The notes below the pieces were generated by a model. It was not told the origin of the DNA. It saw only the letters and a list, made by a program, of their open reading frames with translations, and searched no databases. Below, piece after piece: positions 1 to 64,000 of a stretch of DNA of 64,000 bases. This DNA is from Mesostigma viride. Lineage: Eukaryota; Streptophyta; Mesostigmatophyceae; Mesostigmatales; Mesostigmataceae. The DNA is taken from the NCBI GenBank assembly GCA_009746045.1, contig RPFO01000004.1, forward strand, positions 1-64,000, in the 5' to 3' direction. Numbering within the stretch: position 1 is the stretch's first letter; each line of letters opens with the position of its first letter. Position numbers and translations under genes: made by a program.

Positions 1-1
1 T

Positions 2-585
2 AGAGCTTATCCTCATGACGTCTTGTTGTCCAGCACGGTGTTCGCTGGAGCGCCCACCCTGCAGCAATCGGTCGGTCGCGCAGTCCGTGCCATTCAGCAG
101 GTGAGCGTCACACCCGGTGTAGCCGCATTTTCCCTTTTCCACGATGCCGCTGTCAGGGGGCCTTGTCTCGACAGTAGGAGTGCCGCAGTCGCAGATCCTG
201 CTGCCTCTCACATATGGGCCATAGGTGAGCACCTCACCGCCGCGCAACGCAAGGCTATGGAGCACTGGTTGCATTCTGCACGCTCAGTTTTCGCTTTCAG
301 CAGTGAAGAACTAGGGTGCTACAACGGGGGCTGCATGGGGGTCCCACTAGATACGGATCAGCCCTTATTCAGGCGGCAGCATAGGCTGAGCTTGGCTGAG
401 CTGGAATTCGTAGATGCTAACTGTCGAGAGCTAGAGGCAGCTGGGATCATCCGCGCTTCATCCTCCAGTTATGCAGCTGCCACGGTGGTTGCACCCAAGA
501 AGGATACCATCACAGGCGAGTGGACAGGTATGCGCATGGCCACTGACCTGCGTCAGCTGAACGCGCACACTCCTGTTGATAGGTA
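2..585 (+). CDS. Element B pol, N-terminal part (RT fingers)
   Basis: The frame is open from the first bases, so the gene starts left of the window. The C-terminal third reads as the start of a Ty3/gypsy reverse transcriptase: an upstream region ending LEAAGIIRASSSSYAAATVV, then APKK and RMATDLRQLNAHT, the usual motif before the palm domain. The frame is broken at 585 by A, and the next residues (YPMPRVDDVLDK) are encoded from 23013. The first 100 or so residues, a possible linker or protease-RT spacer, show no motif I recognise. Translation past 585 is into A's LTR and is not real coding sequence. Confidence 0.8.
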
Positions 586-1415
586 TGTCAGCGGTATAGA
601 CACTTATGCCCGAATAGCTAGCTGGATTAAGTGTGACCAATTATTTTTCTAGCCGACGGTTGGGTTGCATCGCTACTTAATTGCACCCATCGTACGCCTA
701 ATTTATGGCACACTTGAATTAATAGTTTAGGCTTGGGGCATGTTGTTGTACTTAACCGCACGGAATATTTTCTACTTTGTTACACGGACGATATGATGGA
801 CTAGCTGTGACGTCCGACAGTCGTACCACTTTTCTTCTACTGAGTCTTGATGCACCGCATGGGTACTTTGACATTTTTCCCATGCGTACAATTGTGGCGT
901 TTAGTCCTGGCGTCGCGCCGCGCCGATTGCACTTGTAATTCTTACACCTAAGTTGAGCCGAGCAGCATGAGCCGCGCCACTAGAAAGAAATCAGATATAC
1001 ATGGTAGAGTATAGTGGCGCCGGCGCTGCAACCTTGGTCCTTTAGCTTGTGCATGCCTGTTATGCATGTGCTCTATGCATCCGATGTTCAGCAGTGCGCC
1101 GCCAGACATCTAACGGCGGATATTGCTTGTTTCGTGACTTGTGCTTTGTGCGCAACGTAGCATATAGCTGTGACCTCTTGCTCCTTAATGTTAAGCACTA
1201 CTTGAGCAGCCATGGCAGCTGGCCTTGTACAAGGGCCGCTAGCCGGGATATTGGGACAATAAAGACGCGAATTATATCATTGAAATCGCCTCATTTTGTT
1301 CACCAAGAGGAAGCTTCATAAGACCGGAACTCTACTCCGACACCTGCAAAATATATAGGTGATTGGAAGTATAAATAGGAATCTGGTCAAACACATTCTA
1401 TAGAATATTTTGACA
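586..1415 (+). repeat. Element A left LTR
   Basis: 830 bp, TGTCA...TGACA. It matches 22178-23007 throughout by eye. A candidate polyadenylation signal AATAAA is at 1258-1263. The 90-aa ORF inside it is repeated in the right LTR and is not considered a gene. Confidence 0.93.
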
Positions 1416-1429
1416 TGGTATCGCAAGCC
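1416..1429 (+). promoter_or_regulatory. Element A primer-binding site
   Basis: TGGTATCGCAAGCC directly follows the LTR. It starts with TGG, as expected for pairing to a tRNA CCA end, and resembles the initiator-Met sites (TGGTATCAGAGC type) common in Ty1/copia elements. Confidence 0.8.
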
Positions 1430-1527
1430 AAGTTCCGAATCGCCTTCACAAGCCACTAAACGTCTACAAGAAGCGCCTATAAGGAGAAAAACGCCCAGTT
1501 TTCCAGCCTACTTTTGCAAGGGTACTG

Positions 1528-1764
1528 ATGAGCACAGAGGAAGGGCCTGATCAGCCAGATTTTGCCACAGTAACTATTGAATTTCAGGGGCGGAAAATAT
1601 CGGCGTTTATCAACCCTGCTAAGGCGCAGCAGTGGATAGAAGAGATCATAAAGGGCATCAGAGAACACAACCCAGATTGCCCAATTGATTATCTGTGGCT
1701 CAACACTTTGTTACTGAGCTATTTGAAGCATCTAAAGGAAGAAAAGGGCATTGTTTTCGAGTGA
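1528..1764 (+). CDS. Short ORF upstream of element A gag (78 aa)
   Basis: An ORF from ATG at 1528, between the primer-binding site and gag. It overlaps the longest upstream reading of the gag frame but ends 80 bp before the preferred gag start. The protein is acidic and probably helical (FINPAKAQQWIEEIIKGIRE). I recognise no domain. It may be a leader ORF or a remnant of a longer protein. Conservation in other copies of A would show whether it is coding. Confidence 0.4.
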   Translation: MSTEEGPDQPDFATVTIEFQGRKISAFINPAKAQQWIEEIIKGIREHNPDCPIDYLWLNTLLLSYLKHLKEEKGIVFE

Positions 1765-1844
1765 GCTTTCCAAGGCGCATTTTATTTCACCGCTGCGAGT
1801 CTTTCTTTCCGCGCGAGGAGCGCCTGTTTTACCTCTTGTACACC

Positions 1845-2774
1845 ATGAACACACGCAGTGGTGGTGCGTCCAATACCCCACCTTCACGCGATGAGCTCCC
1901 AAGAACGAAGGGCGCTAAGGAGGTTGTAAAATACTTCCGCAGCATGACGCGCTTCGATCCTTTTGAAGACTACGCCACCTGGCGCGAGTTCGAGGATATG
2001 CTACTTACCGGGTGCGAGGCATACAATGTCAAGGACGTCATCGACGGCACAGCCGACGTGAACGACCCTGATGTGATTTCTGCCGAGAAAACGCTGCTCA
2101 CACCCATCATCAGCCTTATGAAGGGCCGAGGGGCACGCGTGGCGCGATTGGTTACTGACCGACGTGCCAGCTCCGTGTTTAAGGCACTCCAGGCGGAGGT
2201 GAGGCAGCCCTACCAAACCGAGAGCTACCGACTGGCCAAGAAGAGCGAGATCCAACGTATTTCCCTGCAAGTGTCGAGCGAGACCTGCAACCAGTACTGG
2301 CAACGTGGCAAGTTCCTCCGGCAGGACTTGGAGGACGCGGGCGAGGCAATGGACTGGAACGAGTGGCGCGATTGCATGATCAATGGACTACCGCCTGCGT
2401 TCCGTGCAGCCATGGCCGCCCGCCGCCTGCCGGGGATGACCCTGGAGCAGATCCACAAGCTGCTCCTGGAGATCTACGACATGCTGGTTTCCAGCGATCA
2501 GATTCCTCGACCCGGGGCCAAGACCACCAACACAGGCAAGCCGCAGGACTCCGCTGCAACAACTCCAGGCCTAGCCTATGCCACAGGGGCTGAGCCTGAT
2601 AAGAAGGGCAAGCGCTGCAAGTTCTGTCGGCGACCCGGCCACATCGAGGACGAGTGCTGGCGGAAGAACCCATCCCTACGGCCCAAGGAGCGAGCACACG
2701 CCACACAGGAGGCAGAAACTCTGCCACCTGGTTTTGTGTTCCACACCACCAGCGGCGACACGGGAGGAGACAAC
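1845..2774 (+). CDS. Element A Gag with CCHC knuckle (main part)
   Basis: Start chosen at ATG 1845 in a good context (CACCATGAAC). An in-frame ATG at 1695 lies upstream inside the short ORF. The protein is 310 codons to the point where C inserted. It ends with five more residues at 21993-22010 (LATVL, stop TGA 22008-22010). Residues about 30-220 form a helical capsid-like region of the copia type. A single zinc knuckle, CKFCRRPGHIEDEC, lies near residue 260. Gag packages element RNA into particles; as no pol is present, enzymes would have to come from a helper element. Confidence 0.82.
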
Positions 2775-3390
2775 TGTTACGGCCCTAACCCATGTTTGGG
2801 CGTAACAATTCCTAAAATAAATTAGTTTGGTCAGTCGAAAGTCATTTTGATATTGTTTGAGACTTTCGATAGTTATTACGTTAGATTCGGGGACTTGGCC
2901 GAGTTATTCCATCACCCGGCCCAGGTACCCGTGGCTTTGCTTTCGGTTTGGTGTGTTACTGGTCTGTACCCGGGACTGCCAGGTACCGGGTGCCAGACTG
3001 GCGGATACTATGTACATCTACGGCTGATATTAATTGCAGGCTGCGCTAGAGGTTCGGCCCCCAGCCGACCCGCTGGCATGCACGCCGTCTTGGACAAATG
3101 TCGTAGGTGACAATGGCTTCCTATCTTTGGTTTGGAATAAAATCGACTTGAGTAAAACTCGTCTGCCGAACCAGGGGTCAAATCTGGGCTGCACTAACGC
3201 CCTTCGTGCATTCCATGTATATGCATAATTTATCTAGTTGTGCATTCAGGGCCTAGCTAGTAATTCCGCGTACTAGCTAGAATTCAGGGCTACATTCACG
3301 TAGTCCGGGCGGATAGCAGATTCCGAGTTTATTCAGGCGTAACCCACGCTAGACTAGGGTCTTTCAGAGCCGCTGGGGCGGCTCGTAACA
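2775..3390 (+). repeat. Element C left LTR
   Basis: 616 bp, pairs with 21372-21987. It contains AATAAA at 3136-3141. It is followed by TGGTAATCGGAGGATTCG from 3392, the likely primer-binding site, one base after the LTR. Confidence 0.95.
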
Positions 3391-3957
3391 CTGGTAATCG
3401 GAGGATTCGTCTAGGGCCACCCTAGCTCGTACAGAGCGGGCAGGGCCTCGTGATCTGCCTGACGAGAATTCGGTGATCTGCACCAAGACGGCAAGAAACG
3501 ATAACATCGCATCCGCAGCAAATAGGTGGGCACGCAGCCATGGTGGTTGTAGGGCGCGCAGCAGCCATATTGCTCGCTCTGTCCCTCCTCTCTCTGCACG
3601 CGTAGAGCGGTGTTGTGTGCGCCCAGCCCTGTTTTCTTGTCGTTTTCATGTTTGTGCTGTGAGCGCTGGCTCTGGGTACACCGGCCTCGCTCGTTGGTTC
3701 ACGCAGGCCATAACCGTACAGGCTGGTTTGCGAGGGACTCCGCGGGAGTGGCTTACGTGCTGGGGCCCGGTACACGGGCGGGTTGTCACGTAGGTTACTC
3801 CCTTGTGCTGACAGGTTTTCCTGTCTACGTAATGTCGTTGCGTTCTTAGATTATAGGGCCTGTTGGCAACCCTTGTGAGCAGGTGATGGTCACTCACTAG
3901 AGGTACTCAAGGTTCCTTCTTCTCTGCCTATCCCTGCCTGCATGCAATAGACGTGGC
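3391..3957 (+). other. Element C leader, primer-binding site and 5' untranslated region
   Basis: About 570 bp between the LTR and the first ORF. The only recognisable part is the TGG-initiated primer-binding site at 3392-3409. Small ORFs here lack recognisable domains and overlap on both strands; I do not call any. Confidence 0.65.
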
Positions 3958-4383
3958 ATGTCTAATAATAATAATATTAGGCATACTGGGGCACTTAGGG
4001 GATGGGACAGTGATGGGTCTAGGCAATTATATTACGCATTGGCACATGATGGGGGCACAGGCAAGGTAGGGATTTTTTATAGCTGGGTAGACTGCAGGAA
4101 CAACATAGTAGATAGACATAGGGCTATTTTTAAGGGGTTCGGGACAGCATGGGAAGCAGATCTGTTTATCCAGGCACACATGACACGTCCCGTAGGATTA
4201 CATGTAGAAGCCCCACCGCTAGAGATTAGGCCCAGGGCACGTCCTGCATCTAGGGGGCGTAGGTACGCACATACCAGTGCACTGGCTAGGGTAGAGGACA
4301 CTACAGCTACGCAGCAGGTTACCGTCACCTTTAACCAGCTGTCGATTAGCACGCACGCTAGCCAGCCACCCAGCACCCAGTGA
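3958..4383 (+). CDS. RNase H1-type hybrid-binding domain protein of element C (141 aa)
   Basis: Starts at ATG 3958. Residues 24-71 match the fold known from the N terminus of eukaryotic RNase H1 and from caulimovirus viroplasmin. There is a YYAL strand, a glycine-rich turn, VGIFYSWVDC with the conserved Trp and Cys, then IFKGFGTAWEADLFIQ with the conserved K-x-F and E-A-x-x-F. In RNase H1 this domain grips RNA:DNA hybrids. The C-terminal half is basic, then polar and low in complexity. Its place before gag suggests a nucleic-acid-binding or particle role during reverse transcription (inference). No catalytic RNase H residues are present in this ORF. Confidence 0.75.
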   Translation: MSNNNNIRHTGALRGWDSDGSRQLYYALAHDGGTGKVGIFYSWVDCRNNIVDRHRAIFKGFGTAWEADLFIQAHMTRPVGLHVEAPPLEIRPRARPASRGRRYAHTSALARVEDTTATQQVTVTFNQLSISTHASQPPSTQ

Positions 4384-4510
4384 CGGGGCCATAGTGATTA
4401 GAGGGGCTCATCTATAATATTATAGTATTATATATAATAATAGACAGTAGATGTTGTCTTGACCTTTGTTTTTTGCTTCCTTCTCTTCTTGTGGTTGTGG
4501 TACGGTAACC

Positions 4511-6561
4511 ATGGCGCCTAAAACAAGGGGTAAAGGTAAACCTAAAGGGTCAGAGGTTAGGGAGACGGGTATAGATAGTCCGGCCGTACAGGCACATGAG
4601 GAGATATCACAGCGGAGCCCAGCCTCCCAGCAGGGCAGCTCTGCAGGTCACCCAGGTGTGTTGGCTAGTCCCGCCCGTGAGTCGTACAGACCACAGGCCG
4701 GAATGTTCATAGATAGCGAGCAGCAGCAGCATATGCAGGGAGAATTTTTCAGTAGGTCGGAACGGGTGGAGACCGGCCCGAGGCGGGAGTCTCCCAGGTC
4801 AGATCCAATGAGTGCATCCATCCCACCGGCACAGCCCCCGCAGCAATTGCAGCCGCAGCATGAGCAACCGCCACAGTTGCAACCGCCGCCGCGGCCACAG
4901 TGGCAACCGCAGCCGAATGGTCAGCTTAGCCAGAACGCGGCCTTTTACCATGCGCAACGGACCCAACGATTAGAGCACCCATGGTCAGTAAACGGACGCG
5001 GACGCGGTCGCGGTAGCCCATCCCGGCCGGAACCCGCGCGTCGTGTATCGTTCAGCAGCGAGCCACAATCCATGGGCACCTCACCGTGGTCGACGGAAGA
5101 GGGGAGGTCGAACTTCCCCCCCGCTACGATGAGGATGCCGAGGAGCGCCCTGAGACGCGCCTGGGTCAGTCCTTCCCAGCGACGGGCCCCGCGCGTCCTA
5201 GCATGGCGCATGGCCCCAACCTGAATCTGAGCCGGTTAGACCTCAACGATCCCGGTTACGAACACCCGACATCCGTTTGGTTGCGGCGAGGCGCTGAGAC
5301 CTCGCGCAGCCAGCCGCGGGCTGCTGGGCCCCCATCGCTGCCGGCGTCCTTTAACCGTCCGCCCTTTTGCGCTAAAGGAGGCCCGCGGGCGGCCACGGTC
5401 AAGGCTCCGCCCATGCCCGATTTCAAAACCGTGCCCAAGTTGCGCGCGGACATGACCCCGCGCGAGATCGATGAGTGGGAACGCATGGTGTTGGCGGTCT
5501 ATTGGGCATGGTGCGAGCATCACGATTGGGAGTTGGCCACTGATGTGCTAATTCCCTATCTAGTAGCGATGTGCATGGATCCGTCCGTTGTCGGCATCCT
5601 CCACTGTGAGAGCGTCGCGTCACGCACCTACCCGCGCACGGTCGAGGAGCTGATGGCCCGCATCCGGCGCAAGTTGGTGCCACCGGACTACAAGCTCCAT
5701 GAGCGCCTGGCCTTTGGCAAGTTCCGTCAGGGCAGCACGCCTTTTCGCGAATTCCTCACCGAGTTTGAGGCGTACACTGCCCGGCTTGACGACATGACCT
5801 GGACCGAGTACAAGGCACGGTTCATCGAGGCGCTGCACCCGGACCTCTTGGATGAGGTGCTCAAGCACTATGCCGAGGTCCCATGGGAGGAGTGGGATGT
5901 GATAAAAATTCAGCAGTACCTGCTTCAAGTCTCGGATGTGATCGCCCGCCGCCGTGCAGCAACTACACGGCGCTTCCCGCTCGCGGCACCCAGGCGCGTC
6001 CACTTCACCACCGCGGACCATGAGGTCGCACAGGAGGACGCGTATGACTACGAGCTGCCAGCAGAGAGCGATTATGACCCTGATTTCCAGGTCAATGCGA
6101 TCGATCCGGCCACTTCCCGCTGCTTTGCATGCGGCGAGGTTGGCCACCTCAAGCGCGAGTGCCCTCGCCTGCGCGCCCGCAAGGATGAGGAGACGCATGT
6201 ACCCCAGTTCTCTGGCCCCGCCTTCGGCAAACGTCCGGACCCTGCGCAGCGAGGCGATCGGCCCCGTAATGCGGGAGCACGTGCAGCCAAGCTGCAGGAT
6301 GCCCGCCGCCAGCCCGCGCAGTATCAAACGCCTCGGGCCTCAGGTCCATCCTTCCAACGGGTGACCCGCGAGGTGAACAAGGTGCTAGCGCAGCAACGAG
6401 GCGCGGCCGATCACGACTCGGACAGTGGGCGGCTGGATGCCCAGGCCATCGCAGGCTATGCGTATGGCGACGACGATGAGGAGGAACCGGTGGAGGAGGG
6501 GGAAGAGCGGACCGGGCGGTCGAACGAGGCGGCCTCCCGGCCATCCGTTCCTCGCGCGTAG
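4511..6561 (+). CDS. Element C Gag with CCHC knuckle, one frameshift
   Basis: Starts at ATG 4511 in context AACCATGG. The first frame gives a Lys-rich start (MAPKTRGKGKPKG), a Pro/Gln-rich stretch and an Arg-Gly stretch. From about 5116-5122, a run of seven C, the coding frame moves back by one base and continues to 6561. This second part holds the capsid domain (around WAWCEHHDWELATDVLIPYL and ELMARIRRKLVPPDY) and the knuckle CFACGEVGHLKREC. Element F encodes a similar capsid. The shift could be an indel in the C run, a consensus error or programmed -1 shifting; one extra C would give a single ORF. Confidence 0.85.
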
Positions 6562-9380
6562 TGTCCCTCCCCTTGGGGGTAGAAGTAGCGGTAGCTCAGG
6601 TAGATAGGGTAGATAGCGTAGTAGGAGTAAATAGTGTAGATAGCAGTAGCTCCGCCGTACAGGCACCGTTAGTTGCGGATACCGGCGCGAGTATGGAGCC
6701 AGTTGGTGAGGCTCCAGCCACGGCTACAATTCCGGCTTCGGGCAGCAACGCGGACGCCCCGCCGACGCATGCAGCCCCGAGGAGTGCGGCCCGCAGCTTG
6801 CTCCTCTTTCGAGGGGGTCTGGCAGTGCCATCAACAGCACTGGACCCCTTCCTCAAGGGCAAGACTGTCATGGACGTGCAGTTCATGGTCGACACGGGCG
6901 CTTCCACGTCATTCATCAATGAGGCACTGGCGCGTCGCGCTGGCTACACTATACGGCCACACGCGACAGTGGTAAATGTGACTTACTCAGATGGTCGCAA
7001 GAACCCCTCGCCAGGTCTAGTCGACATCAAGGCGGTGATTCAGGGCATCCCTGTGGAGCTTACCGCCACTGTCGCGCCGCTGGGCGCAGCCGATATCATT
7101 ATTGGCATTGACTGGATGGACGCTCAGGATGTTGACATCAGCATTAAGCGTCGCGTGGTGTGGTTCCCCGACGGCTCCTTTTGGAGTCCGGTTGGCGAAT
7201 ATCAGGCGCAGGGTCCCACTGTGCACAACGTCACGCACGAGCGGGAATTTACCCAACCCCGCCAAGCCTCACAGATCCTCATGAGCATCAAGTCGTTGGA
7301 GGGCAAGCTGCGTCAGGGCAAGGAATACTACATGTATCGCCTCGACCTCGCTGCCGTGGAGCTCATGCTCAATGAGATCGGTGTGGGCTTCACCCCCGAG
7401 GAGACTGAGCGCTACAATGCGGTGTTGGCAGCACGCGCGAAGCTCTTTGATGAGAGTAAGCAAGAGTTTCCCCCGCCGCGCTCGGTGCTCCACCGCATCC
7501 AATTGCAGGAGGGCTATGGCCCTACGACGTCCCCTATGTACCGCATGGGTCCGGTGGAGCTGGTGGAGCTCAAGAAGATCTTGATGGCGCTTCTGGAGCG
7601 GGGTCTCATCGAGCCCAGCAACAGCCCCTTCTCAGCAGGCGTGCTGTTGGTCCCCAAGCCTGGGGGCAAGTGGCGGCTCGTCACGGACTATCGTAAGCTG
7701 AACGCTATTACGGTAAAGTCCAAGTACCCTCTCCCCCGCATCGACGATATCTTCAACCGCGTGCAGGGCGCCACATGTTTCACCGTCCTTGATTGCGCAG
7801 ACGGGTTCTGGCAGTTAAGGATTGCGCCGGAGGACTGTCATAAAACGGCGTTCAACACGCCGTTCGGCCACTATCAGTTCCGTGTGGCCGCCATGGGGTT
7901 GTGCAACTCCCCTGCGAGCTTTCAGATGCTCATGAATGACATACTCCGCCCAGTCATGGGAACCGCGCATCTCCCGCAGGTTTCCCGTGACCTTGAGGAC
8001 CCCAACCGGGGCGCGAAGCCCCCGTGGTCCTACAAGCGCACTTGTGCGCTCGCATACCTGGATGACATCTTGGTGTACTCCAAGACCTTTGAGGATCACC
8101 TCGAGGACGTCGCCACGGTATTGCGCATCATGGAGGAGGAGAATCTTTCGGTCCGCAAGGCCAAGGTCCGCGCTGGTCGCAGCGTACCGTTCCTCGGTCA
8201 TACCCTGTCCGCTGCCGGCGTCGCGACGGACCCCTCCAAGATCGCCTCCATCCAGCAGTGGCCGACCCCGACCAACGTCAAGGGCGTGCGCAGCTTTTTG
8301 GGTGTCGCGTCGTATTACCGACGTTTCATCCCCCGTTTCGCGACGATCGCTGCCCCCATTAACGCCCTCCTCAAGAAGGGTGTTCCTTTCGTTTGGTCGG
8401 AACCGTGCCAACAGGCCTTTGAGGCCCTCAAGCGCAGCCTGACCACGGCCCCCGTGCTCGTTATCTCGGACCCGTCCAAGCCCTTTGTGGTCGCAACGGA
8501 CGCGAGCAAGGTTGCAATCGGCGGTGTCCTATTGCAGGACCAGGGTCAGGGGTTGCAGCCGGTCGAGTACATCTCCCGGACTATGATCCCTGCCGAGCGC
8601 AACTATCCGGTACACCAGCAGGAGCTTCTTGCCGTGGTCTACTGCTGCCATACCTGGCGCCATCATCTTCTCGGGGCCCAGTTTGACGTTGCCATCAGCG
8701 AGCAGGGGGATCTTGATCCCCACCGGCTGATCATCCACACGGATCATCGGCCCCTCACGCATCTGCTCGCCCAACCCAACCTGGTGCCCCGTCAAGCACG
8801 CTGGCTGGAGTACTTATCCCAGTTCGCCCCCTTTAAGATTCAGTATGTCAAGGGTGCAGAGAACGTGGTCCCAGACGCCCTTTCCCGGCGGGAGGACTAC
8901 TGGTTCTATGAAGATCTGGGAGTACTACATACCACTTGCGTCCCAGCTCAGGCGCCCGGCACGTCCTATGGTGACCTTCCGCGGTCACCGCAGGCTCGTT
9001 ATTTGTTTCACACGGGTCGTACCACCATGGACGACCTATCCCCCGACTGGGGTTCGCACGAGGACGTGCGCGCCCCCGGGGAAGGGGAGGGGTCCCATTC
9101 GCGCTTGCCACTCAGCCACGTGGTCCCGGCTCAGGGAATTTTTCACTTGCAGCCCATTGGGTCCCCCACCATTTTCTCGGAGTACGTATACCAAACCCTC
9201 GAGACTGAAGAGGAGGCGGATGCGTACACCGTCACCTCCGTTCTGGAGACGCTGATCAGCCGATTCACCGTCACGGAAGCAGCAGCCTTGGAGGCGATCA
9301 GTCAGGTCGCACCCTCAGCAGATGGGCAAGCTCCCGTGCAAGTTCCAGGACGGACGACTCTATGTCATGGTGAGACCTGA
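6561..9380 (+). CDS. Element C protease-RT-RNase H polyprotein
   Basis: Lies in the -1 frame relative to gag. The frame opens at 6480 and overlaps the gag end by about 80 bases, so it is probably made by ribosomal frameshifting; the first codon here (GTG) need not be a start. Retropepsin: MVDTGAS at 110-115 and IIIGIDWM near 180. RT: LVTDYRKLN, YPLPRIDD, and the catalytic YLDD at residues 499-502. RNase H: ATDASK near 645 and IIHTDHRPL near 725. The useful reading ends just before 9322, where the integrase frame (MGKLPCKF...) takes over; the last residues before the stop at 9380 are out of frame. Confidence 0.93.
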   Translation: MSLPLGVEVAVAQVDRVDSVVGVNSVDSSSSAVQAPLVADTGASMEPVGEAPATATIPASGSNADAPPTHAAPRSAARSLLLFRGGLAVPSTALDPFLKGKTVMDVQFMVDTGASTSFINEALARRAGYTIRPHATVVNVTYSDGRKNPSPGLVDIKAVIQGIPVELTATVAPLGAADIIIGIDWMDAQDVDISIKRRVVWFPDGSFWSPVGEYQAQGPTVHNVTHEREFTQPRQASQILMSIKSLEGKLRQGKEYYMYRLDLAAVELMLNEIGVGFTPEETERYNAVLAARAKLFDESKQEFPPPRSVLHRIQLQEGYGPTTSPMYRMGPVELVELKKILMALLERGLIEPSNSPFSAGVLLVPKPGGKWRLVTDYRKLNAITVKSKYPLPRIDDIFNRVQGATCFTVLDCADGFWQLRIAPEDCHKTAFNTPFGHYQFRVAAMGLCNSPASFQMLMNDILRPVMGTAHLPQVSRDLEDPNRGAKPPWSYKRTCALAYLDDILVYSKTFEDHLEDVATVLRIMEEENLSVRKAKVRAGRSVPFLGHTLSAAGVATDPSKIASIQQWPTPTNVKGVRSFLGVASYYRRFIPRFATIAAPINALLKKGVPFVWSEPCQQAFEALKRSLTTAPVLVISDPSKPFVVATDASKVAIGGVLLQDQGQGLQPVEYISRTMIPAERNYPVHQQELLAVVYCCHTWRHHLLGAQFDVAISEQGDLDPHRLIIHTDHRPLTHLLAQPNLVPRQARWLEYLSQFAPFKIQYVKGAENVVPDALSRREDYWFYEDLGVLHTTCVPAQAPGTSYGDLPRSPQARYLFHTGRTTMDDLSPDWGSHEDVRAPGEGEGSHSRLPLSHVVPAQGIFHLQPIGSPTIFSEYVYQTLETEEEADAYTVTSVLETLISRFTVTEAAALEAISQVAPSADGQAPVQVPGRTTLCHGET

Positions 9381-9388
9381 CTGCTGGC

Positions 9389-10005
9389 AGTTGTGAGGGT
9401 AAGAATGCCACGAATTCCGCCATGGTTCTTGCAGGAAGTTGCCTTTATTAATAATCAGGAAACACAGACGTAAGTCACGTCACTTCCAAGACTGCACGCA
9501 GCACAGACGACAGGGTCGCAGTGCCAAGAGAACGTGCACGCAAGAACTAGCGTCCCGGTGTGACCAAGTCACTCATATAGCTTACTAGGGACGCGTCCAA
9601 GTATTCAGCTGCACTGTCACAGCTGAACTGTCAATCAATTGATTACACAGACTCTGGCACGCCTTTGGCGCGCAGATCTATCAATTGTCCATACGGCTAG
9701 TCCTGTGGACCTATCCGTACACTAGTCAGCATCAATTGTCTCATAGGTCCTGGCGCGCTACAGTGCGCCTACCTATCAATTGACCATCAAGTCCTGTACA
9801 AGTCCTGTCAACGTCCTGCGGACTATCAAAGTGACACTTGTACATCCTGTGTCCGTACGCGCCCACAGTGGCGCGCCGGGTACTGTCGGCACAGCCTAGG
9901 AAACGTCATAACTTTTACGTTCCTTAACCAAATGAGGCGTTCAAGGTGCCGTTGGAAAGAGCGTAACAATCTCTATCCATCTAACGTAAATCCTTTACGT
10001 TAACT
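9389..10005 (-). repeat. Element D 3' LTR
   Basis: 617 bp, pairs with 16600-17216. Plus-strand ends are AGTTGTGAGG and CGTTAACT. On the minus strand it carries AATAAA near 9447, a candidate polyadenylation signal. Confidence 0.95.
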
Positions 10006-10447
10006 CCAATCCCTTCTTTTCTTTAGGGATCACATCCCCTGCCAGGGACCCTTGAAGTAGCTTGAAATGTCCTTCACTCCAGCTTGAAGCTTGAACAGAT
10101 GTCTTTAATGGCCAATGCCATTCCCCCAGCCCTTTCTTTTAAGGAACTGGAAAAGAAACAGATCTGCCACAGGGAAAACCATTTCATGAGAAATGGAGAA
10201 AACCTATGGAAGTGGCATTACAGAGTACCACCAGATATTAGAAGCACACAAAATTAAATACATACAGGTTAATTCTATGAGGTCTTCTCCAGGAATTAAT
10301 CCCATCACCTCGGTAGAGCCTCCAGTACAATGACCTTCTGGCGGTGAGTTACATTAATCCCAGATACTAATCCCATAAAACCCAGTACATATTCAATATA
10401 AGTACAATAAATCCATGACAATTAAAATACCACTTGACAAAGTAAGG

Positions 10448-10456
10448 CGTATTACA
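10448..10456 (-). promoter_or_regulatory. Element D complement of its own primer-binding position
   Basis: The minus-strand RNA reads TGTAATACG here, exactly complementary to CGTATTACA, the first nine internal bases after the 5' LTR (16599-16591). Its last base would pair with the first base after the LTR, where a minus-strand primer 3' end must sit. It hangs from the base of a potential hairpin (CAATAG...CTATTG enclosing CCTGT...ACAGG). Confidence 0.55.
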
Positions 10457-10492
10457 ATAGTTTGCCTGTCATTCTCTCAACAGGGGTCTATT

Positions 10493-10514
10493 GGCGCCCG
10501 TCTTACGGCGCCCG
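10493..10514 (-). repeat. Twin CGGGCGCC boxes of element D
   Basis: On the sense strand GACGGGCGCC occurs twice, separated by GTAA. Matching twin boxes lie at the same distance from the T-arm-like hairpin in G (32447-32469) and H (63968-63990). Confidence 0.7.
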
Positions 10515-10655
10515 TCTACTTGCCAGATGGTAAACTGCCACAGCAAACAAATGACAAAATGAAACACATAGGCAACAATTAAATCCTGCCCTGGGGAACT
10601 AGGGAAGTCTGAACAGGCAAACACCTGAACAGGCCAGCTTGTAGAAACATAATAC

Positions 10656-10672
10656 CAGGGAATCGAACCCCG
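10656..10672 (-). other. tRNA T-arm-like hairpin in element D 3' region
   Basis: The sense strand reads CGGGG-TTCGATT-CCCTG: a 5-bp stem (one G:T pair) with a 7-base TTCRA loop, as in a tRNA T arm; the same bases resemble a Pol III B box. No full cloverleaf is apparent. Confidence 0.55.
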
Positions 10673-10954
10673 CCCTATAAACCCCAGAATAAAGGTTCCC
10701 AGACCATTGTGAGAAGTATGTACAAATATACATTTCTTTTAAAATAGAATACATGGTCTGTAATGGACCTGTCAACCTTGTGTAGTCAACAGCATGAACC
10801 CCAGCCAAAACCTGGCTGTATCCTGATTAAAATCAGAGTGAGTGTACCATGGTCCATGAGCCTTAGTACAGACTAAAATACAGGTATTATGCCAGTCACA
10901 ATGCTGACACTACCACACAATCTGCTCTCCAATGCCCTATAACCATGCACCAGC

Positions 10955-13900
10955 TTAGACAGCTTGCTGAGATGGGTCCATCAGAGACTGAAGAACCTTG
11001 TATTGCACTGCTGCCTTCTGCACTAGCTTGGTCAAAGCATCAGCAGGATTGTCAACCCCAGGGATATGCTCAATATTGGCCAAGGAGGACAACTCCTTAA
11101 GAAGGAGATAATCCAAGTCCCTACTTCTGGCCATCTGCCTGTGCACAAACTGCACCATCCCCATGGAGTCTGTTTTTAGAAGAGTGGTAACCTGAAGTGG
11201 CCAAGGAGTGTTAGAAGTCATCTGATGAAGCAACTCCTTCAGATAAAGGCTTGTGTGAATGCCTTCACAAATAGCCCTGCATTCTGCCACATCACTGCTG
11301 ACAGCCACCCGTTTGTGCAGGCGACTAAACCAGCTCACCAAACTCCCCAGGCCTTCCTGTCTGAGCACAAAGAGCCCTGCAGCCCTGCCCCTGACCTTGG
11401 AGACCTGCCTGCTGTCCATTGAGCTATCCACATACAGCTCCATGCAAATGGGTTGTGATAAATCCACTGCAGACAACAGAATGCCAGATGAAGCCCTGAC
11501 CTGATCAGCCACCTTGGCAGACCCTAGCTCCACCAGCATGTCATCAGGCAACCTGGCTATGACCATAAGGTCTGGCCTGGAAATGCCTGCCACCCAAGCA
11601 ACCATGCCCCTCACCATGGGACACAGTGCCTGTGTGATGGTTGGAGGAAGCTTGCTAATGAGGGTCTCTTGATAGTCATTGCCCCCCACCAGCAGCATAC
11701 GCCACTCCCCCCTTCTTCACCAGTGTGGCCTCCATGCCCACAAACAGCAGAGGCTCATTCTCCACCTGCCATTGCTCCCTACCCAGAGGAAACTTGGACT
11801 TAATGATGGAGATCAGCTCCTTAAGCCACGACGTGGGAGCTATCAGATGTAGGTCATCCCCGTGCAGCGAAGCATACACTGGCAGGCCTTCCCATTGCCC
11901 CAGAAACAGACAGGGGTCTACAGGAGAGACCTTCAAGTTGCAATGCTCCTTCAGGAAACGGTTGAGAGTCTCCCTCCAGATTATTGGACTTGACCTCAGG
12001 CCCTCCAGGCCCTTGAGGATTTTAAGGAACTCCGTGTGGATGTCCCTTTTCCATACAGCAGGCACCCTAACATAGAAAGGCGTCTTGCCCTCCCACTTTT
12101 CCTGTGCCACATCTGCATCACCCTCCAGAAATGCCCTCTTGAAGTCTATCACCACTGAGCCATAGTCCAAGCCCTTGTTGAGAAGGCCTAGAAAGACACA
12201 CAGCAGCAGCCTCCAAGTATCATGCAGCATGCCAGGGGTATACAACTCCTCAGCAGTGCACTCACCAGTACCCTTGAACTCATTCAGCACTGGCCTGACA
12301 TGTGGTACCTTGACCCCGTCCACCTCCTTCATCTTGATGACAAACTTGAGCTTGAGTAGACGTCGTGCAGGAGGCAGGTCATTGACAGGTTCCACGCATT
12401 TCTTGGAGATCCAGTCCTCCCCAGATTTAATCAGACCCAGTGTGACCTGGGGACACATAATGGGAGAGGACATGAGCTTCACCAGGCCTTGGTAGTTGAT
12501 AGGGCTGTGTCCAGCAAGTGAGTGAGGACCAATGCCCAAACTGCTTGGATGACTAGCAGCTGGCAGTATGAGGTCATCAACCAAGGGCTCCTGCCCCTGG
12601 CACACTTGCACACGCTTAACCGTCCTGGTTACTGCACGTGATAGGTGAGTGGTCCTGAAATTAATCAGTGGGACCTGACCAGCCCCTTCCTTAGTCAGGA
12701 GAGAGGACGTGATCACTACCCCATCCTGGCATAGGAAATTCTGCCCCAGAAGAGCAGGTCCTTGATAGCCCTCCAAGACACAAAAAGCAGTGTCCTGTCC
12801 AAGGATAGGAATGAATACCTCACCCAGTACCTTCACGTGTACCCCGCCACTGAAGTCAGACACAAACTGATAGCTGGGTTCAGACATGCTGTACCCTGCT
12901 GCAGCCCTGGTCCCAATAATGGAGACCTGAGAATTAGTGTCTACCTCTAAGGCAGTGTCCAGCCCCAGATTGCCATGCCACCTGAGCTTGGCTACCTTGG
13001 GCTGCTTCTTGGCCCTTTGTAGAGCCCCAATCAATCCAGCCAAACTTGTCCCCCTGGGCTTGGTTAGTGCCTTGGGCTTGACAGTTGACTCCCCAGCTGT
13101 TGACCTTGCAGCCTGTTCAACAAGTACCTCTGCAACCTGGCCAGGGCTGACAGATTCCCCTGCAACAGATGTGGTCGTTGCGTCAGTGATGTCACCTGGG
13201 ACCTGAAAATCCTGCAGATCCTGTGAGCCTTGTGCCTGACTGCCCTCATTCATCAGGTTAGGCTTGACATATGACCAACTCAGCCGGTGTACATGCTTTG
13301 GTTCGTCCTCCATGCTGACCAAGCATGCGTGGCTAGCTTCATCAACCTGGGTAACCACCCCAGGACTCCAGCTACCACGTTTGCCATAAAGGCTAGGTTC
13401 CTTCCAAGCTAGGACCTTCTGACCCACTTGTGGCTCCAGCATCTTCCAACCCCGGTCCTTCTCCCTCAGCTTGGCAAAGGTGACATGTGCAGCATGTTTC
13501 CAGCCCTCCAGCACATGTGGTGGGCACAGGCCATGATATAGACCCATTGGGCTGACAGCAACTCCATCATAGTAGAAGTTAACCCTGCTGTTCAGCTGCT
13601 GCTCCACGTTCCTCAGCCATGCACTCCTGACAAGTGCAGGTGCAGACAAGGGTACCCAGTCTTCAGAGATGATCAATTTCTTGACCTCCTGGATTGCCCT
13701 CTCGATAGCACCCTGCTGCCCATGAGCCTCCCTAGGTGTAACCAGCAACTCAGGAAGGGTAGGATCACCCTTGAGATGCTGAAACTGCATGTCCACCTGG
13801 ATCCTTGTGGTAGGAAACTTGGCTCTTACATTCTGCAGGGCAGCCAGCAAGTACCTGTTCTTCATAGAAGGTAAATGCTCCAGCACCTTGTATTTCGTGT

Positions 13901-14438
13901 ACCTGTCCACGCACACCAACAGTTGCATGCCCCTGATGTGTTGGATATCACACTGCAGATCACCAATGCTCTGAGGTAGAGCTTTGGCATGTGATTTCCT
14001 GGGCTTGTTGGAGGACAACTGGCACTTACACCGTGAGGCAGCTTGCTGACACGCCTTAAGAAGGGGTGCCCTGCCCATACGGAAGGCAAAGTTGTTTGAC
14101 AGAGAAGTGGCATGCCCAAACATGTTGTGGATTCGGGCACCCAACTCCTGGTACACAGAGGAAGCAGTCCCTGGCACAGTCAGGACTGTGCTGTCAGGTT
14201 GTCCAGCATCACCATGCTGACTTCCATCCTGTTCTGACTCAGAGCCTGAGTCACCCTGCTCATGCCCAACACCTGGACCGCCAGCAGGGACCACATGCAT
14301 ACCACCAGAGGCCTTCACACCCCTCTGTGGTTGTACATTGGTTTCTCTCAAAATGAGAGGTCCACCCTCGTGCCCAGCACGAGGATGCATAGGGTCAGAC
14401 ATACTTACAGCTGCATCAGCTGTCAAGGACGTCTTCAT
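10955..14438 (-). CDS. Element D Pol: integrase-protease-RT-RNase H, one frameshift
   Basis: Starts at the ATG ending at 14438. Residues 100-140 carry an HHCC-like region (HNMFGH...CKCQ). The integrase core has GDLQCDI (D164), QVDMQFQ (D216) and GAIER (E246), with 29 residues between the second Asp and Glu and no DNG motif. A retropepsin-like domain follows at about 495-575: LEVDTNSQVSII, then GEVFIPILG and PALLGQNFL. The RT has VIDFKRAFLEGD near 765 and HGDD at 859-862 (11864-11853). A one-base insertion in a G run near 11700 moves RT-RNase H into the next frame, which ends at 10955 with RNase H motifs LYVDSSMD, DVAECRA, KTDSMG and DLDYLLL. Confidence 0.9.
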
Positions 14439-14579
14439 AGGAACCTGTACCTCTCCAGGTGACCTGGGGCCACACTGAACCTGGAGATCACCCTCTTGTT
14501 GCCCAGATATAAAATCTGCATTGGAGCACCTGGCCTCCCCCTTGGGTGAATTAAGGTGTGTAGGGGTTGCCTCAGACAG

Positions 14580-15694
14580 TCACTGCTCCTTGTTGTCTTC
14601 TTGCTGACTGCCCTTTGAAGGCTGGCCTGCCTGGGACTTGTTGTTGTTCTTCTTGTTGTTGTTGTTATTCTTGTTGCTGCCCTGGCCCTGGGACTTCTTG
14701 AAGCTGGGACACTCCTTCTTGATGTGCCCCCACCCCTTGCACAGGTAGCATTGTATCTTGGACTTGCCCTGGCCACTGCCCCCATTGTCAGACGCGTTGC
14801 CCTGCTTGGGCTGACCACCCACCCGCCTGAACACCGACTTGGAGTGTGACCTCCTGTCAGAATCAGGTGAATGATCTCCCTTGCGCTTGTGATGGTTGCC
14901 CCTACGCCCTCCTTGGCTTCGGTCAGCCTCAGACGTCTTGGAGCCACCCTGGGTACGCCCGCCTGCCTGGGTAGCCTTCACTGCTGGCACTCCACCCTCA
15001 AACAGCTCCTCTGCCTCGAGAGCTTGTTTAATGATGACCTTGTAGGCCTTCAGGGTAGAGTGTGGGGCACACATGACTTTTAAGGAGCCACGTGTCGCCT
15101 TATCCAGCCCAGAAACCTTGAGCCAGTTGGTTAGGGCTATGTTATCAGCGACATTAAAGCCGTGAGCCCTGCCCTCCTCAACCATCTTACAATAGTTGAG
15201 AAAGTTCTGGATCAGGTCCCCCTTGACCTCCCACCCTTGATACTTGTCCTGCCAATGGATGCCGACCTTCTTCGTTGGTCCTCCAGCAGCTCCTTCAGCT
15301 CAGCCACGTACAGTGCCCAGGCCTTATTGGCCTTTTTGCACTCCCTGGTTAGGTCCTTAATCTGGTCAGTACACTTGCCAAAAGTGCTACTGCCTATCCA
15401 GATTTGATAGTAATTTGTACCACCGTACAAGCTAGGGAACCCTTCCAATCCCTCCACAAACTCTTCAGCCTGCTTAGGCTTGGAGTCTGAGGTTACAGGC
15501 TGCAACTGATTGACAATTAAAAGACCCTGTGTGGTAAGATCAAAGCCATGAATAGCTTGTGCATTATTATTATTGTGAGGAAGGTTGGTAATCTCTCCGG
15601 TAAGCCCCACGTCATCTACGTGAGCGGTTCCACTACCAGCACCCCCATTATTATTCCCACTGGCTGGACCCTTGCTACGGCGTCCCTCAGCCAT
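14580..15694 (-). CDS. Element D Gag with CCHC knuckle, one frameshift
   Basis: Two minus-strand frames belong together: 15694-15212 (N-terminal, Gly/Asn-rich then helical) and 15185-14580 (rest of capsid plus nucleocapsid). They need a frameshift near 15270. The second part has one zinc knuckle, CYLCKGWGHIKKEC, then a Lys/Asn-rich tail with short Asn runs (NKNNNNNKK). The Asn runs are of interest because J carries an extreme Asn expansion beside its own knuckle. Gag ends 140 bases before pol begins, with no shared frame. Confidence 0.8.
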
Positions 15695-15864
15695 CCTGCA
15701 CTACCAGCTATTCAAAGAACACCTTAACAAAGCAGCAGAAAATATGTACAAAATTTTTGTGTCGCCACTGCCGCCTGCGCCGGTGTCGCTGCCGCCCCGC
15801 GAATTGCCGCTGAAAATTCGACAAAAAAAATGTCGACGAGTACTGCAGAAGAAAATTAGGCCGA

Positions 15865-16575
15865 CTAGTAGTCAAGGCCCCTGAAGTCGCAGTACGTGTA
15901 TACGAACTCACGATCCTCCATATCCAGCTCCGGACCTGCACCGGTATGAATTAAAACCGGCGTGCTCCCCGCCGCGTAAGTTGCGACGCGCCGACGCGCG
16001 ACGAGGCGCAGAGGATGTGTAAAGATCGTCAATAATTCCCACCCCGCGGGAATCCACTCTCGCACAGAGGCGAGAAATGCCACCAGGTTAATTAAAACCT
16101 GGCGCTCGCGACTGCGTACGCCGCGAGTGAGCAGCGATAACAGCGCGAGATCCTGAAACAAATTTGTCGACACCGCCGGCGCGCCCCCCGTGCGTAGCGA
16201 TGCCCAGTTTTGCAGGTTTCTCTGGTAACCGGTGAGTGAAGAGAGGACGTTGTCCAACTCCTCAATGGCAGTCGTGACTTCGGTCACCGACCGCAAACCT
16301 CCCCGCACCTGGACCGTAAATGTCGATAAAATGTTTCGAATCTGGTCCAACAGGTTGCGGATTGCCGGCACCAGTGCTGGCAAATCGGGGTCCTCGGGGT
16401 TATCCCCGAGCAATGCGTGAGCTGCACGCTGCTGACGATGAAGCTCGTCGAGCGAGACCGTTACTTCGTCGAGCAATTGCTGCCACGACGGCACCGTCGG
16501 TCTTGACGAAGAACCAGCCGGCGGAGCGGCTATTTCCTCATCGTCCGGAATCCGAAATTCTTCCGAATTTGGCAT
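15865..16575 (-). CDS. Unknown 236-aa ORF upstream of element D gag
   Basis: An intact minus-strand ORF starting 25 bases after the 5' LTR and ending 170 bases before gag. The protein is mostly helical with several predicted amphipathic stretches (LVPAIRNLLDQIRNILSTFTV, shown in part) and an Arg-rich segment near residue 180. I see no zinc motif, signal peptide or enzyme motif. G and H carry a different conserved protein in the same place, so a pre-gag gene seems to be a habit of this clade. Its function is unknown. Confidence 0.7.
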   Translation of the reverse strand: MPNSEEFRIPDDEEIAAPPAGSSSRPTVPSWQQLLDEVTVSLDELHRQQRAAHALLGDNPEDPDLPALVPAIRNLLDQIRNILSTFTVQVRGGLRSVTEVTTAIEELDNVLSSLTGYQRNLQNWASLRTGGAPAVSTNLFQDLALLSLLTRGVRSRERQVLINLVAFLASVREWIPAGWELLTIFTHPLRLVARRRVATYAAGSTPVLIHTGAGPELDMEDREFVYTYCDFRGLDY

Positions 16576-16590
16576 CTTTTTGACAGAGCG

Positions 16591-16599
16591 TGTAATACG
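16591..16599 (-). promoter_or_regulatory. Element D primer-binding position (non-TGG)
   Basis: Sense CGTATTACA directly follows the 5' LTR, where a primer-binding site is expected. It does not begin with TGG and does not suit a tRNA CCA end. It is complementary to 10448-10456 of the same element. Confidence 0.55.
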
Positions 16600-17216
16600 A
16601 GTTGTGAGGGTAAGAATGCCACGAATTCCGCCATGGTTCTTGCAGGAAGTTGCCTTTATTAATAATCAGGAAACACAGACGTAAGTCACGTCACTTCCAA
16701 GACTGCACGCAGCACAGACGACAGGGTCGCAGTGCCAAGAGAACGTGCACGCAAGAACTAGCGTCCCGGTGTGACCAAGTCACTCATATAGCTTACTAGG
16801 GACGCGTCCAAGTATTCAGCTGCACTGTCACAGCTGAACTGTCAATCAATTGATTACACAGACTCTGGCACGCCTTTGGCGCGCAGATCTATCAATTGTC
16901 CATACGGCTAGTCCTGTGGACCTATCCGTACACTAGTCAGCATCAATTGTCTCATAGGTCCTGGCGCGCTACAGTGCGCCTACCTATCAATTGACCATCA
17001 AGTCCTGTACAAGTCCTGTCAACGTCCTGCGGACTATCAAAGTGACACTTGTACATCCTGTGTCCGTACGCGCCCACAGTGGCGCGCCGGGTACTGTCGG
17101 CACAGCCTAGGAAACGTCATAACTTTTACGTTCCTTAACCAAATGAGGCGTTCAAGGTGCCGTTGGAAAGAGCGTAACAATCTCTATCCATCTAACGTAA
17201 ATCCTTTACGTTAACT
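16600..17216 (-). repeat. Element D 5' LTR
   Basis: 617 bp, pairs with 9389-10005 and appears identical by eye, so D is very young. Followed by the duplication CTGGC (17217-17221). Confidence 0.95.
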
Positions 17217-17221
17217 CTGGC

Positions 17222-18591
17222 GCCTGTACGTCCCGGAGATATGTAGAGCGGCTCTGCTCCATGAGCTCCACGACTCCCTCACCGGTGGCCACCAAGGAAT
17301 CCATCGCCTGCTGCCGCGGGCCAGAAAGAACTTCTACTGGCCAGGTATGCGGGAGTACATCGAGACGTACGTGCGCGAGTGTCCATCATGCCAGATTATG
17401 AAGTCCCGCAACACGGGGTCACAAGCGATCCCCAAGACGCTGCCTGACCCCATGGCGCCTTGGGACTCATTGATGATGGATTTTATTGGCCCCTTCCGGA
17501 AGACCAAGCACGGCAACAGCATGATCTTGGTTTTCTTAGACCGCCTGACGCGCATGTGTCACTTGGCCCCATGCCCGGCCGAGCTCACGGCTGAGGCTTG
17601 CGCTAAGTTGTATCTCCACCACGTGTTTCGGTACCACGGACTCAGCCGGCAATTCATATCGGACCGTGACAAGTTGTTCACGGCTCGCTTCTGGCAGGAG
17701 TTCTTTGAACGACTGGGCACCAAGGTGTCATTGGGGACAGCGTACCACAGCTCGTCCTCTCACCTGGTGGAGCGACTGAACCGCACAGTGCAAGAGACCA
17801 TGCGACACTACACTGACGCGGTGGGAGGCAATTGGGAGGAGTTTCTGGGCTTGGTGGAATTCTCCTTGAACAACGCCCCCCAGGCGGCCCATGGCTTCAC
17901 GCCGTTCTTCCTCAACACTGGCAGGCACCCGCTTACGCCGACCGACCTTCTCACGAGCCCCGCTTTGGCAGAGAAAACGGTCCGGCGGGACACCCTGGAA
18001 GGGGTGGAGAAGCTGTTGGTTCAGATGCGTCAGGCCCATGACAGCGCGGTCAGGGGCTACCGAGCCGCAGCCGAGCGCTATATGGCGAGGACCGCTAGTC
18101 GCCTGGACGCGCGCACCCCGTCGATTGAGGCAGGCGACTGGGTTCTGGTGGAAGGCCCCCGACTAGGACGTTTCTCCGAGAAGGTAGGAGGTGAGCTCAA
18201 GACCAAGCTCCGTCCTATGTTCCTGGGGCCTCACAAGGTCTTGGAGAAGCTGGGCGATGTGATGTTCAAGGTCGACATCCCAAGCTCCTGGAACACTTCC
18301 CCCAACTTCCACCGCGATCAACTCAAGTTGTATCACCAGAACTCCATCCAAGGTCGCCTCAATCCGCCGGCCCCCGTCGAATACAACCCCGAGACCGGTG
18401 AACAGGAAGACGAGGTGGCCGAGATTGTGGACCACCGGGACATCCAGCGCGGGAGAAGCAGACAGCGACAGTACCGAGTACGATGGCGTTTTACCCAGCA
18501 CGACTATGAGGACTCATGGCGTACGGAGAACGAGCTAGGCGGATGTGAGCGCCTGCTACGGGAATACAAGAAGAGGTGTGCCCTACACTAG
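17222..18591 (+). CDS. Element C integrase with C-terminal chromodomain
   Basis: Continues the frame that begins near 9322 (MGKLPCKF) and is interrupted by D at 9388. The HHCC domain is LHELHDS...GGHQG...CPSCQ. The core has MMDFIGPF (first Asp), ISDRDKLF (second Asp) and SSHLVERLN (Glu). The last 60 residues form a chromodomain: EVAEIVDHRDI, RQYRVRWRF, and the helix NELGGCERLLREYKKR. Chromodomains steer chromovirus integration to marked chromatin. The integrase frame differs from the RT frame; in F the same junction has a stop codon and a new ATG, so integrase may be expressed separately in this family (inference). Confidence 0.92.
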
Positions 18592-18714
18592 GGCAGTAGA
18601 TAGTAAGAAAGGTGTTCATCATGCAGGGCCGTACAGGTCCAGGTAAGGTACGTAGGCAGCCGCCACGGGCTGCAGGACACGTATGTAGGGGACCAGCTGG
18701 GTCCTGCATGAGGT

Positions 18715-21060
18715 ATGTACAGGTATGTCCATATTGACAGGGTAGGTGGGTATGTAGACAGCCGTACAGGCTTTCTTACAAGACGCTATGGTCCCGATAC
18801 TGTTCCCGACTGGGTGCCCCTCACCTGGCGGTTGCAGATGGAGCCGTCGGGAGACGAGGACTCTTCGTTGTTCGCAGACATGGTGGATATAGGGACGGAT
18901 GACGATGGGCAGATAGGGCGGGCTCAGGCGGCTGCTGTGCCGTCTATCAGCCAGCCGCGACCCTCGACGCCTGTATTAAGGCTGCAAGAGGAGATTCGGC
19001 AGCGGGAAACCTCGTCCCGGGAGAATCAGGAATGTTACTATCCGAAGTGGCATGTCCCCGGTTATGACTCTGACGAGGTTCTTTGGCGTCGCCGCAAGAG
19101 ACATGGGCGGGCGGCATCGGACTTCGTTTCTAAACCCTATTGTCCTGACCGCGCCCCCGGTTCCAAGTCAGATCCGGTATCCGAGCTCAAGCTGTGTATC
19201 AGCAGACAGGTGGGATTCCTGATCGAGGTGGATTGGAGGACAACCTCGGTCGAGGGCCAGGTGGTGGCCGTGGCGTGGGAGCAGCATCCGCCACTCTGTG
19301 CTTGCGGCGACTGCCAGGACGTTCTGGAGGCTCTAATCGCGTACCCCCGCCTGGCGCTGCTACTGATCCCTGAACGCGTTCGCAACCGATTGCCGGACGC
19401 GTTTAGGAGAGTTACCCTACGAGGCGCGCTCTGCACGGGGTGCTGGGAGTGGTCCTTGCGGGAGGCGTGCCGGAGGATCTGGAAGATGGATGAGGCGGAG
19501 GGAGATGACCCCGAAGGCGAGGGTGACAGGCAGCTGGCTGACGACGAGTCGGATGACGACCTGCCACGGGTCCGCCGTGACGACCCTGAGGAGGATGGTG
19601 TCCCTTGGGCGGCGCAGGTCGGTACACGGCCGCCCCGCCGCCTCATTGTGTACAACCGTGAGGCGGTGATGGCTCGCCCCAGGAGGTTCCCTACTAAGGG
19701 GCGTCCTCGGGGTCGACCAAGTGTGGTGGTGGCCCCGCGGGACAGATCCGGGGAGAGACAAGGTGAGAGCCGCCCTGCCCCGCGTCACGAGCGTGGCGGA
19801 CAATCGGCACGTCATGAAACGCCACGCGATTCTATCCGACGGCGTGACGAGCGTGGCGATTGGTGGGAAGCACGTCGGGACTCGGCACAGGACTTGTACC
19901 ACGCTCACGGGGCGCGGGAGAGACGCCGGCACACGTCACGGGAATCTCGTCAGCAAGAAGAGCTGCGGGAGTCACGCCGGCGCGAGGCGCGACAGGTGCC
20001 GTTCCACCCCAGGGACAATCACGGTTCCCTGGACCGTGTCGAGCACACCGGTTCAGCTTCGAACTTGACAGGGGCGGCCGCTGGGCCCGGACAACCCGGC
20101 CGCGCTCGGGAACGCGAACGGTCACCCGTTCGAGGTGCCCACGACCGACCGCTACGTCAGCAGGGCGCGGCCCTTATCCCCGCGCCCGCACCAGAGCAGC
20201 CTTTACCGGCCCTTGCTCCCCAGCCTGCACCAGCGCAGCCTCAACCTGTCCTGGCCCGCTCCGCAGAGACGCCGGTACAGGAGATCGCTCCGCGTCGGGA
20301 CGTGATACCGGCCCAGGAATGGGTACGGGGCACGTATGCCCGTAATCGGGTCATTGTCCCCTTGCATCCGGTGGCTGGCTTCGTGGTCGACATTGACGTG
20401 GGATACCCACGCCCGAGCCTTCCCCCGCCATCTGGGTTTTACTACCCCGCGAGCCTGCGCTTCCGTGGGGGCTCCAGCGTGCTTATTCAGCGAGAAGGCA
20501 CCTTCGACTCGGTCAGCTTTCTCCTGCACGCACATGTGCCGGCGCCGGTGCCATCTGAGTCCCGCTACGAGCCGGTGATAGTAGGGACTACCGCCACGTA
20601 CGATCTGCACCCGCCGCCTCTGCCGCAATACCGCGCTGAGCACCACTTGCGACGGATTGCGTATCCCAAGCTCATGCCTATCCCGGGAGCTATCTACATG
20701 CGGAAGCAGCTCCCTGAGATTGCGGCAGCTCCGGGGTTCTACTGCGAGAGCGAGAAGGCCCAGAAGGAGCTGTTGCTCATGGCTGCCGGGTACTTCGCGG
20801 AAACTGGGTGCGGGGAGGTCGATGTGGAGCAGGGGTTCATCAGGTTCACCCGGCTCCCCTACATGGCGGCCTTCCTGTCGTACTGGCCGCCGGATGTGTG
20901 GATTGAGAAGTCCACGCTGCGTCAGCAGACGCGCAATGACTACCAGGTGGCGTTCAACGCCGACGTGGTCGCGGCTCCCCTTGGCAAGATCCCGGAGATC
21001 ATGACTGAGCACGGCTACAACGCGTTGCGGCGGCATCGCGCGCAGCAGGGATTCCAGTAA
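18715..21060 (+). CDS. Unknown 781-aa ORF3 of element C, downstream of pol
   Basis: An intact sense ORF 123 bases after integrase. Start at ATG 18715; another in-frame ATG is at 18838 (MEPSGDEDSS). A Cys cluster at residues 195-252 (C-x-C-x2-C, then C-x2-C and a further Cys) could bind zinc. Residues about 255-300 are acidic and 320-480 are rich in Arg, Ser and Glu, as in RS-type disordered regions. Pro/Ala-rich sequence follows, then a compact domain at 540-781 (FYYPASLRFRGG, GYFAETGCGEVDVEQGFIRF, LSYWPPDVWIEKS). I see no signal peptide or membrane helix, so it does not look like an envelope protein. I do not recognise it. Confidence 0.85.
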   Translation: MYRYVHIDRVGGYVDSRTGFLTRRYGPDTVPDWVPLTWRLQMEPSGDEDSSLFADMVDIGTDDDGQIGRAQAAAVPSISQPRPSTPVLRLQEEIRQRETSSRENQECYYPKWHVPGYDSDEVLWRRRKRHGRAASDFVSKPYCPDRAPGSKSDPVSELKLCISRQVGFLIEVDWRTTSVEGQVVAVAWEQHPPLCACGDCQDVLEALIAYPRLALLLIPERVRNRLPDAFRRVTLRGALCTGCWEWSLREACRRIWKMDEAEGDDPEGEGDRQLADDESDDDLPRVRRDDPEEDGVPWAAQVGTRPPRRLIVYNREAVMARPRRFPTKGRPRGRPSVVVAPRDRSGERQGESRPAPRHERGGQSARHETPRDSIRRRDERGDWWEARRDSAQDLYHAHGARERRRHTSRESRQQEELRESRRREARQVPFHPRDNHGSLDRVEHTGSASNLTGAAAGPGQPGRARERERSPVRGAHDRPLRQQGAALIPAPAPEQPLPALAPQPAPAQPQPVLARSAETPVQEIAPRRDVIPAQEWVRGTYARNRVIVPLHPVAGFVVDIDVGYPRPSLPPPSGFYYPASLRFRGGSSVLIQREGTFDSVSFLLHAHVPAPVPSESRYEPVIVGTTATYDLHPPPLPQYRAEHHLRRIAYPKLMPIPGAIYMRKQLPEIAAAPGFYCESEKAQKELLLMAAGYFAETGCGEVDVEQGFIRFTRLPYMAAFLSYWPPDVWIEKSTLRQQTRNDYQVAFNADVVAAPLGKIPEIMTEHGYNALRRHRAQQGFQ

Positions 21061-21371
21061 TTTTCCGGGAGATTGGCCGGAGAGTGCTGGGACGAAGGAG
21101 TATTTGACAACTATCAAGGTGTTGTCCCTGCGAGGCAACACCGAGAAGAACTGGCTACTGCTCCGCTGGTGAACAGGGATCGGGACATAGTATTCTCATA
21201 GTTGGTGTATTATATGCATGTATGACGATGGGTTCTCGCTGGTACACAGCACCCCGTTGTTATGATTGTGTTTTGGTTTTCTTTTGAATTTTCCATGTTT
21301 GTGTGTCGTTGTTTGAGGTGCGCCCCCGGGCGATTGGACGATAGCCATCGTCCCCCGGGGAGGGGGAGGAG
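21061..21371 (+). other. Element C 3' untranslated region and polypurine tract
   Basis: 311 bases without a gene. It ends in a clear polypurine tract, GGGGAGGGGGAGGAG (21357-21371), directly before the 3' LTR. A short GC-rich inverted pair (CCCCCGGGCGA...TCGTCCCCCGGGG) lies at about 21324-21360. Confidence 0.75.
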
Positions 21372-21987
21372 TGTTATGGCCCTAACCCATGTTTGGGCGT
21401 AACAATTCCTAAAATAAATTAGTTTGGTCAGTCGAAAGTCATTTTGATATTGTTTGAGACTTTCGATAGTTATTACGTTAGATTCGGGGACTTGGCCGAG
21501 TTATTCCATCACCCGGCCCAGGTACCCGTGGCTTTGCTTTCGGTTTGGTGTGTTACTGGTCTGTACCCGGGACTGCCAGGTACCGGGTGCCAGACTGGCG
21601 GATACTATGTACATCTACGGCTGATATTAATTGCAGGCTGCGCTAGAGGTTCGGCCCCCAGCCGACCCGCTGGCATGCACGCCGTCTTGGACAAATGTCG
21701 TAGGTGACAATGGCTTCCCATCTTTGGTTTGGAATAAAATCGACTTGAGTAAAACTCGTCTGCCGAACCAGGGGTCAAATCTGGGCTGCACTAACGCCCT
21801 TCGTGCATTCCATGTATATGCATAATTTATCTAGTTGTGCATTCAGGGCCTAGCTAGTAATTCCGCGTACTAGCTAGAATTCAGGGCTACATTCACGTAG
21901 TCCGGGCGGATAGCAGATTCCGAGTTTATTCAGGCGTAACCCACGCTAGACTAGGGTCTTTCAGAGCCGCTGGGGCGGCTCGTAACA
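21372..21987 (+). repeat. Element C right LTR
   Basis: 616 bp, pairs with 2775-3390 with two differences noticed. Followed by ACAAC (21988-21992). Confidence 0.95.
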
Positions 21988-21992
21988 ACAAC

Positions 21993-22177
21993 CTGGCGAC
22001 CGTTCTCTGAGTCATTATACCCCACCTGGGTGGCTACAGGAAACGACTTGTTTGACAACATGTTTGTGTATACAGCACGGGGGTGATTTACCGCAGGACA
22101 ATCCAGCTGGACCCACTGTACCTGAGACATGTATTACATGTGTACCTGTTGTGCTGAGCTATCCTGGCACGGGGGTG
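21993..22177 (+). other. Element A gag end and 3' untranslated region
   Basis: Directly continues A after C. The first 18 bases complete gag (stop TGA 22008-22010). The rest is non-coding and ends with a short purine-rich GGCACGGGGGTG next to the right LTR. No other A genes exist, which shows that A was gag-only before C inserted. Confidence 0.85.
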
Positions 22178-23007
22178 TGTCAGCGGTATAGACACTTATG
22201 CCCGAATAGCTAGCTGGATTAAGTGTGACCAATTATTTTTCTAGCCGACGGTTGGGTTGCATCGCTACTTAATTGCACCCATCGTACGCCTAATTTATGG
22301 CACACTTGAATTAATAGTTTAGGCTTGGGGCATGTTGTTGTACTTAACCGCACGGAATATTTTCTACTTTGTTACACGGACGATATGATGGACTAGCTGT
22401 GACGTCCGACAGTCGTACCACTTTTCTTCTACTGAGTCTTGATGCACCGCATGGGTACTTTGACATTTTTCCCATGCGTACAATTGTGGCGTTTAGTCCT
22501 GGCGTCGCGCCGCGCCGATTGCACTTGTAATTCTTACACCTAAGTTGAGCCGAGCAGCATGAGCCGCGCCACTAGAAAGAAATCAGATATACATGGTAGA
22601 GTATAGTGGCGCCGGCGCTGCAACCTTGGTCCTTTAGCTTGTGCATGCCTGTTATGCATGTGCTCTATGCATCCGATGTTCAGCAGTGCGCCGCCAGACA
22701 TCTAACGGCGGATATTGCTTGTTTCGTGACTTGTGCTTTGTGCGCAACGTAGCATATAGCTGTGACCTCTTGCTCCTTAATGTTAAGCACTACTTGAGCA
22801 GCCATGGCAGCTGGCCTTGTACAAGGGCCGCTAGCCGGGATATTGGGACAATAAAGACGCGAATTATATCATTGAAATCGCCTCATTTTGTTCACCAAGA
22901 GGAAGCTTCATAAGACCGGAACTCTACTCCGACACCTGCAAAATATATAGGTGATTGGAAGTATAAATAGGAATCTGGTCAAACACATTCTATAGAATAT
23001 TTTGACA
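22178..23007 (+). repeat. Element A right LTR
   Basis: 830 bp, matches 586-1415 by eye, with AATAAA at 22850-22855. Followed by AGGTA (23008-23012), the target duplication in B. Confidence 0.93.
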
Positions 23008-25907
23008 AGGTACCCCATGCCTCGGGTCGATGATGTTTTGGATAAAATATCTCCCCAGGTCAAGTATGTGTCGTCGCTAGATTTGCGTAGCGGCTTCCAT
23101 CAGATCAAGGTCGTAGAGGCAGATCAGTGCAAGCTGGCCTTTTGGGGTGGGACCCGTCTGTACGAGTGGGTTCGCATGCCATTCGGACATCGCAACGCTA
23201 GTGCGGTGTTCCAACGTGCCATGGACCAGGTGCTGGCAGGGTTGCCATTTGCAGCCTGCTACATAGACGATGTCATTGTCTTTAGCGAGACGTTTGACCA
23301 GCACTTAGCTCACCTCGATCAGGTTCGGATCGCCCTAGATAAGGCCAACCTGCGGCTGCACCCTGAAAAGTGCAAGTTCGCCCAACAGACCATAGGGTTT
23401 CTTGGCCATCAGATTGTACCAGGTGGCCGGACCCCTGAGGCAGCCAAAGTGGAAGCCATCAGCAACGCCGCAGTGCCCATCGACATCTCGGGGGTGCGCG
23501 CGTATCTCGGGCTAGCTGGCTATTATCGAGGATATATTCAGAATTTCAGCACCAAAGTCAACCCCCTGACTGAGTTGTTGAAGAAGGGCAATGTCTGGGC
23601 GTGGGGTCCGGCTCAGCACCGAGCCATCGATACCATCAAACAGGAACTGACTGCCGCTCCTATCCTACGCGCCCCCGACTATGCTCTGCCCTTCATACTT
23701 TACACCGATTGGTCCAAGGTAGGCCTAGGGGCTGTGCTAGCACAAAAGGACGATGCGGGGCGCGAGCATGTTATCGCGTACGCTAGTCGGAGTAACAACT
23801 CTGCCGAGAGTCGGTACTCTTCCTACGAGGGGGAAGCGTTAGCCGTTGTGTGGGCCATCAAGCACTTCAGGCCATATCTCTTTGGGCAGGTGTTCACACT
23901 TGTCACTGATCACCAGCCCTTATTGTGGTTGATGACCAGCGACAAACTCACGGGTAAGCTGGCCCGGTGGGCAATGATCATTCAGGAGTACCACCTGACA
24001 ATCGTCCATCGGCCAGGTGTGGATCACTCCAACGCGGACGTCCTATCCAGGTATGCTCTACCAACCACTGTTGACAACACCGGTGCGCGGGCCCTAGGGG
24101 CCGAGAGCTCGCCTGGGTCTGTGGTTTTTGTTAATGCTGCAGGCTTCGCTGACGCCGACGCCGAGGCAGACTGGCGCGCAGTCGAGTATACAGTCGCAGA
24201 CTTTGCGGCAAGCTGCAATGCAGTTCACCCTTCTCCCTTCACCCCTGCCGCTGGCCTCCTCGCGTTGGAGGAAGGTAATTCTCCGTCCTTTGACATTGAC
24301 AATACCTTGGCACGATACCTAGCACTCCAGGTGGTGTTGGTTGGCCATCTCACAGTGGAATGCAACATGGGTGATGTGTGGCTCGATGGGCGTGTGTTGG
24401 AGCAGGTCCAAGGGATAGCTCTCACCCCAACCCCTGTTGATTGGTCCTCAGCCCAGCGTGACGCTGAGTTGAATAGGGTGCAACATAGGGCGGTCACCTA
24501 CTCGTGGGATGCCGGGGTCCTCCACAAAATGATCGGCAAGCGCAAAGTGGTGGTGCCGCCGCCTCACAAGCGGGTCGCCATCGTCCAGCAAGTCCATGAG
24601 CGGTATGGCCACCTGGGTGGTAACCGCACTTTGGCGCTAGTGCGCGCCTCTTATTGGTGGAACGGCATGCGTGCCACAGTCGCGCAGGTCGTCGCTCGCT
24701 GCGCGCAGTGTGCCCGGGTGAAGGCCCGGTTCAATGTGGACCACGATGCGAAAGAATTGATGAGCCTACCCATCAGAGGGCTCTTCTACCGCTGGCACGT
24801 AGACCTGTGTGGGCCCTTTGATGAAAGTGCAGATGGCCACAAGTATGTCATGGTGTGTGTCGAAAGTTTTAGCAAGTGGGTCGAGCTCATCCCCATTGCT
24901 GACAAGCAGGCCGCCACCACCGCCAAGCACTTCGCCGACATCATCGCCAGGTTTGGCGCCCCCGCGGAGGTGGTCACCGACCAGGGCGGGGAGTTTCGGG
25001 GGAATTTCAGGAATTGTTGGATGCATGTCTCATTGATCACCGTCGCACTTCTCGGGAGCATCCTCAGGCCAATGGTTTGGCTGAGAGATTGGTGCAGACT
25101 GTCAAGCAGGCTTTGCGCAAGTGGAGCCTGCAGTCAGCATCATTCACTATGTGGGATCGTGAACTGGCGTGGATAGCCATGGGTTACCGAATGTCACCCC
25201 AGGAGTCGCTCGCCTGTTTCTCCCCGTATTTCCTGTTGTTTGGGCGCGCACCCTTGCTCCCCACGGAGGCGCAGAGTGCACACCCCACCCCTATGGCGTT
25301 TGACAACGCCAGTCAGTTTCTGGCTGAGGTGACCGCACGGGCGGCTACTTTCCGCAAGGTTATGCCCATCGCCATGAACAACTTGTTCATCGCCCAGCAC
25401 CGAGATACCCTGCGCTACGCTCAGCGCCGGGGGGGCGCTTACATGGCCCGTCAGCTGCATTTTCGTCCAGGGCAGTTCGTATTTCTCCGCACGCAGCTGA
25501 CCGACACTCTTGACGTGACTGCGGGGCCGACCATCTTGCGGATCGTCGCCATCAAGCCATCTGGGGTCGCCATTTTGGAGGGCGTCGACGGCAGTCGCAC
25601 CACCGATAACGTAAGCAACCTCAGTCCGTGTTCGTTGCCCAACTTATTGCCTGACCTCGCCCCGCACACGGCCAGGCGGGTCAAGGACGCACAGTGTCAG
25701 GTTTGCCATCGCGTAGACCAGGGGGATACCATGTTGCTGTGTGATCACTGTAATTGTGGGTGGCACATGCACTGCTTGCAGCCAGCGCTCACCACCGTGC
25801 CAGCGGGCCAGTGGTTTTGCCCAGTTTGTGTCGCTGCCCGTTTCGCAACCAGTAGCGTCACCATTTCCTTAGCTGCTGTGGTGTTGGCACGGTCGCTGGC
25901 CATGTGA
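23008..25907 (+). CDS. Element B RT-RNase H-integrase with C-terminal PHD finger, one frameshift
   Basis: Continues the frame from 585. RT: YPMPRVDD and the catalytic YIDD (23260-23271). RNase H: LYTDWSKVG and LVTDHQPL. Integrase: HERYGHLGG...CAQCARVK (HHCC), DLCGPF, VTDQGGEF and ANGLAERLVQ. The frame changes near 25010, between the second Asp and the Glu, consistent with loss of one base, which would inactivate this copy. The second frame (25014-25907) ends with a C4HC3 PHD finger at 25695-25829: CQVC, CDHC, WHMHC, WFCPVC. PHD fingers bind histone H3 tails, so it may steer integration as a chromodomain does in chromoviruses (inference). Confidence 0.88.
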
Positions 25908-25934
25908 GGAGCCATGAGAGCCAGCGAGGGGGGG

Positions 25935-27377
25935 AATCATGGGACAGCTCCTCGCCCACCCCACCGGGCATGCAGTTAAGGCAGGCACGTCAGCTCAGCT
26001 CATTTGGGTTTTACCAAAGCTGAGCATGGCCAGCCGCCATGGTGGCGCCGGAGATTGTGGTACGCAGACGCGACAGCTGTCACGGACGCGAGCTATGTCA
26101 TCCGGGCGCCCACTATGCACAAGACCGGTGACGTGCGCAAGGAATTTGTTTTCTGCGCATTTTCGACAAAGGCTAGTGACCGGGGGGGGACACTAGCACT
26201 TGCAGCATAAGAGCGGACGAAAGTGCACGTGCGCGCGCGCCGGGCCAGGCACGGCTGGGCGCGCAGCACTGACGTACTTGAGCGGACGGCAGCACAAGTG
26301 CGCAGCGTCGAGAGGATCATACGCGAGTTAGTGGACAGCTGGAGCTGGAGCTGGAGCTGGAGCTGGAGCTGGACTGCTGGACTTCAACAGCGCCGAGGCT
26401 ATTGACAGGCCAGGTGTCTTTGTGGTGTAGAATAGCGGGTCAACGTTATGAGGACTGGACAGAAAATGGAAAAGGACAATTTGCGGTGCGGAGCCAGATC
26501 GCTGGAATGAATGCGAAATCGCTGGCAGCCCTACAAAGGGATTTCTTCTAGAAAGGAAAGATTAGAAGCAATGTTTGCTGGGCCACTCACACGCAAGGTG
26601 TGAGCGTGCAGATTGTCTGAAGGATATTATGCTTCGACCTTGGTGGACGTGACTCAATGCCGGACATTCCCAGGGACAGAAATGCCGGAGCCTCTAGGAG
26701 ATGAGATCGGCAACAGGGTAGCAATTTAGATTTGTCGGGATGCCTTCCTGCTTTTGTTGGCATGTGTGGTAGAAAGCCAGGACGGCAACTGGAATGCAGT
26801 TTCTGTTTGCATGGTTCAGGCAGCAAGATAGTTTTGGCATTCCTGGCTGGACTGACAAGTGTGGCGTGTGTCATGCGTGTGGCATGACGAATGGTTTGGT
26901 TCATAGTCGAAGAGGACTCTCACGTAGCGTGTAGTCTCTTCGAGTCTCTCGTTAGTGGCCTTCGTGTTTCTCCCTTTCCTTGGGAGCAAGGCCGGTAGCA
27001 TGTCATGGAGCGCTGCCTAACTGCGGGCTCGTGAGCATGGAGTGCATCGATATTGAGACTATCAACGTGTTGTAATTGTATTAACTTTCTCAATAAATTC
27101 CGCATGTGCGGCTTCATCATCAGACTGTGCAAAGTGTGTGTTGTGAAAGCATTATTCTGTAGCAGGGGAGGCAATAAGGTGGTCATCAGGCACGAGGGAC
27201 AGTTCCTTGTCCTCGGCTGAGAGCCCTCCTTTCGTTAATCATGGGACAGCTCCTCGCCCACCCCACCGGGCATGCAGTTAAGGCAGGCACGTCAGCTCAG
27301 CTCATTTGGGTTTTACCAAAGCTGAGCATGGCCAGCCGCCATGGTGGCGCCGGAGATTGTGGTACGCAGACGCGACA
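25935..27377 (+). repeat. 141-bp direct repeats around a 1.16-kb LTR-like segment
   Basis: 25935-26075 and 27237-27377 appear identical (AATCATGGGACAG...ACGCGACA). The first copy follows B's polypurine tract; the second runs into F's gag. The 1161 bases between hold no gene but contain AATAAA at 27092-27097 and about six CTGGAG units near 26337-26376. Possibilities: B's 3' LTR is about 1.3 kb (25940 to about 27241) followed by a truncated second copy; B's LTR is only 136 bp and a second small element follows; or a local duplication. I cannot decide, and no 5-bp target duplication fits. Confidence 0.5.
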
Positions 27378-28798
27378 CGCCCCTATCGGTGGTCGGGTAG
27401 CACGTCCCGCTATTCCTCGTACAGAGGCCATATCTGAGCTGGCCAATGGGCCCTATTCCATGGCCCACACTCACACTCGCGTAGCCGACATTGAGGCTAA
27501 CGCCGATTTCAGTATCATGCATCCCTCAGATCCCTTGTACGACCATCAATTCTATTATGAGACGCACTCTGCTCGCCCTCGGTCACGCATGGCTACCCGA
27601 GGCGCCCGTTCTGCGCCTGGTGTTACTGCCCGTGCTCCGATCCCGTCCTACGACCCGGTCGACGACGTACCGGACTTGTGCCCCAGCGACAATGGTGAGG
27701 AACCCGCCGACGACAACGCGGGTGATGATTCCCTCCCTCCGTGGGCTCGATATGTGAGGTGAGTGGTCCCCGCCGTCCTGGTGGCAAAGACCGCAAACCT
27801 GCAGCTTTGCCCACGCTTTCTGTCACTAGGCTGACGCTCGATTGTACAGCCCAACAGATTCTTGATTGGAAACATTCATTGTATCAGGAATTTTCTCTGT
27901 GGGAGGAATACCACGATTGGCGTCTGTCTGACTCTGTTAAGACAGGCCTCATTCGCACTCGTGCTCTTGACCGTGCTGTCGCCTCTCTCTTGGGATGTGA
28001 AGAAGTAGCCTCCCATACGTACCCTGGTTCGGTAGCTGAGCTGATGGCGCGCATAGAGCGCCGTTGTATTCCCCCTGACGCCGACCGCCGCGAGCGGTTG
28101 GAATTTGGTCGCCTCCGTCAAGGCCAGCGCCATGTTTCGGCGTATATGACCGACTTTGACCTGCGCCTGGCTCGCCTTAAGGACGTCTCAGGTGCCGAGG
28201 CCCGCGCCTGCTTTCTTGAAGGTTTGCACCCAGCACTCCTCGCTGAGGTCTTCCGCCACTTTTCTGAAAGCCGATGGCAGGACCTGCAGCTGCGGCAGAT
28301 TCGCCCCTATCTCCTTGGAGTCGCGGACCTCATCATGCCACAACAACGCACGGCCCGCGCGAGCGTGAATCAGTTAGGCGTGATTCATGACCCCGACCAG
28401 GACGAGTTTGTAGATGAGCTTCAGATCCCCTTTCGTGTGGCCGAGTTGGCTGTGATGGATGCCTCGCGCATCCGCTGCTATCACTGTCAGGAAATTGGGC
28501 ATATCAAGCGTGCTTGCCCTCGTTTCCTTGCCGGCGCCCCGGCTACCGCTCGGCTACAATGCCGCAGCGCTCTCTGGCTCCGACCGGCCGCCCTGTTCCT
28601 TTTCAGCGCCCGACCAATACCCTACCTACGGCTGGTCCGACTCAGCGTGCGCCGCGCCCGCTGAATGAGGTGGATGTTCAACCGCAGGACCCCGCTGGCA
28701 GCCTACCCGCCGACGCGCCGCCTTCCGGTCTACTCGGTGGTAAGGCGGTGTTCGACTCTTTCTCCCGTGACCCGCCTTTGGGGGAGGGGGAAGAGTAG
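27378..28798 (+). pseudogene. Element F gag remnant with CCHC knuckle
   Basis: The reading passes through at least three frames: to 27762, then 27741-28664, then about 28514-28798. The capsid domain resembles C's Gag (DWKHSLYQEFSLWEEYHDW; VASHTYPGSVAELMARIERR). One knuckle, CYHCQEIGHIKRAC, is at about 28476-28520. The N terminus is missing because the sequence enters from the 141-bp repeat. It is decayed and unlikely to give a full Gag. Confidence 0.8.
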
Positions 28799-28818
28799 AC
28801 CGCCAAGACGGGGGCACC

Positions 28819-29059
28819 TTGCGGTCAGACCCCGCCCCAGTATTTTTGCCAGTATATACCACGCGACTGGGCGAAGCGACCCCACCCTCACCTCCTCGCG
28901 TGCGCCCCTTGCTTCTTTTTACAGCAGGACTCCCAGTGCCTGCGACCGTCACCGACCCAACCCTCGCCACCACCGAGGTTATGACGGTAAAGCTATTAGT
29001 AGATAACGGTGCTGCCTGCACCTTCGTGAGTGATGCCCTTGTACAGCGCCTAGGATTAA
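28819..29059 (+). pseudogene. Element F protease, first half
   Basis: Retropepsin start: TAGLPVPATV, then KLLVDNGAACTFVSDALVQRLGL. The active-site DTG is DNG here, a change expected to harm catalysis. The frame stops at the TTAA where L inserted (29056-29059) and resumes at 30968 (TPVPHDVPVAIHYADG). Confidence 0.8.
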
Positions 29060-30963
29060 GGGGAGGGTCCCATGGAAATGTATCAAAACTGAAGCCCCCT
29101 AATAACTACCTAATAACTACAGAAATGCAACTGACAACCACTGAATGATGTTTGGGGACCATAAACATGATGTTTGGGCATGCATACCACCACTTGATGG
29201 GGGTACTACCCCCAGCCATACACCGGCTATGAGCTAAAAATAGAAAAAAACGCTGTCCGGGGCACATCTTGCCCAGAACAGTGGGAGAACCGGTTGCATG
29301 AAAAGAGTGATACCCATATAAAAATGTTATGGGACATGGTTTCTACCTAATTGGATCAACAAAATCAGCACATCCCTTTGAGTTATTAATTTTTGGGCCA
29401 AAAATACGCTTTTTTAGGCGGGGCGTCCCCATACACACTCATAACACATCAATTAGGCCTAAAAAGTAATAGTCAAATTTTGTCATGACCATAGAAGGCA
29501 CTGTCAAAGTTTGGTGGCATTCTGAGCTCAGCTGTAGCAGTTATTAATTTTGGCAGTTGGCCACCTGTGCAGACGCTAAGGAAGGCATTAGTGAGTATTA
29601 AGGCACACTAACACTTCCTATGCCATCCAAAAGGCTCCTGACCATGCCCAATTCGACCACAATGTACAAGGAGGTGGCTGGGCACGTCATGTGCCCTTGC
29701 CTTACCTCGACACGGGCAACCTGTTGCGTGTGTGCACAACAATGAGGCAGGTAGCTCTACATGCCTAGCCGACACTTCTAAAGCATATTCCAGGTTTATG
29801 GTGTGGGCATCATCCCAAAACCAAGCTCAAACACACCCTAGAAAGCCATATCCACCAGTTGCCCAACAAGGGTAACAACAGACAGTCCACAGAGAAAGCA
29901 GAATTATCATACATGCTGATTGCCAAGGCTTCTCACCATGGTTACCTTGCCTTGCTAGCATATGAATTAGGGCTCTCCCATTTTAGTGGGAGAAAGGCCA
30001 ACAAGACAACGATAATCCCTACCTACGTGCAGTTCCACCCATGCAGTATGCCCCTCAGAAAAACCACTGCCACCTTTCTTTCCAGCGCAATTGTTTGCCA
30101 AGAAACAAACTCAAGCTTGTGAGCCTCTAACCACAATGAAGACTCTGCTAAGAAAGGCCGCGTCAATATTCACACAAAACTGAGTGCTGTTAGCAATCTC
30201 CTTCCAAGAAACCACTCAGCAAATCCCTGACAACTTGACGATATGCCACGGTCACGCTTTGACACATCCCAGCCATGCAACGTACATAAAAACCACTGAA
30301 AGGTGCCAGGAACCTGACGATGCGCAGCACGGAATGGCATTATACCTGGCGCTAACTGCACAGAAAGAAGCCGAAAACTTGCGTTGATAACCCATAAAGG
30401 AAGCGAAACATTCATAGGGTCACGTTGATCACACGATCGTACCATTACCGGAATTGTCCTTCGCCCAGCGGGGCAAGAAAGAACAACCTTCCATGGAATA
30501 ATAAGACGCGCATCCTGCGAGCCTGGAGAGTGTCTTACCGATCATGACGGAAATCTTGCCGAAACCCAGCAAATTTTTTAAAGCTTTACCAATAACAATT
30601 TAAACGCATCCTTGACGCTAGGTAAAGCCCATAAAACCTGACAATCACCGCCGCCAGCGTGCATTCTAATTTATTCCTCTCGACGAAAAGATCAGATTGG
30701 ACCCCCGTGGCGATGGTCATCTATAAAATCATCGACACTGCAAAAAACGCGAACTCCGCTACGAAGTAGTATCATTTACTCATCGTCTTTAAGATTCGCT
30801 CAGTTTCTCTGCATTCCGCGAGCTATCTTTTTCTACTCTGCCTGAAAGCACATCGCCATGGCCAGCTCCGGTAGGGGTGCGCGCACCGTGCACCACTTTT
30901 CACGGTACGGACGGGTACCGCGAATTTTTCGGCGCCAAAAATATTCGCGCCGGGACTGTCCCC
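29060..30963. mobile_element. Element L, TTAA-flanked non-autonomous DNA transposon (piggyBac-like)
   Basis: 1904 bp flanked by TTAA at 29056-29059 and 30964-30967. The ends are inverted: GGGGAGGGTCCC on the left and GGGACTGTCCCC on the right (10 of 12 complementary positions). Removing it with one TTAA restores F's protease frame (RLGLTPVPHD). TTAA duplication is typical of piggyBac transposons. No transposase ORF is present. Its right end has a promoter-like arrangement: TATAAA at 30722 and an ATG at 30858 in context CGCCATGG that opens a 41-codon ORF running through the end. The rest is AT-richer and non-coding. Confidence 0.8.
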
Positions 30964-30967
30964 TTAA

Positions 30968-31454
30968 CTCCAGTCCCACATGATGTTCCTGTTGCCATCC
31001 ACTATGCGGATGGGCGAACGAGTGTCTCAACAGGAACTGTGAAGCTGCGACCTGTTGTGAACGGGACCCCAATTGATGTCCTTGCCACTGTCGGCCCGAT
31101 TACAGCAGCCGATATATTGCTAGGATTAGACTGGCTGCAAGACAACAAGGTACAGATTAACCATGACACCGTGATTGTCTGGTTCCCCGACGGCACCCAC
31201 TGGCTCCCCGACAGGTACTATGATGTTACCCAAGCCACTGTGGTGGACGTTACGCAAGCTGTTGATCCTTGTCATATTCGCTCCCTGGACGAGCTCCCTG
31301 GACGAAGTCCTCATGACCCGTGAGGAACTTCCTGAGCTGGTCAAACAGGAAGGAGAGCTTCAGTGTTTTGTATTGCAGCTTATGGCTGACCCGGCATGCA
31401 TCGATCCCCTCGTCGCTGCTCTGAACGAGATGGGCATAGGATTCACAACAGAGG
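30968..31454 (+). pseudogene. Element F protease second half and linker to RT
   Basis: Continues F after L: AIHYADGRT, PIDVLATVGPITAADILLG (cut short), LDWLQDN and VIVWFPDGTHW, matching the same stretch of C. Frameshifts occur near 31260-31310. It ends at the AGAGG duplication where G inserted; the next residues (EQARFDK) are at 46102. Confidence 0.8.
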
Positions 31455-32096
31455 AGTTAGAAAGAGCTCCCAACGTATGTGAGCTCTTGGTCTTTCACAG
31501 CACGGCTTAGCCAATGTTGCAAGGCAGCAACCTTAAATCTATGCACCAGGCCACGACCGCAGTGGGCACTTCCACGACCAAGGTGGCACCCACGGCTCGT
31601 GCTTTCCGAGATAGCTGGTCATCCCCCATGACCAAGCTATATCCTTTGTGTTGTTCCTCGTTCCCATCGGCGTGACGAGGCACGTGCAGGCGTGCAAGCA
31701 AATCCACAACGTCCACTGGCATCAGTGCAGAGCCAGGACGAACTGGATTTGCCTAGACTCTGCAACCTAGGAAGTACAGGACCTGTCACAAGCCTGCAAG
31801 GCCTAGTATCCTTGCAGCCCTGTGCCAGCTCCAGTACCCACCAGTCACAGGCTGCTGCTCCTCCTGGTCTACGTGGACCACAGTCACGTGATAGACAGGC
31901 TAAGCCTGTGCAGGCACGGCCTGCCACGTGTCCTGTCCACTACCAGAGGACTGCACCCTAGTCGGCCACGGATGGCTAGGACTTCGGGACTTCATATCTT
32001 TCTCGTCCCTTGTCTGTTTCAGGCGGTCAGCACGGCGTTGGAAAGGTCTTTCCAAACTGCATCCACTTAGCATATTGGTTGCCCAAAATGCTAACT
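31455..32096 (-). repeat. Element G 3' LTR
   Basis: 642 bp, AGTTAG...CTAACT, pairs with 39283-39881 plus 46046-46096. Related to the H LTR at 56830. Confidence 0.93.
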
Positions 32097-32409
32097 CCAA
32101 CCCTTTCTTCTTTTGGAGCTGGACCAGCTTGAAACAAGCCTAACCTTGCTTGTGCCCACTCAGCCACAGACCGCTTGGTCCCTTGGGGTTGATCAGACCT
32201 GATAGGGCCCAGGGTCCTGCCTCCTTTTGGGTAACAACATATACGCCCTTGGACCAGGCTAGGTGTACTGGCCAGTGAATCAGAGGTCACCCCAGGTTAT
32301 CCCCTGACCCCTTGGTCAGCTCCCAACCTTTCCTTGGGAACTTGGTGTTAGATTAAAGTCAAGGCACATTACCTAGTCCAATGGCTGGGATTAAAGGATG
32401 CCAAGAACG

Positions 32410-32418
32410 TATTATTGT
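32410..32418 (-). promoter_or_regulatory. Element G complement of its own primer-binding position
   Basis: Sense ACAATAATA is complementary to TATTATTGT, internal positions 3-11 after the 5' LTR (39280-39272 on the minus strand). One mismatch at position 2 separates it from a further match at position 1. It lies just past the CGGGCGCC boxes, as in D. Confidence 0.5.
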
Positions 32419-32446
32419 GAGTTCCTGATCTTTCACAGTTATCACA

Positions 32447-32469
32447 GGCGCCCGTTCTTATGGCGCCCG
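32447..32469 (-). repeat. Twin CGGGCGCC boxes of element G
   Basis: Sense CGGGCGCC occurs twice with ATAAGAA between. The surrounding 35 bases differ from H (63966-64000) at only one position by eye. Confidence 0.7.
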
Positions 32470-32599
32470 CCTTGGCCAGCCTTTCCCTTTTATGCTCAAA
32501 GAGACTCAGGTAGCACCTACAAATACTGCCTTATTGGGGAGCCCATGTCTTCACTGGGTGTTAAGCCCAGGAATCACTCATGCCAGGCTGTGGCTCTGC

Positions 32600-32616
32600 T
32601 GGGGAATTGAACCCCA
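32600..32616 (-). other. tRNA T-arm-like hairpin in element G 3' region
   Basis: Sense TGGGG-TTCAATT-CCCCA: five perfect pairs and a 7-base loop beginning TTCAA, as in tRNA T arms. Confidence 0.55.
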
Positions 32617-33102
32617 CCCCAACCTCCAGGTTTATAGGTGACCTGGAACTTTACACAAGAGAAACATTACATGAGAACAACATGAGAATGACATGACATG
32701 ATTATGTTTTATTCAAGCATTATATAACCCAGAATGTGGCTCCCTGGCAACCATGTTCCACATGGTCACACAACCAGGTTCTTTATTAGCAACAGGTTGG
32801 AAACAAGCACTAGAAAACATATATACAGCAACCTGTAAGAACCAGCATTCGGGTTGCCCTTGCATGGCCTAACTGTTTGAGGCCAAAGGCGTCGACTTAA
32901 GTCCTGGCGACTCTTCTGAACCCCATGGGGAGGGCCAGGCATGATTCTCAGCTGGTAGGAGTGACATTCCACACCAACTCCTGTCCAGGAGGGTGTACCT
33001 AACCCTGAAGGACCGGCTGTCAACCAGTAAGCACCAGTCACCACTTGGTACTTTGGTCAAGCAGCCCACTGGGGACACCCAAGCTGAAGCAAGGCCTGGT
33101 CT

Positions 33103-36100
33103 CTATGGCCGCCCGTGTAAGGGGTCCATGAGCCCACGGAGCAGGGGGTACTGCCTCTCCGCCTTCTCCTCCAGCTTGGTGAGGGCATCTGCAGGGTTGT
33201 CCACACCAGGCACATGTTCAATGTGAGCTAGGTAGGACATCTCCTTGAGCAACAAGTAGTCAAGGTCCCTGCTCCTGGCCAGCTGCCTGTGCACAAATTG
33301 CACCATGCCCATGCTATCAGTCCTCACCAGTGTGTGCAGCTGCAACCTACAGGAAGCCACTTGACATAGCTGGTAGAAGAGCTCCCTCAAGTAAAGAGCA
33401 GTATGCAGCCCTTCACAGATTGCCCTGCACTCAGCAATATCACTGCTGGGTGTAACCCTGTTCTGCAACCGACTGTACCAGGTAACAAGTGAGGTGTGAT
33501 CTTGCTCCAGGGTAACTAATGCTGCTGCCCTGCCCCTGACCTCTGTGACCTTCCTATTATCCATAGAACTGTCCACATAGAGAACCATGTCAAGGGGCTT
33601 GTACAAATCCACAGGACCCAGTATAGAGGGGGAGACATCATGACAGCCTGCACCACACTCTCAGCACCCACCTCAACCAGCTGGGAATCAGTAAGTCGAC
33701 TCAAAACCAGCAAGTCAGGGGCACATATACTTGCAAGCCATGCCAGCATGCCCCTGATGGTAGCACACCTAGCCTGCGTGATGGGCTCCTGCAATGCATC
33801 TACAATCTGCTGTGGGTAGTCCTTACCACCCTCCATCCTGATGAACCACGAGCCCTTGGCTTGGAACAACGTAGCCTGCATGCCACAGAAGACCATAGGC
33901 TCATTCTCCACCATGTGCTGTATCTTACCCAGCTCAAACCGCTTCTGGATCTTAGCCAAGACAGCCTCAACCCAGTCTGGTGGACCTATGAGATGCAGGT
34001 CATCACCATGCAGTGAGGCAAAGACAGGAAGGCCATTGTGGGACCCTTGGAACAAACAGGGATCCACTGGAGACACAGAAAACCCACAAGTATTCTTCAA
34101 GAATTTCTCTAGGCTCTTTCTCCAGATAATGGGACTGGACCTGAGACCTTCCAACCCTTTCAGAATTCTCAGGTACCTGGCCTTTATCTCTGCTCTCCAT
34201 ACAGCAGGTACAGTCACAAAGAAAGGAGGGATATCTCTCCAAGTCTGCCTAGCCTGATCTTGGTCACCCTTGAGAAAAGCCCTCTTGAAATCAATCAGCA
34301 CAGAGCTATAGGGCACACCCTTAACCAGAAAAGACAGAAATATACACAGCAGAATCCTCCACGTGTCATGCAGCATCCCTGGAGTATAGAGCTCCTCATC
34401 TAACAACTGGCCAGTGCCATGATACTCGGTTACAACTGGTCTGACATGTGGCACCTGGACACCATCTACCTCCTTGAGCTTGAGGACAAACATCAATCTG
34501 AGCAGCTGGTGAACTTCTGGCAGCTCATCCACAGGTTCTGCACAGTTGGAAACTATCCACTCATGCCCAGAAGCAACAAAGCCAAGAGTCCATGCCTTAG
34601 CCATCTTGGGGCTTTGCATCATCTCGACTAGCTGGCGCCAGGGAATAGGACTGTGAGCAGCTATCTGGTACCTGTTTACCCCTAACTGCCGTGGATCAAA
34701 GGTGGTTGGGATTATCAACAGGTCCTCAGCTATGGGCTCCTGACCTTGAGGACCCTCAGCTGGCTGACTCCTAACAGCCTTCACCGCCACTGCAAGACCC
34801 TGGGAATAGTGATATCTTTCAAGGGGGAGGCTGCCCCTGCCTTCTAGTGCCAACTCATCAGAGGTCAAAGTAACCCCTGGCATGCACAAGAAGTTCTGAC
34901 CCAGAATGGCAGGCCCCTGATAGCCCTCTACCACACAGAACGTGGTGGGCACCCCTAAGATAGGCACACTCACTTCCCCAAGGATCTTCATGGACACCTT
35001 TCCTGAGAAATCAGACACAGCAAGGCAACTGGGATGGGACATCTGTAAGCCTACAGCATCCTCTTCCCTGATGACAGACACCTGTGAGTTGGTATCTACC
35101 TCCATTGTAGCTGCCCAGCACGACCCCCACCCCGTGAGCTTGGATACCTTGGGATCATGTTTGCTGCGCATGAGTGCTCGGATGACGTCCGCCATGAGAG
35201 GCCCCCGGGCCTTAGGTGGCTGCCCCGTCCCCTCTGGCCTTGTGACAGTTGCTTCAGCAGCCTCCTCCTGCTCGTCATCTTCCAGCAGGGACAGACCATC
35301 ATCCACCACCAGAGGATTGTTAGCTGCTGCTGCCTGGCTCTGGCCTGGCTCCTCAACCCAGCTGGGAGGGCCTGGCCCGTCTGCAGGCCAGATTGCATGT
35401 GGCCTTCTTTCCTTGACATGAGCCCAGGACAACCTGTACACGTGCCTTGGATCCTTTTCCAAAGCCACCAGGCAAGATCTGTTAGCTTCTTCCACACGAG
35501 TGACAACCCCATCCTGCCACTTCCCCCGCTTGCCTGGAATAGATGGTTCCTTCCACATCCTGACCTTCAGCCCCACCTGAGGCCTCAGCACATTCCAGTT
35601 CTTGTCCTTACGTCTCAGCTGGGCAAATAACCTATCTGCCTTCCTAAGACTGGCCTGCACCACGTTCTCAGGCAACAAGCTATACTGCAGGGCCAGGGGA
35701 GAGACAGCCACACCATCAAAGTAATAGTTAACCCTGTGGTTCAGCTGCTCTTCTATCCCCTTACACCAGGCTGCCCTCTCTAAGGCAGATGCCACAAGTG
35801 GCACTGACTCTGCTGCTAGCACCACTGTCTTCACTTCACGTATGGATCTCTCTACAGCCCCTTGCTGCCCATGACTCTCCCTGGGGACTACTACCAGCTT
35901 ACAAGGCAGCTGGTCCTGATGCTTGAGCAAACAGTCAAACTGCAAGTCTGCCTGCACACTCTTGCACACCCCAAAGCCTGGGATCAGGGCCTTCATACCC
36001 AACAACAAGTGGTGCTCCTGCATACCAGGCAGAACGTCTATCAGCCTGTATCTGCTGAACCTGTCCACCCCCCAATATATACAAGCCCCTGATATGCTGG

Positions 36101-36624
36101 ATATCCATCTGGATGTCGCCACGCTCCCTAGCAGGCTCCCTAGCATGGGACTGAGGTGGGTGAACAGCATTCTCCTGGCAACCACAGTTCTCAGCAGCAG
36201 CCTGGCAAGCCTCCCACAAAGGCTCCCTACCTAGCTTCCAAGCAAACATTGCTGCCTGCCCAGAATGCCCAAACATGTGATGCAACCTATGGCCAGCCTC
36301 AGCATAGCTCAGCACTCTGTCAGTACTGACCTGGCGAGACGTCTGAACCGTGTGTGGGGACACATGATCCACTCCTGAGGTTCCAGGGCTTCCCTGCAGG
36401 CCGTCCTGACGCCCCAAGTCAGGCCCTGCACCCTGGACCGCTCCAGGCCCTTCCAGCAAGGTCCCTTGGCCCTCCAGGCCAGCACCTGCTGGAGACCCAC
36501 CACCTGCATGAGGCATAGGGAATTCAGCTGCAGCATTGTTATTGCAATCCAGTGGAAGAACAACATCTTTACACCCTTGGTGCTGCACAAGGGGCACACC
36601 CCCGTCCTTATGTACATCCAGCAC
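33103..36624 (-). CDS. Element G Pol: integrase-protease-RT-RNase H, two frameshifts
   Basis: Read in three frames: 36624-35935 (linker, HHCC-like region HHMFGH...CGCQ and start of the integrase core, GDIQMDIQHI), 36185-33516 (rest of integrase, protease, RT) and 33612-33103 (RNase H). Integrase: VQADLQFD and GAVERSIREVK. Protease: MEVDTNSQVSVI with the active-site codons at 35096-35088, and AILGQNFL. RT: LIDFKRAFLKGD and HGDD at 34010-33999. RNase H: LYVDSSMD, DIAECRA, RTDSMG, DLDYLLL. Protease lies between integrase and RT, as in the other members. The shifts near 36070 and 33610 make this copy probably inactive. Confidence 0.88.
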
Positions 36625-36646
36625 ACCTTCCCCAAGGGGTGATTGA

Positions 36647-38020
36647 CTATTTACAGGGGATGATGTAGCTAGTCACTGCTGCCCAGACTGGCCCCTGCCC
36701 CAGCAGGCTTGGCCTTCCTGTCAGGACACTCACGACGCCAGTGACCTTCCTTGCCACACACAAAGCATGCTCCACCCTTCTTCCCAGACCCAGCCCCACC
36801 CTTGCCAGGCTTCCCCTGGCCTCCCTGAGGCTGCCCACCCTGCTTGCCCTGGTTGCCTTGAGCTTGGCCCTTGCCTTGCCCTTGGCCACCCTTACCCTGC
36901 TGACCACCAGCTTGCTGGCCCCAACCCCTCCTTGGGAACCTGCACCCTTGCCACCCTGAGCCCCCTGCCTCTGGCGCCTGAAGCGCTTACGCTTGTTGGG
37001 CCTTGCCCCATCACGGGCTGGGTACCCGGGGACATCACCTTGGCCCTGCACAGCGGAGGTGGCATTGCTGCCATGGGACTGGATAGCCTTGCAGGCAGGA
37101 TCTGGCTTCCTTATGCTGAGGATTACAAGCTCCAGAGCACGCAAGGAGCCATCAGTCTGGTTAAGAAACATGCGGGCACCGTTCCTCCCATCCACACTCA
37201 AACCCATACGGTCCAGGAAATAGTCTGCCAAGGCCCTATCTGTGACCAGGAAGCCATACTTGGCCCCCTTGTCCCTGATACGGTTGAGCCTAGCCCATTC
37301 CTCTGCCACAGGGCCCACTATCTCAAAGGTGTCATACTGATGCTTATAGTAGTTGGTGAGGTTGAGAACCTTGTCAGAGAACTCCTCCCTCAACCCATCC
37401 AGGAACTGTGCCCAGGTTAGCTTATCCTTGACAGCAGTCCTAGCCTTCTCCCTGACACGCTCTGACGAGTCCCTGTTGCACGTGGACGAGTGAAACACTT
37501 GCACTAGGTTGACAGTGGGGTCCACGGAGAACACAACAAGCTCCATGTCCTCTAGCCACTTGTCCAAAGCTTCCTGTGCTAGTGGTGGGTTAAGAGGCTT
37601 TTGTCCATTCATAACAGTGACAGCACTCATGTGAGGTCTCGACCCTGGCAGCGCCTTCACTGGCTCCACCACAGCGGGTGTCACAACAACAGCACCACTT
37701 GGTCCAGCAGGCACAGGGGAGAGCACATCCACATGAGGCCTCTTACCATTGCCGTCAGCGGAGGGGTCCCTCTTACGCTTCTCCACGGCAGGTTGCCCAT
37801 TCGCCACCGTTATTGCATCAGATGCCCAGCGCCCGCGCCTTGCGCGCCTCCTCCACCGAGTCTTCGTGTCGCCTCTTGCTCCCTGGTCGCTTTCCCCCAT
37901 CGCCGTCGCTGGCTGGGATCGCCTCTCCCACCAGCGCTCCTTGCCCTTCCCAGGCTCCTGGCTCTCTCCAGCCGGTGCCTCCTCGCCCTTGTCGCCGTCG
38001 CCCGGTTTGCCACGAGGCAT
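36647..38020 (-). CDS. Element G Gag with CCHC knuckle
   Basis: Start chosen at the ATG ending at 38020 (MPRGKPGDGDKGEE). The same frame is open upstream into the pre-gag protein, so a fusion is possible. After a charged N-terminal region the capsid reads LDKWLEDMELVVFSVDPTVN and DYFLDRMGLSVDGRNGARMF, nearly the same as H. A frameshift close to the C terminus hides the knuckle, which in the adjoining frame reads CFVCGKEGHWRREC (about 36766-36725). The C-terminal part is Gly, Gln and Lys rich. Confidence 0.83.
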   Translation of the reverse strand: MPRGKPGDGDKGEEAPAGESQEPGKGKERWWERRSQPATAMGESDQGARGDTKTRWRRRARRGRWASDAITVANGQPAVEKRKRDPSADGNGKRPHVDVLSPVPAGPSGAVVVTPAVVEPVKALPGSRPHMSAVTVMNGQKPLNPPLAQEALDKWLEDMELVVFSVDPTVNLVQVFHSSTCNRDSSERVREKARTAVKDKLTWAQFLDGLREEFSDKVLNLTNYYKHQYDTFEIVGPVAEEWARLNRIRDKGAKYGFLVTDRALADYFLDRMGLSVDGRNGARMFLNQTDGSLRALELVILSIRKPDPACKAIQSHGSNATSAVQGQGDVPGYPARDGARPNKRKRFRRQRQGAQGGKGAGSQGGVGASKLVVSRVRVAKGKARAKLKATRASRVGSLREARGSLARVGLGLGRRVEHALCVARKVTGVVSVLTGRPSLLGQGPVWAAVTSYIIPCK

Positions 38021-39256
38021 TATATACAAGTGGGGACACAACAATAAAGGCGAAGGAAAAGGAAGAACTGACTCAAGCACTGGTGTCGCTGGGGATGCCG
38101 TGGGCACCGTCCCAGCTACTGACTCAGCACCTGCTTGGTTCGCTGCCTCCAGCTCTCGCTCTTGAGCAGTGGCTGCGATGGGCGTCTCTGGCCGCTCCTC
38201 GTCGCTGCCAGCGGCGTCCTCCCCGTCGGCGTAGGGTCCTAGCACTCTGCTAACGGGTCGCCCGTCTGCAGATTTCTCCACTGGGATCCGGGGCTCGCTC
38301 CCACTCGAGCGATCCCACTCAAGTTTCACCCACCGCGTTCCACCACCCCGCTTGTCGTTGCAGGCCCCACGACCACCGTAGTCGTGTTCGGGCTCTTGCG
38401 GGACGTGCAGCTCAGCACGACGTCGTGCAGCGTACCCTTCTACGGTACCGTCGCCTTGTCTATCTGCTGAGATGAACGTTCGATGATCCCCTCTGGCTGA
38501 TCAACGAATTGGTAATGGAAGTCTTCTGGCGTTACCTCCCGACCCGTGATGACCTCGACCACTGGATCGTGTGCTTCTGGTTCCGCCGCCCGCGGTGTGT
38601 CGAGTGTTGACCAAATCCCAAATGGTCGTGTGGTTATCACCCACCGGTCTGCGTTGCCTCGTGACTCCTGCAAAAGAATGTTCACGAGGTGTTCGCACGT
38701 TTGGGAAACCACCTCTGCCGTCGACCAGCCAGGGTTGTCGACCTCGCGCGCCTGCGCTTGCCTGATCACGTCCGGGACTTCAACTCCCGCGCCCAGCACA
38801 GAAGTTGCCACCTGATGGTTGAACAGTCGCTCTGCTCCCAGTCCAATGGCCACTATCTGGCCCAGTGCCTCCCGCGCCAAATCCAGCTGCGACACGGTCA
38901 CGTGCCCGCCCTGGTGAGCCACCTCCAGACCGTAAATCGTCGAGGACAGCTCGTCCCTAGCGACACAAACTTTTCGACGGCCTCTCGCGACAATTCGCCG
39001 GGAGCTGTCGAAGCCTCAATCTGCATCACAATGGGGTCGCTCGCTGCCGGCCCTGCTGCAGTTCCACAAACTGCCACCCAACCTTTCTTCGCCAACCCCT
39101 TGCCAGGTACGCCGCCTGGACGAAGGTCGATGCGGTGCTCGGATGAGCGTAGGGATGAAAAGGTCGTGTTCGCTCCGGGGCTCCTACCCGAAGCTGCGGC
39201 TGCGAGCTTTGGCTTTGCGAAGGCTCAATGGCCCGCTCCGTCGGCACGTTGGACAT
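38021..39256 (-). pseudogene. Conserved pre-gag protein of element G, frameshifted
   Basis: Begins at the ATG ending at 39256, 26 bases inside the 5' LTR. Pieces in several frames match H's pre-gag ORF in order: STFVQAAYLARG; LDLAREALGQIVA...LFNHQVATSVLGAG; LLQESRGNADRWVITTRPFG; TPEDFHYQFVDQPEG; GGTRWVKLEWDRSS; and DGRPVSRVLG. The conserved order and Lys/Asp/Trp positions across frame breaks argue that it was a real protein of about 370 residues. Its C-terminal part is in frame with gag and may have been fused to it. No known domain is recognised. Confidence 0.7.
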
Positions 39257-39282
39257 GAAGATGGAAAGGAGACAATAATAGG

Positions 39283-39881
39283 AGTTAGAAAGAGCTCCCA
39301 ACGTATGTGAGCTCTTGGTCTTTCACAGCACGGCTTAGCCAATGTTGCAAGGCAGCAACCTTAAATCTATGCACCAGGCCACGACCGCAGTGGGCACTTC
39401 CACGACCAAGGTGGCACCCACGGCTCGTGCTTTCCGAGATAGCTGGTCATCCCCCATGACCAAGCTATATCCTTTGTGTTGTTCCTCGTTCCCATCGGCG
39501 TGACGAGGCACGTGCAGGCGTGCAAGCAAATCCACAACGTCCACTGGCATCAGTGCAGAGCCAGGACGCACTGGATTTGCCTAGACTCTGCAACCTAGGA
39601 AGTACAGGACCTGTCACAGGCCTGCAAGGTCTAGTATCCTTGCAGCCCTGTGCCAGTTCCAGTACCCCACCAGTCACAGGCTGCTGCTCCTCCTGGACTA
39701 CGTGGACCACAGTCACGTGATAGACAGGCTAAGCCTGTGCAGGGACGTCCTGCCACGTGTCCTGTCCGCTGTACCAGAGGACTGCACCCTAGTCGGCCAC
39801 GGATGGCTAGGACTTCGGGACTTCATATCTTTCTTGTCCCTTGTCTGTTTCAGGCGGTCAGCACGGCGTTGGAAAGGTCTT
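39283..39881 (-). repeat. Element G 5' LTR, inner part
   Basis: Pairs with 31455-32050. It is broken by I after GTCTT (39877-39881). The remaining 51 bases of the LTR are at 46046-46096. Confidence 0.92.
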
Positions 39882-40226
39882 AGTTGAGTAACTCTAGAGC
39901 CCTAGGATCTGGCTCTAAGTTCCCCATGTCCGTCCGCACGCCTTCCGCTAGCGTCCGCTAAGCCGCCGGCTATAATCCGGCGGTCCGATGCGGTCGACCG
40001 GTCTAAGGGCGGCGCCTAGGGCCGGCGCCACCTAGGCCCCAGTCCGGGGCCTTATCCGGGTCGGTACGGACAGCTAGTTTGTCCCACGGTTACGGCTAAC
40101 CGGATAGGGTTTGCTGGCTAAGACATAAACCAGTGGTGGGCCAGCTCCGACAGCAGTTCTCTGTGTTCACCTTATCCCAAGCTCAACGTGACCGACCGCC
40201 ATAGCTGAGCCGGTCGGGCTTTAACT
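39882..40226 (+). repeat. Element I left LTR
   Basis: 345 bp, AGTTGAGTAACTC...GGCTTTAACT. Very GC-rich in the middle (GGCGGCGCC...GGCGCCACC). Pairs with 45696-46040. Confidence 0.95.
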
Positions 40227-40238
40227 TGTATTCATAAA
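40227..40238 (+). promoter_or_regulatory. Element I primer-binding position (non-TGG)
   Basis: TGTATTCATAAA directly follows the 5' LTR. It is perfectly complementary over 12 bases to 45344-45355 in the same element's 3' untranslated region, and it lacks the TGG expected for tRNA 3'-end priming. It lies only 8 bases before the gag ATG. Confidence 0.65.
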
Positions 40239-40245
40239 AATCCCG

Positions 40246-43032
40246 ATGGCTTCCGGTACACGGAGCCGCACGGGCGAACACACAGATACGCCAAGTGGCG
40301 AGGCCGCAGGGACCGTCCTGCCACGCTTTAGTGCGGACGAGGCCACGAGGTTGATGCAAACCCTCGTGGCGCAACCTGAACTGGCCAAGCAGTTCAAGCA
40401 TCTGATGCTTGCTGCTGACGATGCACTGAATCGCGGCCCTCTCAAGCAAACGGAGGTGCCCGCGGATCTACCTGCCGACTATACGGCGGACGACGCAGCA
40501 GATTTTCTAGCTGCTCTCAAGCGTCTGCGCGATGGACGCGCAGACAAAGATTCGGAGCTGATTGGCAAGTTCCGTGCAGTATTCTGCAGTACAACAAAGC
40601 ACCCAAACATTGCCAATCTAGTTCGCATTGCGGACGACAACAAACAAACCTGGGAAGTTTTTTACAACGGTCTAGATGCCCACTTGTCGCGGTCTAAGGA
40701 AGAGGCCGACGAGCAAGCCTTCAACGACTTCGAGGGCTATGCAGTTAATAAGGCAAATTTGCCCGGGGCTGCACGTGATTTCCAGGTCTTCGTGCACAAG
40801 CACAAGCTGCTAGATACTCTCAAGCCCATTTTCCTGTGCAATCGATTTCTCAAGAAATGCGACCTGTCGTCGGATGTGCATCTGACCATAGCGACGGAAC
40901 TCAAAAAGAAGAGTGCCGTCAGTTTCGACGAGGGCATGCTGTATTTGATCTCATGCTGCTTCAAGAGTGCGCAGTCCAAGCCGGCTGCCTCGGCTGCTCT
41001 GCCATCCCTGCGCAAGGTGGATGCCGGCGCGTCTTCTTCTTCAGGCGCAGAGGCTCCAATTACGCGGTCGGAGCTTACGGCCATCCTGAAAAAGGTCGTC
41101 GGCCACGGCAACAACGGGGGCCAGCGAGGGCGCAAGCGCGGGCATGGTGGCGACGCCAAGCAGGGTGATAATCCCCCGGCCAAGCGGCAGCAGGGGGCGT
41201 CTACTGACCGCAAGCAACGCTGTGAGCGCTGCTTCGGACGTCGCCATGTCCGGGATGACTGCCGAGTTCGCCCGGACCTGGAGCTCGAGGACAACCTTTG
41301 CCGCAAGTGCCACGACGTTCTGCGTGGTCACAGCGTGGAGGCGTGCAAGGCCAAGCGCATCGTCGTCCACGGCACACGCGAGGAGTGGGCAGAGCGACGG
41401 GCAGCACGAAAGTCAGGTGAGAGCACGCTCGATACCCCTTCTTTTGCTCAATGCGTCACGCTGAACCGGGCCGTCGTAGAGCCTGACGTCGTTCCTAAAA
41501 GCAACGTGACTGCATCCTCTGTCTCATTCCGTGATGTGCTCACGCAATCCGTTGATGCTGCTCTGGCTCTGTCGCGCCAGGATCACGTGCTTCCTGAGCA
41601 CGGGTCTACAATGCGTGACCTAAGCAATGTGGTGTCTTCTAGGTCGGGTGTGTACAACGCCGAGCGACCAAGCACTACTGCAGCACCCCAGCTAGATACT
41701 GGGGCGGTTGGGCCTATGAGGAATGTTGTGACAGTGCAAGAGAATGCTGGGCGGGCAGATGTTCTCGGTACACACCACCCTAGTGTGGATCTTCACATTG
41801 GCAAGGTGCTCACACGGGCGGCCTTTCGTGCAGCCTCTGAAGCTGCCCAGTTAGCCAATGTCACTACCCCAGTAGTCACCCCACCTGTTGAGAATCCTGA
41901 CAATGCCACTGCACCTCAGGCTGTCACCCTGAAACTGTTAGCATACCAGATGCACCGTGCATACGGGCATGAGGCCCAAGCCGAGGTAGAGGGGGCACAC
42001 ATGTTGGGGGCACCTTTATACAACGAGCTGAAGAATGTGCGTGCTCAGTGTCCTGCCTGCATCAAGATCAGGAAGAAGTCGCGTAGGCGGCATGCCAAGA
42101 CTCCACCCTTGGAGCGAGGGTACCTTGTGGGGGATGTCATGCACATGGAAGGGGGGGACACCTATTTCATAGTCAAGGATAGGTTCAGCAAGGCCACCTA
42201 CATTGAGCCGCTGCCTCACATGTTTGAGGCTGACCTGCACAGGGCTATCAAGATCAGCCTGGCTTTCTTTCATCCCGTAGTGGAGCTCATGCTAGACCAG
42301 CAGTTCCGCTGTGTGCAAGGTTTGCCGGGGATGGAGGCCGTGGTCATCGTGGGGCGTGAGGATCACGGCAATATGGGCATGATAGATCGCACTGTAAGCT
42401 ATGTCAAGACTGTGGCAGCCAAGCGACAGGATAACCCACATGGCAAATCCTACGCGGTCAAGACGGCGTGGTGCAAGGAGCTCATGCATGTGTGCAACCA
42501 TAGGCACGTGCTTGATGTCAAGGGCTTTGGGCTAGTCACGCCTCGGGGGCTGTCAGCGGGCACCTACTCACCCGAGGTAGTAGAGGCATACCAACAGCAT
42601 CTACAGGATACCGCCGCCAAGCTGCGGCTCAAGGATGCCACGCTGCCTGATTTGTCTAGCGCTTTTGAGGTCGGGCAGTTGGTCATGTTCCACAAGGAGA
42701 GCTCGCCCAGCGGCAAACGGGGCACCATGCAGGGGCCTGGGGCCATCACAAAGTTAGACTGGCCGCTGCGGGTCATAGACATAGAGTGGAATGATCGGGT
42801 GTATAGGGTACCATGGGCATCGGTGGCAGGCTATAAGCAAGGGGATAGCATGGAGAGTGAGCTGGCAGCCAACAGGGCACTGGGGTGGGTAGTGAAGGAT
42901 AATGCGCCTGTCGTAGCATCTGAGGTGGTACCCCACGGGTCGCTCCCAGGGGCAGACACAGCTACACCCCCCCCTCCCCTGGGCCCCAATATGACCCCGT
43001 GGATGGGTGGGATGAGGATGGGGTGGGTTTGA
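40246..43032 (+). CDS. Element I Gag-integrase polyprotein
   Basis: 928 aa from ATG 40246. Residues 1-300: helical capsid region. From 326: two Cys-His knuckles, CERCFGRRHVRDDC and CRKCHDVLRGHSVEAC. Around 565-620: HHCC-like HRAYGHEA...CPACIKIRKK. Integrase core: GDVMHMEGG (D630), LMLDQQF (D684), then GMIDR, where the usual catalytic Glu is Asp (residue 714). G, H, D and J have Glu there. Whether Asp works is unknown. A basic C-terminal domain follows (VMFHKESSPSGKRGTM). The stop is at 43030-43032, and the next ORF overlaps in the -1 frame. Confidence 0.9.
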   Translation: MASGTRSRTGEHTDTPSGEAAGTVLPRFSADEATRLMQTLVAQPELAKQFKHLMLAADDALNRGPLKQTEVPADLPADYTADDAADFLAALKRLRDGRADKDSELIGKFRAVFCSTTKHPNIANLVRIADDNKQTWEVFYNGLDAHLSRSKEEADEQAFNDFEGYAVNKANLPGAARDFQVFVHKHKLLDTLKPIFLCNRFLKKCDLSSDVHLTIATELKKKSAVSFDEGMLYLISCCFKSAQSKPAASAALPSLRKVDAGASSSSGAEAPITRSELTAILKKVVGHGNNGGQRGRKRGHGGDAKQGDNPPAKRQQGASTDRKQRCERCFGRRHVRDDCRVRPDLELEDNLCRKCHDVLRGHSVEACKAKRIVVHGTREEWAERRAARKSGESTLDTPSFAQCVTLNRAVVEPDVVPKSNVTASSVSFRDVLTQSVDAALALSRQDHVLPEHGSTMRDLSNVVSSRSGVYNAERPSTTAAPQLDTGAVGPMRNVVTVQENAGRADVLGTHHPSVDLHIGKVLTRAAFRAASEAAQLANVTTPVVTPPVENPDNATAPQAVTLKLLAYQMHRAYGHEAQAEVEGAHMLGAPLYNELKNVRAQCPACIKIRKKSRRRHAKTPPLERGYLVGDVMHMEGGDTYFIVKDRFSKATYIEPLPHMFEADLHRAIKISLAFFHPVVELMLDQQFRCVQGLPGMEAVVIVGREDHGNMGMIDRTVSYVKTVAAKRQDNPHGKSYAVKTAWCKELMHVCNHRHVLDVKGFGLVTPRGLSAGTYSPEVVEAYQQHLQDTAAKLRLKDATLPDLSSAFEVGQLVMFHKESSPSGKRGTMQGPGAITKLDWPLRVIDIEWNDRVYRVPWASVAGYKQGDSMESELAANRALGWVVKDNAPVVASEVVPHGSLPGADTATPPPPLGPNMTPWMGGMRMGWV

Positions 43033-45317
43033 CGGGACCTAGTGCACGTAGTGACTCACCTCCTGTGCTAGCCACGGATAATGTGGGAGGCCCGCCTAGC
43101 GTGGCCTCGCCGGAGGGTCAGGGTCCTGCCCATGCGCCTCGCCCACCTAGGGACCTGGCTTCAACGGTCACGGCCTTGTGGCGTGCTCAGGCGCTTAAAG
43201 CGAAAGCTGCATCAGGGGTGGCTCAGGTCAAAACTCTCTCACAGGGGGTCAGGCCGGTTAAGTCAGCCTTGTTTCCTACGTGTAGACCGTGGCAGCTGGT
43301 GGCTGTGGACACGCAAGCATCCGTGTCTATTATCTCTCGTCGGGCAGCCACCCTGTATCCAGTGCTAGAGTCGCCGTACAAATCGGTGACCGACTTTGCA
43401 GGCACTTCGGCATATCAAGTTACCGGGATGGTGGTGCTGCCGGTGTTGGGCATTGACACGCCGTTTCACGTCGTGGATGGCTACGAGGATGTGGCCTTGC
43501 TGGGCGAACCTTTCGTATCATACCCGGGGTTCTCAGTGTCCGCTGACTTGCTGTCAGTCGCGGGGGTGGGCAGCATCCCGCTTCGCGAGTACCACGCTCC
43601 ATTGGGGGTGGTGGTCGGGCAGCCCGGCGTCGTGCGGCGCTTACCGATGGCGGCGTTTTCCACACCGCCGCTCGTCCAGTCCATCATTCAGCCTCAGGAT
43701 TGGCACCCGCGCAGCTTCGGCCTCCACTCACACTCACTGGCGGCGGATAGCCCTGTGACGTGGGAGCAACTTGTCCTGGACTGTCAAGATCCTCTCAAGT
43801 TTGCTTTGTGGCGCGACGCGTTCATTCGAGCCAAGGAGCAGTGGCGAGAGCGCGAGGTCTACCGAGGATTGGAGAGTGTGCCAGCCGGGGCCACGCGGTT
43901 GCGGTTGAAGTTCGTGCTCACCTACAAGCCGGACGAGACCAACTCTTCGGTGGTGTTCCGGGTAAGGCCCGTGGTCACGGAGACGAAGGGGTCCTCCCCG
44001 CTGGACGCCAAGGATCTTTATACCCCTGGGCTCAACCATGTTTCGCATCGGCTACTGACGGTCATCTACTTGGGCAAGCGGAACGCGGGCAAGGACTACG
44101 GGATGTGGTGCGGTGACTTTCAGCGGGCATTCCTCCACAGCGACGCTGGGGTCGCGCAGCAAACATGGCAAGGCACCCGCTACGTGGTGAAGGTCCCGGT
44201 GGTCTGGCAGGATGGCACCATTGGCAGCGAGTATATCGAGCTGTTGACAGGGGTGGAGGGGCTGCAGAGCTCTCCCATCATCTTCCGCATTTCCGCGGAG
44301 GAGGTCTTGCAGAGCTTAGGGGCCACGTACCATCGCGCGGATCCTAACTTCTTTGTGGTCCCCACCGGCGTCCCTGGCGAGCCAGCCCTCTTCGTGTGGC
44401 ATGGCGATGACTTCAAGCTGGTGGCACCTCGCACCTTTGCTACCCAGTTTCTTGCTGCAGTGGCGGCTAAGTTTCCCCTGGGCAGGGCGGTGGATCATGA
44501 GGAGGGTAAACCCGTGGTGTTTTGCGGCGTGCAGTCTACGTTGCAGCGGGATTCGCGTTCTGGCGAATGGGTCATGCACATGCAGGATAGCCGCAACTAT
44601 GTGGTTGACCTGCTGGCCGACCTCCCGTCCCCGCTGTTGGCAACCCATGGGCCCTCGGTTAAGGGCAAGCTCGGGTGGTTGGCGGACACGGTGGCACCTG
44701 ATTTGGCGGTGCTCGCTCGCCTGCCCGATGATGTGCTGGAAGGACTAGGGTCCATTCATGTTCGGCGGCAGCTGGCCATGACGCCCGGCATTGTGCTTCG
44801 TGGGCTCGATTGCTCACAGCCGGTGCACCTCGAGATAGTGACGGATGCTAATCTAGAGACGCGCACAGTCAGCCAAGTGCGGGCCCGCATGGGGGCACTG
44901 TTCTTTATTAGCAATGAGGGACAGCCTGGCATGTTGTTAGATTGGTACTCGCGCTTGCACAGCCGCATTGCCACTAGCCCCAACACGGCTGAATGCCGGG
45001 GCATTGTTTCAGCTATCTCACATGGCATGTGGCTGCGGTACTTGCTGGGTTGGGTATTTGGCTCGTGTGGGTTCACTCTTCACTGGACTAGCACGGTGCA
45101 CACTGACTCACAAAGTTGTTTGGCCTTCCTTGACAATCCCTATGCGCGGTCACAGGACGTTGATTACCTCGTACTCGCTGAGGCGGCCTCCTGCGTCACG
45201 CGTCTCCAGCACATCGCGGATGAACTCAATCCCGCGGATGCACTCACCAAGGAGGCGCGGGAGGCTGCCCCGCAGTACGCAGTGTTGCGCAAGCGCATGA
45301 CGATGCAACACCCGTGA
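42999..45317 (+). CDS. Element I protease-RT-RNase H polyprotein
   Basis: 772 aa in the -1 frame to the upstream ORF, overlapping it by 34 bases; expression by -1 frameshifting is likely (inference). Retropepsin-like domain: VAVDTQASVSIIS (D104, codon 43308), VLPVLGIDTPFHVV and VALLGEPFV. RT: FRVRPVVTETKG, GDFQRAFLHSD, and HGDD at residues 468-471 (44400-44411) where copia elements normally have YVDD. RNase H: EIVTDANLETR, NTAECRG, HTDSQSC, DVDYLVL. Here the two-ORF split falls between integrase and protease, so gag-integrase would be the more abundant product. Confidence 0.92.
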   Translation: MDGWDEDGVGLTGPSARSDSPPVLATDNVGGPPSVASPEGQGPAHAPRPPRDLASTVTALWRAQALKAKAASGVAQVKTLSQGVRPVKSALFPTCRPWQLVAVDTQASVSIISRRAATLYPVLESPYKSVTDFAGTSAYQVTGMVVLPVLGIDTPFHVVDGYEDVALLGEPFVSYPGFSVSADLLSVAGVGSIPLREYHAPLGVVVGQPGVVRRLPMAAFSTPPLVQSIIQPQDWHPRSFGLHSHSLAADSPVTWEQLVLDCQDPLKFALWRDAFIRAKEQWREREVYRGLESVPAGATRLRLKFVLTYKPDETNSSVVFRVRPVVTETKGSSPLDAKDLYTPGLNHVSHRLLTVIYLGKRNAGKDYGMWCGDFQRAFLHSDAGVAQQTWQGTRYVVKVPVVWQDGTIGSEYIELLTGVEGLQSSPIIFRISAEEVLQSLGATYHRADPNFFVVPTGVPGEPALFVWHGDDFKLVAPRTFATQFLAAVAAKFPLGRAVDHEEGKPVVFCGVQSTLQRDSRSGEWVMHMQDSRNYVVDLLADLPSPLLATHGPSVKGKLGWLADTVAPDLAVLARLPDDVLEGLGSIHVRRQLAMTPGIVLRGLDCSQPVHLEIVTDANLETRTVSQVRARMGALFFISNEGQPGMLLDWYSRLHSRIATSPNTAECRGIVSAISHGMWLRYLLGWVFGSCGFTLHWTSTVHTDSQSCLAFLDNPYARSQDVDYLVLAEAASCVTRLQHIADELNPADALTKEAREAAPQYAVLRKRMTMQHP

Positions 45318-45695
45318 GCCACACAGGGTTACGGCTCGGGCGCTTTATGAATACAGCCATAACTCACCCTGTGTTGCTAGCATTCACGAATATCATGGTG
45401 GTAGTTTTTTTGCTTGTCCTGACCATACCCTAGCCACGTTGGACGGTGCCTTGGGCCCGTCGGCGGGTCACTGGTCCTAATAAATGGGTCACCTTTTGTC
45501 TGGTGGCATAGTTGTTTTTTTTCTCGCTACTTATTACATCACTATTCATGTGTGATCACAAGGGCGCGGGTCGATACCGTGGTGATTTTGACGGCCTTGA
45601 GGCCCCCTTGAGTTCCCTACCTTAGAGGGTTTTGTATGGTCTGCATTTGATGTAATTATTTTGATAATTAATCAAAGAACAAAAGAGTGTGTCGG
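45318..45695 (+). other. Element I 3' untranslated region
   Basis: 378 bases without a gene. It holds the hairpin with the primer-position complement (45321-45374), AATAAA at about 45479, and a purine-rich stretch CAAAGAACAAAAGAG (about 45673-45687) before the LTR. Two short inverted stretches and a T-rich run at about 45405-45413 have no assigned role. Confidence 0.7.
45321..45374 (+). promoter_or_regulatory. Hairpin carrying complement of element I primer-binding position
   Basis: Stem ACACAGGGT/ACCCTGTGT (9 bp) encloses a second stem GGCT/AGCC, whose loop reads CGGGCGC then TTTATGAATACA (45344-45355). The 12 bases are the exact complement of 40227-40238. The 3' base of this stretch would pair with the first base after the LTR. 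It begins 4 bases after the stop codon. Confidence 0.65.
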
Positions 45696-46040
45696 AGTTG
45701 AGTAACTCTAGAGCCCTAGGATCTGGCTCTAAGTTCCCCATGTCCGTCCGCACGCCTTCCGCTAGCGTCCGCTAAGCCGCCGGCTATAATCCGGCGGTCC
45801 GATGCGGGCGACCGGTCTAAGGGCGGCGCCTAGGGCCGGCGCCACCTAGGCCCCAGTCCGGGGCCTTATCCGGGTCGGTACGGACAGCTAGTTTGTCCCA
45901 CGGTTACGGCTAACCGGATAGGGTTTGCTGGCTAAGACATAAACCAGTGGTGGGCCAGCTCCGACAGCAGTTCTCTGTGTTCACCTTATCCCAAGCTCAA
46001 CGTGACCGACCGCCATAGCTGAGCCGGTCGGGCTTTAACT
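45696..46040 (+). repeat. Element I right LTR
   Basis: 345 bp with one difference from the left LTR. Followed by GTCTT (46041-46045). Confidence 0.95.
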
Positions 46041-46096
46041 GTCTTTCCAAACTGCATCCACTTGTCTTAGCATATTGCTTGCCCAAAATGCTAACT
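46041..46096 (-). repeat. Element G 5' LTR, outer end
   Basis: The I duplication plus the last 51 bases of G's LTR (TCCAAACTGCATCC...CTAACT), followed by AGAGG and then F coding sequence. Confidence 0.9.
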
Positions 46097-46101
46097 AGAG
46101 G

Positions 46102-47538
46102 AACAGGCCCGCTTTGATAAGATCATCGATTCCTCCAAGACGTTTGAGGAGCGAACACCTGCTTATCCCCCGGCCCGCGCTGTGCTCCATCGCATTCATC
46201 TCAAACCAGGTGTGGCACCCACACTCACCAATGTATAGAATGGGCCCAAGCGAGCTCAAGGAGCTCAAGCAAATCCTCATTTCCCTGCTAGACTCTGGTC
46301 TTATAGAACCCAGTAATAGTCCCTTCTCCGCAGGTGTCCTTCTGGTCCCCAAGCCCAACGGCAAGTGGCGACTAGTTACGGACTACCGAAAGCTGAATGA
46401 TATTACCATCAAGTCAAAATACCCCCTTCCTAGGATAGATGACATTTTCAACAAAGTCCAAGGTGCAACGTGCTTTACTGTCCTAGATTGTGCAGATGGC
46501 TTTTGGCAGTTGCGTATCGCTCCCAAAGATTGCGCAAAAACGGCCTTCGCCACCCCATTCGGCCACTATCAATTCAGAGTAGCAGCCATGGGTCTCTGTA
46601 ATTCTCCTGCCAGCTTTCAGATGTTGATGAATGAAGTCATGCGTCCTGTCATGGGCACGTCTTTACTGCCCCAAGTACCTCAGGACCTCAAAGACCCAGA
46701 TCCAACTGCTGCTCCTGTCCCCATTGCACCTCACAAACGGGCAATGCGCTGTACCATATATGGACGACATCCTCATTTATTCTCGAACCTTTGATGATGA
46801 TTCATTGTGAGGATGTACAAGCTGTTCTCGACATTATGGAAGCCAACCATTTGTGGGCCCGCCGAGCCAAGGTTCGTGCTGGCCAAAGTGTACCATTTCT
46901 CGGCCACATCCTGTCCGATAAGGGTGTCGCTACAGATCCTGAGAAAATCGCATCTGTACAAGAATGGCCTGTCCCAACGGACGTCAAGAGCATTCGTAGC
47001 TTCCTAGGAATGGCATCCTACTATAGGCGATTTATCCCCCGCTTTGCAACCATTGCCGCTCCCATTAATCACCTCTTGAAGAAGGACGTGCCCTTTGATT
47101 GGACGCCGGAGTGCCAGCAAGCCTTTGACCTTCTCAAGTCCCGTCTGACCACAGCCCCGGTGCTGATCTTGCCTGACCCCAGCAAACATTTTGTGGTGGC
47201 GTGCGATGCCAGCAAGGTGGCCATCGGCGGTGTGCTACTCCAGGACCATGGAAACGGCCTACAACCGATAGAGTACATCACACGCACTATGATTCCTGCA
47301 GAGCGCAACTACCCCATACATCAACAAGAGCTCTTGGCTCTCGTTTACTGCTGCCATACGTGGAAACACCATCTGCTGGGCGCGCAATTTGATGTGGCCT
47401 TGAGTGAAACCAATGAGGCAGACCCGTATCGCCTGATAATTCATACGGACCACTGCCCTTTAACACACGTGCTGACACAACCCAATCTGGTGCCCCACAT
47501 GGCCCGTTGGCTGGAATTTCTAGCCCAGTTTGCCCCTT
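46102..47538 (+). pseudogene. Element F reverse transcriptase and RNase H, frameshifted
   Basis: Frames change at about 46225, 46745 and 46795. RT motifs: PMYRMGPSELKELKQIL, LVTDYRKLND, YPLPRIDD, and PYMDDILIYS in the shifted frame. RNase H: CDASKVAIGG and IIHTDHCPL. It ends at GCCCCTTTTAA, where M inserted, and continues KIQYVKGAENIVPDALSRR from 48890. The protein is close to C's throughout. With three breaks it is not functional. Confidence 0.88.
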
Positions 47539-47542
47539 TTAA

Positions 47543-48885
47543 CCCATAGTCCGCTGACCCATTTTGGGCACTTTCATACCCCTGAAAATGAAAAAAATCA
47601 TAACTCACAGGCCACAACTCCAAATACCCCCAACCAAGATGCTAGGAGTATCTACACTTCAAGGGCTTTCAGAATATGCAATAATACCATGGCTTTATCA
47701 AAGCATTTGGATGATAGCTCTAGTCAAAGTTGGCCAAAAGACGATCTTTTTTCCCCAAGGAAAAGTTAACCCCCCACTTTTTTCCCAGGGAGGGTAGGGA
47801 ACCTCAATACCAACATAGGACAACTTAGTTGGATAGTCCAATGGGGGTTTCCTTGGGTCAGACCACCCGGATAACCCATTACCTCTATATAACGTGCTCA
47901 TATATGTGTGTGGGTTACGCGCGTGTAAACAGCTATCTATGACATGCAACACAATAATGCATTATAAAAAGCTATAAAATGCTGCCAAAAGTGCTGGAAT
48001 ACAAACACGTTGCCTACCTGCACTAACGGAATGATACACTCCAAAGATATGCCATAAACTGGGCACTTTCAGGGCTGAAACCACTCTCTACAACAGGCAT
48101 GAAAGCTTGCTGAAATATGCAAAGATAAAATCGTCATGTATATTGCATGGGAGACGAATTCCGCTGCAAACAACACGCAAATACGTTGTCGTACCCAGCT
48201 CGTTCATGTCCTTCCCGGGGTCCGCTGGCCGGGACCACCATAACTCACAGATACCGTGGCTCTACGGGCATAGGCCGCCATAGCCGCGTCAAGCATGCAT
48301 CCTTTATGATTACCAGGTTGATGTTTCGTTCAAAGATGACCTATAAATGCGTCCGCATTCGCAGCAAATGCTGCAGGGGACATCCCGTAGCAAACCTGGA
48401 TGCTCGGGCTGGCGCAGACTGCCCGGCCATAAGGAGAAAATCGACATATGATAGGCGATGACTTGTCTGGCACTGACGACCAAGAAGGCAGTATTTTCCT
48501 ACCTGTATTTTCCCAATCCTAAAAATCTGGCCATGCCTGACCTACGAAAATCACGCATCATCATTCTGAGCAACATTCTAAACCGTTTCTAGCCGCGAGA
48601 CGCAAATTTCCCTGATAACGGCACGTTGGCAGCCATATCTCGTTGCGCGCGCGCGCGAGTGAAAATTTCCCGCCAAAGTCACGTGATACTTTCTCAATGC
48701 ACGTTGTAATTACCAAGCTATGGCGAATAACCCCCCCAAACCTATGCATCACCTTCGTCCCTAAGTGTTCCCAGACCCACCGGACAACTTCCCTCCGTCA
48801 CGGGTGGCGCGGCGCTCCGGGAATTACGTGGTTTATTACGTTAAGTCAAAGTGTATGCGATCACATACACTTTTCGGACTATGGG
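47543..48885. mobile_element. Element M, TTAA-flanked non-autonomous DNA transposon (piggyBac-like)
   Basis: 1343 bp flanked by TTAA (47539-47542 and 48886-48889), with perfect 11-bp inverted ends CCCATAGTCCG/CGGACTATGGG. Removal with one TTAA restores F's frame APFKIQYVKG, as in C. Ends starting CCC after TTAA fit piggyBac-type elements. It is AT-rich and without a transposase; no ORF is convincing. Its ends differ from those of L, so two separate TTAA families hit the same host element. Confidence 0.9.
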
Positions 48886-48889
48886 TTAA

Positions 48890-49286
48890 AATCCAATATG
48901 TAAAGGGGGCTGAAAACATTGTCCCAGACGCGCTGTCCCGGCGCTCTGACTATTTCTTTTACTCTGACATGGACGTGCTGAATACCACGGTGGTCCCCTC
49001 TCCTATCCCAATTGTACCATCCTATGGTGCTACCCCGGACACCGAGGAATATCATGACTTATTTCATGTCCCCATGGCCCTGCCCGACTTGCAGTCCTAC
49101 TGTCCTCTTGCGCCTGAGGGCAGGTCTATACCTCCGGTAGGGGGGGAGGGATCTGACCCAGAGATTCAAAAACTTTTGCGCGTCCCTCTGTGTCATGTGG
49201 CCAAACAGGTTTATAAACCTTTAGAACCTGTGGGGGAGCCCCTATTGTTCGGTAAGGCTGCGGCTGACGTTTTCAAGCCAAATTAA
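48890..49286 (+). pseudogene. Element F RNase H end and tether
   Basis: IQYVKGAENIVPDALSRR, then a variable linker (FFYSDMDVLNTTVV, LFHVPMALPDL, VPLCHVAKQVYKPLEPVGEP) like that of C. It ends at TAA (49284-49286), 18 bases before the ATG of the integrase reading in the same frame. Confidence 0.8.
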
Positions 49287-49304
49287 GCCGACACCGACGT
49301 CGCC

Positions 49305-50453
49305 ATGCCTGACTCTGACCTCGAGCGGCTGATTAGTCGTTTCACGGTAACCGAGCCAGAGGCACAAGCCGCTGTAGCTGCTCACCCCCAACGGATGGGA
49401 GACTATCCTTGTCGGTTCGAGGTAGGTTTTCTGTACGTCCAGCTCCCGTCTGAAGCGTGGAAATTGTACGTTCCAGCCTTATGTCGCCCATCCCTTCTTT
49501 ACGAGCTCCATGACGCTGCTCTGGGCGGTCACAAGGGCTCCCAGCGCCTAGTGGAGATCCTCCGCCGGTCGTACTACTACTGGCCACATATGCGTCGCGA
49601 CGCCGAGGAATACGTTCGTACGTGCCAGTCTTGTCAGATTATGAAGCCCCGTAATACCGGGTCCCAAGCGGAGCCCCAAGAGATCCCTGACCCATTGCGC
49701 CCGTGGGACAGCATTATGATGGACTTCGTAGGCCCATTTAAGAAGTCCCCTAAGGGCAATGCTCAGATCCTTGTTTTTGTGGATCGCCTTACTAGGCGCT
49801 GCCACTTGGTGCCATGTCCCTTGACCCTCACCTCCTGTGACTGTGCCCTATTATACCTGCAGAACGTTTTCAGATATATCATGGTCTTAGCCGGCAGTTC
49901 ATTGCTGATCGTGATAAGCTGTTCACTGCCTCTTTCTGGCAAGAGTTCTTCGCAGCCTTGGGCACCAAAGTACACCTTGGCACCGCCTACTACAGTTCGT
50001 CCTCCCATCTGGTTGAGCGTCTTAACCGCGTGATTGAGGAGGCCCTCAAGCATTACGTGAGTAGTGATGGTGGTGATTGGGAGGATTACTTACCCCTCAT
50101 AGAGTTCTCCCTCAACAACTCTCCACATTCTGCTCATGGGATGACCCCCTTTCTGCTCGATACTGGACAGCACCCGTTGACTCCCACCGATTTGCTGACT
50201 AGTCCCCTTCTTACCCAGGACACACTCAAGCGCAGCACCATTCAAGGAGTGAATGAGCTGTTGAGTAAGATGGTTAAGTCCCATGAGAGCGCAGTGATCG
50301 GCTATCGTGCCGCTCGACAGAAGTACATGGCCCGCATCCGCGCCTCCCTTGACCGTCGCACTCCGCCTATTCAGGTAGGTGATCTTGTTCTGGTAGAAGG
50401 TCCCCAGCTCGGCCGTTTTGCTCACAAGGTCGAAGCTGATCTCGAGGCAAAAC
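49305..50453 (+). pseudogene. Element F integrase, interrupted by J
   Basis: From ATG 49305: LISRFTVTE, MGDYPCRFEVGFLYV, AWKLYVPALCRPSLLYELHDA (cut), GGHKG...CQSCQIMK (HHCC), MMDFVGPF. Two extra bases near 49885 shift the frame; then FIADRDKLF and SSHLVERLNRV complete the D-D-E core in the second frame (49958 onward). The C-terminal domain is cut at EADLEAK, where J inserted. The chromodomain would lie beyond the window. Confidence 0.87.
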
Positions 50454-50910
50454 AGTTGGAATGCGTCGTGAGACGTAGGACAACTGACGAAAACTGGAAA
50501 TGAGAATGACGATTGTATTAGCAATAATACAAGGAATGTAATGAAAGCTTGAGGGCTCAGGATGGAACTGGGCAAACTCGGGTGCTGCGGCACTCCCCAG
50601 TGCTACGCCTATATGCCTATGGCAGCGCTACCTGCAGCGCCTACCAGTGGACAACTGTACACTGAAATGCCATGCGACCACGTCACTTGCAACCAGCTAA
50701 CACTTGGCCCGTCAGACCCGGCTACACCGGATCTGGCGGGTCAAGCTAGAGCCTAGGAACAGTCTGGCACGCACTACACGTCCGTCCACATGACACCGCA
50801 GGACCGTACGCCCTGCCGTACAGTACTAAGGTGTCCCGCTCAGCCGCGGTAGGCAATACGCGGCGCGCAGGCCGGAAATCCGTGTGTCAGCCTAAGCATC
50901 TCATCTAACT
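50454..50910 (-). repeat. Element J 3' LTR
   Basis: 457 bp, AGTTGGAATGCG...CATCTAACT. The partner LTR is outside the window, so the ends rest on the clade's AGTT/AACT rule, the break in F and the adjacent polypurine tract (50911-50932; GAAAGGAAAAC on the sense strand). Confidence 0.8.
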
Positions 50911-51984
50911 CCCATTATGTTTTCCTTTCAGGTTGAAGGCTAGCGACTTCAAGCCTGATCCTGCCCAGCCAGTAGGAGACTGACTCCAAGCTGACTGAGG
51001 TGCTGAGCAACTGACACCCATACTGCAACATCTGGACTGAAAAAGATGGGCCGCCCCAGAACTCGTGCAATACTTCTGGTGGCATCAAGTTTAGCTCAAC
51101 ATGCCCGGGGAGTTCCTCCTCCTCGCGAGCTCACAAGGGAGATAGCTATGCCTGTCTGCCTATCCAGGGAGTGCATCACCAGCCAAGAGAGCCACTGAAA
51201 AAAAATGCCAAGGTAAACCGTTTAAGAGGTTCCATATGGTTCCATCATCATCGCCCGCTCAGAAAAAAAAACACCCAGCCAGGCTGGGTCAACTGAGCTC
51301 AGGTCACCTGCAACCTGAGGAGTGACAGTAGGCAGGTTTATTGCACCCTGCACTGTCCATGTTGCACCTGCACAACATGTGAGGACCAGCCACCCCTGCC
51401 CTGCGCAGTGGTGGCGCAAGTCCTAGTGACAGGTGACAGGAATATGACATCCTGGACCTGTCCACGTTGCACCTGCACAACGTGTGTGGACCAGCCACCC
51501 CTGCCCTGCACAGTGGTGGCTGAAGTCCTGGTGACAGGTGACAGGAATATTGCATCCTGCACCTGGGCTGATCACATTGTACTAGACAACATGACAGCAC
51601 CCATGCCTTTACTGCCACTGAACAGTGAGGCCAGGTGGCCCAAGAGATCCACAGTAAACTGGGGTCCTGGGTAACCACCTGTCAAGGGAGCTTTGACCCT
51701 CCACTTGAATGGGAGGCACCTGAGCCACTGAGCTCAAGGCCAATCCACCAAGGCATACAACCCTAGTGGAGAAAGAATGTGAGATACATCCCCTGCCCAC
51801 CTATGAAGGTGGGCATCACGAAATTCCATGGGTGTGAAAAAATCAAAACAGATTTTATTGGCATAGGGCACGCAGGTGCATAAAAACAGACTCCAACCAA
51901 CCCCTTACTGGAAGCACAACCTGCCCCTTGGACCTGCCCAAGGGGTACTGGGTTACCTAGGCGGCCCTGGTGAACAGGACCCTG
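50911..51984 (-). other. Element J 3' untranslated region
   Basis: 1074 bases without a convincing gene. It contains a 105-bp tandem repeat (51343-51575), a perfect 8-bp hairpin GCCCACCT-ATGA-AGGTGGGC (51795-51814), and a sense-strand AATAAA (about 51856). No T-arm-like hairpin or twin boxes were seen. Confidence 0.6.
51343..51575. repeat. 105-bp tandem repeat in element J
   Basis: Two full units and part of a third. GTTGCACCTGCACAAC begins at 51361 and again at 51466; both are followed by CCAGCCACCCCTGCCCTG and GACAGGTGACAGGAATAT. Units differ at several sites. Confidence 0.8.
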
Positions 51985-54502
51985 CTAGGCGTCCCCCCGA
52001 TGGAGCAGGGTTGCCTGCTTGCCATACGGGTTCATCAGGTGGTACAACAGCTGATATTGATCAGCTGCCTGCTGAGGCACCTTGGTGAGTGCATCAGCAG
52101 CGTTGTGCTTGTCCTCCACGTGACGGGTGGACTCCCAGTAGGTGCACTCCTGTTTAAGGACCACCCAGTCAAGATCAGTGTGCACAGCATAAGGGTTAGC
52201 AAGGAAGCTGAGGACTGACTGACTGTCAGTGAGCAAGTGTGCCACCACCCCAGCACTGCTGCCTGCTTGCATCTGCAACCAAAACAGCACGTGATTCAAG
52301 TACCTGGCATGAAGCACTGCTGACACCACTGCCCTGCACTCAGCAGCATTGCTGCTGACAGCCTTGCGTCTGTGCAACCGGCTGTACCATGAAATGAGAG
52401 ACAAGGGTGCATCATCATTCTGCACAAAATACAAGCCTGACTCCCTTGCTTGCAACTTGGTAATCTGCCTGGACTCCATGGAACTATCCATCATAGCTTG
52501 GATGTGAATGGTTTTGTGGAGATCCAAGGAATGCAAGATAAGGGGAGGGCCTTCCTGGAGAGTTTTGGTGATGGCTTTGTGACCTACTTGCATCAAGACA
52601 TCATCATCAACTCTGCTAACCACAGCCAGGTGAGGTGCACAAGTTGAGCACAACCACCCCAGCTTGCCTCTAATGGTGGGACAGGCACCAGGTTTGATTT
52701 TTGTTTGCAGAACCTCCAAGCAGCTGTGCATGTAATCATTGGGAGAGTAAAGTGCACACACCCACTGGTTTTTATGCTGCTGGAGTTGTAACATTGTGCC
52801 ACAAAATTTTATGGCAGTGGTGCCCAGCTCTACTTGCTTGCCAATCTCAAAATGCTGTGACACTTGTTGAATAAACTCATCTACAGCACGCCTTGGCCCA
52901 GCAATCAGCTGATCATCCCCATGCCACACAAAGGTGATTATGCCATGAGGGTGTGGGACCACAAAGAAGCAAGGGTCTATGTCATCATATCTAGCCCCTA
53001 GCTTTTCAAACACAGCCTGAGCTGACATCCTGAAAATGCGAGGAGCTGATTGCAGCCCTTCAACACCTATGTTAGCTTTCAGGTACTGCTGAGGGATGTG
53101 TTTTGCCCAGACTCTGGGAGTGGAGACTACATACACCTGACCATGCCACACTTGTTGTGCTATCTCAGGTGAGCCCTTCAAGAAAGCCCGTTTAATGTCT
53201 GTAGCCTTACAAACATAGTCATCCCCGTCATTGAGATGACCCACAAAGACAGGCAGCAATATTTTTAGAGAGGTTTGCTGAATGCCTGGCGTGTACAACT
53301 CTGCCTCTGTCAGATCAGTGGTGCCCTTGAACTCTGTCACACAAGGTCTAGCATGGAAAATGACTGACCCATCTGCTGCTGGCTTATGTTTGCACACAAA
53401 CTTCAGGCGCAAGTGCTTACACCCTGCAGGCTTTTTGTCAATAGGTGTGACAGGTGGAGTGTGAGAGGGGCTTAGAGGATCTGGCACTACCCATTCTTCC
53501 CTGGCCTTGTTGAAGGCCTCCACCCATTTTAGGAAACCTATGTGTGTGCGACAATCTTGCTCTATCTGTTCATAAGAAAGAGGAGACATTTTAGCCACAT
53601 CATGCTTGCCCAATCCAAAGGAGGTGGGATGAAGTTTTTGGTTATGAACCAAGTCTGCCACACAAGGTTCTTGCCCTGGGGCATACTTGGGGGTAGCAAA
53701 TTTTACAGAAGCAATGTTGGTGTGAAGAAGTTTTTGAAGAGAGATTTTGAAATGATTCAGATCAACACCACCCAGGTCCTGGATGGCTAGTCTATTGCTG
53801 GAGATAATGACACCAGGGTAAGAGAGAAAAGGATCACCCAACAAGGCATTGCCTTTATAAACTTCCAATACCTGAAAAGGAGTTGGGATACCAAGTAAAG
53901 TCAACATGACCTGACCTTGTACCTTGAGAGATGACTGCCCTGAGAAATCAGCCACATGTTGCCATGGTGAAGGTTCCAAAGGCAAATGGGGCACAGCCAG
54001 GGCACTGATAATGCTGACCTGGGCTTGTGTGTCCACTGCAACCATAAATGGGCTATTGTCATTCTGCCCAACCTTCCCCACCTTAGCTGATCCTGCAGCA
54101 GTTTGAGCTTTAGTAGCTCTATGAGCTGATTGTAAAATGCGAACAGCTTCTGCTAGGCTGCGTTTGGAAGGTGCAGCTAGTGGCTGAGCTATGTTCACAA
54201 GTGAAGAGGTGATAGGTTGCTGATCACCTGTTTTGCCAGTTTGACCCTCTGCTGCAGGGGGCCAAGCCTGCAATGACTGCCTGCAATCATCAAGGGTGAC
54301 CTGGGTGTCACAGTGGGTGTGGCTCTCACACTCACCAGTGGGTGTTCCAAACAACCACTCACTGGGCAACGCTGGGATGCCAGGCAACTGTACAGGGCTG
54401 TCGGCCAACAGCTCTTCCTCCTCTGCCACGTCTGACACAGTTGGAAAATACAATTTCATCCTGTAAGGTGAACACCTGTGAATCTTACCCGTGTCATTGT
54501 GT

Positions 54503-54513
<11 letters not shown>
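51985..54513 (-). CDS. Element J protease-RT-RNase H
   Basis: 842 aa on the minus strand. The first 25 residues (VKHNDTGKIHRCSPYRMKLY) are still the integrase C-terminal domain, so the frame break at 54505 is more likely a mutation than a designed junction. Retropepsin-like: VAVDTQAQVSIIS (active-site codons 54033-54025), LTLLGIPTPFQV, NALLGDPFL. RT: FHARPCVTEFKG, TDIKRAFLKGS, HGDD at residues 531-534 (52923-52912). RNase H: AMMDSSMES, NAAECRA, LTDSQSV, DLDWVVL. DTQ and VWHGDD group it with I rather than with D, G and H. Confidence 0.9.
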
Positions 54514-56829
<2,316 letters not shown>

Positions 56830-57207
56830 AGTTAGCATACTGGGTCACCAATGTGCTAGATGGATGCAGGTTGAGGAGACCTTTCCAACGCCGTGTCAAC
56901 CGCCTAGAACAGACAAGGGACTAGAAAGTTATCAAGTCCCGAAGTACTGCCGACCGGTGGGCGAGGGCGGGACACACTCAGGGCATAGTGGACAGGACAC
57001 GTGGCAGGCCGTGCCTGCACAGGCTTAGCCTGTACTCTCACGTGACTGGGACACAGTGTACTGAGGGCTCAACGGTACTGTGGCTAGTAGAAGCCAGTAA
57101 CCAGCCAGCAGGTCTGCAAGGATGTAAGTCCTTGCAGGACTGTGGCAGGTCCTGTGCTGTCCTAGACACAGGATAGCCAGAGATTCCTGTATGCTGCCTG
57201 CAACAAT
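56830..57207 (+). repeat. Element H 5' LTR
   Basis: About 378 bp by homology with G's LTR (ACCTTTCCAACGCCGTG; GGACAGGACACGTGGCAGG). The inner end is inferred from the internal start CGTACTATTG (57208), which resembles D's CGTATTACAC and G's CCTATTATTG; here the LTR ends CAACAAT instead of CAACT, so the boundary may be off by a few bases. Confidence 0.65.
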
Positions 57208-57232
57208 CGTACTATTGCTTCCAAGCGCTTTC

Positions 57233-58371
57233 ATGTCTGGTTCATCGTCAAGCAGCCACGGTGCTGGTGAGGCGAACGAGCAGAGAGACGCGCAAGCGTT
57301 TTTCCCCTACCGTAACCAAGCAAACGCTCCAACATTCGTGCAAGCGGCCTACGTAGCGAGGCACTTGGCAGAAGAGGGGTGGGTGGCGGTGAGTGGGGGA
57401 GGCAGCAGGCCAGCGGCGGCGGACCCGATTATACAACGGGCTCGCGTCGTGATTTCTCCAGGTGAGACGGGGCGAGTGCATGGCGGTGGAAGAGTTGGTG
57501 CGCATTCGTGACGCGCTAGCTGAAACTGCTAATCGTGTGGAGGTCGCTTATCAGGGCGCCCATATCACGCTTGCCGGTCTCGACCTTGCCAGGGAGGCGC
57601 TTAGCCAGATTGTGGCAACAGCGCTCGGCAGCACCAGACTGTTCAACCACTGGGTGGCGACAGCAGTGCTAGGAGAGGGGGTACCAGACGCCGACATCAT
57701 CCGAAACGCGCGTGCTCGGGAGGCGGTGAATCCTTGGAGCACGGCGGAGGTATTTGCCCAAACCATTGAGAATCTTGTTGCTGTCCTTTTGCAAGAGTCG
57801 AGAGGGTACGCAGACAGGTTCTATATTACCACGCAGCCTTTCGGAGTGTACTCCAGGCTTGATACACCGAGGCCGGAAACCACCACTGCGTGGGGTCCGG
57901 AGGTGGAGATTGTCACAGGGGTCGAGAAGACGCCTGAAGACGTCCATTTCGAGTGGACTGACAAGCCAGAGGGCTCCGTCAAGCGCTCAGCCCAGCAGAT
58001 AAACGAGGGCGACGGCACTACCGAGACCTACGAGGCAAGGCAGAGAGCTGATCTGCATATCCCTCGTGAGGTGACTCACGAGTACGATCGTTACGGCCGA
58101 GGCGAGCAGAACGAGCTTGTCGGCGGCGGTAAGCGGTGGGTACGCGATCTTGCTTGGCATCGCAACCCAGGTGAGACACAACATCCAGTCGAACGCAAGG
58201 AAGACGGGCGACCTGTGACCTGCGTGCTGGGAGAGTTTAACCCAACCTCCAGATTGTCGCAGAGGCAGCAGCAGCCACCTCGGTTGCTGAGGGTGTTGAG
58301 CAGCGTCCAGACCGTGAGGAGGGGCAGGCGAGTGCAAGCCAGGAGGCGGCCTCGTCTGGAGTAAGTGCGTG
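57233..58371 (+). pseudogene. Conserved pre-gag protein of element H, frameshifted
   Basis: Begins at ATG 57233. The first frame (to about 57470) gives FFPYRNQANAPTFVQAAYVA; the second (57462 onward) gives MAVEELVRIRDAL, LDLAREALSQIVATALG, LFNHWVATAVLGEG, LLQESRGYADRFYITTQPFG, TPEDVHFEWTDKPEG and GGGKRWVRDLAW. An extra G in the run at about 57469-57472 explains the break. A second shift near 58240 restores the acidic C terminus seen in G. The match to G over about 300 residues shows a true protein family. It is mixed helical and charged with no known motif; its function is unknown. Confidence 0.75.
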
Positions 58372-58424
58372 AGCCTGAGGGTTCCAGCAGCCATATCTGC
58401 GTGTGTTTTCTGTGGTATTCTATA

Positions 58425-59772
58425 ATGCTTCGTAACACGCGCGGGGGCGGCAGCGGGAGCGGGGCGGGAGCGGGGGATGGCGGGGGTGAGGCAAGGGCAG
58501 ACACAGGAGCCCCGCCAACGTCGTGCCAGAGGGACAGGCAATCCCAACGGCAGAGGGCGTCAATGGCAGGAGGGCATCCAACCGGAAGAGGAAAGAGGTG
58601 GCACAAGGGGAGGAGCGTGCAGGGTGGCCAACCGACGGCGTGGTGCTGACGGGGGAGGGCCAGAATGATGCTGAACGGCAAGCACCTGGTAAGAGACCAT
58701 GTGTGCCTCCGTCTGGTGTTCCTGCAGCTATGTTCCTGCGCCATTAGCACCAGTAGGAGCTGCTGTCATTGGCAGTGACCCTCGTGCTTTGCCTGGGACT
58801 AGACCTCATATGAGTGCTGTGGCTGTGATGAATGGCCAGAAGCCTCTCAAGCCTCCTGTGGGACAGGAAGAGCTAGACAAGTGGTTGGAGGATATGGAGC
58901 TAGTTTCATGCTCTGTAGATCCCACTGTCAACCTTGTGCAGGTATTCCACACATCCACGACTAATAGGGATTCAAGTGAGCGTGTGAGGGACAAGGCTAG
59001 GCAAGCTGTCAAGGACAAGCTGACTTGGTCTCAGTTCCTAGAGGGCCTACGTCAGGAGTTTTCTGATAAGGTACTCAACCTCACTAATCACTATAAGCTC
59101 AGCTATGATACCTTTGAGATCAAGGGCACAATAGCTGAGGAGCTGCAGCGGCTCACACGCATCAGGGAGAAGGGGGCCAAGCATGGCTTCAATCTGACTG
59201 ATAGAGCAGTGGCAGATTACTTCCTGGATCGCATGGGGCTGAGTGTGGATGGGAGAAATGCAGCTAGGATGTTTGCTGATCAGACAGATGGGACGTGGCC
59301 AGCCTTGCAAAAGGTTATTTTCAATATCCGTCCATCTGACAATGCTGCTTGCAAGGCAATCCAGGTGACTGGTGCCCCTTCAGCCTCCGCTCATCAGGTC
59401 CATGGTGACGCCCCTGGGCAGGGTGCTCAGGGAGAAACCAGACCTAGTAGGCGTCAGAGGGCTAACAGGCGCAGGCAGAATGGTAACCAGGGTGGCAAGG
59501 GCCAGCAGCAGGGATCCAAAGGCAAGGGTCAGCAGCAGGCTGGTGGTCACCAGGGTGGTCAGCAGAACAAGGGTGGCCAAGGGCAAGGCAAGAGCCAGGG
59601 CCAGGGCACCCAGGCCAGTCAGAGCAGCCAGAACCAGGGTGGCCTGAAGAAGGCTGCTGCTGGGAAGGATGACAAATGCTTTGGATGTGGCAGGACGGGT
59701 CATTGGCGACGTGACTGCCCAGACCAGGCCAAGTCTGCTGGAGCAGGCTCTGGCCAGGTGGGTAAGCCATGA
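58425..59772 (+). pseudogene. Element H Gag with CCHC knuckle, N-terminal frameshifts
   Basis: The start at ATG 58425 (MLRNTRGGGSGSG) corresponds to G's MPRGKPGDGD, both preceded by TATA(A)ATG-like bases. The N-terminal charged region changes frame twice (about 58500 and 58725). The capsid from 58810 is intact: MSAVAVMNGQKPLKPP, LDKWLEDMELVSCSVDPTVN, DYFLDRMGLSVDGRNAARMF. A Gln/Gly/Lys-rich linker and the knuckle CFGCGRTGHWRRDC (about 59677-59718) follow. The stop is at 59770-59772, 6 bases before pol in the same frame. Confidence 0.83.
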
Positions 59773-59778
59773 CTTGAG

Positions 59779-62700
59779 ATGTTGTCCCCTGTAAATAGTC
59801 AATCACCCCTAGTGGGACGAACAGTTGTACATAGTAATGGGGGTGTCCCTCTTGTGCAGCAGCAAGGGGTTGGGAATGATGAGGTGCTTCCACTCAATGA
59901 TTGCAATAACGCTGCTGCAGCAGTGGAATTCCCTGTGCCTGTGGCAGGTGCAGGGTCTCCAGTTGTTGGGGTTGACTCTGGGAGTCAAGCCGCCAGACTG
60001 GAAGGACCTGCAGCTTCTGTGGGAACCGGGGCTGGCTCTGGGAGCCGAGCTACCTTGGAGGAGGTCCCTGGAGCAAGAGAACAGCAGGTGGGTCGTGCTA
60101 TCCCAAGCACACAGTCTTTGTCACGTTCCTCTCTGTGCAGCCAGGCTGACAGGGGGTTGAGCTATGCTCAGGCTGGAAACACTCTACACCATATCTTTGG
60201 CCACTCTAAGCAGGCAGAGATGTTTGCTTGGAAGATTGGCAAGGAGCCTTTGCTAGAGGCCTGCAGTGCAGCTGCTCAGAATTGTGTCTGTCAGGAGAAT
60301 GCTGTTCGCCTCCCACAGTCCCATGCCAGAGAACCTGCTAGAGAGCGGGGGGATATCCAGGTGGACATCCAACACATCAGGGGCATGTATCTGTTGGTGG
60401 GGGTGGATAGGTTTAGCAGATATAGGTTGCTGACCATTCTTCCTGGAATGCAGGAGCATCAGCTGTTGATGGGTCTCCAGTCTTTGTTGCCAGGCTTTGG
60501 GGTGTACACCAAGGTGCAAGCTGACTTGCAGTTTGACTGCTTGATCAAGCTGGCTGACCAGCTTCCTTGTAAGTTGGTAGTGGTCCCTAGGGAATGCCAT
60601 GGGCAGCAGGGAGCTGTAGAGAGATCTATACGTGAAGTAAAAACAGTGGTGCTAGCAGCTAGGAGTGTGCCTGTTGTGGCATCAGCTCTAGAGAAAGCAG
60701 CTTGGTGTAAGGGGATTGAGGAGCAGCTTAACCACAGGGTAACCTATTACTATGATGGTGTGGCAGTCTCTCCCCTGGCATTGCAGTTTGGTATGCTATC
60801 ACAGGACGTGGTGGCAGCCTGCCTGAAGAAGGCAGACAGGGTGTTTTCCAGATTGAGGCGTAAGGACAAGGGTTGGAAAATGCTGAGGCCCCAGGTGGGA
60901 CTGAGGGTCAGGATGTGGAAGGAACCGTCATTACCAGGCAAGCGTGGCAAGTGGCAAGATGGGCAGGTAACCCATGTTGAGGAAGCTAACCATTCTTGTC
61001 TGGTGGCTTTGGAGAGTAATCCCAAGCACGTGTACAGGCTATCCTGGGCTCACGTCAAGGAGAGAAGGCCAACTGCAATCTGGCCTGAAGACGGCCCTGA
61101 TCCTCCCTTGGAGGGAGATGAGCAGGATGAGAGCCAGGCAGCAGATGCTAACCCACCATGCTTGGATTATGGTCTGTCCTGGATGGATGAGGGTGAGCAG
61201 GAGTCTGCTGAGACGTCTGTCACAAGGCCAGAGGTGGCCAGGGCTGCACCACAGTCCAGGGGGCTGCTTATGGCGGACATCATTCGAGCTCTGCAGAACA
61301 GCAAGCGTGATCCCAAGGTATCTAAGCTCACGGGATGGGGGTCATGTGGGGCACCAGCACTAGAAGTGGATACCAACTCACAGGTGTCCATTCTAAGGGT
61401 AGAGGATGCTGCAGGCTTGCAGTGGTCATCCCCTAGCTGCCTAGCTGTGTCTGATTTCTCTGGGAATGTGTCCATGAAGATCTTGGGAGAAGTGAGTGTG
61501 CCTATCCTGGGGGTGCCCACCACGTTCAGTGTGGTTGAAGGGTATCAGGGGCCTGCCATTCTAGGTCAGAACTTCTTGTGCTTACCAGGGGTGAGGATAT
61601 CCTCTGAGGAGCTAGCATTAGAAGGGCAGGGCCGCCTTCCCTTGCAGAGATATCGCTACTCCCAGGGTCTTAGTGTGGCTGTAAGGGCTGTGAGGGGTCT
61701 AGAGGCAGAGGGTCCTGATACAAAGGAGCCCATTGCTGGGGACCTGCTGATCCTCCCTACTACGTTTGACCCACGTGAGTTGGGTGTGCAGAGGTACCAG
61801 ATCCCAGGAACGAGTCCTGTACCTTGGCGCAAGCTAGTGGAGATGATGCAAAGCCCCAAGATGGCTAAGGCATGGACTCTTGGCTTTGTTGCTTCTGGGC
61901 ATGAGTGGATAGTTGCCAACTGTGCAGAGCCTGTGGATGTCCTCCCTGAGGATCACCAGCTGCTCAGTTGATGTTTGTCCTCAAGCTCAAGGAGGTAGAT
62001 GGCGTGCAGGTGCCACATGTTAGACCAGTTGTGACTGAGTACCATGGCACTGGACAGTTAGCAGATGAGGAGCTTTACACACCAGGGATGCTGCATGATA
62101 CATGGAGGATTTTGTTGTGCATTTATTGTCTTTTCTGCAGAAGGGGATACCCTATAGCTCTGTGTTGGTAGATTTCAAGAGGGCTTTTCTTAAGGGTGAT
62201 CAGCAGGAAGCACAGGATACTTGGCGCACAATACCCCCTTTCTTTGTTAAGGTGCCTGCAGTGTGGAGGGCAGAGCTGAAGACGAGGTATTTGAGGATTC
62301 TCAAAGGCGTGGAAGGCCTTAGATCGAGTCCCATCATCTGGAGGAAGAGCTTGGAGAAGTACCTCAGGTCTGTCTGTGGTCTCTCAGTCTCTCCAGTTGA
62401 TCCTTGTCTGTTTCAGGGTAGCTATGAGGGGCTGCCAGCGTTTGCCTCCCTGCATGGTGATGATCTGCATCTCCTGGGCCATCCCACTTGGCAAGAGTTG
62501 ACTCTGGCCAGGATCCAGAAACGGTTTGAACTGGGTAAGATCCAGTACATGGTTGAGAATGAGCCCATGGTGTTTTGTGGAATGCAGGCGACCTTGGTCC
62601 ATCAGCAGGGTACATGGTCCATCCAGCTGGAGGGTGGTAAGGATTATCCTCAGCAGATCATAGATGCCTTGCAGGAGCCCATCACCCAGGCCAGATGTGC

Positions 62701-63363
62701 AACAATACGAGGTATGTTGGCATGGCTGGCCAGCATTTGTGCTCCTGACCTGTTGGTACTGAGTCGGTTGACCGATTCCCAACTGGTTGAGGTGGGTGCT
62801 GAGAGAGTGGTAGAGGCTGTTCGCATGTCTCCCCCTCTCATGCTGGGTCCTTTGGATTTGTACAGGCCTTTTGACATGATGCTCTATGTGGACAGTTCTA
62901 TGGATAGTAGGAAGGTCACAGAGGTCAGGGGCCGTGCAGCAGCATTAATATCCCTGGTGCAGGAACAGTCCTCTCTGGTCTGCTGGTACAGTCGGTTGCA
63001 AACAGGGTAACTCCCAGCAGTGACATTGCTGAGTGCAGGGCAATCTGTGAAGGGCTTCATACTGCTCTTTACTTGAGGGAGCTATTTTACCAGCTATGTC
63101 AAGTGGCTTCCTGTCGGTTGCAGATGCACACACTGGTAAGAACTGACAGCATGGGCATGGTGCAGTTTGTGCACAGGCAGCTGGCCAGGAGCAGGGACCT
63201 TGATTATTTGTTGCTCAAGGAAATGTCTTGCTTAGCTAACATTGAACATGTGGCTGGCGTGGACAACCCTGCAGATGCTCTCACCAAGCTGGAGGAGAAG
63301 GCTGAGCTGCAATACCCTTTGCTTCGTGGGCTCATGGCCTCCAAGGGGGGAGGGCCAGAGTAG
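59779..63363 (+). pseudogene. Element H Pol: integrase-protease-RT-RNase H, three frameshifts
   Basis: Main frame 59779-61971: HHCC-like HHIFGH...CVCQ, GDIQVDIQHIRG, VQADLQFD, GAVERSIREVK, then protease LEVDTNSQVSIL (D at 61369) with AILGQNFL. The frame breaks near 61968 and 62125; RT continues in 62102-63010 with LVDFKRAFLKGD and HGDD (62453-62464). Another break near 63005 precedes the RNase H end (RTDSMG, DLDYLLL, NPADALTK) at 63073-63363. Each break fits a change of one base or so. The protein is close to G's. Confidence 0.88.
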
Positions 63364-63817
63364 ACCAAACAGCCTTGCTCTAGGTGGGAGGCATCCCAGT
63401 GGGCTGGGCAGCCACGTGGTGGCTGACAGCAGGTCCTTCAGAGTTCAGACACACTCTGCTGGACAGGGGTCAGGGTGGAGTCACTCCCCTGGCTGAGAAT
63501 TTCGCCTGGCTCTGTCATGGAGCTGCAGAAGAGTCTTAAGGACTTTGTAATGGGCCTTGGGTCTTCATGGAATGGACCCTGCAAGGGCAGCCCAAGTGTT
63601 GGCTCTAACAGGTTGCTGTACATTTGTATATATTCTCTGTAACCAACCTGTTGCATGCTAATAAAATCCCTGGTTGTGTGACCATGTTGGACGTGGTTGC
63701 CAGGGGCCTCACTATGGGTTATACTCCTTTATAATAAAACATAATCTTGTTATTGTCATGTCTTGTTGTTTGTGATGCTCAGTTCCAGGAGCTGATCCAA
63801 ACCTGGAGGATATGGGG

Positions 63818-63834
63818 TGGGGTTCGATTCCCCA
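63818..63834 (+). other. tRNA T-arm-like hairpin in element H 3' region
   Basis: TGGGG-TTCGATT-CCCCA: five perfect pairs and a 7-base TTCGA loop, also a good match to a Pol III B box. About 45 bases upstream, TGATGCTCAGTTCCAGG (63773-63789) loosely resembles an A box. No acceptor stem is evident. Confidence 0.55.
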
Positions 63835-63967
63835 GCTGACCTCAGCCTGGCATGTATGAATCCTGAGTGAGACTCAGTGAGGACATGGGCTCCCCATGTG
63901 TTGGCTAACATTTGTCAGGGCTCTCTCAGTCTTTGGAAGGATTTAAAAGATAAAGGAGGCTCCGTGG

Positions 63968-63990
63968 CGGGCGCCATATGAACGGGCGCC
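63968..63990 (+). repeat. Twin CGGGCGCC boxes of element H
   Basis: CGGGCGCC occurs twice with ATATGAA between, 134 bases after the T-arm-like hairpin. The equivalent distance is about 131 bases in G and 142 in D. Confidence 0.7.
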
Positions 63991-64000
63991 TGTGATAACT

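Follow-up and report, generated by a model that had tools for sequence, protein, structure and literature searches.

The clade of Ty1/copia-like retrotransposons to which element I of the streptophyte green alga Mesostigma viride belongs probably encodes its own minus-strand primer in the 3' UTR, a reading to which we assign a probability of about 0.7 on the strength of sequence comparison. In element I, the bases that immediately follow the 5' LTR are complementary to a stretch near the element's own 3' end, designated here the antiPBS, and PBS and antiPBS change together between families. A broader and slightly less secure proposal, which the sequences still favor, is that the whole algal copia-like clade primes from its own 3' UTR, with a three-way junction presenting the putative primer in the D1/D3 group and with release by cleavage, perhaps in trans. 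The window, the whole 64,000-nucleotide stretch analyzed, belongs to contig C1647, and genome-wide searches covered the 440-Mb assembly. The labels D1, D2, D3, D3b and D5 and the types A to F and J were coined in this analysis, type A being D1 and type B being D3.

Element I is bounded by two LTRs that are identical at 344 of 345 positions, with the termini AGTT..AACT, and is flanked by the 5-bp TSD GTCTT (39877-39881 and 46041-46045). The TSD and the LTR pair together fix the LTR edge and thereby identify 40227 as the first internal base, so that the PBS begins right after the 5' LTR, just where the initial annotation had placed it (Table 1). ORF1 encodes a gag-like part with zinc-knuckle-like cysteines followed by integrase-like motifs, both recognized by eye, and ORF2 contains protease-like, RT-like and RNase H-like regions; neither ORF1 nor ORF2 gave a Pfam match. 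Among 7,995 candidates scored, the element I pol had only two relatives, both of them Mesostigma viride proteins. It is 37% identical to the D1 pol over 420 aligned positions and 34% identical to that of D3 over 512; across these three elements, pol identity over the aligned parts is 34-50%. RVT_2 profile matches, lying below the curated cut-off, were obtained for D1 (E 3.5e-6) and D3 (E 1.1e-4), and none for element I. The usual Ty1/copia gene order is gag-protease-integrase-RT-RNase H. By eye, the integrase-like motifs precede the RT in the three elements and a protease-like DTxxS lies between integrase and RT (42999-45317, 11676-14438 and 33516-36185), a position that differs from the usual copia order. 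Element I itself sits within the 5' LTR of D3, the remainder of which covers approximately 46041-46096 and is followed by the D3 TSD AGAGG (by eye; 39877-46096). The element I LTR also contains two GGCGCC palindromes 13 bp apart (40011-40029 and 45825-45843), possibly a dimer or kissing signal.

Table 1. Positions of the LTRs, reading frames, PBS and antiPBS sites of the copia-like elements in the window.
Feature	Position	Strand	Remarks
5' LTR, element I	39882-40226	+	345 bp, AGTT..AACT
PBS, element I	40227-40238	+	TGTATTCATAAA; first 12 internal bases
ORF1, element I	40246-43032	+	928 aa
ORF2, element I	42999-45317	+	772 aa
Possible hairpin, element I	45321-45374	+	right after pol stop; outer stem 45321-45329 / 45366-45374; fold of 45315-45400 alone
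GGGCGC motif, element I	45338-45343	+	abuts antiPBS on its 5' side; also in D1, D3, D3b and J
antiPBS, element I	45344-45355	+	TTTATGAATACA; proposed primer, 3' end would be 45355
3' LTR, element I	45696-46040	+	paired with 5' LTR
D1 LTRs	9389-10005 / 16600-17216	-	TSD CTGGC, exact
D1 PBS	16591-16599	-	CGTATTACA; next to LTR
D1 antiPBS	10448-10456	-	TGTAATACG; complements PBS
D3 PBS	39272-39282	-	CCTATTATTGT; TSD AGAGG by eye
D3 antiPBS	32408-32418	-	ACAATAATACG; complements PBS at 10/11
D3b PBS	57208-57217	+	CGTACTATTG; offset from LTR unreadable in this copy
D3b antiPBS	C1647:64018-64027		CAATAGTACG; just outside the window

The PBS of element I is the exact complement of its antiPBS over all 12 nt, and the initial annotation, which had reported this match, gave both sites correctly. 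Past base 20 of the internal region, no other anchored complement of at least 7 nt was detected. The annotation had put the chance of such a match at about 2 in 100,000, in close agreement with the 2.3e-5 matches expected from composition in the last 500 nt of the element; furthermore, dinucleotide shuffles of the 700-nt 3' region reached 12 nt in 0 of 2000 cases (maximum 11). The PBS lacks TGG, as had been pointed out, and no TGG start was found. Within family I the two sites hardly vary: among 100 listed copies (of 206 matches in all) recovered by a search pattern that left the PBS letters free, 99 carry the exact PBS, the antiPBS is kept in all 14 copies that have the 3' region among 20 fetched, and the 40 copies scored, out of 268 candidates, show no difference across the 121 bp surrounding the 3' site. 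Consequently, covariation within this family is uninformative. One copy (C524:187608) carries a one-sided change in the PBS, its 3' site being intact. The two-stem hairpin described in the initial annotation was recovered in part. When 45315-45400 was folded alone, the minimum-energy structure had the 9-bp outer stem together with an inner stem (GGC/GCC) that is shorter than that annotation implies; this fold is not exceptional (z -1.33, with 23 of 200 shuffles folding equally well), and in a fold of 45300-45420 the outer stem was absent and the antiPBS partly paired.

D1, D3 and D3b carry PBS and antiPBS sites of their own (Table 1). The 9-nt match of D1 was reached by only 1 of 2000 dinucleotide shuffles. 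The window copy of D3 forms 10 of 11 pairs, with a mismatch at position 2, and two other copies with the 3' site of D3 have the PBS CGTATTATTGT, which pairs over 11 nt. Because of this mismatch, the exact match in the window copy is only 4 nt and was reached by 1946 of 2000 shuffles, in a test that set the D3 LTR/internal ends about one base off. D3b is 73-82% identical to D3 over aligned DNA pieces; position 5 of its PBS is C, with G opposite in the antiPBS, and the offset of the PBS is unreadable because the end of the 5' LTR is deleted. Two gypsy elements of the window, D2 and D5, have PBSs starting with TGG and CTGG, and their anchored matches to their own sequence do not exceed 6 nt. D3b begins at the edge of a long array of 6-bp repeats (55734-56771), both strands of which contain long open frames. 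Two tandem 105-bp repeats (51353-51562) lie towards the 3' side of a further copia-like element, whose PBS was not found; the GGCGCC sites listed include none at these repeats.

Across the genome, antiPBSs complementary over 9-12 nt from the first post-LTR base were found in I, J, A, A2, B, B2 and E, that is, in each family with both ends readable; in five families that were measured, 271-442 nt separate the antiPBS from the 3' LTR downstream of it. Family J, whose pol is 46% identical to that of I, has the PBS TGTATTCACA and contains TGTGAATACA soon after the pol stop; A2 and type E each pair over 11 nt. The LTR edges were set by exact TSDs in I, D1 and E (CTGCC in E), by a TSD read by eye in D3, and by LTR alignment in J, where the flanking repeat is imperfect, and those of A2, B and B2 rest solely on the shared AACT end. 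The LTR of type E (L054:661-1304) ends in CTAAAT, not AACT. Position-guided fetches supplied the 5' ends of A, A2, B, B2 and E. A PBS was seen in 7 of 15 position-guided windows, E and D having been found via the predicted sequence with up to two changes allowed, and in 3 of 3 further windows of A and 2 of 5 of A2. Type D showed a PBS-like sequence in one of two windows and was not counted, because no LTR pair exists at that sequence; no 5' end was found for type F. None of seven predictions set down before the fetches was confirmed, six windows being without the predicted site and the seventh holding a copy with unrelated changes, an outcome that counts against the self-primer reading. An old B-like copy (C1:441862) has unrelated changes at both sites.

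Genome-wide, 1,466 places matched a pattern built on the D1/D3-group 3' domain and none matched its reversed form; the 5' pattern gave 926, its reversed control yielding 6. Position pairing took 100 listed of the 1,466 3' matches together with 63 of 100 listed 5' matches (those on C1-C136). Among the 100 listed 3' elements, 39 had a 5' site at 5-9 kb and 61 had no listed partner. Since the 5' pattern restricts the PBS to CGTAYTAYWS, this approach tests matching only inside that limit, within which 38 of the 39 position-paired elements match over 9-10 nt. The other is a mis-pairing on C70 (8,550 bp), dropped because its 5' site has a nearer 3' element. All 38 matched elements have T/A or C/G at position 5 as fitting, including three B and six B2 copies that differ there.

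Covariation was assessed over nine related types with six distinct antiPBSs. Pairs 1-9 are formed in 81 of 81 cells, and unpaired cells occur only at pairs 10-12 (14 of 27), where pair 10 forms in 8 of the 9 types, pair 11 in 4 and pair 12 in 1. The set contains 20 two-sided changes, at 7 of the 12 pairs, and no one-sided change among paired cells. The covariation score was 0.523, compared with a shuffled mean of 0.179 (0 of 500 shuffles reached the observed score) and with at most 0.190 in slid versions. No shuffle among 500 reached the number of cells paired or of cells with a two-sided change, and 7 reached the number of pairs with a two-sided change; further pair types do not exceed the shuffles, 376 of 500 reaching the observed value. 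The first six bases of the PBS are nearly constant across families (YGTAYT), and positions 7-9 vary between families, always matching the element's own 3' site. Thus, the compensatory changes for which the initial annotation had proposed to look within family I are present between families. It had also suggested that independent variation of the two sites would speak against a functional pairing; such variation was seen in single copies only, namely C524:187608, C1:441862 and the window copy of D3 at position 2, and we read these cases as decay of single copies. A chance match was rejected as the explanation on the basis of the covariation over nine types.

The predicted folds of the 3' domains of D1, D3 and D3b are alike, with a closing stem, a GGCGCC hairpin, a second hairpin, an unpaired antiPBS core and a closing strand. 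In these folds the last antiPBS bases lie inside the closing stem, so that priming would require a rearrangement. Most D3-like types have TGTGA/TCACA as the outer stem of the second hairpin, and type E has AGTGA/TCACT; this stem is missing from the predicted folds of A2 and A3. The loop of the GGCGCC hairpin also complements the closing strand (AAGAACG/CGTTCTT in D3, ATGAACG/CGTTCAT in D3b), which could therefore pair with either of two partners; imposing the pairing with the loop has a predicted cost of about 2.5 kcal/mol. The loop and the 5' strand of the closing stem thus both complement one strand, as though two structures might switch (10448-10513, 32408-32468 and L031:7369-7427). I and J have a simpler version of the domain, with one GGGCGC.

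In the self-primer model, the antiPBS would pair with the PBS in the particle, either on a single RNA or across the two that are packaged. Cleavage might then occur where the duplex ends (after 45355 in element I), with the element's own RNase H as a possible agent, as in Tf1, and the 3' end so created would be extended into U5. The primer may come in trans, from the second packaged RNA, and until strand transfer the cut pieces could be kept joined by the closing stem of the domain. Anchoring at the first post-LTR base, duplex length and the lack of a tRNA-type site are consistent with a Tf1-like self-primer relocated to the opposite, 3' end of the RNA. Pairing fades beyond 10-11 nt, close to the 11 nt that the available text gives for Tf1 (PMC7175516). 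A Tf1-type primer inside the LTR was rejected, the LTRs of five families having no anchored complement longer than 5 nt (longest 3-5 nt, with the D3 ends again about one base off). Counting against the self-primer model, a cut at the antiPBS would sever the genomic RNA, which Tf1 escapes because its primer is 5'-terminal.

This cost does not arise if the pairing serves 5'-3' cyclization, in which the RNA ends are brought together to assist strand transfer or packaging and the primer is a different molecule. Cyclization fits the covariation equally well and has a parallel in Ty1, where, in the accessible part of the published account, a CYC5/CYC3 pair exists and CYC3 likewise lies in the 3' UTR (PMC5454406). 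However, it gives no reason why the complement should start exactly at the first post-LTR base, the position of a primer 3' end, in every family whose ends could be read. Another primer could not occupy these bases simultaneously, and no TGG start is available for one. The anchoring favors a primer over cyclization, which we consider an unlikely, though by no means negligible, substitute for priming; a cyclization role, alone or added to priming, is possible. The initial annotation had proposed either a self-encoded primer or a cyclization signal, and the compensatory changes between families lend support to that pair of readings.

Far less probable is priming by a host tRNA fragment that the 3' site merely mimics. 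Certain plant copia elements are reported, in the portion of the source available, to use half-tRNA priming (PMC6317226), and the near-constant PBS start resembles what a match to a single conserved host RNA would give, but positions 7-9 vary and still match the element's own 3' site, so that several tRNAs would be needed. A better-pairing tRNA, raised in the initial annotation as a possible objection, did not emerge from a narrow test of a single pattern, TATGAATACA before a T-arm-like box, whose one genome match has the two parts two bases apart, a spacing unlike that of a tRNA. A copying by-product or chance inverted repeat without function is the hardest to credit: single copies with one-sided or unrelated changes do exist, but the matched changes extend across families whose pols are 34-50% identical, and the surrounding domain is common to the D1/D3 group.

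How DNA synthesis starts in LTR elements without a tRNA site is still a question in several lineages, Skipper and GalEa among them. If the self-primer reading is correct, a primer encoded at the 3' end and covarying with its binding site would offer a new solution to tRNA-less priming, self-priming would proceed from the RNA end opposite to that used by Tf1, and the element would be freed from host tRNAs. A 3' UTR complement anchored at the first post-LTR base is a simple sequence test for any such element. In the openly available literature on self-priming, CYC5/CYC3 and Mesostigma retrotransposons, subscription papers being mostly outside the search, we found no description of a 3'-encoded primer in an LTR element, and no literature match for a self-priming retrotransposon PBS in a green alga.

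Several known systems share features with the Mesostigma elements. Many dictyostelid Skipper elements have neither TGG nor a complement within the left LTR; they differ in being Ty3/gypsy elements with a polypyrimidine site, and the accessible description of them mentions no 3' partner. Fungal GalEa elements are copia elements without a tRNA PBS that have complementary sequences at their Conserved Hairpin Site, but there, as far as the available text describes it, the second sequence, 12-41 bp away, lies immediately behind the 5' LTR instead of at the 3' end (PMC5445492). Self-priming has been predicted for the TAR lineage of plant Ty1/copia elements (Houba, Osr-1), according to the portion available (PMC6317226). 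Ty1 offers the likeness of a 5' site that pairs perfectly, over 14 nt, with the 3' UTR; in the accessible text, however, CYC5 is separate from the tRNA-binding PBS, whereas the 5' partner in Mesostigma is the PBS position itself, without TGG (PMC5454406). In Tf1, Tf2 and Tj1, as the available accounts present them, an LTR-adjacent PBS pairs with the element's own RNA and not with a tRNA, and the Mesostigma elements share a PBS that lacks TGG and is paired to their own RNA from the first post-LTR base. Yet Tf1 is a Ty3/gypsy element and those of Mesostigma are Ty1/copia-like, and the primer of Tf1, Tf2 and Tj1 is described at the 5' end of the RNA, whereas the candidate primer of the Mesostigma elements lies in the 3' UTR.
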